A stretch of DNA of 64,000 nt, from NCBI RefSeq assembly GCF_014642835.1, contig NZ_BMJA01000001.1, positions 493,656 to 557,655 on the forward strand, given 5' to 3'. The stretch comes from Dyella nitratireducens. GTDB lineage: Bacteria; Pseudomonadota; Gammaproteobacteria; Xanthomonadales; Rhodanobacteraceae. This document shows, piece after piece, positions 1 through 64,000 of this stretch. The translations under genes and the position numbers were made by a program. Numbering within the stretch: the stretch's first letter is position 1; the number at the start of each line of letters is the position of its first letter. The notes below the pieces were generated by a model. That model worked only from the letters and a program-made list of their open reading frames with translations. It was not told where the DNA came from and searched no databases.

Positions 1-100
1 GTAGTGTTGAATGGGCTGGCAAACATAGAGACTTCGGTTGAGTGGCAGATGCCTGTCTAGAGCGCGGCGAATTTTCCCCAGACAGCAATGGGCGAAGGCC
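1..100. repeat. Right part of a dispersed repeat element (TIR element)
   Basis: This stretch matches the right-hand ends of the copies near 32080-32167 and 51595-51679 (shared landmarks: TGGCAGATGCCT, then ATTTTCCCC, then the end GACAGCAATG at position 90). Directly after the end comes GGCGAAGGCC, the core of the local palindromic repeat. The left end lies outside the window. No coding sequence is supported here. Confidence 0.7.
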
Positions 101-116
101 GGAATGACGACTCGGT

Positions 117-184
117 CATTTAATAGACCTTGGTTAGCTTGCCGATTTTGCTCAGATCATCAAGCAGAAACGTGGGGATACCTT
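117..184 (+). repeat. Dispersed repeat module C, copy 1
   Basis: A stretch of about 68 bp running from ATTTAATAGACC through ATCATCAAGCAGAAACG to GTGGGGATACCT. Related copies lie at 4724-4792 (opposite strand) and 26949-27014. It shares the terminal motif CGTGGGGATACCT with repeat module B. It is non-coding as far as can be seen. Confidence 0.65.
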
Positions 185-214
185 GTCCTCCATCCTTTTT
201 TACGCAGTTACTTC

Positions 215-640
215 TCAAGCCGACGCAGCTTGCTGAATCGCCGCGCCCAATTCCTCGTTGGAATAGGCCCTGCCGCCAATACCCCAGGTACCATCAACGG
301 CATAGGTTACGTTGACGAAGGTGCGCTCGCGTGGATGCGAATCCGCTTTGTGCTGGTCAATAATCTCGGTCACTTCGCTGATGAACGCTTGCGTCACTTG
401 GGCATTGGGAAAGGTGATGGCTGGAACTTTCACTTCGACGACGGCAAGCGACTGGGGTTGGCCACCGACATAACTTTCGGAAGCCGCACTGATGACCAGG
501 TGTCCGACGACATTCGGCGTCATGAACGCGTTGCCACTTAAACCGTGCGCACGCAGCAGTGCCTCGGAGATGAGGGGGAACACCTCGCGTTCACCCTGAG
601 AAGTGAGAAGCCCTTGGGTAACTTGGACTGAGATAGGCAT
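215..640 (-). CDS. Tautomerase family protein (Pro-1 type)
   Basis: About 141 codons. The likely start is the ATG at 640, preceded on its strand by AAGGAG at good spacing. It gives a mature N-terminus beginning Pro-Ile-Ser-Val; the amino-terminal proline left after Met removal is the catalytic base of the 4-oxalocrotonate tautomerase/MIF superfamily. An upstream in-frame Met at 670 would bury that proline and is less likely. The length is about twice a 62-residue 4-OT monomer, as in MIF-like or fused tautomerases. Substrate unknown. It is divergent from a TetR regulator across an intergenic region holding four operator-like repeats, so it is probably that regulator's target. Confidence 0.8.
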   Translation of the reverse strand: MPISVQVTQGLLTSQGEREVFPLISEALLRAHGLSGNAFMTPNVVGHLVISAASESYVGGQPQSLAVVEVKVPAITFPNAQVTQAFISEVTEIIDQHKADSHPRERTFVNVTYAVDGTWGIGGRAYSNEELGAAIQQAASA

Positions 641-707
641 TGAAGTAACTCCTTGATCTAGATGGGTCATCGAAAAAGAGCTCTTGTTAACGCAGCACGA
701 CGGTCAT

Positions 708-778
708 ATAACGATCGTGATGTAGTGATCGTTCCATAACGATCGTTATGTCGTCAAGTGCCGCATAGCGATCGTTAT
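708..778. promoter_or_regulatory. Array of four 14-bp operator-like units
   Basis: Three contiguous 14-bp units lie at 708-721 (ATAACGATCGTGAT), 722-735 (GTAGTGATCGTTCC) and 736-749 (ATAACGATCGTTAT, a perfect palindrome). A fourth is at 765-778 (ATAGCGATCGTTAT) after a 15-bp gap. All share the core GATCG. The array fills the space between the divergent tautomerase and TetR genes and ends just before the TetR ribosome binding site (GGAGG). It is the likely binding site of that TetR protein, controlling both genes. Confidence 0.75.
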
Positions 779-791
779 CTGGAGGTGTCGT

Positions 792-1370
792 ATGGCGCAT
801 AGAGCAGGCCAAAAAGAACAAAGCAGGGCCAAAATTCTTAAAAGCGCGGGCCGTGTTTTTCGCAGCCACGGGTTCGGCGGTTCGGGGGTAGACGGTCTGG
901 CAAAAGACGCTCACGTGACCTCCGGCGCGTTCTATGCACACTTCAAATCGAAGGCGGATGCCTTCCGCGAGGCCATGACGGTCGGTTTGCAAGATTTGGC
1001 ACAAGCTGTCGAGCACATGCGTCAACAACTAGGAAACCGTTGGCGCGCCGGCTTCATCGACTTTTACTTGGGTGATCGGCGCACCTGCGACCTCGCAGAC
1101 AGCTGTGCGCTGCAAAGCCTTTCCAGTGAAGTCGCTCGCGCAGGGGACGATGCCCGGCAAGCCTATGAGACGGAATTACGCGCCATTATCGACGCCGTGG
1201 CGGCAGGCCTTGAAGGAAAGCCGAAGGCTCGACGCGAAGAAGCCACCGCGCTGCTTGCGCTTTTAGTGGGTGGCGTCACGCTTGCGAGAGCGGTTCAAGA
1301 TCCCGCGCTTGGCAATGAGATTGCGGCTGCCGTCCGTAAATCCGCACTTGCGCTGAGTGCCCATGCCTAG
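792..1370 (+). CDS. TetR/AcrR family transcriptional regulator
   Basis: 192 residues, the usual TetR size. The N-terminal 55 residues form the TetR helix-turn-helix: a helix starting SRAKILKSAGRVF, then GVDGLAKDAHVTSGAFYAHF, in which the recognition helix ends in the typical Y-x-H-F. The C-terminal part is a helical ligand-binding and dimerisation domain. A GGAGG lies about 7 bases before the ATG. The operator array directly upstream suggests autorepression and repression of the divergent tautomerase gene. The inducer cannot be read from the sequence. Confidence 0.9.
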   Translation: MAHRAGQKEQSRAKILKSAGRVFRSHGFGGSGVDGLAKDAHVTSGAFYAHFKSKADAFREAMTVGLQDLAQAVEHMRQQLGNRWRAGFIDFYLGDRRTCDLADSCALQSLSSEVARAGDDARQAYETELRAIIDAVAAGLEGKPKARREEATALLALLVGGVTLARAVQDPALGNEIAAAVRKSALALSAHA

Positions 1371-1529
1371 CATCGGCGGCCCATGGCACTGACTTAAGCA
1401 TCGTCGCCCTGGCGAAAACCGGGGTCCAGTGACGTTGAGGATCTAAAAAAGCAAGTCGCGAAGCATGAAGGACGCGCGCGCCCCGTGGCTGACATACACG
1501 CATCTAGAGCACTCATCTATACTCGGCCG

Positions 1530-1931
1530 ATGCACCCTACCCTGCCATCCATCCGACGTTCACTGCCGCTGCGCGTACTCGCGGTCGTCGCGTGGTGGAC
1601 GCTGACGTTGCCGGTGTTTGCGGCGAACATGCCTATGACTGCAGTGATGGGCGCCATGCCGGCGATGCACGCCGCCAACGCAACGATGCATCGGTCGGCT
1701 TCCTCGTGCGGCGCCATGAACATGCAAACCGGCTGCTGCCCTGATCATCATCACAACGCGCACCATCCGGCTTGTACGTGCCACTGCCCCACGTCCTGCA
1801 CGAACCTGCTTTTGTCGATCGATTATGATGCCGCACTGACATTCGCCATGCATGCAGACGAAGGCATGCTCGCTGTCGCCGATACGCCGTCACCGATCAC
1901 TTCTCCTCCGCTCAGGCCACCAGCCGCCTGA
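1530..1931 (+). CDS. CopL-like Cys/His-rich exported protein
   Basis: 133 residues from the ATG at 1530 (an upstream in-frame ATG at 1485 would add 15 residues before the signal peptide). Residues 1-31 look like a signal peptide ending LPVFA. The mature part is rich in Met, His and Cys: a cluster of methionines, then CCPDHHHN and a CTCHCPTSC segment, followed by a linker ending PPLRPPAA. That layout resembles the CopL family of small metal-binding proteins found before copper-resistance genes in xanthomonads. No copA or copB gene follows here. A role in binding copper or another soft metal in the periplasm is inferred. Confidence 0.6.
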   Translation: MHPTLPSIRRSLPLRVLAVVAWWTLTLPVFAANMPMTAVMGAMPAMHAANATMHRSASSCGAMNMQTGCCPDHHHNAHHPACTCHCPTSCTNLLLSIDYDAALTFAMHADEGMLAVADTPSPITSPPLRPPAA

Positions 1932-2027
1932 CATCGCAACGCCGTCGCACGCCATGCACCATCGCTAATCCGCGATGGCCCGGCGTGCATACACGGCCGA
2001 TACGCGAATCGTGATCGGCCCTCACCC

Positions 2028-2804
2028 ATGGCTATGAAAAATACATCGATGAAAATCTCAAACACCGCAACAAAGCGCTCTCTCGCTGTCGCCATCACCC
2101 TTCTGATGGGAGGGGTCCCTGTCACCAACACCTTCGCCCAGGCCAGCGACGCGCCGGCCGATGTCAGAAACCAGCTGTATGCCAACGACAAACTGCTGCT
2201 CAATGCCATTCATCGTGGAGATCGGGCGGCGTGGGCGCGGCTGACCACCTCCGATTTCATGTATGTCGAAGAGGGGCAAGTCGCCCGGCGCGATGAGTTC
2301 TTGCGTGAACTCGAAGAAGACGGCCTCCTGCCGCTGATTATTCGCAACTACGAGGTCAAGATCATCGGCGACACCGCGCAGGTCTTTCATCAGGACGACG
2401 TATCGCAACGCCCCGGCGATATTGACGTAAGCAAGGCTCACCTGCTCATGACGGAAACCTGGCAACGCATCGATGGCAAGTGGTTGCTGCGGATCGTGCA
2501 TACCGACCGCATCCGCATCAATCCGCCCCCGATAACGCTTACCTCAAGCCAGATCGACGAATTGGCCGGCACGTATCGAAACGCCAACAGCACTTACGTG
2601 ATCCGGCGCGAGGGCGATCGCATCCTGGGCGGCAAGCCCGGCGGACCTTTTGTGGCGTTGAAGGCGGAAACACGCGACGTGCTGTTCCAGCCCGACAACG
2701 TCTACAAGCGGGATGTGTTTCAGCGCGATGCGAGCGGACGCGTTACGGGTTTCGTCGCGAGGAACGAAAACACCGATCGTCCGTGGGCACGTGTCGGGAC
2801 GTGA
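2028..2804 (+). CDS. Secreted NTF2-like (SnoaL/DUF4440-type) protein
   Basis: 258 residues from the first ATG; in-frame ATGs at 2034 and 2049 are equally possible because no clear ribosome binding site is visible. A signal peptide ends near residue 38 (VTNTFAQA). Residues about 45-165 have the NTF2-like pattern of a small ligand-holding cone fold: an N-terminal helix with NAIHRGDRAAW, a strand with FMYVEEGQV, and a terminal W-R-I-DGKWLL-RIVHT strand. The C-terminal 80 residues form a second small beta domain. Function unknown. Two other secreted NTF2-like proteins occur in the window (13127 and 28243). Confidence 0.75.
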   Translation: MAMKNTSMKISNTATKRSLAVAITLLMGGVPVTNTFAQASDAPADVRNQLYANDKLLLNAIHRGDRAAWARLTTSDFMYVEEGQVARRDEFLRELEEDGLLPLIIRNYEVKIIGDTAQVFHQDDVSQRPGDIDVSKAHLLMTETWQRIDGKWLLRIVHTDRIRINPPPITLTSSQIDELAGTYRNANSTYVIRREGDRILGGKPGGPFVALKAETRDVLFQPDNVYKRDVFQRDASGRVTGFVARNENTDRPWARVGT

Positions 2805-2862
2805 TGGGCGCATTTAATGCCCGCTCGGCATGGCGCTGGCTTTGATGTGTACCATTTTTGCT

Positions 2863-2889
2863 CGTCATTCCGGCCTTCGTCGGAATGAC
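2863..2889. repeat. Short palindromic repeat, truncated copy
   Basis: GTCATTCCGG...CCGGAATGAC-type minimal hairpin of about 27 bp between the NTF2-like gene and the convergent SDR gene. It is a shortened member of the dispersed palindrome family described at 4801-4868 and may act as a transcription barrier. Confidence 0.6.
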
Positions 2890-2975
2890 GGCTCGCTTGG
2901 AAAGGGAATCGAAGCAACTCCGGATTTCGATCGCATGACAAGCGAAAACATGGGCTGTGTGCTGAACGTTCCGAC

Positions 2976-3719
2976 TTAGCGCGCGCTATCGATGATCGAA
3001 CCGCCATCCGGAGTGAGGCTATAGCCCGTTAAGTACTGTGCGTCCTTGCTTGCGAGGAACAGGACCACGGGTGCGATGTCGTCCTCCGGTGTTCCGAAGC
3101 GTCCCAGCGGATTACTCGGAGGCGGTACGTTAGCCTCCGGGCCCCACGTCTCTGCCAGAGGCAGAACATTATTCACGGTGATTTTGTCGACGGCCCACTC
3201 GCGTGCAGCGGTGCGGGTAAGCGCGCGTACCGCTTCTTTGGCCATGTTGTAGGGACCATAACCGACAAGGCCCAGCACACCGGCCATTGAACCAAAATTG
3301 ATGACGCGCCCTGCCCCGCTTGCCTTGAGATAGGGATAGCAAAGCTGCATGGTTCTTAGGTAGGCAATAGGCCCCATATCCAAATTGCGCTGCAACTGCG
3401 TAACCGTCAGATCGACGATGGACGAGAACGGCGCAGAGAAATCAAACGCATTGTTCACGAGAATATCGATGCCGCCGTAAGTCGCGACCACTGTCCCGAC
3501 AGCCGCGTTGACCTGCTCCCATTTGCTGATGTCGCACGTAACACCGATTGCATCGCCACCCGCGGCTTTAATGCTTGCAACGACGGCATCCACGTTGGCA
3601 GGTGTAAGCGAAAGAACGGCCACCTTGGCGCCTTCGGCTGCAAACAGTTTGGCGGTGGCGCGACCGATGCCGCGGCCCGCGCCGGTGACAATCGCTACTT
3701 TTCCACTGAGTCGGCCCAT
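2976..3719 (-). CDS. SDR family NAD(P)-dependent oxidoreductase
   Basis: 247 residues, a full-length classical short-chain dehydrogenase. The cofactor motif TGAGRGIG is at residues 12-19, NNA at 89-91, and the catalytic triad is Ser144, Tyr157 and Lys161 (YNMAK). The C-terminal LTGYSLTPDGG is typical of the family. The start codon lies two bases after the stop of the upstream DoxX gene, whose end supplies the AAGGAG ribosome binding site, so the two are translationally coupled. Substrate unknown. The divergent HxlR regulator suggests induction by electrophiles, quinones or a similar stress. Confidence 0.9.
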   Translation of the reverse strand: MGRLSGKVAIVTGAGRGIGRATAKLFAAEGAKVAVLSLTPANVDAVVASIKAAGGDAIGVTCDISKWEQVNAAVGTVVATYGGIDILVNNAFDFSAPFSSIVDLTVTQLQRNLDMGPIAYLRTMQLCYPYLKASGAGRVINFGSMAGVLGLVGYGPYNMAKEAVRALTRTAAREWAVDKITVNNVLPLAETWGPEANVPPPSNPLGRFGTPEDDIAPVVLFLASKDAQYLTGYSLTPDGGSIIDSAR

Positions 3720-3721
3720 GG

Positions 3722-4138
3722 TTAGCTCCTTTCATTGAGGGTTACTTGATGTACTGCCGCGGTCACGCCATGCGGCGACGGAACACCGCGGGCAGTGTTT
3801 TGAGTGGTGAAAGACACCGTCAAAAGCACGAGCCCCACGAATGCCGGCAGCGCGGCACCTGGCTTGCGAACACCGACATGTGCCAGCAACGCAAGCAGCA
3901 AGTGATAGAAGATGCCTGCATAGGCAAGGTCGCTTAACGGCACGCTGAAACGCGACAGGATGGCGACTACGGCCAAGATTTTTACAACAGTGAGGACCGA
4001 TACAAGGTAGCCAGGGTAGCCAAGCTCAACCAGGTTCTGACGAACCCATTCACGCTTGGCGATATACATCGTTGCAGAGGTGAGGTAGAGCAGCGACAGC
4101 AGCGCCGTGCTGATCCAGTACGCGTAGTTTGCGGCCAT
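3722..4138 (-). CDS. DoxX family membrane protein
   Basis: 138 residues with four hydrophobic segments in the usual DoxX arrangement. The N-terminal WISTALLSLLYLTSATMYI helix and the RQNLVELGYPGYL loop, with Gly-Tyr-Pro, are hallmarks of this subgroup. DoxX proteins are small inner-membrane proteins tied to redox stress, but their biochemical role is unsettled. First gene of a two-gene operon with the SDR and divergent from the HxlR regulator. Confidence 0.85.
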   Translation of the reverse strand: MAANYAYWISTALLSLLYLTSATMYIAKREWVRQNLVELGYPGYLVSVLTVVKILAVVAILSRFSVPLSDLAYAGIFYHLLLALLAHVGVRKPGAALPAFVGLVLLTVSFTTQNTARGVPSPHGVTAAVHQVTLNERS

Positions 4139-4230
4139 GTGCAGTTCCTAGAGGGCATTTACATCAACTTTCCCCTAGGATTGGCCGCTAGATGAAAATG
4201 CACAAGTAGGATGAAATCATTGGGGTTAGT

Positions 4231-4626
4231 ATGAAAAAGAATACTCATGGCGATGACGAGATCAACATGCACGAGGAGATGCGCCGAGCATTCGCGCTGC
4301 TCTCCGGCAAGTGGAAACTCGAAATCATGTGGCTGCTCAATCAGCGCATGTATCGCTTTGGAGAACTGCGCAAGGCCATTCCAGGTATCACGCAGCACAT
4401 GCTGACGGCGCAGCTTCGTGAGCTGGAAGCAGACGGCTTGGTGTCGCGCACGGTTTTCGCGGAAGTGCCTCCGCGCGTGGAGTATCAGATCACCCAAAAG
4501 GCTCGCGGGCTCGGGCCAACGATGGAGGCGCTTACGGCCTGGTGGAATGAGTATGGGAAGACGGTACCGGTGAAACCTGCATCGCGTGGCCGCAAAGCCA
4601 GGGTGGTGAAATCCAAGCCGAAGTGA
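4231..4626 (+). CDS. HxlR family transcriptional regulator
   Basis: 131 residues. A winged helix covers residues about 15-105, with the family signature LLSGKWKLEIMWLL, then RFGELRKAIPGITQHMLTAQL and the wing PPRVEYQIT. A Lys/Arg-rich C-terminal tail (RGRKARVVKSKPK) goes beyond the usual HxlR length. The family senses quinones, aldehydes or other electrophiles, often through a cysteine, but this protein has no cysteine, so ligand binding is more likely. It is divergent from the DoxX-SDR operon, which is its expected target. Confidence 0.88.
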   Translation: MKKNTHGDDEINMHEEMRRAFALLSGKWKLEIMWLLNQRMYRFGELRKAIPGITQHMLTAQLRELEADGLVSRTVFAEVPPRVEYQITQKARGLGPTMEALTAWWNEYGKTVPVKPASRGRKARVVKSKPK

Positions 4627-4723
4627 CGCCCAAAATAGCAGGGCCACGCAGGTCCAAGGCGGCAATATAAAAGTGCAAAAACACGGCGGAAGCAGCTAAG
4701 CAAGAGTAACCACTTCAGTCCCT

Positions 4724-4792
4724 AAGGTTTCCCCAAGTTTTCTGCTTGATGATCTGGACAAAATCAGCAAGCTAGCCGAGGTTTATTAAATT
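4724..4792 (-). repeat. Dispersed repeat module C, copy 2
   Basis: Inverted copy of the module at 117-184 (here reading TTTCTGCTTGATGATCTGG and then GTTTATTAAAT). It sits next to the palindrome at 4801 and module B at 4871, so three repeat types are stacked in the 374-bp gap between the HxlR and HEAT-repeat genes. Confidence 0.65.
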
Positions 4793-4800
4793 ACCAAGCC

Positions 4801-4868
4801 GTCATTCCGGCGAAGGCCGGAATCCATGCTTCGTATTCACCATGGATTCCGGCCTTCGCCGGAATGAC
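4801..4868. repeat. Dispersed palindromic repeat (28-bp perfect arms)
   Basis: Left arm 4801-4828 (starting GTCATTCCGGCGAAGGCC) is perfectly complementary to right arm 4841-4868, with a 12-base loop. Other members in the window lie at 8285, 9573, 10617, 22421, 31873, 41547 and 51281. They are always between genes. As RNA or cruciform DNA it would form a very stable hairpin. Confidence 0.9.
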
Positions 4869-4870
4869 GC

Positions 4871-4941
4871 CGAAGTAAAAATGCCAAGTATTGGCCGCGA
4901 AGAAGCCCATCCTTGAACAGCTCGAAAAACGTGGGGATACC
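4871..4941 (-). repeat. Dispersed repeat module B, copy 1
   Basis: A 71-bp stretch, read on the minus strand as GGTATCCCCACGTTTTTCGA, then GGCCAATACTTGGC. It matches 8212-8282 in 64 of 71 positions and is also related to 26791-26861. This copy is inverted relative to the one at 8212, so the two bracket the HEAT-repeat and HEPN-like genes. Confidence 0.75.
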
Positions 4942-5000
4942 TCAGGGACGGAGATTATTTAATCTCACTTAATTACCTCCGCTCATTTTCGCTGCATCCA

Positions 5001-6581
5001 TCAATGCCGCACAATCGCCTGCTCAATTTCGCGATAGGCCACTTCATCCATTTCGCTGCGACGGCTTTCCAAGAGCTCTAGAAGGCTAGACCGACGTGTT
5101 GGTCCCAGCGGCGAATAGCGATTGCTATCTGCGACCAAATCGCCCAGAACCGTCACGAACCAAAGAAGTTCACGTTGCTCACTTGGACGAATACTAAGAA
5201 CCATAGCAAGCCTGTCCCAATGATTCAGTTCACGAAGCAATCGCCTCAATTGTTCCCGGGTGACTGACGTGGCCGCCTCTGACGTAAGCGTTGTCATGAG
5301 ACGGTTCAGGTCGAACCGAACTGCCCCATTCCTTACCGAAGTAGCCAATTCCCCCTGTATCCGCGTCGAAGGCGTTGACAGGATCTGCAGGAACTCGTCG
5401 TCTGAAAATTCCCCACCTGCGCGGATGATTCCTCGCATGCACAATAGGCGAACAAGCCCTCCGGGGTATGGCAACCAACGTTTGAACCGAGAGATATCCT
5501 GCGACTCCGGGTTGTCTGTGAGCGACGTCAAGGCCCCCAAAGTTGGTCGCAAGGCATCGTTATCGATGACCGAACGCCAATATTCGATCGCGCTTTCCGA
5601 ATACCTTTCCCTCAATAAAAAGGCTGCCAAAGACCGTACGCCTGCGGCTTTGTCCCCCAGCATTCTGTGAATGACCTCGCGTGGCAGCGATGGATCGCGG
5701 TCTGCCAGGATACGAAGCGACTCGCGCCTAATAACGGGATGGTTTGCCCCTATACCGAACTTCGCCAATTCGTGCGTTCGCTTTTCCTCGCATCGATGTG
5801 CCGAATATCGAAGTGCGTAAAGTGCGATCCTTGGACTAGGGTCACTGATCGCAGAATCCAGCAGATCGAATCCTAACAGCGCATTCACTTCAAGGGATTT
5901 TTCATAAGCCCATGCTCGAACCTTCGCATTCGAGCTTTGAAGAAGGCTGCGCAGCGCACGTGGTGATTCACTGCGCAGTATCCAGCCTTCAACGCTACGA
6001 CTGAACCATTCACGATCCAGACGTTCACGGTTTACCAATCTGATTACAAGCGGCCAAACAGCTACTACATCCTCTTCCCGGCAAAGATTCAAAAGCCTTA
6101 CGGCCGATTGTTGTGCAATCTCCCTAACCATAGGGACCCAATCGGCACATCGAATGAGTGCAGCCGCAAGAGTCAGCTTCCCAGCAAACTCAGGCAGCAG
6201 CCTTAGCGCCTGCTCTCGAATACGCCCATTGCCATGACCCGCCGCCAAGAACAGCAGGGTTTGACGCATCGGTGTATTTATCTTCGATGTTGTGATTTCG
6301 GCAAGAACGCTTGCCGGCCAGTCACGGAAAGCTATTCCGTAGTAAGTTCTGAGCCGCTCGTCGATGTCGAATAGGCGCTCAACTGGCAAGCTTTGCAAAA
6401 AATCTTCTATTGGTACGGCCGCGTCGTTACCACTAAGCGGCCGTAGAAACTGAAACTGCTTGCTCAAGAAGTCCTCGGGCGAGAACGCCGATTCTCCACC
6501 GTTGTCTTTACCCGGCTCCTGTGCCCCAAGGAATTTGAAGAATCGCTTCCAATCTGTCGACACGTCGTTGCTCCCTAACAC
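5001..6581 (-). CDS. HEAT-repeat protein of unknown function
   Basis: 526 residues, soluble, without signal peptide or membrane segments. From about residue 75 to 470 the chain is built of paired helices with HEAT-like spacing, for example VREIAQQSAVRLL, AKVRAWAYEKSLE, PRIALYALRYSAH, HPVIRRESLRILADRD and AGVRSLAAFLLRERY. These give an alpha-solenoid suited to protein-protein contacts. No catalytic motif is visible. Base composition is lower in GC than the surrounding genes, and the gene is bracketed by dispersed repeats, which suggests accessory DNA. Partner unknown. Confidence 0.7.
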   Translation of the reverse strand: MLGSNDVSTDWKRFFKFLGAQEPGKDNGGESAFSPEDFLSKQFQFLRPLSGNDAAVPIEDFLQSLPVERLFDIDERLRTYYGIAFRDWPASVLAEITTSKINTPMRQTLLFLAAGHGNGRIREQALRLLPEFAGKLTLAAALIRCADWVPMVREIAQQSAVRLLNLCREEDVVAVWPLVIRLVNRERLDREWFSRSVEGWILRSESPRALRSLLQSSNAKVRAWAYEKSLEVNALLGFDLLDSAISDPSPRIALYALRYSAHRCEEKRTHELAKFGIGANHPVIRRESLRILADRDPSLPREVIHRMLGDKAAGVRSLAAFLLRERYSESAIEYWRSVIDNDALRPTLGALTSLTDNPESQDISRFKRWLPYPGGLVRLLCMRGIIRAGGEFSDDEFLQILSTPSTRIQGELATSVRNGAVRFDLNRLMTTLTSEAATSVTREQLRRLLRELNHWDRLAMVLSIRPSEQRELLWFVTVLGDLVADSNRYSPLGPTRRSSLLELLESRRSEMDEVAYREIEQAIVRH

Positions 6582-6980
6582 CCCAATCTAACTGCGTTAC
6601 TCAGGACTTCCTTGCCCGCGACGTGCATGTCGCTCTCCATTCTGGTCACCACTCCCCTCTCCTACTTCATCTACAGCACCAAAGGTTACCGTGATGAATG
6701 GGTGATCTTTCCGATACGCACTTTGTTTGTCAAAGGATAGGGCTTGGCGGAAGCAAGCATTACGTAAATCATTGTTTCATAAAGGCACAAGCACACGTTG
6801 CCGATGGGCAGCACGCAAAGTGCGTACACAACACCGCCCTGCAGCACGTACTTTAGTTTCAAAAGTGCACGGACTTTGGTGTCCCACCCACGCTTGGTCA
6901 GGGGTATCCGCTTCCGAGCCGAGAGCGGACATTTGGAAAGTATGCGATTCTCATATGGACTTCCTTGGTAATCAGGTCCC
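6582..6980. other. Intergenic gap, possible gene remnant
   Basis: There is no convincing gene in these 399 bases. A 37-codon reading frame on the plus strand (6627-6740) encodes a hydrophobic start (MSLSILVTTPLSYFIY) followed by YRDEWVIFPIRTLFVKG. It might be a remnant of a membrane protein but is too short to call. Confidence 0.3.
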
Positions 6981-7361
6981 ATGCCAAGCGCCAACGACCC
7001 AGCTGCGACGTATAAGGCAATCATTGACCAGCTCGTGGATGAAACGCGCCTAAGGAGCGTTCTTGCAGAACGCGCCCATGAAAATCGACCATTTCCTCTT
7101 GCTAGTGGATGGTCCAACTTCAATGAACTGCTTTCATCACTTACGGAACATCAACGCAACTTGATGTCCGAGGTTCTTCGAGCGGAGCGTGTGAGTGCTA
7201 TTCATGACGTCCTAGCACTGTTTTCTTGGTGGATTGAGAGTCAAGGCGTTGGTCTGTCACTCGATGGCGAGCCGATGCCAGTGGATTTCAGCGGCGAGGG
7301 ACTGCACGGTGATTTCATCGGCCGCTGTGGTGATTGGGCTTGGCCGGACGATACCGCATAG
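6981..7361 (+). CDS. Hypothetical protein, possibly DUF6547-like
   Basis: 126 residues, acidic, no signal peptide. The pattern is YKAIIDQLVDETRL near the start, LNELLSSLTEHQRNL-type helices in the middle, AIHDVLALFSWWIE, and a C-terminal block GEGLHGDFIGRCGDWAWP. This resembles a small uncharacterised family in which the last block is conserved; the family name is given from memory and is uncertain. It lies on the opposite strand to the HEAT-repeat gene and ahead of the HEPN-like gene, inside the repeat-bracketed segment. Confidence 0.6.
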   Translation: MPSANDPAATYKAIIDQLVDETRLRSVLAERAHENRPFPLASGWSNFNELLSSLTEHQRNLMSEVLRAERVSAIHDVLALFSWWIESQGVGLSLDGEPMPVDFSGEGLHGDFIGRCGDWAWPDDTA

Positions 7362-7548
7362 CGAACAGAGGTAAAAATGGGATGAGGATGTTCAATATGC
7401 AGCTGGCGACCGTTACCTCCGACCCAAGAGTACGGCGATGCGTTATGCGCAAGTGAGGCAGCGTAGAACGTTGTCTTAGCTTTTATTGATCCGGTGCTGC
7501 AGCTGAACAATTCGCTTCAGGGCAAAGTCGTGGAGACAGGGGGCTAGG

Positions 7549-8175
7549 ATGAAAATGGTGGTGTCAAGAGACTGGATTGATAACGCACCCGACGACACAC
7601 AGGTAAAAGTGCGGACGTCGCGTTATTTTTCGGCACACCACATGATGAGCGAGGCAGCAAGGGAGGCCTTGGAAGGGGCATCTGAGCAAAGTGCTTTGAC
7701 TGCAATCATCATGAGTGCCATGGCTGCTGAGGCGTTAGCTAACGCAGTAGGTGGACTGATACTCGGTGACGTGTGGAAAGATATCGAAAAAAATCTGTCG
7801 CCGTGGGGAAAATATCGACTGATCTGCCGAGAGCTAAAAATCCCGTGTAAGGGCGTAGTGGATTGGGAGCGCTTAAAAAGGCTTTTTACCCTGAGAAATG
7901 AGATCGCTCACGCGAAGCCGGAGCGCGTGGAGAGCACCTTGGAAATGACCATGGGCGAGCATAAGGCAAGTTGGCTCGGTGATATAACGATCTTCGGCGC
8001 CTCAAAGCTCGAAAAAAAATTGACCAAGGAAATGGCGCGAGAAGCGGTGGAAGCTTTTGAAAGGATCTGGGACATTCTGGTAGCTGCTTTGGACGGCGGC
8101 AATAAGAGCGTCATCGATGGCGACTGTGCATGGATTGATGTAGCACCAGCTGATGTGATTTCGCCAAGTTCGTAA
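7549..8175 (+). CDS. Hypothetical protein with HEPN-like R-x4-H motif
   Basis: 208 residues, mostly helical. Residues 47-75 form an Ala-rich helix. Residues 104-125 contain WERLKRLFTLRNEIAHAKP, with Arg116 and His121 in the R-N-x3-H (R-x4-H) arrangement typical of HEPN domains, many of which are RNases or toxin components. The usual ending, a helix with AREAVEAFERIWDILV, is also present (residues 164-180), as in HEPN/abiV-like housekeeping proteins. No antitoxin-like partner is adjacent. RNase activity is only inferred. Lower GC than its neighbours. Confidence 0.6.
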   Translation: MKMVVSRDWIDNAPDDTQVKVRTSRYFSAHHMMSEAAREALEGASEQSALTAIIMSAMAAEALANAVGGLILGDVWKDIEKNLSPWGKYRLICRELKIPCKGVVDWERLKRLFTLRNEIAHAKPERVESTLEMTMGEHKASWLGDITIFGASKLEKKLTKEMAREAVEAFERIWDILVAALDGGNKSVIDGDCAWIDVAPADVISPSS

Positions 8176-8211
8176 TGAGTTTTCACTATGAAAAAGTGGC
8201 TCCAGGTCTGC

Positions 8212-8282
8212 GGCATCCCCACGTTTTTCGAGCTGTTCAAGGAATGGCTTTTTCGCGGCCAATATTTAGCATTTTTACCTCG
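8212..8282 (+). repeat. Dispersed repeat module B, copy 2
   Basis: Plus-strand copy of the module at 4871-4941 (64 of 71 identical in inverted orientation), directly followed by a long palindromic repeat. It marks the right edge of the segment with the HEAT-repeat and HEPN-like genes. Confidence 0.75.
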
Positions 8283-8284
8283 AC

Positions 8285-8402
8285 GTCATTCCGGCGAAGG
8301 CCGGAATCCAGTTCAAAAACGCGGTGCGAAGCACTCAACATAAGAAGTGTTGTGTCCTTCGGACGCATGTTTAAACTGGATTCCGGCTTTCGCCGGAATG
8401 AC
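8285..8402. repeat. Long-form palindromic repeat (about 118 bp)
   Basis: Outer arms GTCATTCCGGCGAAGGCC... and ...GGCTTTCGCCGGAATGAC enclose a longer middle with CGAAGCACTCAACATAA. The same long form recurs at 9573-9692, 10617-10733 and 51281-51391. In the 331 bases between the HEPN-like gene and the XAC0095-like gene, only repeats are seen. Confidence 0.85.
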
Positions 8403-8506
8403 GACTCGCTTCGACATTGCATTGACATAGCTGCGGATTTCACTGGAAAAGCAGGCAAAGACGTGGGGATGCCTCAGAACCCAGCACCGTTCTTCCAGCC
8501 CCATCG

Positions 8507-8779
8507 CTACTGCCATGTACGGCTTTCAGTCTCCAGCCAATTCTCATTCCCCAGACACTCAAGCACATCATCAACCTGCAGAATGATCGCCTGAAAAATA
8601 AAGTACAGCTCGGCGCGGCCGATGGTCATCGTGGTGTTGTCATCCACCGCGTTCTCCTCGTTATAGGTGATATGCGCCATCACATTCAGCATGTTTAGCA
8701 GACGTTTCAGGATTTCGTAGCCGTCTTGGGACAATAGATAGAGTTGCGGGCCGCGGGGCTCGCCTTGCATGTTTTCCAT
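8507..8779 (-). CDS. XAC0095-like small protein
   Basis: 90 residues from the ATG at 8779, which has GGAG eight bases upstream; a longer frame to 8959 lacks such a site. The core LYLLSQDGYEILKRLLNMLNVM, then IGRAELYFIFQAIILQVDDVLECLG, fits the small XAC0095-type family of Xanthomonadaceae as remembered. Function unknown; no motif suggests an enzyme. Confidence 0.55.
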   Translation of the reverse strand: MENMQGEPRGPQLYLLSQDGYEILKRLLNMLNVMAHITYNEENAVDDNTTMTIGRAELYFIFQAIILQVDDVLECLGNENWLETESRTWQ

Positions 8780-9281
8780 TTGTGTTCTCCACACGCTTAG
8801 GTCACGCCGCGTATTGCGCGCGGCGTGAAGGGCTTCAGGAAAAATCCTGCTTGTTTTGTCGGAATCAGCTGCTTCCGTTTCGACAAGTGCCCACTTCGGC
8901 CCGACGTCGCGCAGTTTGCGCGGCGGAGAAGTAGGGGAAATGCACCAGGGTGGGAGCACGAAGACGTGCGGGTGCCTTATGATCGGGGATAACCATGGTC
9001 AACTGTCTCGCTAGTTGGTTGTGGCCAGCGGATCGTTTGGGCTGTCACCCAGGCGATCCGCGCTACTTCTTTCATGTCGGGCGTGTCGCGGTCATCTCGC
9101 TGGATGGGCACGCCCGACTGCCGCACCTTCGCATAAAACATGTTCCATCATCTGTCGGTGGTGAGTGCTTTGACGCGTTGGCGAATGCCTACGCGGCGCA
9201 GGTGAAAGCGATCAAGCACGCTTAATGCGACGACACGTAATTTGTTGAACTGCGAGGGGCTTGCATAGCCGACGGCATGGT
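8780..9281. other. Gap with no supported gene
   Basis: About 500 bases without a recognisable gene. A plus-strand frame of 76 codons (8995-9225) ends LANAYAAQVKAIKHA but has no clear ribosome binding site and no recognised family. It may be degenerate sequence next to the SDR remnant that follows. Confidence 0.4.
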
Positions 9282-9545
9282 TCGATGGTTCGCACGCCGC
9301 GTTCCATCGCCGATTACGATGCTTTGTTCGATCCGATCCGAAAGGGTCGTGAGGAAAGGAGCGGCAAACAGTTGGGTGATCCCATCAAGGCTGCACGCGC
9401 CATGCTCGCCGTGATCGTTAGCGATACGCCTCCTGCGCATCTGTTGCTGGGTAGCGATGCGCTTGATCTGGTGCGCGAGAAGCTGTCGGGGTTGGCTGAA
9501 GAATTCAAAGGCTGGGAAATAGTCACGCGTTCGACGGATGGGTGA
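9282..9545 (+). pseudogene. 3' remnant of an SDR oxidoreductase gene
   Basis: The translated sequence from MVRTPRSIADYD to the end, including GKQLGDPIKAARAMLAVI, then PPAHLLLGSDALDLVREKL and VTRSTDG, matches the C-terminal 85-90 residues of a group of classical SDR proteins. The Rossmann fold, the TGxxxGIG motif and the catalytic Tyr/Lys are missing, and nothing upstream supplies them. It is a truncated relic, with a palindromic repeat immediately downstream. Confidence 0.75.
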
Positions 9546-9572
9546 GGTGCTGGAACATTGCCTCTACTGCTC

Positions 9573-9692
9573 GTCATTCCGGCGAAAGCCGGAATCCAGT
9601 TCAAATACGCTGTGCGAAGCACTCAACATAAAAAAATATCGTGTGCTTCGCACGTCATTTTTTAACTGGATTCCGGCTTTCGCCGGAATGAC
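9573..9692. repeat. Long-form palindromic repeat
   Basis: Member of the 118-bp form: GTCATTCCGGCGAAAGCC arm, middle with TGCGAAGCACTCAACATAA, then GGCTTTCGCCGGAATGAC arm. It lies between the SDR remnant and the GST gene. Confidence 0.85.
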
Positions 9693-9886
9693 GAGGGTTG
9701 GGTCTCTGGTAGTTGAAGCATCCCTAAGTTCGGATGCGTTGGACCGTTGAAACCCTGCGAAAAATTGCCTCTACGTTGCAACCCGTCACGTTTGTTACTC
9801 CCACCTTTCGAGTACTCGACGGCAATCTCTCTCGATCGCCGAGCATCGGAAACAACCGATCACGGCACGACACGAGGAGAAATGGC

Positions 9887-10540
9887 ATGAAAGATATCGC
9901 TGTGTGGGGCTTCGCCTGGGTACCGCCCTTTGCCCAGGGCCTGGTGCGCGATCTGCGCGTGCGCTGGGCGCTCGAAGAGGCGGGGCTTCCCTACGAAAGC
10001 AGGTGGATCGGCATAGATCAGCGAACCTCGGAGGGCTATCGGCGCAAACATCCTTTTGGCGTGGTACCCGTGCTGGATAGCGATGGCGAAACCATGATCG
10101 AGTCAGGCGCCATCATTTATGCCATCGCCGAGCAGTGCGACGTGCTCATGCCGCGCAACCTTCGCATCGAGACGCTCGCCTGGATGTTCGCCGCGCTCAA
10201 TACCGTCGAGCCATCGCTCTGGAACCTCTTCGTGATTGACCAACTGAAGAACGACGAGGCGTGGACGACGCTGCGCCGTCCCGGTGCGGTCGACGAAGTG
10301 AGGGATCGGCTGGCCGCACTTTCTGCCTGGCTTGAGGGCCGCGAGTATTTGCTTGGACGCTTCACGGCAGCCGATATCCTGATGGCGACCGTGCTGAGGT
10401 TCGTGCGGCATACGAATCTGGTGGCGGAGTTCTCGCCGCTCGATAGCTATCTGAAGCGTTGCGAGGCGCGGCCGGCATTTCAAGCTGCCTTGCGCAATCA
10501 GGCGGCGGGTTACGTGCAAAACGCTCCGGTCGCGGCCTGA
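9887..10540 (+). CDS. Glutathione S-transferase family protein
   Basis: 217 residues from the ATG at 9887, preceded by GAGGAGA. The N-terminal thioredoxin-like domain carries HPFGVVPVLDSDGETMIESGAI: the cis-proline of VVPVLD and the E-S of the glutathione gamma-glutamyl site. The C-terminal helical domain has LLGRFTAADILMATVL, matching the GST N-capping motif. Probably a cytosolic conjugating or thiol-reducing enzyme. The N-terminus (AVWGFAWVPPFAQGLVRDLRVRW) lacks an obvious Cys or Ser in the usual place, so the activating residue is unclear. Confidence 0.85.
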   Translation: MKDIAVWGFAWVPPFAQGLVRDLRVRWALEEAGLPYESRWIGIDQRTSEGYRRKHPFGVVPVLDSDGETMIESGAIIYAIAEQCDVLMPRNLRIETLAWMFAALNTVEPSLWNLFVIDQLKNDEAWTTLRRPGAVDEVRDRLAALSAWLEGREYLLGRFTAADILMATVLRFVRHTNLVAEFSPLDSYLKRCEARPAFQAALRNQAAGYVQNAPVAA

Positions 10541-10616
10541 GAGGTTGAGGTATTTCCACGTTTCCCGCTCAGCGGCACCCAAAAGTCGAAGAGATAGATG
10601 CGTGATGCCCCTGCTC

Positions 10617-10733
10617 GTCATTCCGGCGAAAGCCGGAATCCAGTTTAAACATGCGTCCGAAGGACACGACACTTTTATGTTGAGTGCTTCGCACAACGTA
10701 TTTGAACTGGATTCCGGCTTTCGCCGGAATGAC
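10617..10733. repeat. Long-form palindromic repeat
   Basis: 117-bp member with the middle in the opposite orientation to the 9573 copy (it reads TTATGTTGAGTGCTTCGCA). It lies between the GST gene and the convergent VOC gene. Confidence 0.85.
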
Positions 10734-10808
10734 GATTCGCTTCGGCATGGAACCGATGTGAACCATGGACTTCGCTGGCATGGCGGAAAGCCAGGAACGA
10801 AGCCGTCT

Positions 10809-11192
10809 TCATGACTCCGAAGGCGGTTGCCAGAGCTCTACCTTGTTACCTTCAGGATCGATAACCCAACCGAATTTGCCATACTCGGATTCGTCGACCT
10901 TGTCCTCGACGTTGCAGCCTTCGGCCCTGAGGGCAGCCAACAGCGCGTGCAGGTCATCGACACGATAGTTGATCATGAAACTGGATGTGCTCGGTGCAAA
11001 GTGCGACGTGTCTTGCTTGAAGAGATTCCATGCCGTGACTCCTTCGCCATGCGCATGGTCGTCGGCCCATCGGAAAGCAACACCGCCCCACGCTTCCACT
11101 TTCAAACCAAGATGCACGCGATACCAATCCGTCAATGCCTTGGGATCTTTCGCCTTGAAGAACACTCCACCGATGCCGGTAACCCGTTTCAT
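10809..11192 (-). CDS. VOC (glyoxalase/bleomycin resistance) family protein
   Basis: 127 residues. It starts MKRVTGIGGVFFKAKDPKALTDWY, the typical first beta-alpha module, and ends WVIDPEGNKVELWQPP, the second metal-ligand strand. The Glu of KVELWQP and a polar residue in the first module would bind the metal. Function unknown; such proteins act as glyoxalases, dioxygenases or resistance proteins. Confidence 0.8.
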   Translation of the reverse strand: MKRVTGIGGVFFKAKDPKALTDWYRVHLGLKVEAWGGVAFRWADDHAHGEGVTAWNLFKQDTSHFAPSTSSFMINYRVDDLHALLAALRAEGCNVEDKVDESEYGKFGWVIDPEGNKVELWQPPSES

Positions 11193-11542
11193 GTCGTCTC
11201 CTTGATCGAGCGATGGGGCGCAGGTCGTTTCGCACCTGACGCAGATTGAGCCACAAGTCGCCTGATACTTTCAGTCCGACCTTTGCTTGTCAAAGGACCC
11301 GCTTGGACGTGGAGAAAGCAATCCTAAGCAGCTATCTGCTGCCAGCACCTGCTTTGGAGTCATGCCAACATGTGGACATGGAACCCGTGTATGTACTGGC
11401 TGTACAAATACGGGGTTAAAGGGGAAGTACGTCGCTGAGCCCACACAACATCTCGGGAAGATGACATGAGTTTTCAAAGGCGCCATCGGAGGGGAATCCG
11501 ATCGAATTGTGGCAACCTTCCTGATAGCACGAACAAGGATGG
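11193..11542. other. Intergenic gap without a supported gene
   Basis: 350 bases. A short plus-strand frame (11370-11438) reads MWTWNPCMYWLYKYGVK and stops soon after; no family is recognised. Nothing else is seen. Confidence 0.4.
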
Positions 11543-12703
11543 TTACTTTTCCGCAATGCCCTCAGCGCGATCCATTCGCATGATGAAACCCCAACCATAA
11601 CGTCCTCGCATATCGGGCGTATTGCCATCGATGGCCACGACGATCTCGTTGGCGCCTTTGTGCAGCGGAAGGTCGAAACCGTCGTTTTCCAGTGAGAGTC
11701 GGCCGTCCGGGGGTTTGCGGCCGCCTTTTACGCTGTAGAGGTTCTTGCCGGAAAACACGGATTTGCCGTTCGCGAATACCCAGATCTCGCGCAGCCAGCC
11801 GACCGCGACATGTCGAACCTGATCGCGATCGGCGTACAGCGTCGTGCGGAGCCAGACCACCTGCGGTGGTGCTTGCTTGGGTGTCGGGGCGTACAACCGG
11901 CTCAGGTTGATAAGGCCACCGTAGTCGGCGGTGATCGGTGACCAGTGCGACGTGGCGGCGGGCATGTTCGAAAAGTCGAGATGGTCCGTCGTGCTCATCG
12001 ACACGGGATCGGTACCTTGCCATCGAACAAGATAGCGGCGATCGCTTGCGGCAGGGTCTGCCGGCGCTTTGGGGTCGAGACCATCCGTCACACCGGGTGC
12101 AAGCGTAAGGTTGGCGTAGTAGGCCGTGCCCTCGAAGGCGATGGTTCCAGTGCCGCCATCGCCTTCCAAGTGCGCGACGCGCAGCGAAGGTTCTGTTCGA
12201 CCGTTCACATACACGTTCATACGCTTGCCGGAGATGATGAGCCGGATGTGATTCCACTCGTTTTCGCGGAACGGCGCCGATGCTTGATATTGCGGGTAAA
12301 CATCCCACAGTACGCGGCCTTTGATGATGGGGACGTACTGCAAGCAGTCCTGGGACGCGGGGCAGTCAGGGCTGACACGGATATAGAGCATCTCGGCCGT
12401 GTCACCGTCTTTCTGGTGAAAACGGATGCCCGGCATTTCTTCGCCGACAGGTTTGATGTCGAACTCGATGGTGCCGTTGCCGAAGTGTTCGTCTTTCAGC
12501 GCGACAAAGCCTTGTTCACTTTCGGAGGTCACCTGAAGGATGCCGTTCGGGAAGGCTTCCTTGGTGATGAATGTCGCATTGCCGGTGGACTGCCAGGTGG
12601 CAGCTTTCAAGGGGATTTGCGACGGGGGAGTCGTCGAGGCAAAGGTCGATGTCGTACTTATCATGCCGAGTGTCCACGCCAAATGGATCAATCTTTTTTT
12701 CAT
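11543..12703 (-). CDS. Secreted two-domain carbohydrate-binding-like protein
   Basis: 386 residues with a signal peptide ending near residue 23 (TSTFA). Residues about 35-205 form a concanavalin-like beta sandwich of the DUF1080/LamG type: GNGTIEFDIKP, GIRFHQKDG, WNHIRLIISGKRMNVYVNG and GGTGTIAFEGTAYYANL. Residues about 225-380 look like a jelly-roll of the kind found at the ends of beta-galactosidases: VVWLRTTLYADRDQ, LREIWVFANGKSVFSG and HKGANEIVVAIDGN. No glycosidase catalytic pair is recognised, so polysaccharide binding is likelier than hydrolysis. Confidence 0.65.
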   Translation of the reverse strand: MKKRLIHLAWTLGMISTTSTFASTTPPSQIPLKAATWQSTGNATFITKEAFPNGILQVTSESEQGFVALKDEHFGNGTIEFDIKPVGEEMPGIRFHQKDGDTAEMLYIRVSPDCPASQDCLQYVPIIKGRVLWDVYPQYQASAPFRENEWNHIRLIISGKRMNVYVNGRTEPSLRVAHLEGDGGTGTIAFEGTAYYANLTLAPGVTDGLDPKAPADPAASDRRYLVRWQGTDPVSMSTTDHLDFSNMPAATSHWSPITADYGGLINLSRLYAPTPKQAPPQVVWLRTTLYADRDQVRHVAVGWLREIWVFANGKSVFSGKNLYSVKGGRKPPDGRLSLENDGFDLPLHKGANEIVVAIDGNTPDMRGRYGWGFIMRMDRAEGIAEK

Positions 12704-12879
12704 GGGTATCTATCGAAGGATGGATGCGTGCACTCTGGCGGCATGCCTGCTCGGCGTCTTGCAGGATGATGCGAAATGGATGTGTGGTGTGCCGAGACGG
12801 ATGATGGGTGTAGTTGCCTGACGTCATTCCGGTGAAGGCGCACTGCTGTCCGACCAAATTTTCAGTTCACTGGATCTGC

Positions 12880-13002
12880 TCCCTCCCCTACGTGCAGTAG
12901 GAGAGGGTTGGGGTGGGGTGAAGCAACCTCGCGACGAACTCAAACGTGGCGGCAAGCTCGCACAACCCCTCCCCAGCCCTCCCCTGCACGCAGGGGAGGG
13001 AG
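12880..13002. repeat. G+C-rich inverted repeat of a second family
   Basis: CTCCCTCCCCTACGTGCAG...GGAGAGGGTTGGGGTGGGG in one half and ACAACCCCTCC...CTGCACGCAGGGGAGGGAG in the other. The same family occurs at 57804-57958. Just before it, a CACTGCTGTCC end of the TIR element abuts a palindrome arm (12840). The whole 423-bp gap upstream of the NTF2-like gene is repeat material. Confidence 0.75.
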
Positions 13003-13126
13003 TCTGTTTAGCGCCATTCCGTTTAAGAATGCGCCTGAGCCGCTTCGTAACATTTATGCCCCGCTGCCCGCCAGGAAACCCTATTTTCGTGACGTTTCCA
13101 AATGCGCCACACCCAGCGAGACATTT

Positions 13127-13636
13127 ATGAAAAAGATGATTTTGATTGCCGCCATTTTCCTGACTTTTGGATGCAGCATCGCCGCTGCGGCTCCTTCCGA
13201 TGACGCTGCCACCACCGCAACACAAGCTGTGGCAGATATCCAGCACGTCATGGACACCTATCACCATGCCGTGGCCAGCCACGATGGCCAAGGCGTTTCC
13301 GCACTGTTTCTGCACAACGGTACGTTGGTGAACGTCCTGTCCGATAAAGCTTTCGCCGCCGAAAAAGCGAAGGCCAACCCGAAGCCGAAAGTGCGCATCA
13401 GCAGCTATCAGGATTTTGCCAAGTTCGTATCCAGCACAAAATCGTCGCTTGATCCTCGCCATATCGACGTTCAGATCAAGAGCGACGGTACGGTAGCCTC
13501 GGTCTATTTTCATTTCGACTTCGTCATGGACGGCAAAGTGGAGAACCATGGCGATGAAACATGGCAGCTGGTCAAGACCGTCGATGGTTGGCGCATTGTC
13601 ATCATCACTTATTCATCCAATCCCGGCGCCGCGTAA
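13127..13636 (+). CDS. Secreted NTF2-like protein
   Basis: 169 residues from the ATG at 13127, with a signal peptide (KKMILIAAIFLTFGCSIAAAA); a Cys at residue 16 is not in a convincing lipobox. The mature part has the NTF2-like pattern: helix VMDTYHHAVASHDGQGVSALF, then TLVNVLSD, and the ending strands VYFHFDFVMDGKVENHGDETWQLV and GWRIVIITYSSNP. Function unknown; related in architecture to the gene at 28243. Confidence 0.75.
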   Translation: MKKMILIAAIFLTFGCSIAAAAPSDDAATTATQAVADIQHVMDTYHHAVASHDGQGVSALFLHNGTLVNVLSDKAFAAEKAKANPKPKVRISSYQDFAKFVSSTKSSLDPRHIDVQIKSDGTVASVYFHFDFVMDGKVENHGDETWQLVKTVDGWRIVIITYSSNPGAA

Positions 13637-13707
13637 ATCGATCTGACCGATTCGATAACGTGGGCTCGACCGATGCGCCCGTGTAGGATGCATGGGCGTT
13701 TGGCGAG

Positions 13708-14844
13708 ATGATGAGGACGATGGTGCGCTCGATACCGAACCCTGCCCGGCGTGTGGGAAACGGCGCGGATTCCAAGTGGCGCCTGGCGCTGATATCCCTG
13801 CTGGCCTGGACCGCCGTCGGGGTTATTTTTGCGGTGCCACGTTTCGCCTCGACCGCCGCATGGTGGTTCACCCTGCGTGCCTCGCTGGCAGAATGGTGGA
13901 CGTGGGGATGGCTGGCCCCGGCGATTATCGCGCTGGACCGACGCCTGCCGATCGCGGTGAACAGCCTGGGTACGCGGCTTGCCGTCCACATCGTGATCGG
14001 CATTCCAGTCACCTTGGTTTACAGCTATCTCGCCGCGATGCTTCAGGTGATCGTGGGTGTGAAGGCATGGCCCGATGCGATCGGCCTGGGACCTTTGCAC
14101 GAAGCCTTGAAGGGCGGCTTTTTGTGGAGCCTGTTGGTCTACCTGCTGGTGGTCGGTGGTTGGCAAGCGGTGCAATACAGCCAGCATTACCTTGCTGCAC
14201 AACTAAGGCTGGAACGGCTGGAGCGCAATTTTTCCGAGGCACGCTTGAATGTATTGCGCATGCAGCTCGATCCGCATTTTCTTTTCAACGCACTCAACAC
14301 CATCTCTTCCCTCATTACCAGCCAGCCCAAACTCGCGCGCGGCATGATCGAGCAGTTGGGCGACCTGCTGCGTCTTTCGCTGGAGTCCGGGCGCCGGCAG
14401 CAAGTGCGTCTTGGCGAGGAGCTGGAGTTTCTCGGTCACTATCTCGCCATTCAGAAGACGCGCTTTGGCGATAGCTTGCACGTTGTCATCGACGTTCCCG
14501 CGTCCGCCCGTAACGTCATGGTGCCAAGCCTTATCCTGCAACCGCTGGTCGAGAATGCGGTTCGCCACGGATTGTCACCGCGACCCGGTGGCGGCACCGT
14601 CTGGGTGCGCGCAATGGTTGAGGATGCCGTTTTGCGCATCACGGTCGAGGACGACGGCGTTGGGCTTGGCGAGGACTGGACGGACGATCGCGCCGGATTG
14701 GGGCTAGGCGTCACGCGCGAACGCATCGCCGTGCTGCACGGAACGGAGCAGGCCAATCTGCGGATTGCTCCCCGCGAAGATGGCGGCACATGCGTTTGTG
14801 TCTCGATACCCGCAAGCACGGCGGAGGCGGATGGCGATGACTGA
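13708..14844 (+). CDS. LytS/YehU-type sensor histidine kinase
   Basis: 378 residues. About four transmembrane helices fill residues 25-160. The cytoplasmic His_kinase domain contains RMQLDPHFLFNALNTI, with His190 as the phosphorylated residue in the family-specific position. The HATPase part has LQPLVENAVRHG (N-box) and VEDDGVGLG, then GLGLGVTRERI. No large extracellular sensor domain is present, so the signal is probably sensed within the membrane. It overlaps the response regulator gene and forms a two-component system with it. Confidence 0.92.
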   Translation: MMRTMVRSIPNPARRVGNGADSKWRLALISLLAWTAVGVIFAVPRFASTAAWWFTLRASLAEWWTWGWLAPAIIALDRRLPIAVNSLGTRLAVHIVIGIPVTLVYSYLAAMLQVIVGVKAWPDAIGLGPLHEALKGGFLWSLLVYLLVVGGWQAVQYSQHYLAAQLRLERLERNFSEARLNVLRMQLDPHFLFNALNTISSLITSQPKLARGMIEQLGDLLRLSLESGRRQQVRLGEELEFLGHYLAIQKTRFGDSLHVVIDVPASARNVMVPSLILQPLVENAVRHGLSPRPGGGTVWVRAMVEDAVLRITVEDDGVGLGEDWTDDRAGLGLGVTRERIAVLHGTEQANLRIAPREDGGTCVCVSIPASTAEADGDD

Positions 14845-15616
14845 GCGAACCACGTATCGGGTTCTTATCGTCGACGACGAGCAACCAGCGCGCCAGCGCC
14901 TGCGCGAGCTGATGCACAACGATCCCGATGTCGGCGAGATGATGGAAGCGGAGAACGGACTCGATGCCGTCGAGGCGATTCTGCAAAAGCAGCCCGACAT
15001 CGTTTTTCTGGATGTTCAAATGCCGGGGCTCGATGGCCTGGGCGTGATCGATACGATCGGCATCGAGCGCATGCCCGTCACGGTATTCGTGACGGCGTTC
15101 GATCAGCATGCCGTGCGCGCCTTCGAATCCGCCGCCATCGACTATGTACTCAAGCCCTTCGGCGATGAGCGCATGGAAGCGGCTTTCGCCCGCGCCAAGG
15201 CGCGCCTCGACGACAAATATGTGCGCGAATTCGGCCAGAGCGTGCTCACGTTGCTCGATAGCCGCCGCCTGGACAAACCATTTCTTGATCGCATCGTTAT
15301 TCGAGAGCGCGACAAGACTGATCTGATCCGCGTCGAATCGATCGACTGCATCGAAAGCGCGGGCGTGTATGTGGCATTGCATGTCGGCCAGGAGCGCATC
15401 ATTCATCGCGCGGCTCTCGGCGAACTCGTCGGGCGGCTCGATCCGCGCCGCTTCGTTCGTGTTCATCGCTCCACGGTCGTCAACATCGACAGCATCCTTC
15501 ATCTGGAACCGGCAACGCACGGAGAATTCGATCTCGTGCTGCGCGGCGGCCATCGTGTCCATGTCAGCCGCACGTTTCGGCCGCTGCTTGAAGCGCGACT
15601 GGGACAACCGTTGTAA
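14837..15616 (+). CDS. LytTR-type response regulator
   Basis: 259 residues from the ATG at 14837 (GGAGG nine bases upstream); an in-frame ATG at 14831 sits too close to that site. The receiver domain has the acidic pair DDEQ, Asp59 in FLDVQMPG as the phosphate acceptor, and KPF at its end. Residues about 150-255 form a LytTR DNA-binding domain: DLIRVESIDCIESAG, then FVRVHRSTVVNIDSI and VSRTFRPLLEARL. It overlaps the kinase gene by eight bases. Its targets are not evident in the window. Confidence 0.92.
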   Translation: MTERTTYRVLIVDDEQPARQRLRELMHNDPDVGEMMEAENGLDAVEAILQKQPDIVFLDVQMPGLDGLGVIDTIGIERMPVTVFVTAFDQHAVRAFESAAIDYVLKPFGDERMEAAFARAKARLDDKYVREFGQSVLTLLDSRRLDKPFLDRIVIRERDKTDLIRVESIDCIESAGVYVALHVGQERIIHRAALGELVGRLDPRRFVRVHRSTVVNIDSILHLEPATHGEFDLVLRGGHRVHVSRTFRPLLEARLGQPL

Positions 15617-16131
15617 TTCCTGGTTTACAAAAGCGCCACACGCAGCTTGCACGCAAGTTTGTGCTGGCAAAATCCTGGGTCAGGCATCAGCGCACGCATT
15701 CACGCTGTAACGAAGCGCGCCTAGGATTTAATTGCCATGACTTTTTTCCTAGCTATCGTTTGGACCTTTTGCAGATCCCGTGTCGGGTCGTCCACGGCAA
15801 GCTGTCGCCAACATTACAAAAAGGAAAAAACAAGACGCGAATCATGCTTGCGTCGGCTAAAAGCATTACGACTTTCACATGAGCCGTGTAACCTCTCTCT
15901 GCTAATTTAAACCTATCTTCGTCTTCCCTCATCCAAAGAGCGTGGTTTCCATTTGGGATGAGGGTGGCAAGTTCAGGCGTTACTGGAAGAAACGCTGCAG
16001 TCAGCCTAGGAAGGCAGAAACACTGGCAGCCACCCCACTGCCACTTTGACATTCGTCGTCGAATCAATCACTGCGCAAGTGATTGAACGGCTTGACGCGC
16101 CTTAATTCCCCACAAACCCACGAGCACGATC
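15617..16131. other. 515-bp intergenic region
   Basis: No supported gene. The region is less GC-rich than its surroundings and carries a CTTTCACATGAGCC stretch and A-rich runs (AAAAAGGAAAAAAC near 15818). It probably holds the promoter of the small secreted protein that follows. No clear operator was identified. Confidence 0.4.
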
Positions 16132-16527
16132 ATGAAAATCTTTCAGACATCTGAAGTGAATCGCCATCAGAAACATACGTTCCGCTTCGCATCCAAGCTC
16201 ATCTCGACCATTGCCGTGGGTGCACTGGGCGCCATGACATTCAGCGCCGCTCATGCCCAGGCAACCAGCTCCAGCATCGACGGCAAAGCACCCACGGACG
16301 GCACCATCACGGTTCACAGCGATACCGGCCTCACCCGTCATGGCACCGCCAACAGCAACGGCCGCTACACCATCTCTTCGCTGCGGCCGGGCACCTACCT
16401 GGTATCGCTGGAAAAGGACGGCAAGACCGTTGCCAGCCTGCCAGGTGTCCCGCTTTTTGCAGGCAAGGCGTTTGAAGTGGACTTTGCGTGCGACAACGAT
16501 CAGTGCACGGCAGCGCCCGGTCATTAA
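16132..16527 (+). CDS. Small secreted protein with carboxypeptidase-regulatory-like domain
   Basis: 131 residues. A long signal peptide of about 42 residues ends FSAAHAQA. The mature part is one beta-sandwich: DGTITVHSDTGLTRHGTANSNGRYTISSLRPGTYLVSL. This is the CarboxypepD_reg-like pattern that begins many Oar-type TonB receptors, but here it stands alone. Two cysteines near the end (FACDNDQC) could form a disulfide. It may act as an adhesion or receptor-plug relic; function unknown. Confidence 0.65.
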   Translation: MKIFQTSEVNRHQKHTFRFASKLISTIAVGALGAMTFSAAHAQATSSSIDGKAPTDGTITVHSDTGLTRHGTANSNGRYTISSLRPGTYLVSLEKDGKTVASLPGVPLFAGKAFEVDFACDNDQCTAAPGH

Positions 16528-16552
16528 TCGCAAAAATAGCTGACAAGCATAA

Positions 16553-16603
16553 GGACAGGCTCACTTCCGGCATCACTGGACTTGCCGGAAAGCGAGCCTG
16601 TCC
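16553..16603. terminator. Stem-loop after the small secreted protein gene
   Basis: GGACAGGCTC...TTCCGGC pairs with GCCGGAA...GAGCCTGTCC, leaving a short loop. A long stem lies 25 bases after the stop codon but has no T-run, so it may be an intrinsic terminator of weak type or an mRNA-stabilising hairpin. Confidence 0.55.
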
Positions 16604-16771
16604 GTCCCCTCCCTGCCCGGCCAATGCACGCCGTTTGCGGTCGTGATAACGTGGTTCCCGAACACATCCTTGGCCATGCCGCGTTTTTTTCGAGGCCTTG
16701 GCAAGGTCATGCGTTCGCCAGCATGGATCGCCCGTGGTCGTATCAACTTTGACCGCAACAAGGGGGCCAGC

Positions 16772-17161
16772 ATGGGACACGACAAGAGTCGTTCAGACGT
16801 TTCAGTGGGCAGCGTCGACTGGAACGATCCCAAGTTGAACGATCTTCTGAAGAAGGTCGACAACTGGAACATCGAGCATCGAAGCCAGCTTCCATCGCAG
16901 GACGTGCAGATCCGCGTCGCCTGCGGGTGGAACACCAGCGCCGTCAATAAACCTGCGTTGCTGATTTCCGAGCTGGATGACGTCATGGTGCTGGCTACTC
17001 GTTTTCCACTTCCGCATGGCGAGGAAGTACAAGTCACCAGCCAGACGGGCGGCCATTCGCGGATGTCCTGGGGCGTCGTGGTCGAAGAACGCGAAGGCCA
17101 CCGCGCGGCGGATCGGGAGCAAGGTCTTTTCCTGAGCTGGTTGCGCCTTCGGATCCGCTAA
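16772..17161 (+). CDS. Hypothetical cytoplasmic protein
   Basis: 129 residues from the ATG at 16772, with AGGGGG nine bases upstream; an upstream in-frame ATG (16643) would add a basic stretch without support. The core has VDWNDPKLNDLLKKVDNW, then VQIRVACGWN, MVLATRFPLPHGEEVQV and MSWGVVVEEREGHRAADREQGLFLSWLRL. The beta-rich second half faintly recalls PilZ-like or SH3-like folds, but the RxxxR and D/NxSxxG motifs of PilZ are not seen. Function unknown. Confidence 0.5.
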   Translation: MGHDKSRSDVSVGSVDWNDPKLNDLLKKVDNWNIEHRSQLPSQDVQIRVACGWNTSAVNKPALLISELDDVMVLATRFPLPHGEEVQVTSQTGGHSRMSWGVVVEEREGHRAADREQGLFLSWLRLRIR

Positions 17162-17221
17162 GCCTTGGGTGTGCAGGCAATGGCAACCAAGCAAAAGACG
17201 CCCGCATGCTGAAAATGTGGT

Positions 17222-18091
17222 TCACGCCAAACGTTCCTTGAGGAACTCGATGAAACGCTGTGTCTTGGCGGGAAGCAACCGCGTTTCCGTGAGCGCATAG
17301 ACCGGCATCGGCTTGCCATGCCAATCGGCCATCACACGAACAAGCCGCCCAGCCGCAAGGTCATCGGAGACGATTTCCTCCGGCACCAGAACGATACCCA
17401 TGCCCAGCGTCGCCAGGCGACGGATCAAGCCGACGTTGTTGGCGGCAAACCGGCTGCCGATCGAGATCTCAATCGACCGTTTCCCTTTGTGCAATGTCCA
17501 CACGCCGCCCCTGATGATGTTCAGGCATTCATGCCGCTTGAGGTCGGCAGGCTCTGCCGGTTCGCCGGTGCGCTTGAGATAACGGGGAGACGCATACAGC
17601 TGAGGCACCAGCGAAGCGAGCGGACGCGCTATCAGGTTTGAATTCTGCGGCTCGCCCATCCGTATCGCCACATCGAAGGGCTCGCTCACCAGATCGACTT
17701 GTCGTGGCGTAAGGTCGAAATCGAAGGTGATGCCTGGATAGCGCTCCGCAAACTCGGCGAACAAGGGCGCCATGTAGGTCACTGCGAAATCCACCGGTAA
17801 CGATGCGCGCAATACACCGCTTGGCTGGGCCAGCATCTCGCCTAACTGTTCGTGCGCCAGCCTGGCCTCATCGACGATGCGCTTGCAACGCTCGAAGTAG
17901 ATCCGCCCTGCCTCGGTCAGCTCCACTTTGCGTGTCGTGCGATGCAGAAGACGTAGCCCGATCGCTTTTTCCAGCGCACTGATTCGCCGCGACAACGTCG
18001 AGTTTGGAACACCCGTCGCTTCGGCGGCGCCCCGGAAACCTTTGGCTTTGACGACCTCGACGAACAAGGCCATATCGTTCAGCAGTTCCAC
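17222..18091 (-). CDS. LysR family transcriptional regulator
   Basis: 289 residues from the GTG at 18091, which has GGAG at good spacing; an ATG at 18073 (MALFVEVVKAKGF) is an alternative. The N-terminal winged helix shows GFRGAAEATGVPNSTLSRRISALEKAIGL. A periplasmic-binding-protein-like effector domain follows. It is divergent from the old yellow enzyme gene, with a TGGAT-N7-ATCCA inverted repeat between them, and probably controls it. Confidence 0.9.
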   Translation of the reverse strand: MELLNDMALFVEVVKAKGFRGAAEATGVPNSTLSRRISALEKAIGLRLLHRTTRKVELTEAGRIYFERCKRIVDEARLAHEQLGEMLAQPSGVLRASLPVDFAVTYMAPLFAEFAERYPGITFDFDLTPRQVDLVSEPFDVAIRMGEPQNSNLIARPLASLVPQLYASPRYLKRTGEPAEPADLKRHECLNIIRGGVWTLHKGKRSIEISIGSRFAANNVGLIRRLATLGMGIVLVPEEIVSDDLAAGRLVRVMADWHGKPMPVYALTETRLLPAKTQRFIEFLKERLA

Positions 18092-18107
18092 GACACTGCT
18101 CCACAAA

Positions 18108-18124
18108 TGGATCAATGTTATCCA
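18108..18124. promoter_or_regulatory. Candidate LysR operator
   Basis: TGGAT (18108-18112) and ATCCA (18120-18124) form an inverted repeat with a 7-base spacer between the divergent LysR and old yellow enzyme genes. It is short, so it could be coincidental. Confidence 0.35.
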
Positions 18125-18198
18125 CCATACCGTATTTATCCCATTCGTGGCGCTCCCCATGATTGCCCTATCCAGCAACCACTGTCGAGGATTTCGCC

Positions 18199-19272
18199 AT
18201 GAACCCCTTGTTCGCACCTGTTCGCGTCGGCCGCCACACCCTGCAAAACCGCCTGGTCATGGCGCCGATGACCCGTAGCCGAGCGGCCTTCGACGGCACG
18301 CCCGGGGAGCTCGCCACCGATTACTACGCACAACGCGCCGACGTTGGCCTGATCGTCACCGAAGGCACCCAGCCGTCGGAGGATGGGCAGGGTTACATGA
18401 CCACGCCGGGCATTTACACCGATGCGCATGTCGCGGGATGGCGGAACGTCACCCATGCCGTGCATGCCAAGGGCGGCCGCATCTTCATCCAGCTTATGCA
18501 CGCCGGACGCATGTCGCATCCCGACAACACGCCACACCATCGCCAAGGCGTGGCACCTTCCGCCATTGCACCGGGATCGCCGATGTTCACGGCGAAGGGC
18601 ATGCAGGACATCCCTGTCCCGCGGGCGCTGACAACCGATGAAGTGCGCCAGACCGTTGCCGATTTTCGTCATGCCGCCCGCCGTGCGATCGAAGCCGGCG
18701 CCGATGGCGTCGAGATCCATGGCGCAAACGCGTATTTGATTCAGCAGTTCTTCGCACCGAGCGCCAACACGCGCACCGATATTTACGGTGGCTCCATCGA
18801 GAACCGCGCCCGCTTCGCCATCGAAGTAGCAACCGCCATTGCGGAGGAGATTGGTGCGGACAGGACGGCCATTCGCCTTTCACCGGGCACGGCCATGTGG
18901 GGCATCGACGAAGGCGCCGAAGGACCGGATCTGTACCGCTACCTGGTCGGCGAACTCAGCACGCTCGGCCTTGCGTATCTGCACATCATGCATCTGGGCA
19001 ACGAGCCGCTGCTGGCAGACATCCGCAAACTTTGGAAACAACCGCTGATACTCAACCGGCCTGGCCGCCCGCGTGACCATATCGGTGCCGACGTAACCGC
19101 AGGGCTGGCGGACCTGGAGGCTTATGGCCAGATGATTTTGGCCAATCCCGACTTCGTCACCCGGCTGAAACTCAACGCACCGATGAATGAAGCGGATCGC
19201 AGCACCTACTTTGGCGGACATGCGGCGGGATATGTCGATTACCCCACCTTGAGCGAAGCCGTGGAAGCTTGA
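18199..19272 (+). CDS. Old yellow enzyme family alkene reductase
   Basis: 357 residues from the ATG at 18199. FMN TIM-barrel protein of the NemA/XenB type: MAPMTRSRA at the first strand, RIFIQLMHAGRMSH, and DGVEIHGANAYLIQQF with the active-site His174/Asn177 pair that binds the carbonyl or nitro group. Then IYGGSIENRARF and a C-terminal GQMILANPDFVTRL. It reduces activated C=C bonds or nitro compounds with NAD(P)H. Divergent from LysR. A second, unusual member lies at 43810. Confidence 0.92.
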   Translation: MNPLFAPVRVGRHTLQNRLVMAPMTRSRAAFDGTPGELATDYYAQRADVGLIVTEGTQPSEDGQGYMTTPGIYTDAHVAGWRNVTHAVHAKGGRIFIQLMHAGRMSHPDNTPHHRQGVAPSAIAPGSPMFTAKGMQDIPVPRALTTDEVRQTVADFRHAARRAIEAGADGVEIHGANAYLIQQFFAPSANTRTDIYGGSIENRARFAIEVATAIAEEIGADRTAIRLSPGTAMWGIDEGAEGPDLYRYLVGELSTLGLAYLHIMHLGNEPLLADIRKLWKQPLILNRPGRPRDHIGADVTAGLADLEAYGQMILANPDFVTRLKLNAPMNEADRSTYFGGHAAGYVDYPTLSEAVEA

Positions 19273-19297
19273 GCAAGCTGCGCATATTCGTGATGTT

Positions 19298-19324
19298 GGT
19301 GCCATCCCTATCGGGGATGGCACC
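19298..19324. terminator. Hairpin after the old yellow enzyme gene
   Basis: GGTGCCATCCC pairs perfectly with GGGATGGCACC around a 5-base loop, 25 bases after the stop codon. There is no T-run, so termination efficiency is uncertain. Confidence 0.65.
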
Positions 19325-19475
19325 TATCCGTGCATCCGAGCCGAACACGTCGAGCAGTTGATCGCGTGTGGTCGAAGGCCGGCGTGTTGGCGAACTGCTT
19401 ATATGCCCTTAGTCATGGTTCCCTCAAGCTGTCAGCTGGCTGACACTCGGGAGACGCCTCCAAGGGGATACAACT

Positions 19476-21485
<2,010 letters not shown>

Positions 21486-21493
21486 AGAGTGAT

Positions 21494-21538
21494 AGCAGGC
21501 GGAGGCAATCGAATCCGGTTCATTGCCTCCGCCCTGCT
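21494..21538. terminator. Hairpin between convergent genes
   Basis: AGCAGGCGGAGGCAAT pairs with ATTGCCTCCGCCCTGCT (one bulge) between the hydrolase stop and the end of the convergent reductase gene. It could serve both strands. Confidence 0.6.
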
Positions 21539-22308
21539 CAGGAAGCGCGCACCTTCCCCGTCAGCCTTTGCTGCACGCGATCAAGGCCCAGATCAACCGC
21601 TTCCCATACGCCCTCATCGCCCATCACCTGGCAGAAAAGTTCGTTGATGCCACCCGGCGTGGCGTGCTCTCGCATCAGTTTTGCGAAATCCAGCTCGCTT
21701 CCCTGCAGCGACGCGGCGAGCTCTCCAAACATCGCTCCAACGTATTGTTGCGCTTCCTGCCGCACGATGCCGTGAGCCGCCAGCCAAGCGCTTACCCGAT
21801 TCAGATAAAGGAAATGCGCGGCGATCGTCGCCGTGGCGGCGGAGAAAAGATCGAAAGCCGTTTCGTCGGCAACTTCGATGACATGACCAAGCCGGGCGAA
21901 CAGGCTGCGCGCCGGATCGGTCGCTGGATACAACGGCGTGATGCCACGCCGAATTGCAACGGATGGCAGCGGAATGGTGCGCGCGATGTTCTGCACCGGA
22001 GCAACAAGCTCGCGCAGAACCTTCAGAGGCATACCCGCCATCACGCTTATCACGCTCTGGTCCTTGAATGTCAGCTCGGATATCACTCGTGGTGCATCGG
22101 CAGGCCTTAAGCACAAAAACACGACGGCAGATTGATCAACCACCGCCTGATTGCTGTCGGCCACGCGGACATTCGGATAGGAGGCTGCAAGTTTCGCGGC
22201 CAGTTCCGCGTTGCGAGGCGAGAGAAGAATGTCCGGCGGCTCATCGCCTTCGCTCAAACCCGTAACGATAGCGGTGGCGATTGCGCCTACTCCAAGGACT
22301 CCCAGCAT
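21538..22308 (-). CDS. Pyrroline-5-carboxylate reductase-like protein
   Basis: 256 residues from the ATG at 22308 (AAGGGA upstream). The N-terminal Rossmann fold starts MLGVLGVGAIATAIVTGL, has SPRNAELAAKLAA in the NADP-phosphate region and VVFLCLRPAD at the fourth strand, as in ProC. The C-terminal helical dimerisation domain has HATPGGINE, close to the ProC signature V-x-SPGGT-x. The usual SPGGTT is altered to TPGGIN, so it may not be a housekeeping proline enzyme but a divergent imine or ketimine reductase. Confidence 0.75.
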   Translation of the reverse strand: MLGVLGVGAIATAIVTGLSEGDEPPDILLSPRNAELAAKLAASYPNVRVADSNQAVVDQSAVVFLCLRPADAPRVISELTFKDQSVISVMAGMPLKVLRELVAPVQNIARTIPLPSVAIRRGITPLYPATDPARSLFARLGHVIEVADETAFDLFSAATATIAAHFLYLNRVSAWLAAHGIVRQEAQQYVGAMFGELAASLQGSELDFAKLMREHATPGGINELFCQVMGDEGVWEAVDLGLDRVQQRLTGKVRAS

Positions 22309-22420
22309 GGAATGATTTCCCTTGTTGATCTGTCGGCGGCTTGAATATAGCGCTCTCGCGGCATGCCAAGCATCAATGCTCCGAACGTGGGATTTCCGAG
22401 CGGCGGCGTCTTGCCTCGCC

Positions 22421-22519
22421 GTCATTCCGGCGAAGGCCGGAATCCATCGCCAGTACGAAGCATGGATTCCGGCCTTCGCCGGAATGACGGTGAGGTGCTA
22501 CGAAACTTCCCCGGACAGC
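22421..22519. repeat. Palindromic repeat plus a TIR-element end
   Basis: Positions 22421-22488 are a 68-bp palindrome identical in every base to 41547-41614. Just beyond it, CTTCCCCGGACAGCAGTG (ending at 22519), the right end of the TIR element, abuts GGCGAAGGCC. The rest of the 436-bp gap holds no gene. Confidence 0.85.
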
Positions 22520-22744
22520 AGTGGGCGAAGGCCGGAATCACGATGCGTTCTGCAAATGGCATCGATGTGAACATCAAGTCCGAAGCATTGAGCCAAGCAC
22601 TGGCAAGGAGAAATATCCCTGGATAAATTAGCGCCGCCAGGCACAGCAGCCATTGACGCTGAGGCAAAGGCCCCTTGGAAAACCCCAGGCCACGGACTGC
22701 ATCGATTCCAAGACTTCGATCACTCACGACCGACAGGAACCCTT

Positions 22745-24703
22745 ATGCGTCGACTTTGGATAGCCGTGATTGCCGCTGCCTGCCTCTTCGCCAGCATCCA
22801 CTCGGATGCCCAAACCTTTGCGGCAGAACAGGCCAATGGCATCCCCGAAGCCCGCATCAATACAGGAAAGATCATCGCGCGTCCCCAACAAACCCTCCGT
22901 GGCTGGGGCATGTCATTGGCGTGGGAGGCGAACGACTTGTATGGCGGCGATCGCCAGCCTGCCCAAATCAAAAACCCGAAGATCCAAAGCGACTATATGG
23001 ATCTGCTGTACGGCGATCCCGCGTCTCGCCTGACGCTTGGATTCACCATCGCGCGTTACAACATCGCTGGTGGCGATGATCCATCTCATACCCATATGCG
23101 CCCCGATGCGCAGCTGGAAGGTTATCAATCCGGCCCGGCGGCACCGTTTGATTGGAATCGCGATGTGCCGCAACGAAAAATGCTGCAGGAAGCAAAGAAG
23201 CGGGGCGCCGCCATCTTCGAGGCGGCATCCTACTCGCCGCCCTATTGGATGACGTTGAGCGGTTGCTCCTCCGGCAGCAAGGACGCCAGGCAAGATAATC
23301 TTCGACCGGACATGCAGGAAAGCTTCGTCAATTATCTGGCGACCGTGGTGAAACATTTCCGCGATGCCGAGGGTATTGTTTTTGAGAGTGTCGAACCGTT
23401 CAACGAACCGGATGGCGGGTGGCGAGCCGGCGGGTCACAGGAAGGCTATGCGGCCTCCATCGCCACGCAAAATGCCGTCATCCCCATGTTGGCGAACCGC
23501 TTGAAGCACGATGGATTGCAAACGGTCGTTGCAGGCGTGGATGCCAATAACATTTCAGCGGCGATCAGCATGGCAGGCCAGTTGAACCCCGATGCTGTTG
23601 AGGCACTCGGCCGCTTCGATACGCATGACTACCATCATGCCGTGGACGACCTGGCCAAGCTGGGGGAATACAAAACGCTTGGCGAGAAACGCCACACATC
23701 GATCTGGATGAGCGAACTCGGCTGCTGTTTCAAGAATCAGAACGAGAAAGACGCGATGTGGGGCGCGCTGTTCATGGCCGACTCGATCCGCATGGATCTG
23801 CGCGACCTGGGTGCTGAAGCCTGGATACTGTGGCAACCGGACTGGGAAGTGATCGCCTTTGATCCGAATGGCGGAGAGCCGCAGTTAAAGAAGCAGTACT
23901 ACGCGATCGGTCAGTATTCGCGCTTTATTCGTCCAGGTTTCCAGATTATTTCAGCCGGAGGCGCCTACCACACCCTTGCCGCTTACTCCCAAGCGGCCAA
24001 ACGCCTTGTCTTGGTGACGACCAACGACGATGCACCCGGCAGCAACGATCTGGATCTCACGGCCTTTACAGGATTGCCCCGTTCGGTACAGGTCTATCGC
24101 ACCACCGCTGACGAAACCGTCAATCTGCGCGAAGAGAAGGCCACGCTCTCGTCAAACGGGCACCTCATTGACCCGTTGCCCGCTCACTCGATCACCACCT
24201 ATGTGGTCGATGGCGTGACACCACGGCCTGACGCATCCGCAGACGTCATCGCTGGCACGCACCCAATCGTTGCGCAGGCGACTGGGCGATGCATGAATAT
24301 CGTCACCAACGCGACGCAGCCAGGGGCGGCCATCATCCCCTATGCATGCGGCGCATATGGCAATGAGGTATTCAACTTCGTTGATCGTGGTGGCGGTTTC
24401 TATGCCATTCAAACCGTGAATGGCCTTGAGAACCTGTGTCTGAATATATCCAATGGCACAGGATCGCCGGGCGATGGCAGGACGCGGGGCGGTCCGGGCA
24501 ATCTCATCCAATGGAACTGTGGTGAAGCGTCGTTGCCTGCCAATGAGCTCTTCCACCTGGAAGCCATCGGCACGGATACTTATCGCATCCACGTGAAAAA
24601 TTCCGGCCTGTGTCTCGAAGAACCAGGTGGCGCAAGCACCATCCGTCAGAACCGCTGCAATGCGGCGTCTCCGAATCAGGTGTTCAAATTGGGAAATACA
24701 TGA
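22745..24703 (+). CDS. GH30-family glycosidase with C-terminal ricin-type lectin domain
   Basis: 652 residues with a signal peptide (about 22 residues). The TIM-barrel part shows RGWGMSLAWEA and AASYSPPYWMT, typical of GH30 endo-beta-1,6-galactanases, with Glu221 in EPFNEPDG as acid/base and Glu324 in IWMSELGC as nucleophile. The GH30 side beta domain follows to about residue 490. Residues about 510-650 are a ricin B-type lectin domain (GRCMNIVTNATQPGAAIIPYAC, then NLCLNISN and GLCLEEPGG). Likely degrades beta-1,6-linked galactan or arabinogalactan side chains outside the cell. Adjacent to a peptide transporter on the opposite strand. Confidence 0.85.
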   Translation: MRRLWIAVIAAACLFASIHSDAQTFAAEQANGIPEARINTGKIIARPQQTLRGWGMSLAWEANDLYGGDRQPAQIKNPKIQSDYMDLLYGDPASRLTLGFTIARYNIAGGDDPSHTHMRPDAQLEGYQSGPAAPFDWNRDVPQRKMLQEAKKRGAAIFEAASYSPPYWMTLSGCSSGSKDARQDNLRPDMQESFVNYLATVVKHFRDAEGIVFESVEPFNEPDGGWRAGGSQEGYAASIATQNAVIPMLANRLKHDGLQTVVAGVDANNISAAISMAGQLNPDAVEALGRFDTHDYHHAVDDLAKLGEYKTLGEKRHTSIWMSELGCCFKNQNEKDAMWGALFMADSIRMDLRDLGAEAWILWQPDWEVIAFDPNGGEPQLKKQYYAIGQYSRFIRPGFQIISAGGAYHTLAAYSQAAKRLVLVTTNDDAPGSNDLDLTAFTGLPRSVQVYRTTADETVNLREEKATLSSNGHLIDPLPAHSITTYVVDGVTPRPDASADVIAGTHPIVAQATGRCMNIVTNATQPGAAIIPYACGAYGNEVFNFVDRGGGFYAIQTVNGLENLCLNISNGTGSPGDGRTRGGPGNLIQWNCGEASLPANELFHLEAIGTDTYRIHVKNSGLCLEEPGGASTIRQNRCNAASPNQVFKLGNT

Positions 24704-24761
24704 CATGCGATGAGATGAATTCCGGCCTTCGCCGGAATAACGAACGTTGGACTACTGGCGA

Positions 24762-26315
24762 TCAAAGCATCGAGGCCTGCGTTGCTGCCACGACCTGACT
24801 ATCGGTGCTTGCCAGCCCTTCCCTGCAAGCTTCATGCGTCGAGGACAAGCGATTGATAAACGGCAGCAAAGCCAACGCAATCACTGCACCGGCCAACGCC
24901 AGCAAGCCGAGCTGATCGAATAGGTGTGTGTAGATCGGCAGGCTCAGCAAGGGGTTTTTCACCTGCGAAGGAAGGCTTGCAAGGTTCGCGATCATGGCAC
25001 CGAGGTATTGCGCCACACCACCCGCCACAAAGAACGCACCGATCATGAAACCGCCCATACGGGCTGGCACATAGCGCGATATCATCGCCAGCCCGAGCGC
25101 GGCCACCAGCAATTCGCCCAGCGAATAAAAACCGTAACCCAGCAGCATGATCCACGACGGCACCATGCCGTGCACTGCCACCATGCCGCTCAATCCAAAA
25201 CTGAAAAAACCGGCAGCCACCGAGCCAAAGCCAATGGCGAATTTCGCAGCCACCGGCAGATCGCGCTGCCCCAATCGCCGATAAAGCCAGGCCAGCATCG
25301 GCGAAAGTGCGAGAATCCACACCGCATTCATCGCCGGATACTGTGCCGGCGACCAGGTGAAAAGGTGATGTCCAAACAGCATCTGGTTGCCATCCACATT
25401 GCGCAGTGCAAACAGCGTCAGCGAGGTGGCCAGCTGCTGATAAAAGATAAAGAACAAGGATGCTTCGACCAGCAGGATCAACGCAGCCATCAGCCCCGCA
25501 CGTTCCTGGCGCGAGCCACGCAGGATCATGTGAACGAAGATGCCGACCACGATCACGCCACCGGTGTAGACGCAATCCACGCCCATATTGCTATGGCGCA
25601 ACAGGTAAATGGCGCCGAACAGCGTGACCACCATGCCCGCCAGCACCAGCACGAAACGATGCTTGGGCAGCGGACGGCTATCGGGCAAGGAGCCGACGCC
25701 ATCGAGCTTGCGCAGCATGACCGCGTAATGGATCAGGCTCACCAGCAAGCCCGCGCAGCACAACGCAAACGCGACATACCAACCCCAGCGATCCTTGACC
25801 CAAGGCGTAAGCAACACGGCTGCAGCCGCGGCAAAGTTGCTGCCCATGTAGTAGAGCGTGAAGGCGCTGTCGAAATGCGCATTCGAGCCTTCGTAGATAC
25901 GCCGCACCAGGTTGGCTGCGTTCGGCTTGAACAAGGCGTTGCCCACGATGATCACGCTCAGCGCCGTGAACACGTAAGACAAACGATCGCCACTCAAACA
26001 CAACAGCAAGTAGCCCAGTGCCAGCGTCACCGCGCCCAGCAGCAGGCAACGCTTGGCTCCCAATACCTTGTCACCGATCCAGCCACCAATCACCAGCATG
26101 GCAAAAATCATCACCGAGAATGCGCCCCAGATCAGGTTCACCTGCGCCTCGCTCAAGCCGAGCCGCTGCACCATGAACAGGACCAGCAACGAAGCGGTGC
26201 CGTAGTAGCCGAAACGTTCCCACATCTCGATCATTACCACGGCCACGAAAGCACTTCGTGTACGCGTGGGTGAATGGGCTTGCGCAAGCTCCTGCGAACA
26301 AGTTGTTACATCCAT
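24762..26315 (-). CDS. POT/PTR2 family proton-dependent peptide transporter
   Basis: 517 residues, 12-14 membrane segments. The POT signature is MIEMWERFGYYG, with Glu30, Glu33 and Arg34 as the proton-coupling ExxER motif, followed by GGWIGDKVLGAKR in the first cytoplasmic loop. Imports di- or tripeptides with protons across the inner membrane. The start codon lies two bases after the stop of the upstream HTH regulator gene, so the two are translated together. Confidence 0.92.
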   Translation of the reverse strand: MDVTTCSQELAQAHSPTRTRSAFVAVVMIEMWERFGYYGTASLLVLFMVQRLGLSEAQVNLIWGAFSVMIFAMLVIGGWIGDKVLGAKRCLLLGAVTLALGYLLLCLSGDRLSYVFTALSVIIVGNALFKPNAANLVRRIYEGSNAHFDSAFTLYYMGSNFAAAAAVLLTPWVKDRWGWYVAFALCCAGLLVSLIHYAVMLRKLDGVGSLPDSRPLPKHRFVLVLAGMVVTLFGAIYLLRHSNMGVDCVYTGGVIVVGIFVHMILRGSRQERAGLMAALILLVEASLFFIFYQQLATSLTLFALRNVDGNQMLFGHHLFTWSPAQYPAMNAVWILALSPMLAWLYRRLGQRDLPVAAKFAIGFGSVAAGFFSFGLSGMVAVHGMVPSWIMLLGYGFYSLGELLVAALGLAMISRYVPARMGGFMIGAFFVAGGVAQYLGAMIANLASLPSQVKNPLLSLPIYTHLFDQLGLLALAGAVIALALLPFINRLSSTHEACREGLASTDSQVVAATQASML

Positions 26316-26317
26316 GT

Positions 26318-26662
26318 CTAAGATGTCCTCCGGGAAATGGGTAGACGATGCAGCTTTGCGATACGGCCGGCCGCCTGTGCCAGTTCGGCACGCAGGGTCG
26401 GCGGCCCTAATACCATCACTTCGTTGCCGAGCCGCAGCAGCTCGCGCACGCCAAAATCAAGCGATTCGATGTAATCGCGCAGCTGAAAGCCGCCGTTGCG
26501 GCTGCGATCGACATAAACCGGAATACCCGCCGCGCTGAGCTGGTCGATATCGCGATGGATGGTGCGCACCGTCACTTCGAGTGCTTGCGCCAATTGGCTC
26601 GCGCTCATGCGGCCACATGCCTGCAACCGTAGCAAAATCGACAGCAGGCGGCTGGCCAGCAT
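26318..26662 (-). CDS. Short DeoR/YafY-like HTH regulator without a WYL domain
   Basis: 114 residues from the ATG at 26662 (GGAGGG upstream). The N-terminus is a winged helix of the HTH_11/YafY type: SRLLSILLRLQACGRMSASQLAQAL, then VTVRTIHRDIDQLSAAGIPV and the wing YVDRSRNGGFQLRD. The WYL ligand-binding domain that normally follows is missing; only a helical tail of about 55 residues is present. It is in one operon with the peptide transporter and may sense peptide import or act as an autoregulator. Confidence 0.75.
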   Translation of the reverse strand: MLASRLLSILLRLQACGRMSASQLAQALEVTVRTIHRDIDQLSAAGIPVYVDRSRNGGFQLRDYIESLDFGVRELLRLGNEVMVLGPPTLRAELAQAAGRIAKLHRLPISRRTS

Positions 26663-26790
26663 GCTCCCTCCCTGAATACATGACCCCGGCGACATATTTA
26701 GCGCGAGCGGGCCGCCGATACAACTGTATTCAAGTCAGGGCGGGGAGCCCCCCTGATCGTTTCTCCAAAAGAGTGGTCGGGTGGCTGAGA

Positions 26791-26940
26791 TTTCCCCAGG
26801 TTTTTCGAGCTGTTCAAGGATGGGCTTTTTTGCGGCCAATACTTAGCATTTTTACCTCGGCGTCATTCCGGCGAAGGCCCACTGTTGTCCGGGGAAGTTT
26901 CGTAATACCTCACCGTCATTCCGGCGAAAGCCGGAATGAC
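26791..26940 (+). repeat. Module B, palindrome arm and TIR-element end, copy 3
   Basis: Module B (26791-26861) runs into a palindrome arm (GTCATTCCGGCGAAGGCC at 26862), which is cut by CACTGTTGTCCGGGGAA (from 26880), the left end of the TIR element. A second palindrome follows at 26915-26940. The order matches what would result from insertion into the palindrome arm. Confidence 0.75.
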
Positions 26941-26948
26941 GGTGAGGT

Positions 26949-27014
26949 CATTTAATAGGCCTTGGCTAGCTTGCTGATTTTTTCAGATCATCAAGCAGAA
27001 ACGGGGTGATACCT
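26949..27014 (+). repeat. Dispersed repeat module C, copy 3
   Basis: Related to 117-184 and to the inverted 4724-4792 copy (landmarks TTTAATAGGCC and ATCATCAAGCAGAAACG). Together with the preceding entry it fills most of the 603-bp gap between the HTH regulator and the Gly-rich gene. Confidence 0.65.
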
Positions 27015-27036
27015 CAGAGTCGGGTGGGCACTCCGA

Positions 27037-27085
27037 CCGATTAATCCGAACTTTGATTAATGACCTGCGTTCGCTCAGGGGGCGT
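27037..27085 (+). repeat. 49-bp direct repeat, left copy
   Basis: Begins CCGATTAATCCGAACTTTG, continues ATTAATGACCTGCG and ends GGGCGT. It matches 28161-28209 in about 40 of 49 positions, in the same orientation, 1,124 bp apart. The pair flanks the Gly-rich repeat protein gene. Confidence 0.8.
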
Positions 27086-27265
27086 CTGAACAAATCGGAA
27101 TAGACGGCCGAAGCACCGTTGCGCAAGCAGTGCGTACGGGTATCGAGGTACTGGCGTCTCGATACCCATTCAACACAGGCGAAGACATGTTTTCGTTAGC
27201 CGGCTACGCGATACAAACGCATCCTCTATACGGTCCACCCGTACGAAATGCTACGGAGAGGTGTT

Positions 27266-27901
27266 TCACTGCTTGATGCCCATCAGCTTGAAAACCAGTG
27301 CTGCAACTGCCTTGGCCGTCTCGGGCGACAGTCCTCTCGCTTCAAGACTATCTTGAAGGCTGACGTCTTCATGGCCGCCATCGCCATCCCCCGTGGCTTG
27401 GACGCTGTCACGGCCATCCGTGGGTTGGGGGCGGCCGCCACCACCCGTGGGTTGGGTGCCACCGCCACCACCCGTGGGTTGGGTCCCGCCGCCGCCACCC
27501 GTGGGTTGGGTCCCGCCGCGACCACCCGGGGCTTGGGTCCTGTCGCGGCCATCCGTGGGTGGGGTGCCGCCACCACCACCCGTGGCTTGGGTGCCATCGC
27601 CAGCTGCGCCAGCAAGTTTGCTGCGGAAATAGTCCCTAATGCCTGCCAAGGCCGGCTTGACGTATGGCGAATCCTTGCCGAGAAGCTGCTCAACATGTGG
27701 CTCAAGCTGGTTAATCAAGCCCTCAATCTTCGAATCTACGTCTGAGACGGGCCTCGTGCTTGGGGAAGTGTCAGGCCTGAAATCGCCACCATCAGGCGTA
27801 ACGCCGGGCTGTTGCGAGCCCGGCGGCATGGTGGTGCCTTCGGTGCCGCTGCCATAGGGTGTCGTCGGCGATAAGGCGGAGGTGCCCGATATACCGTTCA
27901 T
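27266..27901 (-). CDS. Cys-free Gly/Thr/Pro-rich protein with eight nonapeptide repeats
   Basis: 211 residues, start supported by GAGGAA. The N-terminal 50 residues are a Ser/Thr/Pro/Gly-rich disordered stretch without a Sec signal. Residues about 55-98 are a helix (KIEGLINQLEPHVEQLLG). Then come eight tandem 9-residue units, consensus GGGTQPTGG, seen in the DNA as 27-bp repeats (about 27382-27597). A C-terminal helix is SLQDSLEARGLSPETAKAVAALVFKLMG. No Cys or Trp. Its Gly-richness, lack of Cys and leaderless start resemble harpin-type secreted proteins; that is a weak inference and no type III secretion genes are visible. Confidence 0.6.
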   Translation of the reverse strand: MNGISGTSALSPTTPYGSGTEGTTMPPGSQQPGVTPDGGDFRPDTSPSTRPVSDVDSKIEGLINQLEPHVEQLLGKDSPYVKPALAGIRDYFRSKLAGAAGDGTQATGGGGGTPPTDGRDRTQAPGGRGGTQPTGGGGGTQPTGGGGGTQPTGGGGRPQPTDGRDSVQATGDGDGGHEDVSLQDSLEARGLSPETAKAVAALVFKLMGIKQ

Positions 27902-28160
27902 AAAAATTCCTCGTCATTAAGTTCGAATGCCTGCGAGCCGGGTTTTCATATCGGTCGACTCTTAAGCAGGTTAACGAGGCATGGCGGGGATGAGGGGCTA
28001 ACTGTGTATTTGTATGCCACGTTATTTCCCGGCATGGCCGTCACGCTGCCGTTTCATCTTGCCGATGCGCATACTGATTCCACGCATGACGCTGCAAGAA
28101 GTGATCATATTTTTGCGATCACGCGTATAGGCTCTTTGCGTGGCACCGGCGACTGGCATT

Positions 28161-28209
28161 CCGATTAATCGGAACTTCGATTAATGACCTGCGGTCGAGC
28201 TAAGGGCGT
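28161..28209 (+). repeat. 49-bp direct repeat, right copy
   Basis: CCGATTAATCGG (a 12-bp perfect palindrome) followed by AACTTCGATTAATGACC and ending GGGCGT. It lies 33 bases upstream of the NTF2-like gene and may carry its promoter or operator. The left copy lies beyond the end of the Gly-rich gene. Confidence 0.8.
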
Positions 28210-28242
28210 ACCGTGCGTGGACGCGCTTAGGAAGGGGATTCC

Positions 28243-28758
28243 ATGAAGAAACCATCGTATAAGGCGTTCGCCGCTGTTGCAGGCATAGGGGGCGTGATGC
28301 TGGTCTTTGGAGCGAATGCCGCCAATTCATCCATGGAGAATCAGGATTCATCCGCGCTGCACACGTTATGGAGCAACTATCAGCAGGCCGTTGCGAAGAA
28401 GGATGCCAAGGCATTGCTCGATTTGTACGTAACCGCAGACGTGCCTGTCATGGGTGGCATTGCGCCTGAATCCTATGCGCTTATATCCGCCGCAAACAAA
28501 CAAGCCGTGCCACGCACGCTTCTGATGACTGCAAAGGAAGATGTGACTGGTGAAATCAAGCTTCCACCTGATCAGACTGAAAACCTCGACATTCATTCCG
28601 ACGGCGAAGTGGGATCGATCTCGTTCGACTACAAGGCCAAGATCGGTCACGGGCGAATTATCTGGACAACGGTCCGTACAAACGATGGCTGGAAAATAGC
28701 TTCCGTCGTGTACTCGATCAATGTTCCTGCTGCGGATCGCGCGGAAAAGCCCGGGTGA
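28243..28758 (+). CDS. Secreted NTF2-like protein
   Basis: 171 residues from an ATG preceded by GGAAGGGG. Signal peptide about 26 residues (GVMLVFGANAA). The mature part: LWSNYQQAVAKKDAKALLDLYV, VPVMGGIAPES, then GEVGSISFDYKAKIGHGRIIWTTVRTNDGWKIASVVYSI, the usual final strands of the fold. Same overall plan as the gene at 13127. Function unknown. Confidence 0.75.
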   Translation: MKKPSYKAFAAVAGIGGVMLVFGANAANSSMENQDSSALHTLWSNYQQAVAKKDAKALLDLYVTADVPVMGGIAPESYALISAANKQAVPRTLLMTAKEDVTGEIKLPPDQTENLDIHSDGEVGSISFDYKAKIGHGRIIWTTVRTNDGWKIASVVYSINVPAADRAEKPG

Positions 28759-28801
28759 ATGAAGCCATCGGCCTAATGGGGTCCGCGTTGGGGATCGGTC
28801 A

Positions 28802-29932
28802 TCAGGATATCGGCTCGGGCATATATGGCCTCCGCTGAGCCCACATGCGAAGCACCGGCTCACGCAGTCGCAAGCATGGACGTTCCACGACGTAGTGAAG
28901 CACGGCACCGGCGACAAGCACCGCTGCCACATAAAGCAATACCGTCCAGTTGCCATGCCCGTCGACCCACGGCGCGAAACGGCCGTGCAGTTGCCCGTAA
29001 ACCATCTTGTGGCTCAGGTAGAGGCTGTAAGACGCGGCCGCAAACCACCCTGCCCCGGGCACCCGGCTGCGCGCCAGCACACCGCGTTCACTCGCTGCGC
29101 CCGCCACGAGTGCCGTCATGGCCAAGGCGAGTGCCGGGTAGCCGAACACATTGGCAGCAAAGCTAAACCGCTCGCCATTGAAACCCCACATGCACAAGCC
29201 GGTAAGTATGACGCCAGCCATCGATACCGCATTCGCATGGCGTTCGATCCATGCCCAGCCACGCGTGCCATAGCTGCGTGCGGCGGCCAGCGCGATGCCG
29301 CCAAGCAGATCATCCAGGCGCGCGTAGGTGGGGATGTATAGAAAGCGCAGGTAGGTAACGCCGCCATCACCGCCACCGGCCTGAATCGGTTGAAGGAAGT
29401 GCATCCAGAGCCACGCGCGCAGCATCATGCCACCCAGCACCCATCCTGCGATGACAACGACACCGCGTCTCCATCGGCCGTTACGCGCAAGCAGTAATGC
29501 AAGCAGAGGGAACACCAGATAGAACTGTTCCTCCACACATAGCGACCACGCGTGCGAAAACGCGCCGCGGCTTGGGTCCATGAATAAGTTGAGCGTATAA
29601 GTGAGGAACTGCCACAACGGCATCATGCCCGGTTCTTCGCGCATCGACGGCCAGGCGACATAAATCCCCAACATCACGAAATACGCCGGCAAGGTGCGAA
29701 AGCTGCGGCGCAGATAGAAGTCGCCAAAATCCACGCGTCCATTCGCAGCAAGCGCGTTGAAAACCTGAGAACCGATCAGGAAACCGGACAGTGCAAAGAA
29801 CAAATCCACGCCCATCCAACCGCTCCAGCGCAGCACGCCGCCACCCATGTACCCGGCGATATAGCTGTGAAACGGCATGACCCAAAGTATTGCCAGCGCC
29901 CGTAGCAGATCGAGGCCAGGTTTGCGTGCCAT
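28802..29932 (-). CDS. Acyltransferase family 3 membrane protein
   Basis: 376 residues from the ATG at 29932 (GGGGAAATC upstream); a longer frame to 30133 has a non-membrane N-terminus and is rejected. About ten membrane helices. The start LDLLRALAILWVMPFHSY contains the R-x10-H pattern of the AT3 family (catalytic His in FHSY), then FFALSGFLIGSQ and FYLRRSFRTLPAYF. It O-acetylates or succinylates a surface glycan at the inner membrane. Monocistronic, divergent from the DHA2 exporter. Confidence 0.88.
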   Translation of the reverse strand: MARKPGLDLLRALAILWVMPFHSYIAGYMGGGVLRWSGWMGVDLFFALSGFLIGSQVFNALAANGRVDFGDFYLRRSFRTLPAYFVMLGIYVAWPSMREEPGMMPLWQFLTYTLNLFMDPSRGAFSHAWSLCVEEQFYLVFPLLALLLARNGRWRRGVVVIAGWVLGGMMLRAWLWMHFLQPIQAGGGDGGVTYLRFLYIPTYARLDDLLGGIALAAARSYGTRGWAWIERHANAVSMAGVILTGLCMWGFNGERFSFAANVFGYPALALAMTALVAGAASERGVLARSRVPGAGWFAAASYSLYLSHKMVYGQLHGRFAPWVDGHGNWTVLLYVAAVLVAGAVLHYVVERPCLRLREPVLRMWAQRRPYMPEPIS

Positions 29933-30229
29933 GATTTCCCCTATTGAGCCGGTGCGCGGCCTGCGACATCCATGCAATCCGGTGCTCGCTACGCTGCAGC
30001 GCCTACTTGCTCTCCGGACGCGCCAGTTTGCTCGGTATTTGTGGCATTGCTCTGGCACAAAGCCAGCTGCGACATGGCGCGCCTTGTTCGTTTGAGCGGT
30101 CATCGTGTCCACTGTGGAAAGCGGATACGGCAATGCTCGTCCGTCACTCCATCATCACGGCTATGCGCCCATCCCGCAGGTTGCATCACCTGATAGCGGA
30201 GTAAGCTCCGTCGAGCCCCGATCACGGTG

Positions 30230-31843
30230 ATGCTCATGAGCCAGATTGGAAAACCTCCTTGCGAAGAAGGCGCCATCCTTAGCGGCGAACAGGCAACGCC
30301 TTGTTCGGCGTCCTCGCGGCGCTGGACGCTGGTGGCCACGATCCTTGGCTCCAGCCTCGCGTTCATCGACGGCACGGTGGTCAACGTGGCGCTCCCGAAC
30401 ATCCAGCGGACGCTGGGGGCCACGACATCGGATGTCCAATGGGTGATGGAGTCTTATGCCCTGTTCCTTGCTTCACTGCTGCTGGTAGGCGGTGCATTGG
30501 GGGACCGCTTCGGCCGCAAGCGTGTCTTCATGATCGGCGCGGGAGTGTTTACGCTGGCTTCGATCGGCTGTTCGATGTCTTCGGGCGTGGGGCCGTTGAT
30601 TGCTGCGCGTGCCATTCAAGGTATTGGCGCAGCCCTGCTGGTACCGGGTAGCTTGGCGTTGATCAGCGCGACCTTTCCGCCATCGGAACGAGGTGCTGCC
30701 ATCGGCACGTGGTCTGCATTCAGCGGCATCACCGCCGCTATCGGCCCGGTCATCGGAGGCTTTCTCGTCGAACATTATTCATGGCCGCTGGCTTTCCTGA
30801 TCAATGCTCCACTGGGCATCGTGCTGCTGGCGATATGCGCGGCGAAGGTGCCCGAAAGCAAGGGAAATGCGGATGCCGGCCCCATTGACGTGCTTGGCGC
30901 CAGTTTGGTGACGATGGGTCTGGCTGGATTGGTGTTTGCATTCATTGAAGCGCCGAGCCGTGGCTGGACGGCAGCGCCAATCTGGCTAGCCGCTTTGATC
31001 GGCATCATCGCGTTACTGCTATTCGTGCGTGTCGAGCTACGCGCTGCATCGCCCATGCTTCCCATGGCGCTTTTCCGCGAACGTAACTTCGCCGGCGCCA
31101 ATATGCTGACCTTGCTGCTCTACGCGGCGCTTGGTGGCAGCCTGTTCTTTCTGCCATTGAACCTGATCCAGGTGCAGGGCTATGGGGCCACGGCAGCGGG
31201 CGCTGCATTGCTGCCGTTTATCGCCACCATGTTTCTGTTATCGCGCTGGACCGGCAGCTTGGTGGATCGGTTTGGCCCCAAGCTTCCATTGGTGACAGGA
31301 CCGGCCATAGCGGCTGTCGGATTCGCCATGTTTGCGCTGCCGTCGACCGAGAGCACGTATTGGACGTCGTTCTTCCCTGCCATTTGCATTCTCGGTCTTG
31401 GCATGAGTGTGACGGTGGCGCCGTTGACGACGACGGTTATGAATTCGGTAGGAAAAGAACTGGCGGGCACGGCATCCGGCATCAACAACGCGGTGTCGCG
31501 CGCTGCAGCGTTGCTCGCCATCGCGCTGTTCGGGCTCGTGCTTGTCTTTGCCTTCAACACGACATTGGATGCCGAACTTCGAAGCCTGCATGTACCGGCG
31601 GCGTTGGTTTCCACAGTTGTTGAACAACGTCAGAAACTCGCAGGCATGGAGATGCCCGGAGGCTATCCAGACGCCGTTATTAGCGCCATGAAGCATGCGG
31701 TGAAGTTGTCATTTGTTTCTGGCTTTCGGTGGGTGATGCTGGTTTCTGCAGCCTTGGCACTTTTAAGCGCGGTCAGTGCGTGGGTTTTCATCGAGGGGAA
31801 GCAAGCGGCGCGCGCAAAGTTCAACTCAGCGAAAAACAGGTAA
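30230..31843 (+). CDS. DHA2 (EmrB/QacA) family MFS drug transporter
   Basis: About 537 residues; GTG at 30227 and ATGs at 30230 and 30236 are all possible starts. Fourteen predicted helices. The DHA2 signatures are present: FIDGTVVNVALP in helix 1 (motif D1), LLVGGALGDRFGRKRVF (motif A), and GPVIGGFLVEHYSWPLAFLINAP (motif C, the antiporter motif). It exports hydrophobic or cationic drugs with protons. No membrane-fusion partner gene is adjacent. The gene is followed by a repeat cluster. Confidence 0.92.
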   Translation: MLMSQIGKPPCEEGAILSGEQATPCSASSRRWTLVATILGSSLAFIDGTVVNVALPNIQRTLGATTSDVQWVMESYALFLASLLLVGGALGDRFGRKRVFMIGAGVFTLASIGCSMSSGVGPLIAARAIQGIGAALLVPGSLALISATFPPSERGAAIGTWSAFSGITAAIGPVIGGFLVEHYSWPLAFLINAPLGIVLLAICAAKVPESKGNADAGPIDVLGASLVTMGLAGLVFAFIEAPSRGWTAAPIWLAALIGIIALLLFVRVELRAASPMLPMALFRERNFAGANMLTLLLYAALGGSLFFLPLNLIQVQGYGATAAGAALLPFIATMFLLSRWTGSLVDRFGPKLPLVTGPAIAAVGFAMFALPSTESTYWTSFFPAICILGLGMSVTVAPLTTTVMNSVGKELAGTASGINNAVSRAAALLAIALFGLVLVFAFNTTLDAELRSLHVPAALVSTVVEQRQKLAGMEMPGGYPDAVISAMKHAVKLSFVSGFRWVMLVSAALALLSAVSAWVFIEGKQAARAKFNSAKNR

Positions 31844-31872
31844 AAATCCCGTCAAAACATCCTCTCACTGCC

Positions 31873-32189
31873 GTCATTCCCGCGAAAGCGGGAATCCATT
31901 TTGCTCTAATGCATTCATGAAAATGGATTCCCGCTTTCGCGCACTGCTGTCCGGGGAAAGTGCTGCTTGTTCTAGCGACATGGCTAAAAGACTCGTCGTC
32001 CCGGCGAAAGCCGGGACCCAGCGACTTGTAGATCGTCAAAGACACTGGACCCCGGCGTTCGCCGGGGCGACGAATCGCTAGCGTTGAATTTGCTGGCAAA
32101 AATAGGGGCTTCGATTGCCTGGCAGATGCCTATCTAGAGCGCGGCGAATTTTCCCCGGACAGCAGTGCACTTTCGCGGGAATGACGACC
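31873..32189. mobile_element. Palindrome interrupted by a TIR element, copy A
   Basis: A palindromic repeat (starting 31873) is interrupted in its right arm at 31941/31942. The inserted part, 31942-32167 (226 bp), begins CACTGCTGTCCGGGGAAA and ends TTTCCCCGGACAGCAGTG, a near-perfect terminal inverted repeat. CGCTTTCGCG (31932-31941) before it is repeated as CACTTTCGCG (32168-32177) after it, like a 10-bp target duplication with one change. The interior has another hairpin (CCCGGCGAAAGCCGGG, then CCCCGGCGTTCGCCGGGG). No ORF; a non-autonomous element. Confidence 0.75.
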
Positions 32190-32296
32190 TTCTTGGCACT
32201 TCCCATCACGATGATGTTGAAAGTCGCTTAAGTAAATGCCGTCCTGGTGAGTAGCCTTTTCCTACACCATCGCGTGCCATTGTTTTCCGCGACCGC

Positions 32297-33556
32297 TCAT
32301 TCACTCGTCTGAACTTTAAGCTGACGAAGCAACGTTTCCATTTCTGCCTGCAGAGGATGATCCGGCCAAAGCACGATGAGTTTACCGAGCAACACCATGG
32401 CTTCCGTGCGACGATCAGGCTGATTCGCAATCAGCTTGGCCGCAAGCAAGCCGTAGCGCGGCGATTCCGGTGCCTTCGGCCATTGCCGCAGATATCCGCG
32501 CGACAAATGGATGGCCAATTGCGTCATGCCCATGCGCGCCGCCCGCTCTGCCAGGGGGCCGGCATTGGCGGGATCATCCGGCACGAAGGCGGGATCCAAT
32601 GCCACGCATTCCTGCACCAGGCTGAGTGCGCGGGGCATTTCGTCATGGGTCACCAGCGATGCGGTCCAGATCTGGCCATGTTCAAGCAAGGCCTGTGTCA
32701 TACCGGATTGACGCAACAGGTCGCGATAGCAACGATGCAAGCTTGCAGGTGCCGCGCGTTCGCGCAATCGCTCGACCAGCAGATCGAGCGCGGCACGTGG
32801 ATCCTTCACACGAATCGACTCCACCTCCTCGAGTAGCAACGCATCGGCATCCTGGCCACTACGGGCAGCCAGCCGTGCGGCCTCCGGTTCCATGCCAAAG
32901 ATTTCATGGCGCTGATGGACGAGCGCCCCCATCAACTGAAAGTTGAAGATGATCAGGTAGACACAGGCAAACCCGTGGAGGGGGTAGCCCAGCAGCGTAG
33001 GCAAAAGGGGCTTGATCACAGCTCCCATGCCAACGATCACCAGCATGGTCAGCAGGTTTATCGTTGCCAGCAGGACGTACAAACCACCAAAGCGGGCCAC
33101 GGTCCGCCACCAATGCGCGGGATTGAAAGCCACGTTCAGATCGCCATCGAAAGCCAGCGACATATCGATCGCCGGCAACACGATGATGAACGCCAGTACC
33201 AGCCACCACAGCCAAGGCACATCCCACGCGATGATGGCGATGCCGGCCAACATCACAAAAAGATGCATCACCGTCAGCTTGACGCCGGTCGACGTACTCT
33301 CTTCGACGCCAACATCCGGCGGATCAGCGTAGCCATTGGCTGCATGGATGAGGCACGTGGCGGCATAGCGCCACGCGGCTACCCAGTAAATGATGTGGCC
33401 TGCGATGCCAAGGGCGCCAGGCAGTGCACCGCTCAGGTAAATGAGCGCCAGTACAGTGCATGTGGCCAGCGCCGCCCCGCGCAATGGATAGCGCAGGCCC
33501 CGAATCAGCAATTCGCCAGCCGTAGCATCAGCGCGGGATAAAACGATTCTTGGCAT
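32297..33556 (-). CDS. Membrane protein with C-terminal TPR-like repeats
   Basis: 419 residues. The first 210 residues hold five or six membrane helices. The C-terminal 200 residues are cytoplasmic-type helical repeats with TPR spacing (for example PRAALDLLVERLRERAAPA, PRALSLVQECVALDP and AAKLIANQPDRRTEAMVLLG). It starts three bases after the stop of the upstream permease, so it is the last gene of the permease operon. A scaffold or assembly role for the transporter is inferred. No domain name is secure. Confidence 0.65.
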   Translation of the reverse strand: MPRIVLSRADATAGELLIRGLRYPLRGAALATCTVLALIYLSGALPGALGIAGHIIYWVAAWRYAATCLIHAANGYADPPDVGVEESTSTGVKLTVMHLFVMLAGIAIIAWDVPWLWWLVLAFIIVLPAIDMSLAFDGDLNVAFNPAHWWRTVARFGGLYVLLATINLLTMLVIVGMGAVIKPLLPTLLGYPLHGFACVYLIIFNFQLMGALVHQRHEIFGMEPEAARLAARSGQDADALLLEEVESIRVKDPRAALDLLVERLRERAAPASLHRCYRDLLRQSGMTQALLEHGQIWTASLVTHDEMPRALSLVQECVALDPAFVPDDPANAGPLAERAARMGMTQLAIHLSRGYLRQWPKAPESPRYGLLAAKLIANQPDRRTEAMVLLGKLIVLWPDHPLQAEMETLLRQLKVQTSE

Positions 33557-33559
33557 GAC

Positions 33560-34795
33560 TCAAACCGATCTCGTCGCCACGACGGGCGGTACGTTGGAAG
33601 CACGGCGCGCCGGTACCAGCACCGAAGCTTGAGCAAGCACGAGTATGGCAACTGTGCCGATGGCGACGTAGTGCGGTGGAAGACGCGTCATCTCGTAATG
33701 CGTCATCAGCCAATGATTGAGTTCGAATGCCAGCAGCACGCCGATGATCGCGCCGCTGCCGGCAATCAGCAGGTTTTCCAGCTGAAAGTAACGCAGGATG
33801 TCGATTCTGCGAGCACCGAGTGCGCGCCGCACGCCGATCTGCCGATGCCGTTGCACTACCCAGAAACTGGTCAGGCCGACGATGCCGGCGGCGGTAACGC
33901 TCAGCAGAATGAGGCAAATCAGGCCCATCAGCAGCGCGATGCCACGGTCCGAGCGATACGCCCTGGCGCGCAGTTCGGCAAAGGTATGGATGCCGGCATA
34001 AGGTTCAGGCATGAGCCGCATCGGATTGGTGGCAAACAGCGCCTTGCGGATCTCGCGCATCGCCTCGTCCGTGCGGCCGGGACGGGCGCGCACCATGTAG
34101 CCGGTCCAGGCATCATCTTGCCGCAGTGGCTCGATCACCGAGTTGTAGACCCAGTCGCTGTCCATCCACCTTGGATTCTGCAAGCGCTCGACGATGCCCA
34201 CGATGGTGGCCGGCTTGCCGTCCTGATACACCGTCTGGCCCAACGCATTGCCGTTCGGAAAAAGCCGGTCGGCGACGGGTTTGCTCACGATGATGACGGG
34301 TGAACCGGGAGCGGCGCGTCCATGGCGGATTTCGTCAGCAGAAAAATCGCGGCCGGCAATCAGATGCAGGCCAAACGTGGAGCGCAAATTCTGGTCGCCG
34401 TAATAGTAGGCCACATGCACGGACTGGCCTTTCTGATCTGCATCGAGAGAGACATAGCCGTCTATATATCCGCTCAGCAGGGGGTTGCTGGTGGACGCAG
34501 CCACCTCCTGCACGTCCGGCAGACTTCGCAACGTTTCCAGATCCGCGCGCTGCAGGGCATCGAGCTTTTCGATGGCGGCGTCATCATCGCCAGAGGGTGC
34601 CGCCGGCCATTGTTGCACGATGCGGATCAGCCCTTCTTCGACCATGCCGGTCGGGCGCATCATTCGTTGCACGTGATGACCAATAATGAATACGGCATTG
34701 GAGACGATCGCCAGCGTCAACGCGATTTGCAGCACGATCAGCAGCGCAGCTACCTTGTGTCGCCGCAATGCGGCGAGGATCGGATGTAGGGTCAT
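33560..34795 (-). CDS. MacB/FtsX-type ABC transporter permease (second of two)
   Basis: 411 residues: an N-terminal helix (LLIVLQIALTLAIVSNAVFI), a periplasmic MacB_PCD-like domain (residues about 45-255) with FGLHLIAGRDFSADE and GNALGQTVYQDGKPATIVGI, and three C-terminal helices carrying the FtsX signature WVVQRHRQIGVRRALGARRIDILRYF. Usually part of type VII ABC systems that do mechanical work on exported lipids, peptides or antibiotics. Ten bases after the first permease. No ATPase gene is in this operon. Confidence 0.85.
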   Translation of the reverse strand: MTLHPILAALRRHKVAALLIVLQIALTLAIVSNAVFIIGHHVQRMMRPTGMVEEGLIRIVQQWPAAPSGDDDAAIEKLDALQRADLETLRSLPDVQEVAASTSNPLLSGYIDGYVSLDADQKGQSVHVAYYYGDQNLRSTFGLHLIAGRDFSADEIRHGRAAPGSPVIIVSKPVADRLFPNGNALGQTVYQDGKPATIVGIVERLQNPRWMDSDWVYNSVIEPLRQDDAWTGYMVRARPGRTDEAMREIRKALFATNPMRLMPEPYAGIHTFAELRARAYRSDRGIALLMGLICLILLSVTAAGIVGLTSFWVVQRHRQIGVRRALGARRIDILRYFQLENLLIAGSGAIIGVLLAFELNHWLMTHYEMTRLPPHYVAIGTVAILVLAQASVLVPARRASNVPPVVATRSV

Positions 34796-34805
34796 GGCGT
34801 AATCC

Positions 34806-36131
34806 CTACTGAGCCTTCAGTTGCCACGCGGGCAGCACGCGCGCCGCCCGATACGCAGGGTAGATTCCCGCGACCAGGGTGGCAGCAACGGCAAGCAGCA
34901 ACGTGAGCGACAGCAGGTCGGGCTCGATCTTCGCCATGGCAGCCAGACGTGCCGGCAAGACTTGGCCCACACTGAGCATTCCCACCGCCGTAAACAACAG
35001 TCCCAACACACCGCCGCCAACGCCGATCACGCCCGCCTCGGTGAGGAACTGTGCATAGATGGCCGTGCGTGATGCACCCAGCGCACGCCGCACGGCAACT
35101 TCGCCGCTGCGGCGCAGAAACTTGGCCAGCAACAGGCCTACCGTATTCACCAGGCATACGATCAGCAGTCCCTGCGCCACCAGCAACGACACCCGTGTGT
35201 CGCTGGGCACCACGTGCTGATAATCGAGGAACGCCGGTACGTCGCGTAGGCGTGTATTGGGCGCCCAATGGAAACGCCCTGCTTTTTGCTGCTCGCTGGC
35301 ATAGGCATCGAGATAGCCGCGATACTGCTGCACGGCCATGGCATCATCCAGTTCGACCATATAGCCGATCCATACGCAGTCCGAGCGCAGCAACGCAGTG
35401 AAGTCAGAACCGGGATCGACTTCGCCTTTCCTGCAACCATCCCAACCGGCCTGGGCGATGTTGTTGGCGACAGCGTATGGGAATGGCATGAACATGTCAG
35501 GCATGTCCGGCCCGTAGCCGACATCCACCGTGTAGTAGAAGTTCGGTTGGGGATTCCAGTCATTGGTGACGCCTACGATGCGATATTCGCGATTGTCGAT
35601 ATCGATCATCTTGCCGACGCTGTTGCCGCCGCCGAAAACCTCCTTGTTAACCTTGTCGCTGATCACCACCACGGGCGACAGGTGTGCATCGTCGTCCGCG
35701 CTCCAGCTACTGCCGTAATGAAACGTTACGTCCAGCATGGGAAAGAATTCGTCGTACACCGCATAACCGTCGATGGGGATCGGGCTGCGGTTGCGGCCGG
35801 AACTGCTTGGCATCACCGATGCCGAAATCGAATAGATTGCCGATTGCCGCTTGGCTCGGTGCTGCCGCATCAGCGTCATCGCATCGAGGTAACCGAACGC
35901 AACTTCCGGCTCGCCGCCAGCGCGGCGATTACCCGGACCCCATGCGTCGATCTGCGGCACGAACAGTCGATCCGATTTCCACGGAATCGGATCGGCGGAC
36001 AGCCCACGGAATACCGAATACGTCGTCATCGACGCCGCTACGCCAAAACCAATCGTCAGAATCATCAGCGCGGTAAGCCCGGGGCTACGCCGCAGACTGC
36101 GCATAGCCAATTCAACGTAGTAAGCGAACAT
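34806..36131 (-). CDS. MacB/FtsX-type ABC transporter permease (first of two)
   Basis: 441 residues, same plan as its neighbour: helix 1 (SPGLTALMILTIGFGVAASM), periplasmic MacB_PCD-like domain up to about residue 310, and three C-terminal helices with the FtsX-type RRSGEVAVRRALGASRTAIYAQFLTEAG. First gene of the three-gene operon. The nucleotide-binding subunit must come from elsewhere. Confidence 0.85.
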   Translation of the reverse strand: MFAYYVELAMRSLRRSPGLTALMILTIGFGVAASMTTYSVFRGLSADPIPWKSDRLFVPQIDAWGPGNRRAGGEPEVAFGYLDAMTLMRQHRAKRQSAIYSISASVMPSSSGRNRSPIPIDGYAVYDEFFPMLDVTFHYGSSWSADDDAHLSPVVVISDKVNKEVFGGGNSVGKMIDIDNREYRIVGVTNDWNPQPNFYYTVDVGYGPDMPDMFMPFPYAVANNIAQAGWDGCRKGEVDPGSDFTALLRSDCVWIGYMVELDDAMAVQQYRGYLDAYASEQQKAGRFHWAPNTRLRDVPAFLDYQHVVPSDTRVSLLVAQGLLIVCLVNTVGLLLAKFLRRSGEVAVRRALGASRTAIYAQFLTEAGVIGVGGGVLGLLFTAVGMLSVGQVLPARLAAMAKIEPDLLSLTLLLAVAATLVAGIYPAYRAARVLPAWQLKAQ

Positions 36132-36491
36132 CCATTTTCCCCTGATGCGTCAATGCCCGTAAAAATCGGGGCTGTCTTTGATCAAAAGCATCGACAAATA
36201 TTATCGCAAGCGCCTCTACAGTTACGTAGTTCAACGTCAATCATTCGGTATGGATAATCCCCTGCCATCTTCACATTCCATTGACATGAATAGTGAACGC
36301 TCTCTCAATTTCAAGATGGATGGCGAAAGCGAACACACTCACGATGGCACATCAACGCCTGCCCTGCTGCGCAAAGGCTCACGCAGATCAGATGGCGCAT
36401 GTTGCTGCAGCAGACTGAGCAGCGCAGACCGCGATTTCAAAAGAGTATTGCGATCAGCGATGGAAATCGCAGCCGCAAGCGAACATCATCA
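36132..36491. other. 360-bp region without a supported gene
   Basis: It lies between the start of the permease operon and the end of the Ser/Ala-rich protein gene. Lower GC than the flanks (ATCGACAAATATTATCGC near 36189) and probably includes the permease promoter. No repeat or RNA gene seen. Confidence 0.4.
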
Positions 36492-37058
36492 TCAAGCCAC
36501 GGTATCGATAAACACACCACGCAGACCGGTGACGCCGCTCTCACTCAAGTTGCGCGCCAGCGATCCCAGAAATGACGGCAGGCTCGGCATGGTGCCGCTG
36601 GAAGCATCAGGTGCCATGCCGGATGACGAACCCAGTGACGTCCAGAGGCTTTGAAACACGCTGGTTAGATTACCGGCCCCATTTACGGCCGATGGCGTAC
36701 TGCTCGAACTGTCGCTCAATGCCTGGGCCAGACCGGAGAACGCCGATGCCATGTTTCTGTATTGCTGTATTTGCGGCGATACCTTCTGTTGCAACGGAAG
36801 GGACGCAAACGCCGCATCGCTCGCGGTGGCCGTGTTATCCGAGCCAGCCACGTTAGCCGTAGGAACCAGTCCGAGTTGAGTCAATGCAGCCGCAATAGCC
36901 GAAGCCATCGGTTCCGCAGCCGCGGCTGAGGAGTCGGTCGAAACGGCGGGTGTCGATGCCGGAGATGAGCGAAGTTCTTTTTTGTACTGGCTGTCATGAA
37001 TCGCAAAACGGCCACTCACCGATGGCGGCAGCGTATTGCTGATGCTTGGCATACTCAT
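36492..37058 (-). CDS. Ser/Ala-rich Cys-free hypothetical protein
   Basis: 188 residues from the ATG at 37058; an ATG at 37094 would add 12 residues. No Sec signal peptide, no Cys. Residues 1-60 are Ser/Pro/Ala-rich. Then come two helical blocks (ASAIAAALTQLGLVP and QQYRNMASAFSGLAQALSD), Ser-rich linkers, and the C-terminal PSLPSFLGSLARNLSESGVTGLRGVFIDTVA, which looks like a conserved ending. Composition recalls secreted structural or effector proteins, but no secretion genes adjoin. Function unknown. Confidence 0.55.
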   Translation of the reverse strand: MSMPSISNTLPPSVSGRFAIHDSQYKKELRSSPASTPAVSTDSSAAAAEPMASAIAAALTQLGLVPTANVAGSDNTATASDAAFASLPLQQKVSPQIQQYRNMASAFSGLAQALSDSSSSTPSAVNGAGNLTSVFQSLWTSLGSSSGMAPDASSGTMPSLPSFLGSLARNLSESGVTGLRGVFIDTVA

Positions 37059-37341
37059 TGCAGGCAGGCCCCATGAACGGTGAGCGCCCAACATATTACC
37101 TCACCGATGCCGATCAGACCGCGAGCCACTTGATCTCGGCTTTCAGCAACACCTGCTTGTACTCGTCGTCCAGCAGGCATAACCGTGGCAGGCCTTTACT
37201 CAGCAATGCCTTCATGGCAGATGATACGGTGCATGCATCCTCGCCAAGTTCTGGACAAGGCGCGTCGCTCGCCATAGAAAGTGCCGTTCAACTCGCACGT
37301 TGCTTGCGCGATATTCCAAAATCTTTCGATGCGTTCGCCCG

Positions 37342-38079
37342 TCAGGTGATCGGCGCGCCGATGGATGCAAGGCCAGTGCGGCTTGCCATCGAGGCTTCCC
37401 GCATCAGATCGTAATCAATCACTGTCGTATCCCCCAGCAGCCTCACCTGCCGAACCATCAATCGATCATGACGGTGATTGATGAGATGCGAGGGAAGCCG
37501 CAACCGTGGCGCTCCCGGTTCGCCGACGAAGAACGGCGCAATCGCCAGGCGGAAACGATCGTAGATACGCTCGGAAAGGAACATCGAAAGCACCCTGCCG
37601 CCACCTTCGACAAACAGATGCCGGATGCCTCTACGTTGAAGCGTCTGGGCAATGCTGCGGGCGGAAATGGGGCCTTCGATGCTGACGATCGTCGCCCGTC
37701 CGGCATAACGCGATCGAAGCGTACCGGCGATGGACGATGGACAGAGCACGATGTTTTCCTGCCCATCGGCCTGGGAAAAATGCGCATCAGGGTCCAGGTC
37801 GCCGGTGGATGTAAGGGTCACCCTGACTGGCTGCGGTGGTAAACCTTGGTGGATACGTTCTTCGACCCGTTGCGGCTCCCGCACGGAAAGGCGCGGGTTA
37901 TCGGCACGCACCGTACCGGCGCCAACGAGAATGGCGTCGGCTTGCGCACGTTCCCGCTGGATGTCCAGCAGATCCTCGTCGCTCGACAGCACCAGCCGCG
38001 GGGCAGAAGTGTCATCCATGTAACCATCGATGGAGCACGCAGCCGAAAGGTGGATGCGCATGTTGGCAACGGCGGACAT
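37342..38079 (-). CDS. RibD C-terminal (reductase) domain protein
   Basis: 245 residues (GGAG eight bases before the ATG), a stand-alone DHFR-like reductase domain without the deaminase half of RibD. ADAILVGAGTVRADNPRLSVR is the NADPH- and substrate-loop signature, and RHLFVEGGGRVLSMFL the second one. Acts on 5-amino-6-ribosylamino-pyrimidine phosphates or related compounds. Located 18 bases after the GTP cyclohydrolase II gene in the DoxX-ribA-ribD operon, so probably works in the same pathway. Confidence 0.88.
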   Translation of the reverse strand: MSAVANMRIHLSAACSIDGYMDDTSAPRLVLSSDEDLLDIQRERAQADAILVGAGTVRADNPRLSVREPQRVEERIHQGLPPQPVRVTLTSTGDLDPDAHFSQADGQENIVLCPSSIAGTLRSRYAGRATIVSIEGPISARSIAQTLQRRGIRHLFVEGGGRVLSMFLSERIYDRFRLAIAPFFVGEPGAPRLRLPSHLINHRHDRLMVRQVRLLGDTTVIDYDLMREASMASRTGLASIGAPIT

Positions 38080-38097
38080 GCGTGGCTCCGTGTCGCG

Positions 38098-38754
38098 TCA
38101 GGACTCTTCCACCGCACCCGGCAGCACGATGGTGTGGCGGGTGTGGCGGATCTTCGCCTCCAGGTAACGCAAGTTGTGGCGCCCGGAGAAAACACCTGTG
38201 GGCCGGACGGTGGCAACATCGATCCCCAGCGCTTCCAACTGGGCGCGCTTGTCGGGATTATTGGTGATGAGCGTGATGCGCGTGATGTCCAGCGCCTTCA
38301 GCATCTCGGCGGCGGCCGTGTAATCACGTTCGTCATCGTTGTGGCCCAGGGCACGGTTGGCCGCATACGTATCGTGCCCCTGCTCCTGCAGGCGGTAGGC
38401 ATCCAATTTGGCGTAGAGCCCGATGCCACGGCCTTCCTGGCGCATATAGATGAGGTAACCGCCTTCCTCATGCAGGCGAAGCAGCGATTCCTGCAGTTGG
38501 GGGCCGCAATCGCAACGCGCGGAGCCCAGCACATCTCCCGTCATGCATTCGGAATGCACGCGCACGAGCGGCGCATCGGTATCGCGATCGCCGAAACGCA
38601 GCGCGAAATGCTCCTTGCCGTCGGAGAGTCCGTGGAAGCTGTAGATCGTGCCGGCTGCCTCACGGCCGTCGGCCAGGTGAATGGGCAGCTGCGCGACCGT
38701 GCGAATGCCAGGCGCTTCCGCCAGTGGGACAGCTTGCAAGCATGAAGAAGACAT
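38098..38754 (-). CDS. ribA: GTP cyclohydrolase II
   Basis: 218 residues, the usual length for a stand-alone RibA. The zinc ligands are Cys70, Cys81 and Cys83 (HSEC, then SARCDCGPQL), followed by MRQEGRGIGL with the catalytic Arg, and TNNPDKRAQLEALGI in the GTP-binding end. Converts GTP to 2,5-diamino-6-ribosylamino-pyrimidinone phosphate, formate and pyrophosphate, the first step to riboflavin. It is coupled to a RibD-type reductase and DoxX under a TetR regulator, not to the normal ribB/ribE/ribH genes, so it may be a second, inducible copy. Confidence 0.93.
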   Translation of the reverse strand: MSSSCLQAVPLAEAPGIRTVAQLPIHLADGREAAGTIYSFHGLSDGKEHFALRFGDRDTDAPLVRVHSECMTGDVLGSARCDCGPQLQESLLRLHEEGGYLIYMRQEGRGIGLYAKLDAYRLQEQGHDTYAANRALGHNDDERDYTAAAEMLKALDITRITLITNNPDKRAQLEALGIDVATVRPTGVFSGRHNLRYLEAKIRHTRHTIVLPGAVEES

Positions 38755-38790
38755 GAGGTTTGATCTCGTTACTTTGGTTGCAGCTATCCG

Positions 38791-39213
38791 TCAGCGCGCC
38801 CGTACAGGCTGCGCGCGGCGCCCCCACAGCACAAAGGCGGAGAGCGCCAGAAAGACGACATTGACCGGTGTCGCCGCCATTTCGCCACGGTAGATATGAA
38901 ACGCCATGGCGCACATCTGCAGCGCCACACAGCCGACGGCAGCCAACACCGTCAGGCCGGGTTTGATACGTGTCACCGTGGGTAGGAATATGCCGACGCC
39001 GCCCGTAATATCAATGATAGCTAGCCCGCGTACCACCGCCGCAGGCAACTGCCCGGTCCAGGCCCACATAGCGGCAAGTTCCGGGATGGGCTTGAAAAGC
39101 TTCATCCAGCCGATGATCACAAAGCCGATGAAGACCAGGGCCTGAGCGCCCCAAAGCGCGGCGTTCAACAGCTTGCGTGGCTTGGGTGACGCGTCGCCGG
39201 CCAGTGATGACAT
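38791..39213 (-). CDS. DoxX family membrane protein
   Basis: 140 residues from the ATG at 39213, with GAGGAGA upstream; the longer frame to 39357 is not supported. Four membrane helices: ALWGAQALVFIGFVIIGWMKLFKPIPELAAMWAW with the conserved Lys/Phe/Pro loop, then GLAIIDITGGVGIFLPTV. First gene of the operon with ribA and the RibD-type reductase, facing the TetR gene across an inverted-repeat operator. Confidence 0.88.
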   Translation of the reverse strand: MSSLAGDASPKPRKLLNAALWGAQALVFIGFVIIGWMKLFKPIPELAAMWAWTGQLPAAVVRGLAIIDITGGVGIFLPTVTRIKPGLTVLAAVGCVALQMCAMAFHIYRGEMAATPVNVVFLALSAFVLWGRRAQPVRAR

Positions 39214-39397
39214 GCTTTTCTCCTCGATAATGGGCAACATCAGCCCGCGGGGCGTAGCGGTGAGTGCGCCCCTGCTGGCAATTCGTTGTGGATGTGGCTG
39301 AAAGGCGTTTGCCGACGCAGCCTTTCCGCGAAAAGCTGAAACGATGCGTCTGTGCATTCCCTGCCGCCGGCAGCAACCCTACTCTTCTAGTTACGAT

Positions 39398-39417
39398 ACG
39401 ATAATCTATATTATCGT
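39398..39417. promoter_or_regulatory. TetR operator (8-bp perfect inverted repeat)
   Basis: ACGATAAT (39398-39405) and ATTATCGT (39410-39417) with a CTAT spacer, in the gap between the divergent TetR and DoxX genes. A half-site (ACGATA at 39393) overlaps its left edge. Size and placement fit a TetR dimer site that would control both directions. Confidence 0.75.
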
Positions 39418-39446
39418 TTCAAGTTCGCGAGTCAACAGGTCACGTC

Positions 39447-40091
39447 ATGAGGCAATGGGCGGAAAACCACCCGAAGGGAAAACTTCTGGCACGCAAGCGC
39501 GCGGCCATTCTGCAGGCCGCGCAGGCAGCGTTCCTTGAGCACGGCTACGAAGGTGCAAGCATGGAAGGCATCGCCCAAGCCGCAGGCGTGTCGATCATGA
39601 CGCTCTACCGACATGCACGACGCAAGGAAGATCTTTTTGCCGCCGTCATCGCCAATGTCTGCGACCACTCCAGCGAGGAGAAGCAGGCGGAAATGGATGA
39701 AATGATGCGGATGCCTGCCAGGGAACTCCTCCTCAAGCTCGGCGTTGTGTTTCAGGAATGGCTGGCCAGCCCCCAGATTTCCGCGCTGCTGCGCGTGGTC
39801 ATCACCGAGATAAAGCGGTTTCCGGATCTTGCCGAAACCGTCTATGACGCTTTCTTCGTTGCCTGGGCGGCCAATCTCGACAGCTTTCTGTCGAACAAGG
39901 AACCCTGCGAGGGCATGAATGCAAAGACGCGCAGAAAGCTGTGCGATGCCTTCTTCAGCCGGCTGATCGGCACGGATGCGATTCGCGTGCTGCTGGGCAT
40001 GAAAGGGGCTGCGGCCCATGAGCATCTTGATCGTGCGCGTGCAGCGGCGGATGAGCTGCTGGCGAAGATTGCTCACCAGGAGCAACGCTAG
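39447..40091 (+). CDS. TetR/AcrR family transcriptional regulator
   Basis: 214 residues. HTH at residues 12-58: KRAAILQAAQAAFLEHGYEGASMEGIAQAAGVSIMTLYRHARRKEDLF. A larger TetR-type C-terminal domain follows, with a Met-rich helix (EMDEMMRMPARELL). It is divergent from the DoxX-ribA-ribD operon and separated from it by a 20-bp operator, so it is the likely repressor of that operon. Confidence 0.9.
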   Translation: MRQWAENHPKGKLLARKRAAILQAAQAAFLEHGYEGASMEGIAQAAGVSIMTLYRHARRKEDLFAAVIANVCDHSSEEKQAEMDEMMRMPARELLLKLGVVFQEWLASPQISALLRVVITEIKRFPDLAETVYDAFFVAWAANLDSFLSNKEPCEGMNAKTRRKLCDAFFSRLIGTDAIRVLLGMKGAAAHEHLDRARAAADELLAKIAHQEQR

Positions 40092-40112
40092 AAAAGGTTA
40101 TTGGTATCAGCG

Positions 40113-40934
40113 TTACAACACGGGAAAAAGCCAAAATACCAGTCCAACAATGGCAATGAATACGCCACTGAGTACCTCGCCATAGCGTTCAATCGCGCCG
40201 AACCTCATGCGTTGTAGCGATGCAGTTGAGTACACGCAAAGCAATACGTAGGTCAGGATGGTGCTCGCTGCAAACACCAGCGCCATGACAAGAATAAGGC
40301 CCAAACCGTATTTCCCGGCGGCAAAGAACGCGGGGATGCCCTCAACCATCGGTGATGATCCCAGAATCAGCAGGAGTGCCGTGCGAGAGGAGGTTTTTCG
40401 CGTTGCCGCGTGATCATGTTGATGATCGTGACTGTGACCATGATCATGATGACCGTGATGATCATGACCATCGTGATGATGCTCATGCCCCGCAACTATC
40501 CTGATCCCGTTGCTGCCGCTACTCGCGGGAACAAAATAGGAAAAGTCGTGCGTATGCCCATGCGGACCATGGCTATGCCCGTGTCCATCGCCTGAGCGCA
40601 GATCGAGCCACGACGACGTCGCAATCCAAAGCCCAAAAGCAATGAGTGCCATGCTGGAAATAATATCGACCCAATGCCCGAACTTGGCAGCGACCGCGAC
40701 ACCGGCAAGCCAGACGATTGCGGCGAGGATAAGCGTCGTGACGACATGACCCGTACCGGCCTGGAGCGCCGCCCGGGCAGTCTCCGCCCTGCTCCAGCCG
40801 CGTTGACGAGCGATGAGCGTGATGGGTACCCAATGGTCAGGCACCATGGTATGCAGCACGCCGACGACAAGCACGGTGCCGACGAGCAGCGCCGCTGATC
40901 CTGCATTCAGTTGCTCGGAAGAAAGAAGACTCAT
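40113..40934 (-). CDS. NicO/RcnA-like nickel/cobalt transporter with His-rich loop
   Basis: 273 residues, about six membrane helices. Helix 1 carries HTMVPDHWVP, with His28, Asp33 and His34 in the HX4DH metal-transport motif. A central loop (residues about 113-182) has more than 25 His residues in DHHGHHDHGHSHDHQHDH-type runs, a metal buffer or sensor. Possibly a nickel or cobalt efflux or uptake carrier; direction cannot be told from sequence. Its start overlaps the stop of the YcxB-like gene by the ATGA pattern. Confidence 0.85.
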   Translation of the reverse strand: MSLLSSEQLNAGSAALLVGTVLVVGVLHTMVPDHWVPITLIARQRGWSRAETARAALQAGTGHVVTTLILAAIVWLAGVAVAAKFGHWVDIISSMALIAFGLWIATSSWLDLRSGDGHGHSHGPHGHTHDFSYFVPASSGSNGIRIVAGHEHHHDGHDHHGHHDHGHSHDHQHDHAATRKTSSRTALLLILGSSPMVEGIPAFFAAGKYGLGLILVMALVFAASTILTYVLLCVYSTASLQRMRFGAIERYGEVLSGVFIAIVGLVFWLFPVL

Positions 40935-41479
40935 ATGTGAAATGTAGAGCTGCCTGTTTCGTTCTGTTGGATTCCTATGCTGCTATGTACAAGCATCATG
41001 AAATCGTTCAATTGCTCCGACTCCTTAAAGAATCGCTTTGGAACGATAAGGAAGATGACCCGCGACGTGTACAACAAAACGAATATCTCATTCTCCCGGA
41101 ACTTGAAGAAGTCAGGCCAAGGAATAAGTACGTGGCCATTTTCGCTTTCGAAAGTTACGCCTTTATCATCCCAAGACAGCTTTCTCGTTCGATGTAAAGC
41201 CTTCTGTTCGGCAAAGCGTTCTTTCAACTTCTTGGGAAGAAAAATGTATCGACTAACCATCCGCCCAATGAACCCTCCAACCACAGCTCCGATCAGCGCC
41301 CATCCCAAGACAAAAAGGTCACGCGGTGCGTAGAAGACGATCAACAAGCCAGCCCCCAGACAAACCACGGCCATTATTCCGATAAAGAACCAGCGTGCTC
41401 TTGTCCGCTGCGCAGCGAATAATAGGCCTTGCAAGTAATCATCCTCGGTCAGCTGAATTGTGATCGACGCTCTTTCCAC
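40931..41479 (-). CDS. YcxB-like membrane protein
   Basis: 182 residues. Two adjacent membrane helices (WFFIGIMAVVCLGAGLLIVFYA and LFVLGWALIGAVVGGFIGRMV) and a soluble C-terminal part with DKGVTFESENGHVLIPWPDFFKFRENEIFVLLYTSRVIFLIVPKRFF, typical of the YcxB-like family. Function unknown. Coupled by a 4-base overlap to the downstream nickel/cobalt transporter gene, and lower in GC than its neighbours. Confidence 0.75.
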   Translation of the reverse strand: MERASITIQLTEDDYLQGLLFAAQRTRARWFFIGIMAVVCLGAGLLIVFYAPRDLFVLGWALIGAVVGGFIGRMVSRYIFLPKKLKERFAEQKALHRTRKLSWDDKGVTFESENGHVLIPWPDFFKFRENEIFVLLYTSRVIFLIVPKRFFKESEQLNDFMMLVHSSIGIQQNETGSSTFHI

Positions 41480-41546
41480 GATGAGCTCCTACCGGCCGTC
41501 ATTCCAGGAAATCCAGGGTTACTCTGACTCCATTGCGAAGCGAATC

Positions 41547-41614
41547 GTCATTCCGGCGAAGGCCGGAATCCATCGCCAGTACGAAGCATGGATTCCGGCC
41601 TTCGCCGGAATGAC
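41547..41614. repeat. 68-bp palindrome identical to 22421-22488
   Basis: Same bases in all 68 positions as the copy 19 kb away, including the asymmetric loop (CGCCAGTACGAAG). Followed by a degenerate AGCATGGAGATACCTCG (41685), similar to the CGTGGGGATACCTCAG terminus of modules B and C. Confidence 0.9.
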
Positions 41615-41706
41615 GAGCCGCTCTGAAGCAGCATTGTCGTGAACTTCGATTTTCCTACCGAAACAAATGCAAAAGCATGGAGATACCTCGGGCGCTGGCC
41701 TCGTTC

Positions 41707-42243
41707 TTAAGCCATCGAACTACCAAGTGACTTGATCAAGCCCAGCTCATTGAGTTGGCTCTCAAGCGCACCCACCGAATCCCAGGGCAAGATAGGTGAA
41801 TTTTGTCTTTCGTCCGGCGGATTCTCTAGCAATCCATCAGACCAACCGCCACAACCCACAAGAGGCAACAGCGGCCGGTGATGAAGCCAGGCAAGGCAAA
41901 CTTCCGAAATCGTGCCGGCACGCCCTCCGATGACAATGCATGCGTCACCGGCAAGTGCCATGATCAAATTTCTCGCATCGCCCATGCCACAAGGTATGAC
42001 AACCGTTGCTGGCCAGTCCGGTGCTGGCATGTCGGCCTCCGTGATAATACTGACGACCAACCCGCCGGCAGCCTGGGCACGTTGTGCTGCCACGCGAGTG
42101 GCGGGGCTTCCGCATCCACTGACCAGGGTAATCCCTAAACGGGCAAGCAGTTCCCCGGCATCGCCAGCCAGGTCGTATGCCTTGGAACCCGGTTCTGCAC
42201 TTCCCAATACGCAAACTTGAGGTTGGCGAATACGCGTGGTCAT
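41707..42243 (-). CDS. LOG-like/TIGR00725-type nucleotide-binding protein
   Basis: 178 residues from the ATG at 42243 (GAAGGA about 11 bases upstream). Rossmann-type fold: CVLGSAEPGSKAYDLAGDAGELLARLGITLVSGC, then RNLIMALAGDACIVIGGRAGTISEVCLAW. The family motif PGGxGTxxE appears as IGGRAGTISE, with the first Pro replaced by Ile. LOG proteins hydrolyse cytokinin nucleoside monophosphates; TIGR00725 relatives are uncharacterised. Probably a cytosolic nucleotide-binding protein. Confidence 0.75.
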   Translation of the reverse strand: MTTRIRQPQVCVLGSAEPGSKAYDLAGDAGELLARLGITLVSGCGSPATRVAAQRAQAAGGLVVSIITEADMPAPDWPATVVIPCGMGDARNLIMALAGDACIVIGGRAGTISEVCLAWLHHRPLLPLVGCGGWSDGLLENPPDERQNSPILPWDSVGALESQLNELGLIKSLGSSMA

Positions 42244-42479
42244 GTCTGTTCTTATCCTTCGCTTTAGAAGTCGTTGTGCCATGGCCAGGAATAGGGATCA
42301 CGACCGGCATGCGTGGAAAGACCGCGATAGCATCGCAGGTACTCAAACCCCATCTTGGATAAATTATTTACTTCAGCGCGTGAAGATTGACCGCAAAGTC
42401 GTGGTCGAAAAATCTGTGAAGGCAGAAAAAAGACCAGGAGGACTTTCTGAGGGAGTTGCTGAAGATCACCAAGGATTAT

Positions 42480-42827
42480 CTAGGCGACGTCCTTTTGTGT
42501 GGGCAAGTTGCCAATGCGTTTCATGTGTTTTGCTCCCCATTCGCACAGAGGCCGCAGTACTTCGCGAAGCTCCGTACCGAAAGACGTTAAGGAATATTCC
42601 ACGCGCGGCGGAACTTCGCGGAAGTCCTTTCGCTTCACGATGCCGTCCAATTCCATTTCCTTAAGTTCCTGTATCAGCATTTTTTCGCTGATACCGACGA
42701 CGGCTCTCTTCAATTCGCCAAAACGGCGCGCATCTTGGCCTATTCCCCAGAGAATAAGGCACTTCCATTTGCCGCCAATGATGGCGAGCGAAGCCTCTAA
42801 GCCGCAACTATAAATTTTCTTTTTCAT
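42480..42827 (-). CDS. HxlR family transcriptional regulator
   Basis: 115 residues. Starts MKKKIYSCGLEASLAIIGGKWKCLILWGI, with Cys8 at the position often used for redox sensing in YodB/QorR-type members, then RRFGELKRAVVGISEKMLIQEL and the wing PPRVEYSLTSFG. It faces a broken SDR gene and, further on, an old yellow enzyme, with two tandem operator-like sites between. Likely a quinone- or electrophile-sensing repressor. Confidence 0.9.
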   Translation of the reverse strand: MKKKIYSCGLEASLAIIGGKWKCLILWGIGQDARRFGELKRAVVGISEKMLIQELKEMELDGIVKRKDFREVPPRVEYSLTSFGTELREVLRPLCEWGAKHMKRIGNLPTQKDVA

Positions 42828-42843
42828 GGCATTTTCCTGTTCT

Positions 42844-42880
42844 CACTTACCAAAAGGTAATCGTCACTTACTAAAAGGTA
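42844..42880. promoter_or_regulatory. Tandem HxlR operator sites
   Basis: CACTTACCAAAAGGTA (42844-42859) and CACTTACTAAAAGGTA (42865-42880) are direct repeats 21 bp apart, that is two helical turns. Each holds a TTAC-N4-5-GTAA/GTAG-type inverted repeat as described for QorR-type HxlR regulators. They lie right upstream of the HxlR start on one side and the SDR remnant on the other. Confidence 0.8.
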
Positions 42881-42967
42881 GGTACTTGCCAATACTACAT
42901 CGTTGAGCTGGAATGATCAGCACAAACCAGGCATCTATTGCTAGACGTTCACGCAACGAGACGCATC

Positions 42968-43558
42968 ATGTCATTGAAACTTGCAGGAAAAGTAGCCGTT
43001 ATTAGCGGCGGAACGACCGGCATCGGCTTGGCAACTTCCCAGCGATTTGCTACCGAAGGCGTGCACGTCTTTATCTTCGGCCGAAGGAAGGCAAAGCTTG
43101 ATGAGGCTGCTAAACAGATCGCGCGCAACGTTACCGCTACTCAGGCGAACGCTGCGAATCTTGACGATCCCGATCGCGTCGCTGCAACGGTGAAGGCCAA
43201 AAAAGGTGTCGTCGACATTGTCGTGTCAAACGCTGGATATACGGAACAAGCATCCATCGACACCATCACTCCCGAGCATTTCGACAGAGCGTTTAACCTT
43301 ATGGCTCGCGGCCCGGTTTTCCTAGTGCAGAAGTTTTCGCGTCAACATGCTCAGCCCCGGCGTCACCGATACTCCGATTCTCGACGCTCAGTCAGCGTCT
43401 CGAGAGGATATGGTAAAGATGTACCAAAGCATGGTTCCTATCGGCCGGCTTGCTCGGAAGAGGAAATTGCCAACGCGGCGCTATTCCTGGCATCCGACCA
43501 AAGTTCGTATGTGACCGGCGCGGATCTGATGGCCGATGGCGGTATTGGTCAAGTCTGA
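42968..43558 (+). pseudogene. SDR oxidoreductase gene broken by an internal deletion and frameshifts
   Basis: The first 121 residues are a good SDR N-terminus (VISGGTTGIGLAT cofactor motif, VVSNAGY at NNAG). After FLVQK (about 43333) about 50 residues are missing, including the catalytic Ser and the YxxxK segment. The sequence resumes one frame off as RVNMLSPGVTDTPIL to MVPIGRL. A further single-base loss near 43455 returns the original frame for EEEIANAALFLASDQSSYVTGADLMADGGIGQV. A frame stays open to the end but the protein would be inactive. The intact gene was probably the main target of the HxlR regulator. Confidence 0.88.
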
Positions 43559-43809
43559 GTTTTTTCAGTCAATCGAAGAGAGCAAAGCCATTTTGTGGGC
43601 GGAGCAAATCGCGTGTCAAAGAACAGCGAACGAATCATTCTGTTAACGGACGCCCTCGGGAAACATGAAAACACTGTGTGTCCGCACCTGCAGAAGAAAG
43701 GATCCGCATTGTGCGCGGTGACGAGAGATCTCAACAGTGGCATGGCTCTTCGACTGATAAGAAATGACGCGCCCTAATCAACGTCCTCTTGCTCCGCTGA
43801 GACATCCCC

Positions 43810-44922
43810 ATGCCCAATCTCAAAGCTTTATTCAACCCCTACCGGTTGAACACACTCGACCTACCTAACCGCGTCATCATGGCGCCGATGACTCGCTCCA
43901 AGTCTCCGGGTGGCGTGCCGACTGCCGAGGTTGCCAGCTACTATCGCCGCCGCGCCGAAAATGGCGTCGGTCTCATCATAACGGAGGGAACCGGAGTCGG
44001 CCGCGCGGCCGCGCTCAACGAACCCGACATGCCCCAGTTCCATGGCGAGGCGGCGCTCGCTGGCTGGAAGAAAGTGGTTGACGAGGTTCATTCGGTGGGT
44101 GGACGCATTGTGCCTCAACTGGTTCATGTGGGACATAAGCGGTCGGCCTCGGTACCGGACTGGACGCCTCGCGCACCTTATGAAAGTCCCTCGGGGCTCT
44201 CAGTGACGGGCGAGCCTGTAGGCCGATCAATGAGCGAAGCCGACGTGGCCGACACTATCGATGCCTTCGCGCGCGCAGCGTCGGATGCCGAGCGGCTTGG
44301 GTTCGACGGAATAGAGCTGATGGGTGCACACGGCTATCTCCTCAATCAGTTCTTCTATGACCATCTCAACTTGCGCAATGATCGCTACGGTGGCGCAACG
44401 CTGGTCGAGCGCTCACGCTTCGTAATCGAGATTCTGCATGCAGTGCGGTCGGTTGTCAGTTCCGGCTTCCCGGTGATTCTCCGCCTGTCGCAGTGGAAAC
44501 CAAAAGACTTCAATGCACGTCTCGCAGAGACGCCGAAAGTGCTGGAAAGGTGGCTTGGCCTACTCGTTGAGGCGGGCGTGGACGCCTTCCACCTCTCGCA
44601 GCAAAAGTTCTGGCTACCTGCCTTCCCTGAGATCGATGGAGAGCTGAACCTTGCCGGTTGGGCAAAGAAGCTCACGGGTGTGACTGCCATAACGGTCGGC
44701 GCTATCGGCCTGTCCGGCGACGTTTATGAATCCCTCGGGGGCAGGAGCTCCCGATCCCAACCGCTGGATGGACTGCTTGCGCGGTTGGAGCGCGGCGAGT
44801 TTGACCTGGTAGCGGTCGGACGCGCGTTGCTCCAGGACCCTGCCTGGCTTGAGAAGGTGCGCCAAGGTCGCGTCGACCAAATTGCCGATTTCACACCGGC
44901 CGCGTTCGCCACTTTGAGTTAA
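43810..44922 (+). CDS. Old yellow enzyme family protein with altered active-site pair
   Basis: 370 residues. TIM-barrel flavoprotein: MAPMTRSKSPGGVPTAE, GRIVPQLVHVGHKRS, and GFDGIELMGAHGYLLNQFF. The usual active-site pair is His-x-x-His/Asn; here Met171 replaces the first His and His174 remains. DRYGGATLVERSRF and VAVGRALLQDPAWLEKV at the end are standard. It should still bind FMN but may have a different substrate. It lies 250 bp after the SDR remnant and may share its HxlR control. Confidence 0.88.
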   Translation: MPNLKALFNPYRLNTLDLPNRVIMAPMTRSKSPGGVPTAEVASYYRRRAENGVGLIITEGTGVGRAAALNEPDMPQFHGEAALAGWKKVVDEVHSVGGRIVPQLVHVGHKRSASVPDWTPRAPYESPSGLSVTGEPVGRSMSEADVADTIDAFARAASDAERLGFDGIELMGAHGYLLNQFFYDHLNLRNDRYGGATLVERSRFVIEILHAVRSVVSSGFPVILRLSQWKPKDFNARLAETPKVLERWLGLLVEAGVDAFHLSQQKFWLPAFPEIDGELNLAGWAKKLTGVTAITVGAIGLSGDVYESLGGRSSRSQPLDGLLARLERGEFDLVAVGRALLQDPAWLEKVRQGRVDQIADFTPAAFATLS

Positions 44923-45328
44923 TCACTTCGGAGAAGTTAGGCCCGAGAACCGCAACATGGCCACGCCGGCCGAAAGTCCAGTCGGCTGGCAGCCGGCCCG
45001 CATCTGCCTTTGGTATCAGCCACCGAAGACGATACATGGCATTGACGTCTATGACCTGGAATACCTCGCCTTTTCGCACAAAGAGTGCAACACCGCATGA
45101 GGCAGATTTACCAATGCGTTTCCGTGTTCACAATGGTCTTGATAACGGTAAAAACTGAGCATGGCATCAGTCGACGAGTTTCAATCAAGACCTTTTGTGG
45201 GCGACCCTATTTGCGAGCATGTTAGGTTTGGCTCAGCTATACCGGGCTCATCCGTCTATTCAACCTGCCGGCTGCGTTGGAGTACATCATTGTGACTCGG
45301 CTCGATTCGTACATCACGAGCGAAATCC
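44923..45328. other. 406-bp gap without a supported gene
   Basis: A 62-codon minus-strand frame (44891-45079) with protein-like composition (KGEVFQVIDVNAMYRLRW) starts only with GTG, overlaps the end of the old yellow enzyme gene, and matches no family known to me. Nothing else is visible besides the probable promoter of the next gene. Confidence 0.35.
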
Positions 45329-46282
45329 ATGAAGAATTCCATTGTGCTTGTTGCATACGCCATGTGCGCTTCTGTGTGCCTAAGTGCGGCGGGTCAAAGC
45401 CCGGCGCCTTTTTTATTGCGAGACATGGGGTCCGGAGCTTGGGCGGCGATCGATAACTCGACCGTTAAGCCCAATCTGGCAGGCTCAAATGCAGGCTTTG
45501 TGATTGGCCCGCAAGCGGTCCTGGTGGTGGATACATTTGAAAGTCCGGCAGCGGCGCAGAAGATGTTGGGAGCGATCAGAGCGAAGACCAATTTGCCTGT
45601 GCGGTATGTCGTGGATACTCACTACCACCTTGACCACGTGGCTGGGAACCAAGTCTTTGCAAAGTCGGGAGCTATCATCATGGCCCAAGAAAATGTGCGC
45701 CCTTGGATGCGAACAGAAAACCTGAAGTTTTTTGGTGAGAAGATCACGCCAAAGCAGCGTGATTGGGTGAAAGATTTCTATCTCCCAGATGTGACATACG
45801 CACAAGGAGCGACAGCATATATCGGAATCGATCGTGGCGAAGTACTGCGATTCATGGCTGGTCACACCGGAGGAGATACGATCATCTACGATGCTCAGGC
45901 GAATGTCGTTTTCTGTGGCGATCTTTTCTGGAATCACGCGCTGCCGAATTTGATCGATGCGTCGACCAAAGAGTGGGTTGAATCGTTGAACGTGCTTCTT
46001 CACGACTACCCTTCGGCAAAGTTTGTTCCGGGCCATGGCGACGAAATTGGGAATGCATCGGATGTTCGGGCTTTTCGCGATTACCTGGTGTTTCTTCGTC
46101 AGGCAGTTTCCCGTGCACAGGCAGATGGGGCAAGCGGCGTCGACGTTTTGAGAGTGGTATTGCCCCAGGTGAGCGAACGCTACGGTAAGTGGGCATTCTT
46201 TGACTTTGCCGGACCTGACATTCAGCAGACGGACGAAGAACTTCGACACCTCAAGAAACTGCCGCGGCAGCCTTTGAAATGA
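45329..46282 (+). CDS. Secreted metallo-beta-lactamase-fold hydrolase
   Basis: 317 residues with a signal peptide (about 22 residues). The zinc motif THYHLDH gives His98, His100, Asp102 and His103. The further ligands are His in GHTGGD, Asp in FCGDLF and His in PGHGDE, so the binuclear site is complete. The plan is of the periplasmic SoxH/quinoprotein-relay type rather than a true beta-lactamase. A periplasmic hydrolase of unknown substrate. The next gene starts about 200 bases on, in the same direction. Confidence 0.85.
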   Translation: MKNSIVLVAYAMCASVCLSAAGQSPAPFLLRDMGSGAWAAIDNSTVKPNLAGSNAGFVIGPQAVLVVDTFESPAAAQKMLGAIRAKTNLPVRYVVDTHYHLDHVAGNQVFAKSGAIIMAQENVRPWMRTENLKFFGEKITPKQRDWVKDFYLPDVTYAQGATAYIGIDRGEVLRFMAGHTGGDTIIYDAQANVVFCGDLFWNHALPNLIDASTKEWVESLNVLLHDYPSAKFVPGHGDEIGNASDVRAFRDYLVFLRQAVSRAQADGASGVDVLRVVLPQVSERYGKWAFFDFAGPDIQQTDEELRHLKKLPRQPLK

Positions 46283-46486
46283 TCTGCCGTGGCCATCGTC
46301 TTGCCGATACGGATAGCTTTCATCGTTTCTGCGGATGAATGGAATGGCTCCCCACGCAGAGCCAATAGTAAAAAGGTTTTCAGCCATTCATCCGCCCCTC
46401 AATTCCGCAGCACTTTGCGTCGAGATTCCGGGCGTCTGCAAGTTCAAGAAGATCAACAAGTCAATTCATTCGTGTTGAGGTGTTCC

Positions 46487-48361
46487 ATGTGTCGTGCACG
46501 TCGTAAGCTGTTGTTTCTATCATTGCTCATAATGAACACCTGCCAATCGTGGGCACAAACGCCGTTGAATCTTTCCGTTGACCTGCGCGACGCTCCACGT
46601 AAATTGCTTCATGCGACAGAGATTCTTTCCGTGCAAGACGGTCCATTGACCCTCGCCTTTCCGGAATGGATACGCAACGAGCATGAGCCCGCTCCCTTAA
46701 CGCAGCAGGTAGGCCTATTCATTAAAGCCCGGGATGGCAGCGGAGTTGTCGGCCACGCTCTTTCCTGGAAACGCGATCCGCTCGACCTGTATCTCTACCA
46801 TGTGACCATTCCGAATGGAGTGCGCTCTATCGAAGTTAAATTCGATTTCATTACATCGGACAGGAATGGGGACGCCCGCGCCTCCTCAGATGCAAACCTC
46901 GCGGTGCTGGATTGGAACACTGTCGTCCTTTACCCCTACAACGGACCCGATACGCGTGCCGCCAATCTCACCGTCACGCCATCGGTCATCTTGCCAAGCG
47001 GTTGGCATACGGCCACGTCGCTCAAGGCTGTAGCGGGGGCAATGCAACAGACCAGTTCGATCGTAAACTTTCAGCCGGTATCGCTCGAACAACTGGTCGA
47101 TTCCCCGATGATCTCCGGACGCTACTTCCGAGAAATCGCACTTGCCCCTGACGTCACACCCAAGCACTACCTCGACATAGTGGCGGATCACCCGGAAGAC
47201 CTCGATGTCCCTCAGGCGCGAATTGATGAACTGAACCAGGCCGTTCATCAGGCCGGGCTACTGTTTCGTAGTCATCACTATGACGAATATCGCTTTCTCA
47301 TTACGCTTTCGAACAACATCTCGGGCGCAGCGATCGATCACTCACAATCCTTGGACAATCGTCGTTCGGCCAACTTTTTCCGGAACGAGAAAAAGCAGAA
47401 GCTTTACGCGGATTACACGATCCACGATTTTCTTCATAGCTGGAATGGCAAGTATCGGCGACCAGAAGGACTCGCCACACCCAACTTTCAAACTCCTGTG
47501 ATTACGAGCGGAATATGGGTATACGAGGGGTTGACAGACTATCTTTCCAACGTGGTGACGGTGAGAGCGGGTGGCGCGACCAAGGAAGAATTTTTGGATG
47601 CTCTGGCATCGAAAGCTGCCTACTACGACCGCCGTCCAGGTTTGCAGTGGAGAAATCTTGACGACGTAGACACGATGGCCTATCCGCTTTGGAGCAATGA
47701 GGATTCCAATTACGATAACTGGCGTCTCAACGGCTTTGATTTCTACAGCGAAGCGAACTTGATCTGGCTCGACGTCGATGTGACTATCCGCAACAAGTCG
47801 AACGGGAAGAAATCTCTCAACGATTTTGTGGCTCTCTTCTATGGTCTCGGTGGAGATACCGGCCCAAAAGTTGTTCCATACTCATTCAACGACATAGTAG
47901 CTTGCTTGAATCAGATCGTTCCGAACGACTGGGAAGGCTTCCTTAACGAACGCCTTCACACCCTGTCAAAAGCGCCCCTTCAAGGCATCACTGGAGCTGG
48001 CTACAAGCTTGTCTACAAAGAAGGTGCTGACAAAGACTTTCAGTATTCCCTTGCCATGAGCATCAGATCGGACGGCGTGATCTCCGATGTCTTGATGGAC
48101 GGAATTGCCTATCAGGCAGGTTTCGGTCCGGGGATGAAAATACTTGCGGTGAACGGCCAACCGTTCTCCAAAGCAACACTGCAACAGGCCTTGGATTTCG
48201 CGAAAACGACGACCACGCCCATCGACTTCAAAGTTGACAATACGGGCGTAGACTCGGACCTGCGTCTCGACTATCACGGTGGGCAACGGCATCCCGTGCT
48301 GGAGCGTGTCCCGAATACGCCGGATCGGGTCGCTGAGATCCTGCAGCCGTTGAGTAATTAA
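46487..48361 (+). CDS. M61-type peptidase with HDxxH in place of HExxH
   Basis: 624 residues from the ATG at 46487, with GAGG six bases upstream; a longer frame to 46289 is unlikely. A signal peptide ends CQSWAQ. N-terminal beta domain, then the thermolysin-like domain with TIHDFLHSWNGK: His313 and His317 are present but the catalytic Glu is Asp314. Distal ligand Glu347 in WVYEG is present. A C-terminal PDZ domain (DGVISDVLMDGIAYQAGFGPGMKILAVNGQPF) follows. The paralogue at 49250 has canonical HEYTH. Activity is doubtful; zinc binding is likely. Confidence 0.85.
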   Translation: MCRARRKLLFLSLLIMNTCQSWAQTPLNLSVDLRDAPRKLLHATEILSVQDGPLTLAFPEWIRNEHEPAPLTQQVGLFIKARDGSGVVGHALSWKRDPLDLYLYHVTIPNGVRSIEVKFDFITSDRNGDARASSDANLAVLDWNTVVLYPYNGPDTRAANLTVTPSVILPSGWHTATSLKAVAGAMQQTSSIVNFQPVSLEQLVDSPMISGRYFREIALAPDVTPKHYLDIVADHPEDLDVPQARIDELNQAVHQAGLLFRSHHYDEYRFLITLSNNISGAAIDHSQSLDNRRSANFFRNEKKQKLYADYTIHDFLHSWNGKYRRPEGLATPNFQTPVITSGIWVYEGLTDYLSNVVTVRAGGATKEEFLDALASKAAYYDRRPGLQWRNLDDVDTMAYPLWSNEDSNYDNWRLNGFDFYSEANLIWLDVDVTIRNKSNGKKSLNDFVALFYGLGGDTGPKVVPYSFNDIVACLNQIVPNDWEGFLNERLHTLSKAPLQGITGAGYKLVYKEGADKDFQYSLAMSIRSDGVISDVLMDGIAYQAGFGPGMKILAVNGQPFSKATLQQALDFAKTTTTPIDFKVDNTGVDSDLRLDYHGGQRHPVLERVPNTPDRVAEILQPLSN

Positions 48362-48586
48362 AAAAGCACTTTCGCGCGAAGACATCCTGATGCCAAAAAG
48401 TTAGCAAACCGCCCCTACGAACGCAGACGGCCGTATATGAGAACGAATGCCTAGTCATTTGCGATGGATACACAGGGTAGCCAAAGTTAGCCACCCAACC
48501 TACTTGCCGTCACTTGACAGGGCAAATTCGCCAGGAGTAAACAAGCGCCGCACCCACACAATCGTTCATTTGCAGGAGTAAGGGAT

Positions 48587-49147
48587 ATGAGCCGTGCAAA
48601 TGTAGTTTCGTTTGTTCTCGCCGCATCGCTGATTATCGGTACAAATGCCACGGCCAGTGGCGCGTTACCGGGGGATATTTCGATTCCCGCCCAATCCACC
48701 CCGGACAGCGGAATCCCTCAAAATAAGACCGAGATGGCCATGAATGTGCCTTTGCTGATTTACGTGGATGCCAGGGCGCAGGTTCGCTCCATCCAGCATT
48801 CGCAGCGCCTGCCAGCCGACGTGAACGACCTGCTTTGGCAAAGCGTCAGGCATTGGACCAAGACATCCGCGGTCATCAATGGCAGGCACGAAGGGGCACA
48901 GCTGCTTATGAATGTGATCCTGCATGCAAAGCCGCAGCCCGACGGCAAGACGAACGTCTATTTCACCCTGGCTTCCGAGGGGCCGGTACTGCGTGGCTAC
49001 TGGTTTATGCAGGGCAACCATTTATATGGCCATTGCTCGATCTCGGCCGGCAACATGGCCGCCGGTGATGGCGGGAAAGGAACACGATGCTATTCCCTGC
49101 TTGCTCCCGTTACCGAGCCCTCGGCAGCGGGGGCTGCCGCCAAGTAA
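48587..49147 (+). CDS. Secreted hypothetical protein
   Basis: 186 residues, AGGAG upstream, signal peptide about 24 residues (IIGTNATAS). The mature part begins with a Pro/Ser-rich stretch and continues VPLLIYVDARAQVRSIQHSQRLPADVNDLLWQSVRHW, reminiscent of the TonB C-terminal-like fold (a strand, then a helix carrying L-D-x-x-V/W), and ends KGTRCYSLLAPVTEP. Function unknown. Confidence 0.6.
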   Translation: MSRANVVSFVLAASLIIGTNATASGALPGDISIPAQSTPDSGIPQNKTEMAMNVPLLIYVDARAQVRSIQHSQRLPADVNDLLWQSVRHWTKTSAVINGRHEGAQLLMNVILHAKPQPDGKTNVYFTLASEGPVLRGYWFMQGNHLYGHCSISAGNMAAGDGGKGTRCYSLLAPVTEPSAAGAAAK

Positions 49148-49195
49148 GTGCGCGGGTAAATCGTTCGCTTTAATCAGCGTGCCAACCCCAAAAAA

Positions 49196-49226
49196 AGCGC
49201 CGGATGGCCAAAAACCATCCGGCGCT
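49196..49226. terminator. Bidirectional intrinsic terminator
   Basis: AGCGCCGGATGG pairs perfectly with CCATCCGGCGCT around a short CCAAAAA loop. It has an A-run before it (CCCCAAAAAA) and CTTATTTTC after it, so it works for both convergent genes (secreted protein and M61 peptidase). Confidence 0.9.
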
Positions 49227-49249
49227 CTTATTTTCGATATCGGCAGGGC

Positions 49250-51208
49250 TTACTTGCGCGGCGCAATAATCTCATCCAGATAATCAGGCGTGCCTTCAAC
49301 CCGTACCAGATGCGGGTATTGCAGACCGTCGTGATAATCCACCGCCACCGTGCGATAGCCGCCCTGATACTTCAGCAAGAGCTTGATCGGTGCCGTGTTG
49401 TTCTTGGCCTCCGTGATCGCGCTTTTCAGCACGTCGGTCGAGTAGTTCTGGCCATTGACGGCGACCAGCGTAGCGCCGGTGCTGATGCCTGCCCTGAAGG
49501 CAGGGCCGTCCCAACGCACGTCATTGATCTGGCCTTTGTCTCCCACCGTCAGGCCGATCGACCAGGCGAAGTTGTACATATGGCGTGGCGACTGCGGGCG
49601 GCTGTTGTACGCCTTCTCGTAGGCGCTTTCCTGATCGGTATAGACCAGCTTCCAGCCAGTACCGGCGATGCCGTTTTGCAGCGGCGGATTGAGCTCATCG
49701 ACGTGCGCGCGCAGGAAGCTTGCCCAGTCGTAGGGGGCTACACCGTTGAGAGCGGCCGCCACGTCATCGAAGGTATAGGTCTTGGTGACGTAGCTGCCGT
49801 TGTCGACGCCGAAGAACGCACGCGCGAAATCGTCCAGGGATTTATGGTCATGAGTGAGCTGACGCAGCTTGGCATCCACTTCCAGCCACATCATCTGGCC
49901 GCCGCTGTAGTAGTCCTCGCTCATCTGCCAGCTGCGGTACGGCAGGCTGGAACGGCGGGCGGCCGTAGGATCGTTGGTGGTGTCTTCCAGCGTACGCCAC
50001 TGGAAGCCTTCTCGATTGCGCTCATAGTTGGCAGCCACCATGGCCAGCGCATCGCGGAATTGCTGTGGCGTCCACATACCGGAGCGCGCGGTCAGCACGA
50101 AGCCCCAGTACTGGGTTTGCCCTTCGTAAACCCACAGCAATGAATCACCCATTGGCACATTGAAGTTGGGCGTCCACAAATCGGCGGGGCGACGGAATTT
50201 GCCGTTCCATGAATGGGTATATTCGTGGGCGAGCAGGTCGCGATCCGGTGCAGCATCGCTCCAGGCAGTGAAATAGTCGGGACCCAATCCGTTCTCGCTG
50301 GATTGGTGATGTTCCGTGCCATTGCCTTCCAGCACATCCGACAGCGAGAACAGGAAATCGTAGTGATCGTAGTGGTGTGAGCCGAACAGCTTGGTCGCCT
50401 GCGTCACCAGGTTGCGATGGACTTGCAGTTGTTCGGGCGTCATTTCCAGGTACTTGGGCTCATCGGCGACGATGTCCAAATGCACCGGCGCGTCACCACC
50501 TGGGTTGAGATCCACGCGCTTGAAATATTCACCGGCATAGATCGGCGAATCGACCAGATTGTTCAAAGTCACCGGCTTGAACGTGGTGGTGTCACCTGAT
50601 TGCGAAGCTGTTTCCAGCGCGGTGCCGAACTGCCAGCCACGCGCGAAAGTGACACTCGGCGCAAAAGTAATGCCGCGCGAGAAATAGCCGGCCGGATAGA
50701 GCAGCACCTTGCTCCACTCCATGTCCATCATGCGGTCGGTGATCTCGAAGCCCTCGCTATCTGTGCGACCCGACAGATATTGGAATGACGCATCGATGCT
50801 CGACACACCCGCAGGCACATCGACATGGAAGGCATACACGTTGTACTCGTCGCGCTTCCACTTCAGCGGTTTGCCGCCGGCGGTGAGCTTGAGGCCGGCC
50901 AGCAGGTTGATCGGTCCGGTCGGTGAATGGTCGCCGGGAATCCACTGCGGATACAGCAGGGTCAGCGTGCCCGCTTGCACGGGAATGGTTTCATGCACAC
51001 GGAAGATGCCCTGCGCCGTATCGTTGGCATCGACATGGAGCGTTACGGTGCCGAGGTATGGCTGGTCCTGCGGCGGGGGAACATTGTCGGTGCGTGCCTG
51101 CTGCGCATTCGCGCCAGCTACTGCAAGTCCCATTGCTATCGCGAAGGCCAGGCGCGAAAACATGCGATGCGTAGCAACGGTTGAAACAGCGATGGGGGCG
51201 CGGGACAT
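49250..51208 (-). CDS. M61 family metallopeptidase (glycyl aminopeptidase type)
   Basis: 652 residues from the ATG at 51208 (GGAG upstream), with a signal peptide ending GANAQ. N-terminal beta domain, then AHEYTHSWNGKFRRP with His328, Glu329 and His332, distal Glu in WVYEGQTQYW, and a C-terminal PDZ domain (GPAFRAGISTGATLVAVNGQNY). Periplasmic or secreted aminopeptidase. Convergent with the M61-like gene that has the altered motif, and likely its functional paralogue. Confidence 0.92.
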   Translation of the reverse strand: MSRAPIAVSTVATHRMFSRLAFAIAMGLAVAGANAQQARTDNVPPPQDQPYLGTVTLHVDANDTAQGIFRVHETIPVQAGTLTLLYPQWIPGDHSPTGPINLLAGLKLTAGGKPLKWKRDEYNVYAFHVDVPAGVSSIDASFQYLSGRTDSEGFEITDRMMDMEWSKVLLYPAGYFSRGITFAPSVTFARGWQFGTALETASQSGDTTTFKPVTLNNLVDSPIYAGEYFKRVDLNPGGDAPVHLDIVADEPKYLEMTPEQLQVHRNLVTQATKLFGSHHYDHYDFLFSLSDVLEGNGTEHHQSSENGLGPDYFTAWSDAAPDRDLLAHEYTHSWNGKFRRPADLWTPNFNVPMGDSLLWVYEGQTQYWGFVLTARSGMWTPQQFRDALAMVAANYERNREGFQWRTLEDTTNDPTAARRSSLPYRSWQMSEDYYSGGQMMWLEVDAKLRQLTHDHKSLDDFARAFFGVDNGSYVTKTYTFDDVAAALNGVAPYDWASFLRAHVDELNPPLQNGIAGTGWKLVYTDQESAYEKAYNSRPQSPRHMYNFAWSIGLTVGDKGQINDVRWDGPAFRAGISTGATLVAVNGQNYSTDVLKSAITEAKNNTAPIKLLLKYQGGYRTVAVDYHDGLQYPHLVRVEGTPDYLDEIIAPRK

Positions 51209-51280
51209 GAAAGGACTCCGGCAAGCACGTGTGGGGGGCAGTACGTTAGCACCAGCAAGGGAGCCTTGCATTAGCTCGTC

Positions 51281-51697
51281 GTCATTCCGGCGAAGGCTGG
51301 AATCCAGTACAAACATGGCGTGCGAAGCACGCAACATAAAAGGGTATGAGCGCTTCGCACAGCGTATTTAAACTGGATTCTGGCCTTCGCCCACTGCTGT
51401 CCGAGGAAAGTGTTGTTTGTTTTAGCGACATGGCTAAAAGACTCGTCGTCCCGGCGAAAGCCGGACGTAGCGCGAAGCGCGGAGAACGTCCGAATGGACG
51501 GCCCCGAAGGGGTGAGCGAAGCGAATCACCCAGCGACTTGCAAATCGTCAAAGACACTGGACCCCGGCGTTCGCCGGGGCGACGAATCGCTAGCGTTGAA
51601 TGAGCTGGCAAAAATAGGGGCTTCGGTTGCGTGGCAGATGCCTATCTAGAGCGCAGCGAATTTTCCCCGGACAGCAGTGGGCCTTCGCCGGAATGAC
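51281..51697. mobile_element. Palindrome interrupted by a TIR element, copy B
   Basis: A long-form palindrome (from 51281) is cut in its right arm. The inserted part is 51392-51679 (288 bp), beginning CACTGCTGTCCGAGGAAAG and ending TTTTCCCCGGACAGCAGTG. Both flanks are GGCCTTCGCC (51382-51391 and 51680-51689), an exact 10-bp duplication. A 65-bp block (about 51466-51530) is absent from the copy at 31942. No ORF. It fills most of the gap between two divergent peptidase genes. Confidence 0.85.
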
Positions 51698-51867
51698 GAC
51701 GAGGGGTAGCCAGCATCAACATCGAATAATGACTTCCGGCATTCGACACAGCGATAAAAAACTTGCCGCGCAAGCTTTGTGTATCTATCACTGGTCGCCG
51801 CCAAAGCCTTGCAGTATGTTTCCTCGCTCGTGCCAGGACGGCCATCTCCCCGGCGACAAGGCTCCCC

Positions 51868-53838
51868 ATGAAAACCCTTCGAATACTCTGCAGTGCCGTG
51901 CTGGTAGCGCTGTCTTTGCCTGCTATCGCGAGTAGTGCGCACGCGTCCACTTACAACCCGCTCGAGACGTTTGCGCCGTTTGTCTATCCACAGCCGGCCA
52001 ATGCCTTTCGCACTGCCAACGGCCGGCCTGGCCCGCTGTTCTGGCAGAACCGTGCCGATTACCAGATCAAGGCAACACTGGATCCCGTTACCCGCAAACT
52101 GACGGGTGAGGAAGTCATCACCTATACCAATCACAGCCCCGATGACCTGGACGTGTTGTGGCTGCAGGTGGAACAGAACCGCTATCTTCCCGACGCACGC
52201 GGTGCATTCGGTGACGAAGCCTTTCCAACGGAATTTACCGACGGCGAGCACATCGCATCGGTTGCCGTCGAAGGCGCAGACGGCACACTGCAGAAGGCGG
52301 ATTTCGTCATTTCCGATACGCGCATGCAAGTGCGTTTGCCGCAGGCGTTGAAGGCACACGACGGCGCTCTGCGCCTGCATATCAGTTATAGCTACACCGT
52401 ACCCGGCGAGTTCGGCGGCCGTACCGACGTCAATCCGACCAAGAACGGCGACATCTTCGAGATCGCGCAGTGGTATCCGCGCATGTGCGTGTACGACGAC
52501 CTGCGCGGCTGGAATACCGATCCTTACCTCAATAACGAGTTTTATCTCGAATACGGCGACTACGATTATTCGGTCACCGTGCCGTGGAACATGATCGTGG
52601 TGGGTTCCGGCGAACTGCTCAATCCGCAGGACGTGCTGACCAAGACCGAAATCCAGCGGCTGGACGAAGCGCGCCACAGCGATCGCACGGTGATGATCCG
52701 CTCGGCGGATGAGATCAACGACCCGCACAGCCGGCCCAAGCAGAGCGGCACGCTCACCTGGCACTTCCGCATCCAGAACGCCCGCGATGCGGTATTCGGT
52801 GCATCCAAGGCCTATATCTGGGATGCCGCGCGCATCAACCTGCCTGATGGCCAGACTGCTTTGGCCGAATCGGCTTATCCGATCGAAAGCGCCGGCAACG
52901 ATGCCTGGGGCCGCGCGACTAAATACCTGAAAGCCTCGACCGAGTATTTCTCCAAACAGTGGTTCCCCTACCCTTACCCCACCGCCATCAACGAGGCAGG
53001 TTCGGCCGGCGGCATGGAGTACCCGGGCATTACCTTCGACGCGAAAGAGGCCAAGGGTAACGAGCTGCATGCACTGATCGCGCACGAGATCGGGCACACC
53101 TGGTTTCCGATGATCGTCGGCACGGACGAACGCCGCAACGCGTGGATGGACGAGGGTTTCAACACCTTCATCGACGTCTATGAAGCGGATGCCTTCCATC
53201 ACGGCGAATATGCACCCAAGCGCGATGTGGAATACGCGCCCGGCGGCGGCAATCCGGCCGACGAAATCGTCAAGGTGCTGACCGATCCGGATGCGCCGCC
53301 GCTGCTGACGCGTGCGGACGAGATCAAGGAAAAATATCGCCACCCGGTCACGTACTTCAAATCCGCCTACGGCCTGATCCTTCTGCGCGAACAGATCATT
53401 GGTCCGGAACGCTTCGACCCGGCGTTCCGCAAGTACATCCAGACGTGGGCCTACAAGCATCCCAGCCCCTCCGATTTTTTCCGCTTCATGGAAAGCGAAA
53501 CAGGCGAAGACCTGAGCTGGTTCTGGCGCGGCTGGTACGAGCACAACTGGAAGCTCGACCTCGCGCTACAGAACGTTGCCCCGGTGGATGGCGATTGGCA
53601 CAAAGGCGCAGCCGTGACGATTGCCAACCTCGACCGCCTGGTGATGCCGGCCACGCTTGAAGTGGTCTACAACGATGGCAGCAAGCAGGACATCCGCATA
53701 CCGGTGGAAACCTGGATGCAGCATCGCAGTTATGTCGTGCGCGTCGCGGGCAACAAACCGGTAACGTCGGCGACACTTGATCCGCAGCATGTCATCCCAG
53801 ATATAGATCGCAGCAATAACAGCTTTACGGTGAAGTGA
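51868..53838 (+). CDS. M1 family metallopeptidase
   Basis: 656 residues from the ATG at 51868, with a signal peptide (about 24 residues). N-terminal beta-sandwich domain, then the gluzincin domain: AGGMEYPGI (a GxMEN-like exopeptidase motif), HEIGHTWFP with His406, Glu407 and His410, and Glu429 in [10 protein letters not shown] helical C-terminal domain follows. Periplasmic or secreted aminopeptidase. The stop lies one base before the msrA start, so the two are co-translated. Confidence 0.92.
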
Positions 53839-53839
53839 C

Positions 53840-54346
53840 ATGACGACAAAAACTGAAACGGCGATCCTGGCCGGCGGCTGCTTCTGGGGCGTGCAGGATT
53901 TGTTGCGGCGCTATCCGGGCGTGCTGTCCACCCGCGTGGGTTATACGGGCGGCGATGTGGCCCATGCCACTTACCGCGATCACGGCACGCATGCGGAAGG
54001 CATCGAGATCGTGTTCGATCCGGAACGGATCAGCTATCGCCAGATTCTGGAGTTCTTTTTCCAGATTCATGATCCAACCACGAAAAACCGCCAAGGCAAC
54101 GATGTCGGCACGAGCTACCGCTCAGCCATCTTCTATCGCGACGAAACACAGAAGCAGATCGCCGAGGACACCCTTGCCGATGTCGACGCATCCGGCCTAT
54201 GGCCCGGCAAAGTGGTCACGGAGATCGCACCTGCGGGGCCGTTCTGGGAGGCGGAACCGGAGCATCAGGATTATCTGGAACGGTATCCGCATGGCTATAC
54301 ATGCCATTTTGTTCGGCCAGATTGGAAATTGCCTAAGCGTGGGTAG
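53840..54346 (+). CDS. msrA: Peptide-methionine (S)-S-oxide reductase
   Basis: 168 residues. GGCFWGVQD holds the catalytic Cys14 in the family motif GCFWG; the other signature blocks are [28 protein letters not shown] and [15 protein letters not shown]. The late Cys in GYTCHF may be the recycling residue. It repairs oxidised methionine using thioredoxin. The overlap with the M1 peptidase suggests joint repair or turnover of oxidised proteins; no signal peptide is seen, so it should be cytosolic. Confidence 0.95.
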
Positions 54347-54430
54347 GCTGCCTTAAAAATACGCGTTGCACTGCTGCCAGATAGTCTGGCATTGCAATAA
54401 GCAGCGTTCGCTGCATGCACAAGAACAAGA

Positions 54431-55060
54431 TCAATCTTTCTGCGTCGCCTTCAGGCGATGCCGATGCGCCGCCTGCTTCGCGCGATTGCCACAAAGCGAC
54501 ATGCTGCACCATCGGCGCGCATGTCCGCGCGTGTGATCGGCGAACAGCAACGTGCACGTCGGCCCTTCGCAGGCCTTGACATAAGTAAAGTCTTCCGCGC
54601 AAACCAGCTGCGCCATCGCTTCGGCGATCGGCAGCAACAACGTTTCCGGCGATGACCAGCGGCGCGTCTGCATCAGCTGCAGCACGAAAGACGCATCATG
54701 GTCTTGCGCGACGATTTCGCTATAGCGTTCATCGCGCTTCATCAATTGATTGAGCGGCTCAAGCTCGGCCAGATGCACCGCCTGCAACGGGTGCCCCTTG
54801 TGTGCCCGCACGAATGCACGAAACCACTCCCGCAACGCCCGCGCCTGATCAGCCAAGCGATCGAGCTCACCAGGAATCGCCCGCCCCCGCATCACGCTGA
54901 TCACCTCGTCCGGCACCAGCCGCGCCTGTTTGAGCCAATGGAGCAACCCCTCCCCGTCCTCAAGCCAATCCAACGGCACGTCCACGGGTGTGGCTATCGA
55001 ATTGAGGAAATCCAGGCCGGGGGAATCGGCCAGGAAAAGAGCGGGGATCGACTGTGTCAT
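54431..55060 (-). CDS. CGNR zinc-finger regulator (ABATE domain)
   Basis: 209 residues from the ATG at 55060 (AGGTAG upstream). N-terminal ABATE-type helical ligand-binding domain starting with PGLDFLNSIAT. The C-terminal zinc finger is CEGPTCTLLFADHTRGHARRWCSMSLCGNRAK, with four Cys and the name-giving CGNR. These proteins are stress-sensing transcription factors. Divergent from the hydrolase-hydrolase-SDR operon, with a promoter/inverted-repeat between. Confidence 0.88.
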   Translation of the reverse strand: MTQSIPALFLADSPGLDFLNSIATPVDVPLDWLEDGEGLLHWLKQARLVPDEVISVMRGRAIPGELDRLADQARALREWFRAFVRAHKGHPLQAVHLAELEPLNQLMKRDERYSEIVAQDHDASFVLQLMQTRRWSSPETLLLPIAEAMAQLVCAEDFTYVKACEGPTCTLLFADHTRGHARRWCSMSLCGNRAKQAAHRHRLKATQKD

Positions 55061-55102
55061 GGGGCTACCTCCTGCCGCGCAAAGTAACCGGCTAAAAACA
55101 TC

Positions 55103-55131
55103 TTGACAAGTTATTTTTTGAAGAATAACCT
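55103..55131 (+). promoter_or_regulatory. Sigma-70-like promoter with overlapping inverted repeat
   Basis: TTGACA (55103-55108), 17-base spacer, then TAACCT (55126-55131) as a weak -10, reading towards the first hydrolase gene. GTTATT (55110-55115) and AATAAC (55124-55129) form a 6-bp inverted repeat inside it, a possible binding site for the CGNR regulator encoded divergently. Confidence 0.55.
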
Positions 55132-55216
55132 GCAAGATAATGTTGAGGCGGTTAGCAGAAATTCAACCCTGTGGTCGCCCTCGGCTCACCCCAGACCAGC
55201 ATCAGGAGCGAGAAAA

Positions 55217-55909
55217 ATGAACACGAATACGGCAACCGTAGTGCTTGTCCATGGCGCATGGGCTGGCGAGACGGCCTGGAACAAGGTCACCAGCATTCTC
55301 CGGATTGATGGCATCAAAGCAGTTACTGTACGGCTGCCCCTCTCATCCCTGGCGGACGACACGGCGGCGCTGGACGAAGCGCTGGAGCAGATCGAAGGAC
55401 CGGTCGTCCTGGTCGGCCATGCCTATGCCGGCGCCGTGATCGGCTCAGCGCAAAGCAGCAAGGTCCAGGCGCTCGTGTACGTCGCAGGGCTGGCGCCGGA
55501 CCGGGGGGAAACCGTGGCCGAGGTGTTCAACCGCTTTGAACACGATGCCCTGACGCCGCCGCTCGCACCGGACAGCGAAGGCTGGATCCGCTTGCCCGCG
55601 GACGCTTTCGCCACCGCTTTTGCCCAGCATGCGACGCCGGAAGAACAGCAGGCGCTCGCAGCAACCCAGCCACCCATTGCGCCGGCAGCCATCACCGTTC
55701 CCGCAGGTGCGCCGCTCTGGAAACGCGTGCCGTCGTGGTACTTGCTGGCCGAGCAGGACCACATGATTCCGGCGCAAACGCAGCGCTTCGTCGCAACGCG
55801 GATGCAAGCGCACATCGCGTCATATCCCGTCGATCACGTGCCCAGCGTTACCGCGCCTGCGCTGGTCGCGAATCTCATCGTGGATGCGGTGAAGCACAGC
55901 GGCCACTGA
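55217..55909 (+). CDS. Alpha/beta-hydrolase fold protein lacking the nucleophile Ser
   Basis: 230 residues from the ATG at 55217 (AGGAGCGAG upstream). Fold pattern: TVVLVHGAWAGETAWNKV (oxyanion HGAW), then GPVVLVGHAYAGAVIG, where the nucleophile elbow G-x-S-x-G reads G67-H-A69-Y-A. The expected Ser is Ala. AEQDHMIP and YPVDHVPS supply candidate acid and His. It may therefore not hydrolyse but bind a ligand or catalyse a non-covalent step. First gene of a co-directional group of three. Confidence 0.8.
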   Translation: MNTNTATVVLVHGAWAGETAWNKVTSILRIDGIKAVTVRLPLSSLADDTAALDEALEQIEGPVVLVGHAYAGAVIGSAQSSKVQALVYVAGLAPDRGETVAEVFNRFEHDALTPPLAPDSEGWIRLPADAFATAFAQHATPEEQQALAATQPPIAPAAITVPAGAPLWKRVPSWYLLAEQDHMIPAQTQRFVATRMQAHIASYPVDHVPSVTAPALVANLIVDAVKHSGH

Positions 55910-55963
55910 CTGCGCTTTGTCCCACGATTCCTTTGCACTCCTCATCCAACCGGAGAAACTGCC

Positions 55964-56827
55964 ATGTCTGCCATGTCTGCCATTCGCTATCACCACGCCA
56001 ACGTCGACGGCCTGAAGATCTTCTATCGCGAAGCCGGTTCGCCCGATAAATCCAAATTGCTGTTGCTGCATGGCTTCCCGAGCTCGGGGCACATGTTCCG
56101 CGATCTCATTCCGCTATTGAGCGACGATTTCCACATCATCGCGCCCGATCTGCCCGGTTTTGGCCAATCGGATATGCCACCGCGCGAGCAATTCACCTAC
56201 ACGTTCGACCATATTGCGGATGTGATCGACCGCTTCACGGAAGTCGTGGGCTTTGATCGCTTTGCGGTTTACGTGTTCGACTACGGCGCACCCACCGGCT
56301 TCCGCCTGGCTGTCAAACACCCGGAACGCATCACCGCCATCATTTCCCAGAACGGCAACGCCTACGAAGAAGGCTTGAGCGACGGCTGGAATCCGATTCG
56401 CGCGTACTGGCAAAACCCCTCGCAAGCCAACCGGGAAGCATTGCGGGCGTTCCTGGCACCGGAAACCACGCGCTGGCAGTACACGCATGGCGTAGCGGAT
56501 GAATCGCTGGTGTCGCCGGATGGCATCGCGTTGGATAACTACTATCTTGCGCGTCCAGGTGCGCATGACATTCAGCTGGATCTGTTTCTCGATTACCAGA
56601 GCAACGTGGCGCTCTACCCCACGTTCCAGGCCTACTTCCGCACGCATCGTCCACGCTTTCTCGCGGTATGGGGCAAGCACGATCCGTTCTTCCTGCCGCC
56701 GGGTGCGGAAGCGTTCAAGCGCGACATCCCGCAAGCGCAAGTCCAATTCGTCGATAGCGGACATTTCGCACTGGAAACGCACGCGAAGGAAGTAGCCCAA
56801 GCCATCCGCACATTTCTTGTTGCCTGA
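55964..56827 (+). CDS. Alpha/beta hydrolase with Asp nucleophile (epoxide hydrolase/dehalogenase type)
   Basis: 287 residues. HGFPSSGHMFRDL (oxyanion motif) at residue 36, DLPGFGQSD, and VFDYGAPTGFR with Asp106 at the nucleophile elbow, as in haloalkane dehalogenases and epoxide hydrolases. Acid Asp in WGKHDPFF and His in GHFALETH complete the triad. A cap region lies between. Likely detoxifies epoxides or halides. In line with the first hydrolase and the SDR, only 14 bases before the latter. Confidence 0.85.
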   Translation: MSAMSAIRYHHANVDGLKIFYREAGSPDKSKLLLLHGFPSSGHMFRDLIPLLSDDFHIIAPDLPGFGQSDMPPREQFTYTFDHIADVIDRFTEVVGFDRFAVYVFDYGAPTGFRLAVKHPERITAIISQNGNAYEEGLSDGWNPIRAYWQNPSQANREALRAFLAPETTRWQYTHGVADESLVSPDGIALDNYYLARPGAHDIQLDLFLDYQSNVALYPTFQAYFRTHRPRFLAVWGKHDPFFLPPGAEAFKRDIPQAQVQFVDSGHFALETHAKEVAQAIRTFLVA

Positions 56828-56841
56828 CTGAGGAGAGCGCC

Positions 56842-57612
56842 ATGTCTGCATCAACCGCCATCGTGACAGGCGCAAGCCAGGGCATCGGCCGCGCCACCGC
56901 CATTCGCCTTGCGCGCGATGTCCAATCGCTGGTGCTCGTGGCGAGAAGCCGCGAGCATCTGCAGGAAACCGCCGAAGCCGTGCAAGCACAGGGCGCCAAA
57001 GCACTGATCATCGACCTTGACCTGGCGGACAAAACCGCTGCAAAAGCCGTCGTCGAGCAAACGCTGGCGGCCTTTGGGCGGATCGATGCGCTGATCAACA
57101 TTGCCGGCGCCGTGCCGCAAATCGATCTCTTCGAGATGACGGATGGGCAGTGGGACGATGGCATGGCGCTCAAGCTGCACGGAGCACGGCGACTGACCAT
57201 CGAAGCATGGCCAGCGCTGAAGCAAGCCAAGGGCTCGGTGGTGTTTACATCCGGCAATTCGGCCATTTTTCCGAAAGCGCCTTACGCGGCCGTCGGCACC
57301 ATCAATGCTGCGATTGCGGCGCTGGCGAAAGCATTTGCGGATCGCGGCATCGATGAGGGCGTGCAGGTCAACAGCGTGTTGCCTGGTCCCGTCATGACAG
57401 GGCGCCGCCGCTCCTACCTGGAACGCTGGGCACCTCGGCATGGCATGACGGTGGAGGAAGCGACGGAACATTTTCCGCGCGAAGCCGGGATTGCACGCTA
57501 TGGCACACCGGAAGAAATCGCTGAATTGATGGCGTTCCTCGTCTCACCGGCAGCACGCTGGATGACGGGGTCGATGCTTCGCATGGATGGCGGTGAAGTG
57601 AAATCGGTTTAG
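56842..57612 (+). CDS. SDR family protein lacking the catalytic Lys
   Basis: 256 residues (GGAGAG upstream). Cofactor motif TGASQGIG (residues 10-16), NIAGA at 86-90. The active-site stretch is SGNSAIFPKAPYAAVGT: Tyr148 is there but position 152, normally Lys in YxxxK, is Gly. The C-terminal MTGSMLRMDGGEV is standard. It should bind NAD(P), but catalysis by the usual mechanism is doubtful. Last gene of the hydrolase group. Confidence 0.85.
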   Translation: MSASTAIVTGASQGIGRATAIRLARDVQSLVLVARSREHLQETAEAVQAQGAKALIIDLDLADKTAAKAVVEQTLAAFGRIDALINIAGAVPQIDLFEMTDGQWDDGMALKLHGARRLTIEAWPALKQAKGSVVFTSGNSAIFPKAPYAAVGTINAAIAALAKAFADRGIDEGVQVNSVLPGPVMTGRRRSYLERWAPRHGMTVEEATEHFPREAGIARYGTPEEIAELMAFLVSPAARWMTGSMLRMDGGEVKSV

Positions 57613-57671
57613 CGCGCTCATACGCGTGTAGAACGACTTTCGCCTCGAAGGCCGTCATTCCGGCGAAGGCC

Positions 57672-57993
57672 CAGTACTGTCTGGGGAAATTTTGCGAAAA
57701 AAGTAACGAGCACTTGAGGGACAACACGTTTGCATGATTCGCACGGCAAGCGACTTAAAAAAAGCTTGCTCAACGCGATATCCACGAGTGAACCGGAAAC
57801 GGCCCCCTCCCCTGCGTGCAGGGGAGGGTTGGGGTGGGGTAAGGCGAGCGAAGCTCGCTTCCCGCTACGCGGGAATGAGCGTGAGACATCAACGGAATCT
57901 CTCGCCAGGTTGCTTCACCCCACCCCAACCCTCCCCTACTACACGTAGGGGAGGGAGCGATCCGGCAAGCTAAAAGTTTCCCGGACAGCCGTG
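57672..57993. mobile_element. Degenerate TIR-type element with nested G+C-rich repeat, copy D
   Basis: It begins CAGTACTGTCTGGGGAAAT after a palindrome arm (GTCATTCCGGCGAAGGCC) and ends GTTTCCCGGACAGCCGTG before CGCTTTCGCGGG. Inside, 57804-57958 holds a G+C-rich inverted repeat (CCCTCCCCTGCGTGCAGGGG and later CTACACGTAGGGGAGGG) of the same family as 12880-13002. This fills half the 648-bp gap before the cupin gene; the rest is AT-rich, with a GTTATG-N10-CATAAC inverted repeat at 58149-58170. Confidence 0.6.
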
Positions 57994-58260
57994 CGCTTTC
58001 GCGGGAATGACGGCAAAGGAAAATGGAGTTTCACGCAATTTGAGCTGCCAATGAAATTAATTCGACAGCGCTATTACGTAAGACGAATAACGTATTAGTG
58101 CATGCATCCATGTACTACTTTTGAACATTTGATTTACAACTGGCACCTGTTATGTCGCAAAACGCATAACGACCTGCCATTTGCTCGTGATGTTCTAGCG
58201 CATCTTTAACGTGACCTGTGGTTGTCTGGAGTTCGAGTACGCCAACACCAAGGGTTACCG

Positions 58261-58845
58261 ATGTACGACGCACTCATAACGGCCACGATGGCATGGCGCG
58301 AGCGAGTTCTCGCCACAATCGATGCATGCATCGAACACCATGGGGAGCCCGTTGTAACCAGCATCGCCGAAGCACTTTCGCAAGTCGCCGCATGGCGGGG
58401 TTGTCCACGCTCTGCGGATGTGTCTTCCACATCAACCGCGCAAACCTATCGGCGCGTGCTGCTTGGCACCGGCAAGAGGCATCACTACGAAGCCTTGCTG
58501 ATCGTGTGGCCGCCTGCCTATGTCACGCCGATTCACGATCACGACGCGTTGTGGGGCATGGAATTCGTGCTCGATGGCGTGCTGGAAGTGGAATCGTTCC
58601 AACTCGCTGCACAACCGCGCCTGCATCTCGAGCCCATGCATGCGCTTGTTGCGGGAGTGGGTGACCATGTCGCTTTTTCCGATGCGGACTACGCGCATCG
58701 CTGCCGCAATCTTTCCCGAAACCGCCCGGCGCTCTCCCTGCATGTGTACGGCGGCGAGCTCAATAAATACCGCAGCTTTCATCATCACGATGGGCTATGG
58801 TCTTCGACTTGTCACAACACGGTGCGCGAAGCATCGCTTGCTTAA
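58261..58845 (+). CDS. Cysteine dioxygenase-like cupin protein
   Basis: 194 residues from the ATG at 58261. Cupin motif 1 is VTPIHDHDALWGMEFVLDGVLEVE, with His-x-His as in thiol dioxygenases, and the later His is in HRCRNLSRN. Bacterial cysteine dioxygenases and 3-mercaptopropionate dioxygenases have this size and fold. It probably oxidises a thiol to a sulfinate using iron and O2. The following FAD-dependent gene starts 30 bases after it, so they are likely one operon. Confidence 0.7.
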   Translation: MYDALITATMAWRERVLATIDACIEHHGEPVVTSIAEALSQVAAWRGCPRSADVSSTSTAQTYRRVLLGTGKRHHYEALLIVWPPAYVTPIHDHDALWGMEFVLDGVLEVESFQLAAQPRLHLEPMHALVAGVGDHVAFSDADYAHRCRNLSRNRPALSLHVYGGELNKYRSFHHHDGLWSSTCHNTVREASLA

Positions 58846-58875
58846 ATCCCTTCCCCTGATCAAAGGCCCATCACC

Positions 58876-60270
58876 ATGGCAAATATCGCAATCATCGGCG
58901 GCGGCGCGACAGGTGCATCCGTGTTCGGCGCACTGCTCGCGCACGATGCGCCGGATACCGTGCACTGGGTGACGGGGAGCGAAGGCGGCACCGGCCGCGG
59001 CGTGGCGTATGGCGCCGCGCACGATCATCACCTGTTGAACGTGCGCGCCAGCGGCATGGGGCTTTATCTCGATGCGGATGACGATTTCGCGCAGTACAGC
59101 AGTCGTCATCGTCCGGGATCGCAGCCTACGGACTTTTTGCCGCGCAGGCTGTTCGGCGAATACATCGAAGCGCAGTTGAGCAAGCGCTTGCATCACGCGC
59201 AACAACGAGATCGCCACTTTGCGATCGAACCGTTCACGGCAACCAGGCTGCGAGCCACGCGTAATGGTTACGAGATCACGCTCAACAACGGCGAAAGCGT
59301 GACGGCAGATCACGTCGTGCTTGCGCTCGGTGCGCTGACGCCGCGCCCATTGCGAACCGTCTCCGAACGCGCGCTTGCCAGCGGTGCGTATGTGCTTGAC
59401 CCATGGAGCCTCACGCAGCGCTCGATCCAGCCACGGCGGCTCACCGTGATCGGCACCGGATTGACCGCCGTCGATACGCTCATATCCGCTTCCATCCGCT
59501 GGCCGGACATCGAACTGGTGGCCGTCTCCCGGCATGGCTTGCTGCCGTTCGTGCATCCCGCGTTGCCCATTGCACCGTATCCCCACCAGGCAGAACTCAA
59601 CGCCAAGCTGATGGCGTGCGAAGGCCCTGCCCCCATCTTCGCCGAGATCCGCCGGTTGTTCCGCGAGCAACAGGGCCTGGACTGGCGCAGCGTGATCGAC
59701 GGCATGCGCCCGATCAATGCCAGGCTCTGGCAGGCGTTCACGCCACGCCAGCGCAGGCAATTCCTGCGGCATGTACGCTGGCTATGGGAATCGTCACGGC
59801 ACCGCCTTGCACCCGAACCGGCGGAGATCATCCAGCAACTGCGTGATGAAGGACGTCTGCACGTCTATGCCGCCCGCGTGCTGGACGTGGATGGCGCGGG
59901 ACCGTTGAACGTGACCCTGCGCTCGCGCGCCAATCAAGTGGCGACGACATTGCAGTCGGACATCGTAGTGCAGGCAACCGGGCTTGATACGGCTGTGGCG
60001 TTCGCAGAGCACTCGCTGCTTGCCGGCCTGCTCAAGGATGGCCTGGCTATCGCCGATCCGTTGAACCTGGGTGTACTGGCGCAGCCCGACGGTCAACTGA
60101 TCAATGCCGCCGGTGACGTGCAGCATGGCTTGTACGCCATCGGATCGCTGGTGCGAGGCAACTTGTGGGAATGTACGGCGATGCCGGAGATTCGTGTTGC
60201 GGCGAATGCATTGGCTGCGCAGTTGAATACGCGTTCTGTGCTGCAGCCGGATTTGGCTACGACACTTTGA
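58876..60270 (+). CDS. FAD/NAD(P)-binding protein
   Basis: 464 residues. The N-terminal dinucleotide fold NIAIIGGGATGASVF is followed by TGRGVAYG and LLNVRASGMGLY, typical of the FAD-NAD(P)-binding family (PF13454 type). A second nucleotide-binding strand, RRLTVIGTGLTAVDTLI, comes near residue 190. A flavin monooxygenase or oxidoreductase of unknown substrate, next to the thiol dioxygenase-like gene; a joint role in sulfur or amino acid metabolism is inferred. Confidence 0.8.
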   Translation: MANIAIIGGGATGASVFGALLAHDAPDTVHWVTGSEGGTGRGVAYGAAHDHHLLNVRASGMGLYLDADDDFAQYSSRHRPGSQPTDFLPRRLFGEYIEAQLSKRLHHAQQRDRHFAIEPFTATRLRATRNGYEITLNNGESVTADHVVLALGALTPRPLRTVSERALASGAYVLDPWSLTQRSIQPRRLTVIGTGLTAVDTLISASIRWPDIELVAVSRHGLLPFVHPALPIAPYPHQAELNAKLMACEGPAPIFAEIRRLFREQQGLDWRSVIDGMRPINARLWQAFTPRQRRQFLRHVRWLWESSRHRLAPEPAEIIQQLRDEGRLHVYAARVLDVDGAGPLNVTLRSRANQVATTLQSDIVVQATGLDTAVAFAEHSLLAGLLKDGLAIADPLNLGVLAQPDGQLINAAGDVQHGLYAIGSLVRGNLWECTAMPEIRVAANALAAQLNTRSVLQPDLATTL

Positions 60271-60272
60271 CT

Positions 60273-60301
60273 CCTCGCCCCGGCGAAAGCCGGGGCGACG
60301 G
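60273..60301. repeat. Small hairpin repeat
   Basis: CGCCCCGGCGAAAGCCGGGGCG, a perfect short hairpin three bases after the stop of the FAD-enzyme gene. It belongs to the same variant as the interior hairpins of the TIR elements (CCCGGCGAAAGCCGGG) and may terminate transcription. Confidence 0.65.
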
Positions 60302-60324
60302 GATCTGCGTGAATCGGAGCATCC

Positions 60325-61383
60325 TCAGTGATCGTCTTTCCGCCGGGGCGTCACGCGTGATTGGTATCGCGCTGCCTTTCCCTGCCGGGAAACTCTCGCG
60401 GCAAATACGTCAACCCCATAGCGCCATGATCGCCGCATGCCTGATAAGAGGCTTTCCCAACCCACGGGTGCGCGAGTCATGGCAGCCTGCAGCGCCTGGG
60501 CGTAATCAAGAACCAGTCCTGGCGTCCACGTCATGGCTTGCGCGCACTTTCTCCGTTGTGCGGCGTACCAAAGCTCCGGATTGAAGATCACGCGAAAGAG
60601 TGCAACCAGACTTTTTTCATCGGCGCCAAGACTTCCCTCCAGCGCAGCCTCCAGGCAATGCGCCACGCTGCTCGAACAATTGCGATGAGCCAGGTTGTAA
60701 GTCGTGTCCTGGCGATAGACGTCCCAAAACGATGCAAGGCGCGCACGGTCGAAATGATCGAACACCACGTGGGCTGTCGAGTCACACCATCCGGCAGCTT
60801 CCACTTCATAGCTCGGCTCAAAGGTGCCGGCGACATCCTTACCGACAAGCTCCAAAAAACTTGCACTGGATGGGTCGATTTCAACGGCCGGTTGATGGCT
60901 GACGTAAATGTCGGGCGTGCACTCCAACGCGGCGTGACCGGTCGATACCGTTCCATGGATATCGACGGCGGCGATGTAACGATCCAGGAGCGGGTTCGGG
61001 ATCATCTCGCCGGCCAAACTGATCGGCGTCCACACATGGACGACCAGCAGACCCGTGACCTGCGTTGCATCGGTGCTACGCATCGCGGGTGACGCTGCAG
61101 GCAAATCCTTGGAGAGCAACGCAGCCATCGAAACGTGTTCCGGCCGCCGCGCCAATCGAATGGCCCGGCGCAAGAGCCAGCCACCTGAAAGCAACAAGGT
61201 GATCGCGACCGCGATCAGCACGAGGTAACCGAACGGGTGCACAGGAAAGTAGGCTGCACGCCCCACGGCATCGACAAAGATAGCGACACCCGATATCGCC
61301 CACACAAAACCCATGCCGGCGAGCCACCACCATTGTCGTTTGACGAAATCATTGCCAAGCAGGATCAGCGCGAGTTGAAACAT
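60325..61383 (-). CDS. Membrane protein with permuted-papain-like domain
   Basis: 352 residues from the ATG at 61383; the frame extends to 61452 but no better site is seen. Two membrane helices at residues about 22-42 and 50-75. The C-terminal domain carries STGHAALECTPDIYVSH with a candidate His, and later YNLAHRNCSSSVAHCLEAAL with a candidate nucleophile Cys in an N-C-[ST] context. His before Cys is the order of circularly permuted NlpC/P60-type (YiiX/DUF4105-like) hydrolases. Possible lipid- or peptide-bond hydrolase at the membrane. Not closely recognised. Confidence 0.6.
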   Translation of the reverse strand: MFQLALILLGNDFVKRQWWWLAGMGFVWAISGVAIFVDAVGRAAYFPVHPFGYLVLIAVAITLLLSGGWLLRRAIRLARRPEHVSMAALLSKDLPAASPAMRSTDATQVTGLLVVHVWTPISLAGEMIPNPLLDRYIAAVDIHGTVSTGHAALECTPDIYVSHQPAVEIDPSSASFLELVGKDVAGTFEPSYEVEAAGWCDSTAHVVFDHFDRARLASFWDVYRQDTTYNLAHRNCSSSVAHCLEAALEGSLGADEKSLVALFRVIFNPELWYAAQRRKCAQAMTWTPGLVLDYAQALQAAMTRAPVGWESLLSGMRRSWRYGVDVFAARVSRQGKAARYQSRVTPRRKDDH

Positions 61384-61560
61384 GATCTCTCTACGGTCCT
61401 CCACGCCTGAGGCCACGAAGAGTGCAGGTTTACCACTCGGAACAATAAGCAATTGTCAAACCTAGATTTTCGACCGGCCATGATGCCGCCTTACAACTCA
61501 CCGCTCGCGCGAGTGCGTGTCAGTTGGCGCGCCCATCGAAACCAGACACGGCAATCAACG

Positions 61561-61908
61561 CTATGGTGCGGACTGCTCCGCCAATTCCAGGAACGTGCTC
61601 TGCAAATCGCCGCCAAGCTCCCGGCCGCCGTAAGTCAGCCGGAAAACGTCGTCGGTATCGACCAGTTCGAGGGTTCCGTCAATAACGCCCAGCACATTGG
61701 CCACGGCGTCGATCGTGACGTGGCGAGTGAGTTCTAAAAGCACTTCCCGCTGATCGGCGGTCAACTCGCCGAAAAGCATCAAGACACGTTGCCAATAGGG
61801 ATCAAGTGCCTTGCTCACGACGGTATCGAGCAACAGGCTGCGATAGAGGGCGTAGTTCTTGTCGACTACTTCCGCACCGAGTTTCGACACAAAATCCTGC
61901 GGCGTCAT
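61561..61908 (-). CDS. Hypothetical small protein
   Basis: 115 residues, soluble, acidic, mostly helical: MTPQDFVSKLGAEVVDKNYALYRSLL, WQRVLMLFGELTADQREVLLEL, TIDAVANVLGVIDGTLEL and GGDLQSTFLELAEQ. This resembles small uncharacterised bacterial proteins with an immunity-protein-like or EF-hand-free helical fold, but no family is certain. Cotranscription with the methyltransferase gene upstream (stop to start gap about 70 bases) is likely. Confidence 0.6.
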   Translation of the reverse strand: MTPQDFVSKLGAEVVDKNYALYRSLLLDTVVSKALDPYWQRVLMLFGELTADQREVLLELTRHVTIDAVANVLGVIDGTLELVDTDDVFRLTYGGRELGGDLQSTFLELAEQSAP

Positions 61909-61980
61909 GCAAGCCCCCTGCTTTCAAAGCGAGTCACCTACTGTGATAGCCGGAACGTCCACACTCGGTAGACGCCTCCA

Positions 61981-62823
61981 TCAGCGCCGTATCGCCAGCA
62001 CGCCATCCAATGCCAGCTGCGCCTTGAAGCCTGCTTTCTCCAAACGTTTCGCCACTTCCCGCGGAACGTCGCGGTCGCTGGTGAGCTTATTGGGACTACC
62101 GGTGTAATGGAACAGTCGCCCGCCGCGGCGAAGCACGCGTGCGAGTTGATCGTAGAACACCTGTGAATAGAGATCGCCGGCAATGCCGAAGCGCGGCGGG
62201 TCGTGCAGGATGGCATCCACCGAAGCATTTTCGACCGCGACGATGGCTTGCAGCGCGTCCGCATGGGTCAGCTCCAGCCGACCATGGCTGGTGGCAGCAT
62301 CCGGATCCGGCGACCACGGATTGAGCGTGCGCAACCACAGTACATCGGGGTTCTTCTCGAACGAGCGGATGCGCGCAACGCCCGCCTCCAGACAGCAGGC
62401 AGCAAAGTAACCCAGGCCGCCGCAGGTATCGAGCAGCGATTTGCCGCGCGGCTCGACCAATGCCACTTTGCGTCGCGCATCCTCGATCGGTGATTCCTTC
62501 GCTGTCGGCAGCATCTTGATGCCATCGATCTCGAAAGTGGGCGCGCCCCACTCGGTGGGCACCAGCTTGATCAGCGAGCCGGAAAAACGCGATACCGGCG
62601 CGAACTCATCACCATCCCAGTAGTAGATCGTGCGGTCTTTGAGCTTGTGCGGGTATGGGTAACGCTGGTCCTCCCATTGCCAGGCGTCCGTATACAGCGA
62701 TGCCTCGCCATGGGAGCGGCCCAGGTCGAGTGAACCCTGCCATTCGGATTTACCGGCGTCGCGCGCGGCCAGCAGTGTTTCGGCGGTGGAGCGCGTGAGC
62801 AAGGGGCCGGAGTAATGCGACAC
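61981..62823 (-). CDS. Class I SAM-dependent methyltransferase (COG2521-like)
   Basis: 280 residues. N-terminal beta-rich domain (about 110 residues), then a Rossmann-fold methyltransferase: LLDTCGGLGYFAACCLEAG as the SAM loop, SFEKNPDVLWLRTLNPWS as the acidic strand end, and DAILHDPPRFGIAG, a DPP-type motif seen in RNA or protein N-methyltransferases. Then LRRGGRLFHYTG. The order resembles the predicted methyltransferases of COG2521; target unknown. Confidence 0.75.
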   Translation of the reverse strand: MSHYSGPLLTRSTAETLLAARDAGKSEWQGSLDLGRSHGEASLYTDAWQWEDQRYPYPHKLKDRTIYYWDGDEFAPVSRFSGSLIKLVPTEWGAPTFEIDGIKMLPTAKESPIEDARRKVALVEPRGKSLLDTCGGLGYFAACCLEAGVARIRSFEKNPDVLWLRTLNPWSPDPDAATSHGRLELTHADALQAIVAVENASVDAILHDPPRFGIAGDLYSQVFYDQLARVLRRGGRLFHYTGSPNKLTSDRDVPREVAKRLEKAGFKAQLALDGVLAIRR

Positions 62824-62997
62824 GAAAGATGATTTCCTGGGATAAGCGCGCAGATTTTAGCGTGATTGGTTTTACTCGTAGAAATGGGCAAACACACCGG
62901 CCCAATCGGTAGTGAAGCCGGCCCTGCACATGCTTACCTTTGTCGCCTCAGCCAGTCACACTTCACCGGTTGAACCCCCACTCCTAAGGAAGTTGTC

Positions 62998-63705
62998 ATG
63001 AAAGCAAAAACCACATCCATGGTCAGCCTGCAACGGCCCGATGGCCAGCAGCTTGAAGGTTACCTCGCCGTACCGGAAAAACCCGATGGCGCGCCTGCAG
63101 TGGTAGTGATCCAGGAATGGTGGGGCTTGAACGATCAGATTCGCGGTGTGGCCGATCGGCTTGCACAGTCCGGCTATCTCGCACTGGTGCCGGACTTGTA
63201 TCGCGGCAAGATCACGGTGGAAGAGGAAGAAGCGCATCACCTGATGGAAGGACTGAACTTCGGCGACGCTGCCTCCCAGGACGTAGCTGCCGCGGTCGCC
63301 TATCTCAAGCAGCGCACCGCCAACGTTGCCGTGATGGGCTTCTGCATGGGCGGAGCGCTTGCTCTGCTCGCCCTCAACCAGAACACGGACCTGTCGGCGG
63401 GCGTGCTGTGGTATGGCCTGCCACCGCTGGAATACATCGATGCCTCGCGCATCAAGGTACCAGTGCTGGGACACTGGGGAACGCAGGATCAGTTTTTCTC
63501 GATCGATGCGGTGAATGCGTTGGAAGCGAAGTTTGCCGAAAGCGGTGTACATGCGCAGTTTCATCGGTATCTCGCGCATCACGCGTTCGCCAACGAGACA
63601 GCGGTTGGGCATGGGCGCATTGCTGGTACGCAATACGACCCCGCGTGGGCGCAGTTGGCGTGGGACAGGACGTTTACGTTTTTGGGGCGGACGCTTTGGT
63701 CCTGA
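62998..63705 (+). CDS. Dienelactone hydrolase family protein
   Basis: 235 residues, AAGGAAG upstream. Alpha/beta hydrolase with Glu40 in VIQEWWGL, Cys116 in GFCMGGAL as nucleophile, Asp in WGTQDQFF and His in LAHHAFAN: the Cys-Asp-His triad and Glu switch of dienelactone hydrolase. Cytosolic. Without other catechol-pathway genes nearby it may act on another lactone or ester. Confidence 0.92.
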   Translation: MKAKTTSMVSLQRPDGQQLEGYLAVPEKPDGAPAVVVIQEWWGLNDQIRGVADRLAQSGYLALVPDLYRGKITVEEEEAHHLMEGLNFGDAASQDVAAAVAYLKQRTANVAVMGFCMGGALALLALNQNTDLSAGVLWYGLPPLEYIDASRIKVPVLGHWGTQDQFFSIDAVNALEAKFAESGVHAQFHRYLAHHAFANETAVGHGRIAGTQYDPAWAQLAWDRTFTFLGRTLWS

Positions 63706-63771
63706 GCAGACGGTTGAGTGAGGCGTCCCATCTGAACGGTGCGACTTGCAAGTAACTTCCGGTGCTTCAGC

Positions 63772-63850
63772 CGCGTAGGTTGGGGTGCAAACCCCAACAT
63801 GGCGTAATAACCAGCATGGCGATGTTGGGGTTTGCACCCCAACCTACGCG
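63772..63850. repeat. Perfect 29-bp inverted repeat of a third family
   Basis: CGCGTAGGTTGGGGTGCAAA and onward (63772-63800) pairs perfectly with 63822-63850 around a 21-base spacer. It lies between the convergent dienelactone hydrolase gene and the permease fragment and could act as a terminator for both. It is unrelated in sequence to the GTCATTCC palindromes. Confidence 0.9.
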
Positions 63851-63852
63851 TG

Positions 63853-64000
63853 CTATCCCTCAGGCAGCGACGCAACGCTGCGGCGCTGCCACAGATAAAT
63901 CGGCAACCCAGCCAGCACCAGCACGGCGCCCCACATCAAGGTCTCCGCGCCGGTGCCAATCAGCGCCCACACACTGAAAGCCAGCGCACCAACCGCAACC
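63853..64000 (-). CDS. Amino acid permease-like protein, C-terminal part (partial)
   Basis: The gene runs off the right edge. The minus strand reads FSVWALIGTGAETLMWGAVLVLAGLPIYLWQRR and ends SVASLPEG followed by TAG. Two terminal hydrophobic helices with a short loop, LVLAGLPIYLW and a basic end are typical of APC-superfamily permeases (arginine/agmatine antiporter or basic amino acid type). Only about 49 codons are visible, so the family is tentative. Confidence 0.65.
   Translation of the reverse strand, partial: VAVGALAFSVWALIGTGAETLMWGAVLVLAGLPIYLWQRRSVASLPEG

Follow-up and report, generated by a model that had tools for sequence, protein, structure and literature searches.

A 288-bp element splits a REP in the window

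The stretch of 64,000 bp that we analysed (the window) carries an outer pair of CGTC-type REPs (a BIME) at 51280..51697, to which no strand is assigned, and the second REP of this pair is split by a 288-bp element of family A (51392..51679, plus strand). The termini of the element, CACTGCTGTCCG and CGGACAGCAGTG, are inverted repeats, and GGCCTTCGCC stands exactly on both sides as the left (51382..51391) and right (51680..51689) copies of a target duplication on the plus strand; the description of this element in the initial annotation is thus confirmed. Intact REP pairs at other places in the window (10597-10732, 8286-8405 and 9574-9694), which no element interrupts, match the joined flanks at 81–84% over 120–138 bp. 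Folded as a single strand, the element is far more stable than shuffled sequences (z −5.5), as expected from its inverted ends and internal REPs.

The second copy named in the initial annotation, inside a palindrome, lies as described in a REP (31942..32167, plus strand), between the 10-mers CGCTTTCGCG and CACTTTCGCG, which are alike at 9 of 10 positions. At 226 bp it is a member of the same family that lacks a 62-bp segment found within the first internal REP of the 288-bp form. This segment of ∼62 bp (51465-51527) has near-identical counterparts in copies of family B (L036 and L044) as well as family A (L010 and L041). Only short overlapping ORFs are present inside the 226- and 288-bp copies, and a search of the window against Rfam gave no match at the gathering level.

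A third complete copy in the window had been overlooked. This 322-bp element of family C (57672..57993, minus strand) lies between GTCATTCCGGCGAAGGCC and CGCTTTCGCGGGAATGAC, and its flanking 10-mers, GGCGAAGGCC and CGCTTTCGCG, do not form a direct repeat. Its mutated ends keep it out of the 36-copy count given below. The four single ends listed in the initial annotation are present, but are remnants or parts of longer copies. At 90 lies the right terminus of a copy of family A (1..90, plus strand, followed by GGCGAAGGCCGGAATGAC) that begins outside the window, and truncated copies account for the ends at 12841, 22523 and 26880: one of family C with its left end in a REP (12841..13000, plus strand), one of family B with an internal REP pair (22409..22523, plus strand) and one of family B whose internal REP is uninterrupted (26880..26937, minus strand) and which serves below as the comparator for the nested insertion in L047.

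Unrelated cores have the same ends

The genome that contains the window (G000) comprises 5.68 Mb in 14 contigs. The exact 12-base end CACTGCTGTCCG occurs 64 times in it, compared with 0 for the reversed control, and the 21-base end occurs 70 times when up to 3 mismatches are allowed (control, 0). Within the window, a scan for the 11-mer with 2 mismatches gave 26 matches against a shuffle mean of 20.04, which is near chance (at least 26 in 11 of 100 shuffles). We examined the stretches around all 64 exact ends, a count that leaves copies with mutated ends outside, and paired ends lying 100–700 bp apart. Of the resulting 39 rows, 36 are distinct copies in G000, two (L028 and L040) are double pairings and were dropped, and one (L058) is a copy from Azohydromonas.

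The 36 complete copies measure 169–326 bp, with two exceptions at 513 and 565 bp, and were sorted by eye on the basis of their cores into families A (7 copies), B (9), C (15), D (2) and E (3). Stretches matched by blastn are common to A, D and E, in part within internal REPs, whereas blastn of B and C against A/D/E gave no match beyond the REPs. At least three unrelated cores (A/D/E, B and C) therefore have common ends, which identifies the elements as MITEs. They are short, have inverted ends, are present in 36 copies in G000, are flanked by a target duplication in 27 of 35 copies and contain no transposase gene, as judged in the two window copies by their short ORFs. The two longer copies contain a GIY-YIG ORF rather than a transposase, as judged by a domain scan for L042 and by eye for L023.

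In the first of these, a B-family copy in L042, the ORF (L042:1726-2019) is of 97 aa, matches the GIY-YIG nuclease domain and lies between two internal REPs; the 565-bp copy in L023 resembles it by eye. An annotated GIY-YIG gene also lies near an ISRel1-type copy in a Rhizobium REP. In a truncated B copy in L048 (∼1300-1470), the internal REP is broken by what appears to be the beginning of a different IS, whose helix-turn-helix transposase is IS481-like by eye. One-ended transposition was considered as a source of the single ends and dropped, since most of these are truncated copies of families A–D; one (L052) resembles a chance match.

Most copies lie at the dyad axis of REPs

A REP half ends exactly at the element for 58 of the 64 exact ends in G000. 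The test accepts up to 4 mismatches in 14 fixed positions of any of six REP patterns, and, the patterns having been picked after the flanks had been viewed, the positions of the window serve as the control; 459 of 127,964 such positions (0.36%) pass. The six ends that fail are in L026, L032 (which contains N's), L040, L044, L045 and L052. Each passing REP half spans from its outer tag across the loop to the element, and the duplicated 10 bp correspond to three bases of stem, four of loop and three of stem (GGC GAAG GCC or its complement). The initial annotation placed the insertion in the arm of a palindrome; it is indeed within the palindrome, but the point of insertion is the dyad centre rather than merely the arm.

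Flanks were compared for 35 copies, with L032 (N's) and L058 (another genus) excluded. The two 10-mers form direct repeats alike at 8 or more positions in 27 of these copies, and at all 10 positions in 13. In another five (L017, L018, L042, L043 and L049) they are inverted, and in three (L009, L050 and L055) the likeness is weak. The left and right 10-mers covary: when the right sides were shuffled, none of 20,000 permutations reached the observed likeness, either for all 35 copies or for the 27, and the duplicated 10 bp are therefore local to each site. In addition, one core type is found in differing REP variants, and one copy (L045) lies at a non-REP site with a duplication of 9/10. The concern raised in the initial annotation, that flanks might match only because the element itself holds the palindrome, is opposed by the covariation and by the occurrence of one core in several REP variants.

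Given the exact abutment at 58 of 64 ends, the direct repeats in 27 of 35 copies and the covariation, most copies are best read as having inserted, with duplication of the target, at the dyad axis of a REP. The original proposal of a non-autonomous element that targets another repeat family and gives nested repeats is supported by the abutment and the covariation, by the match of the joined flanks at 51392 to intact REP pairs and by transposase genes with like ends in other species. In L047, a C element lies within the internal REP of a B element that is itself beside a REP; the uninterrupted comparator, at 26861-26947 of the window, matches at 90% over 87 bp, and the flanking 10-mers are of the inverted kind.

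The age of the copies bears on whether this pattern reflects target choice. Median identity is 92.6% within family A, 90.8% within B and 91.8% within C; the single pair in D is 92.3% identical and the median in E is 80.3%. Medians of 91–93% in the three large families, together with the many truncated copies and a partner gene that was not found, would suit a set of old relics, inherited and not recently moved, whose pattern reflects survival in REPs and losses elsewhere. We regard this as unlikely, because the closest pairs reach 97.8% identity in A and 99.4% in C (96.4% in B) and the position at 58 of 64 ends is exactly at the axis, which calls for target choice and not mere tolerance.

Empty sites and the symmetry of filled REPs

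An empty-site comparator was found in the sequence examined for 11 of 37 queries (the 36 G000 copies and L058, self matches removed), although some of the 11 are weak or themselves adjoin an element. The initial annotation looked to empty sites in related strains, and this expectation is realised in part. At the L015 site, the sister species G009 and G014 have the neighbours close together without the element, but the REP is also missing; an orthologous REP lacking the insert was thus not found at this site, the sole orthologous site that could be compared (two sister species). At three window sites, the intergenic flanks are unconserved in the sister stretches compared.

Filled sites differ from empty ones in their symmetry. 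In the 35 filled sites, GTC tags are two-sided in 19, the combination GTC/TGG is present in 13, and 3 are unclear. Among 15 empty REP cores from the same 210 kb, a sample that is small because the mask also took out free REP pairs resembling family B, 1 is two-sided, 12 are GTC/TGG and 2 are unclear (Fisher p 0.002, or 0.005 for the direct-repeat sites). In the window alone, 2 of 17 REP cores are two-sided. Three causes could produce this excess: a preference for fully symmetric REPs, loss of a pair's inner half once the element has inserted, or occasional transport of the REP halves together with the element. The inverted 10-mers fit loss of the inner REP half after insertion.

The third of these options, taken further, would make the REP halves part of the element, so that a composite of REP half, MITE and REP half spreads as a unit; a REPIN mobilised by a REP transposase (RAYT) would be one such case. 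REP pairs can be mobile themselves. The GTC...GAC arrangement at both outer ends in 19 of 35 filled sites against 1 of 13 classifiable empty cores speaks for such a unit, as do the inverted rather than direct 10-mers in nearly half of the copies outside G000. Against it speak the two 10-mers that covary within copies beyond permutation, the presence of one core type in several REP variants, the 9/10 duplication of L045 at a non-REP site, and the ISs with like ends that enter palindromes of their own hosts. We consider the composite improbable.

Copies in other genomes

The 17-base end pattern is present in 5 of 16 genomes of the genus and in 5 of 299 genomes of the order sample, the window genome being counted in both. 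The 21-base pattern was found in three contigs of two Azohydromonas species and in one Sedimenticola MAG. Ten of the 16 loci outside G000 have two recognisable ends and were analysed. The 10-mers are direct and alike at 8 or more positions in five (L060, L082, L087, L092 and L093), inverted to the same degree in four (L061, L086, L088 and L089) and neither in L058. Most of these copies are at REP-like palindromes by eye, and in Azohydromonas and others MITEs with the same ends lie at palindromes of their own. Two copies in one genome (L092:2370-2541 and L093:2505-2754) are apparently one MITE whose core holds a single REP in one case and a REP pair in the other.

Autonomous IS4-family elements with like ends

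A viral contig (L104) carries an IS of 1282 bp with the ends CACTGCTGTCCGGTTAAA, a pattern present in 1 of 369 genomes of the class. Its 398-aa protein matches DDE_Tnp_1 and DUF4372 (Pfam) and IS4 (NCBIfam), and relatives on plasmid records are annotated as ISRel1 and ISRm16. The ends are CAGGGCTGTCCGGGGAAAGTT in ISRm16 and CACTGCTGTCCGGTTTAAATTT in ISRel1-type copies, both with 9-bp repeats, and most MITE ends read CACTGCTGTCCGGGGAA with A or G as the next base; the likeness between the MITEs and these ISs extends over ∼13–20 bp. DUF4372 was detected at E ≤ 0.001 in 22 of 299 genomes of the order sample.

Some of these ISs lie in REPs. In the family of the window genome, L150 contains a 1297-bp IS with the ends CACTACTGTCCGGAGAA that lies at the axis of a CGTC REP and is flanked by the 10-bp duplication GGCCTGCGGC; L149, from the same order, contains an IS with the ends CACTAGTGTCCGGTTAAA and a 10-bp duplication in a CGTC REP; and a 10-bp repeat flanks the IS of L163 within a REP-like site. 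The transposase frames of L150 and L149 are open, and all three proteins match DUF4372 and DDE_Tnp_1. These two domains were found in seven of the eight such proteins scanned, and DDE_Tnp_1 only in the eighth (L105). Several ISRm16-type copies lie in palindromes like CCTTCTCCCCGC..GCGGGGAGAAGG. Target choice is not uniform: G073 has seven IS copies at sites without evident REPs (9 bp), and L112 and L194 have identical transposases at unlike target types.

A tree of 28 proteins (midpoint rooted, L137 absent) places L150, L149 and L163 with the ISRel1- and ISRm16-type proteins in one group of 15 with support of 98/99, a placement to be read with caution because L150 and L149/L163 are on long branches that join each other. 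The group contains all eleven REP- or palindrome-inserted copies, plus four labelled non-palindromic. Target palindromy exceeded that of shuffles at p < 0.01 for 9 of 18 IS copies grouped as this type and for 0 of 12 others (1 at p < 0.05), in a test where the centre was free to shift by one base, the IS grouping was made after the targets had been viewed and the L174 target was one base short. By the same test, 16 of 27 MITE sites are palindromic at p < 0.01 and 22 of 27 at p < 0.05.

The ISRel1/ISRm16 group of the IS4 family (DUF4372 plus DDE_Tnp_1) thus resembles the MITEs in terminal sequence, in duplications of 9–10 bp and in palindrome or REP insertion for about half of the copies tested. 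It differs in encoding a transposase and in its length of ∼1.3 kb. Two further differences count against mobilisation of the MITEs by this group: the autonomous ISs are less strict in their targets, and the duplications of ISRel1 and ISRm16 are 9 bp rather than 10. Overall, the MITEs have ends like those of intact members and a duplication of 10 bp, compared with 9 or 10 in the ISs. They are classed as IS4-family (DUF4372) derivatives, and not as ISs, because no transposase gene was found in them or in the 16 genus genomes.

A proposed mobilisation in trans

A transposase gene with the same ends was named in the initial annotation as possible support; genes with like ends exist in other species, some of them inserted in REPs, but none was found in 16 genus genomes. 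DUF4372 (PF14294) was not found in these 16 genomes by a search able to see the clade, since it detects the domain in further genera of this family; an L150-like protein was likewise not found in them, in a search that had no positive control; and DDE_Tnp_1 was not found in the window genome. Short N gaps are present in several copies, and loss of the partner gene in assembly gaps is therefore possible. Two single-contig genomes of the genus (G003 and G012) contain the ends, and neither a DUF4372 nor an L150-like gene was found in them. No transposase was recognised by eye among the ORFs near the single-ended matches L060, L061 and L059.

These searches are why we infer mobilisation from features of the MITEs and of ISs elsewhere, and they would also be expected if a transposase family unrelated to IS4/DUF4372 moved the MITEs and the match of the ends were convergence. 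Such convergence seems very improbable to us, given that the end match of ∼13–20 bp, the duplication length and the target habit agree jointly with ISs of several Proteobacteria. The reading we favour, and consider likely, is that the MITEs are moved in trans by an IS4-family DDE transposase of the DUF4372 type and insert at the dyad axis of CGTC REPs with a 10-bp duplication. The copies whose flanking 10-mers are inverted or only weakly alike, including the nested case L047, count against it.

Under this model, the mobile units would be cores without a transposase gene held between inverted ends of ∼20 bp, and the transposase, of the type of ISRel1/ISRm16 and relatives, would act on them in trans. 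It would select the dyad axis of CGTC-type REP palindromes, a symmetric complex presumably reading a symmetric target, and make a staggered cut of 10 bp across the REP loop; repair would then leave a 10-bp direct repeat (GGCGAAGGCC and variants) on either side. The partner gene may later have been lost from the lineage, or may merely have passed through.

The cores carry palindromes of their own

A palindromic repeat is present in the core of all five G000 families and of all ten outside copies. CGTC REPs occur in the cores of A, B, D and E and in 6 of the 10 outside copies; the C cores and the remaining four outside copies have, by eye, a repeat of the CCCCTCCC...GGGGAGGG type, which is similar to the palindromes that ISRm16-type copies enter. 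The B core contains a REP pair of 70 bp that is identical (100% over 70 bp) to a free REP pair in the window (41546..41615, no strand assigned). Because the core holds a palindrome of the targeted kind, an insertion that breaks a REP would import an intact palindrome and with it new targets for nesting. We suggest, tentatively, that the elements bring their own landing sites in the form of palindromes targeted by the transposase clade, and could be a vehicle that spreads CGTC REPs.

Relation to known systems

REPs are known targets of ISs, including an IS4 member (Tobes and Pareja 2006, PMC1525189). That member, ISRm22 of S. meliloti, targets REPs at the axis of palindromy with 6-bp direct repeats according to the same paper; the IS4 family link and the use of the axis are points of likeness to the MITEs, whereas the 6-bp repeats and the autonomy of ISRm22 are differences (PMC1525189). 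QMITE2 of Coxiella burnetii is a MITE with 7–11-nt direct repeats that carries a REP used as a target by IS1111. A REP carried inside a MITE is common to both systems, but the QMITE2 REP is of the GTAG type and its direct repeats are of variable sequence, and QMITE2 brings a REP whereas the MITEs described here also insert into one (PMC5896051). The target type here is that of the CGTC REPs of Di Nocera et al. (2013, PMC3733652), CGTC-tagged palindromes that are mostly paired; according to that paper they lack a transposase dedicated to them, and such associations with transposase genes as exist are fortuitous.

A literature search of open-licence PMC papers gave no description of the present MITE set among the matches listed. 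A MITE set tied to CGTC REPs, with cores that themselves contain such palindromes, appears to be new, as does the link of a DUF4372 transposase clade to CGTC REPs. These REPs are small repeats widespread in bacteria, and no transposase of their own had been reported for them (PMC3733652). The analysis names a transposase clade whose choice of targets agrees with them, along with MITEs that both enter and carry CGTC REPs. The association offers a concrete, testable way in which REPs could be spread or restored, and it illustrates the targeting of a dyad axis within a group of DDE transposases.
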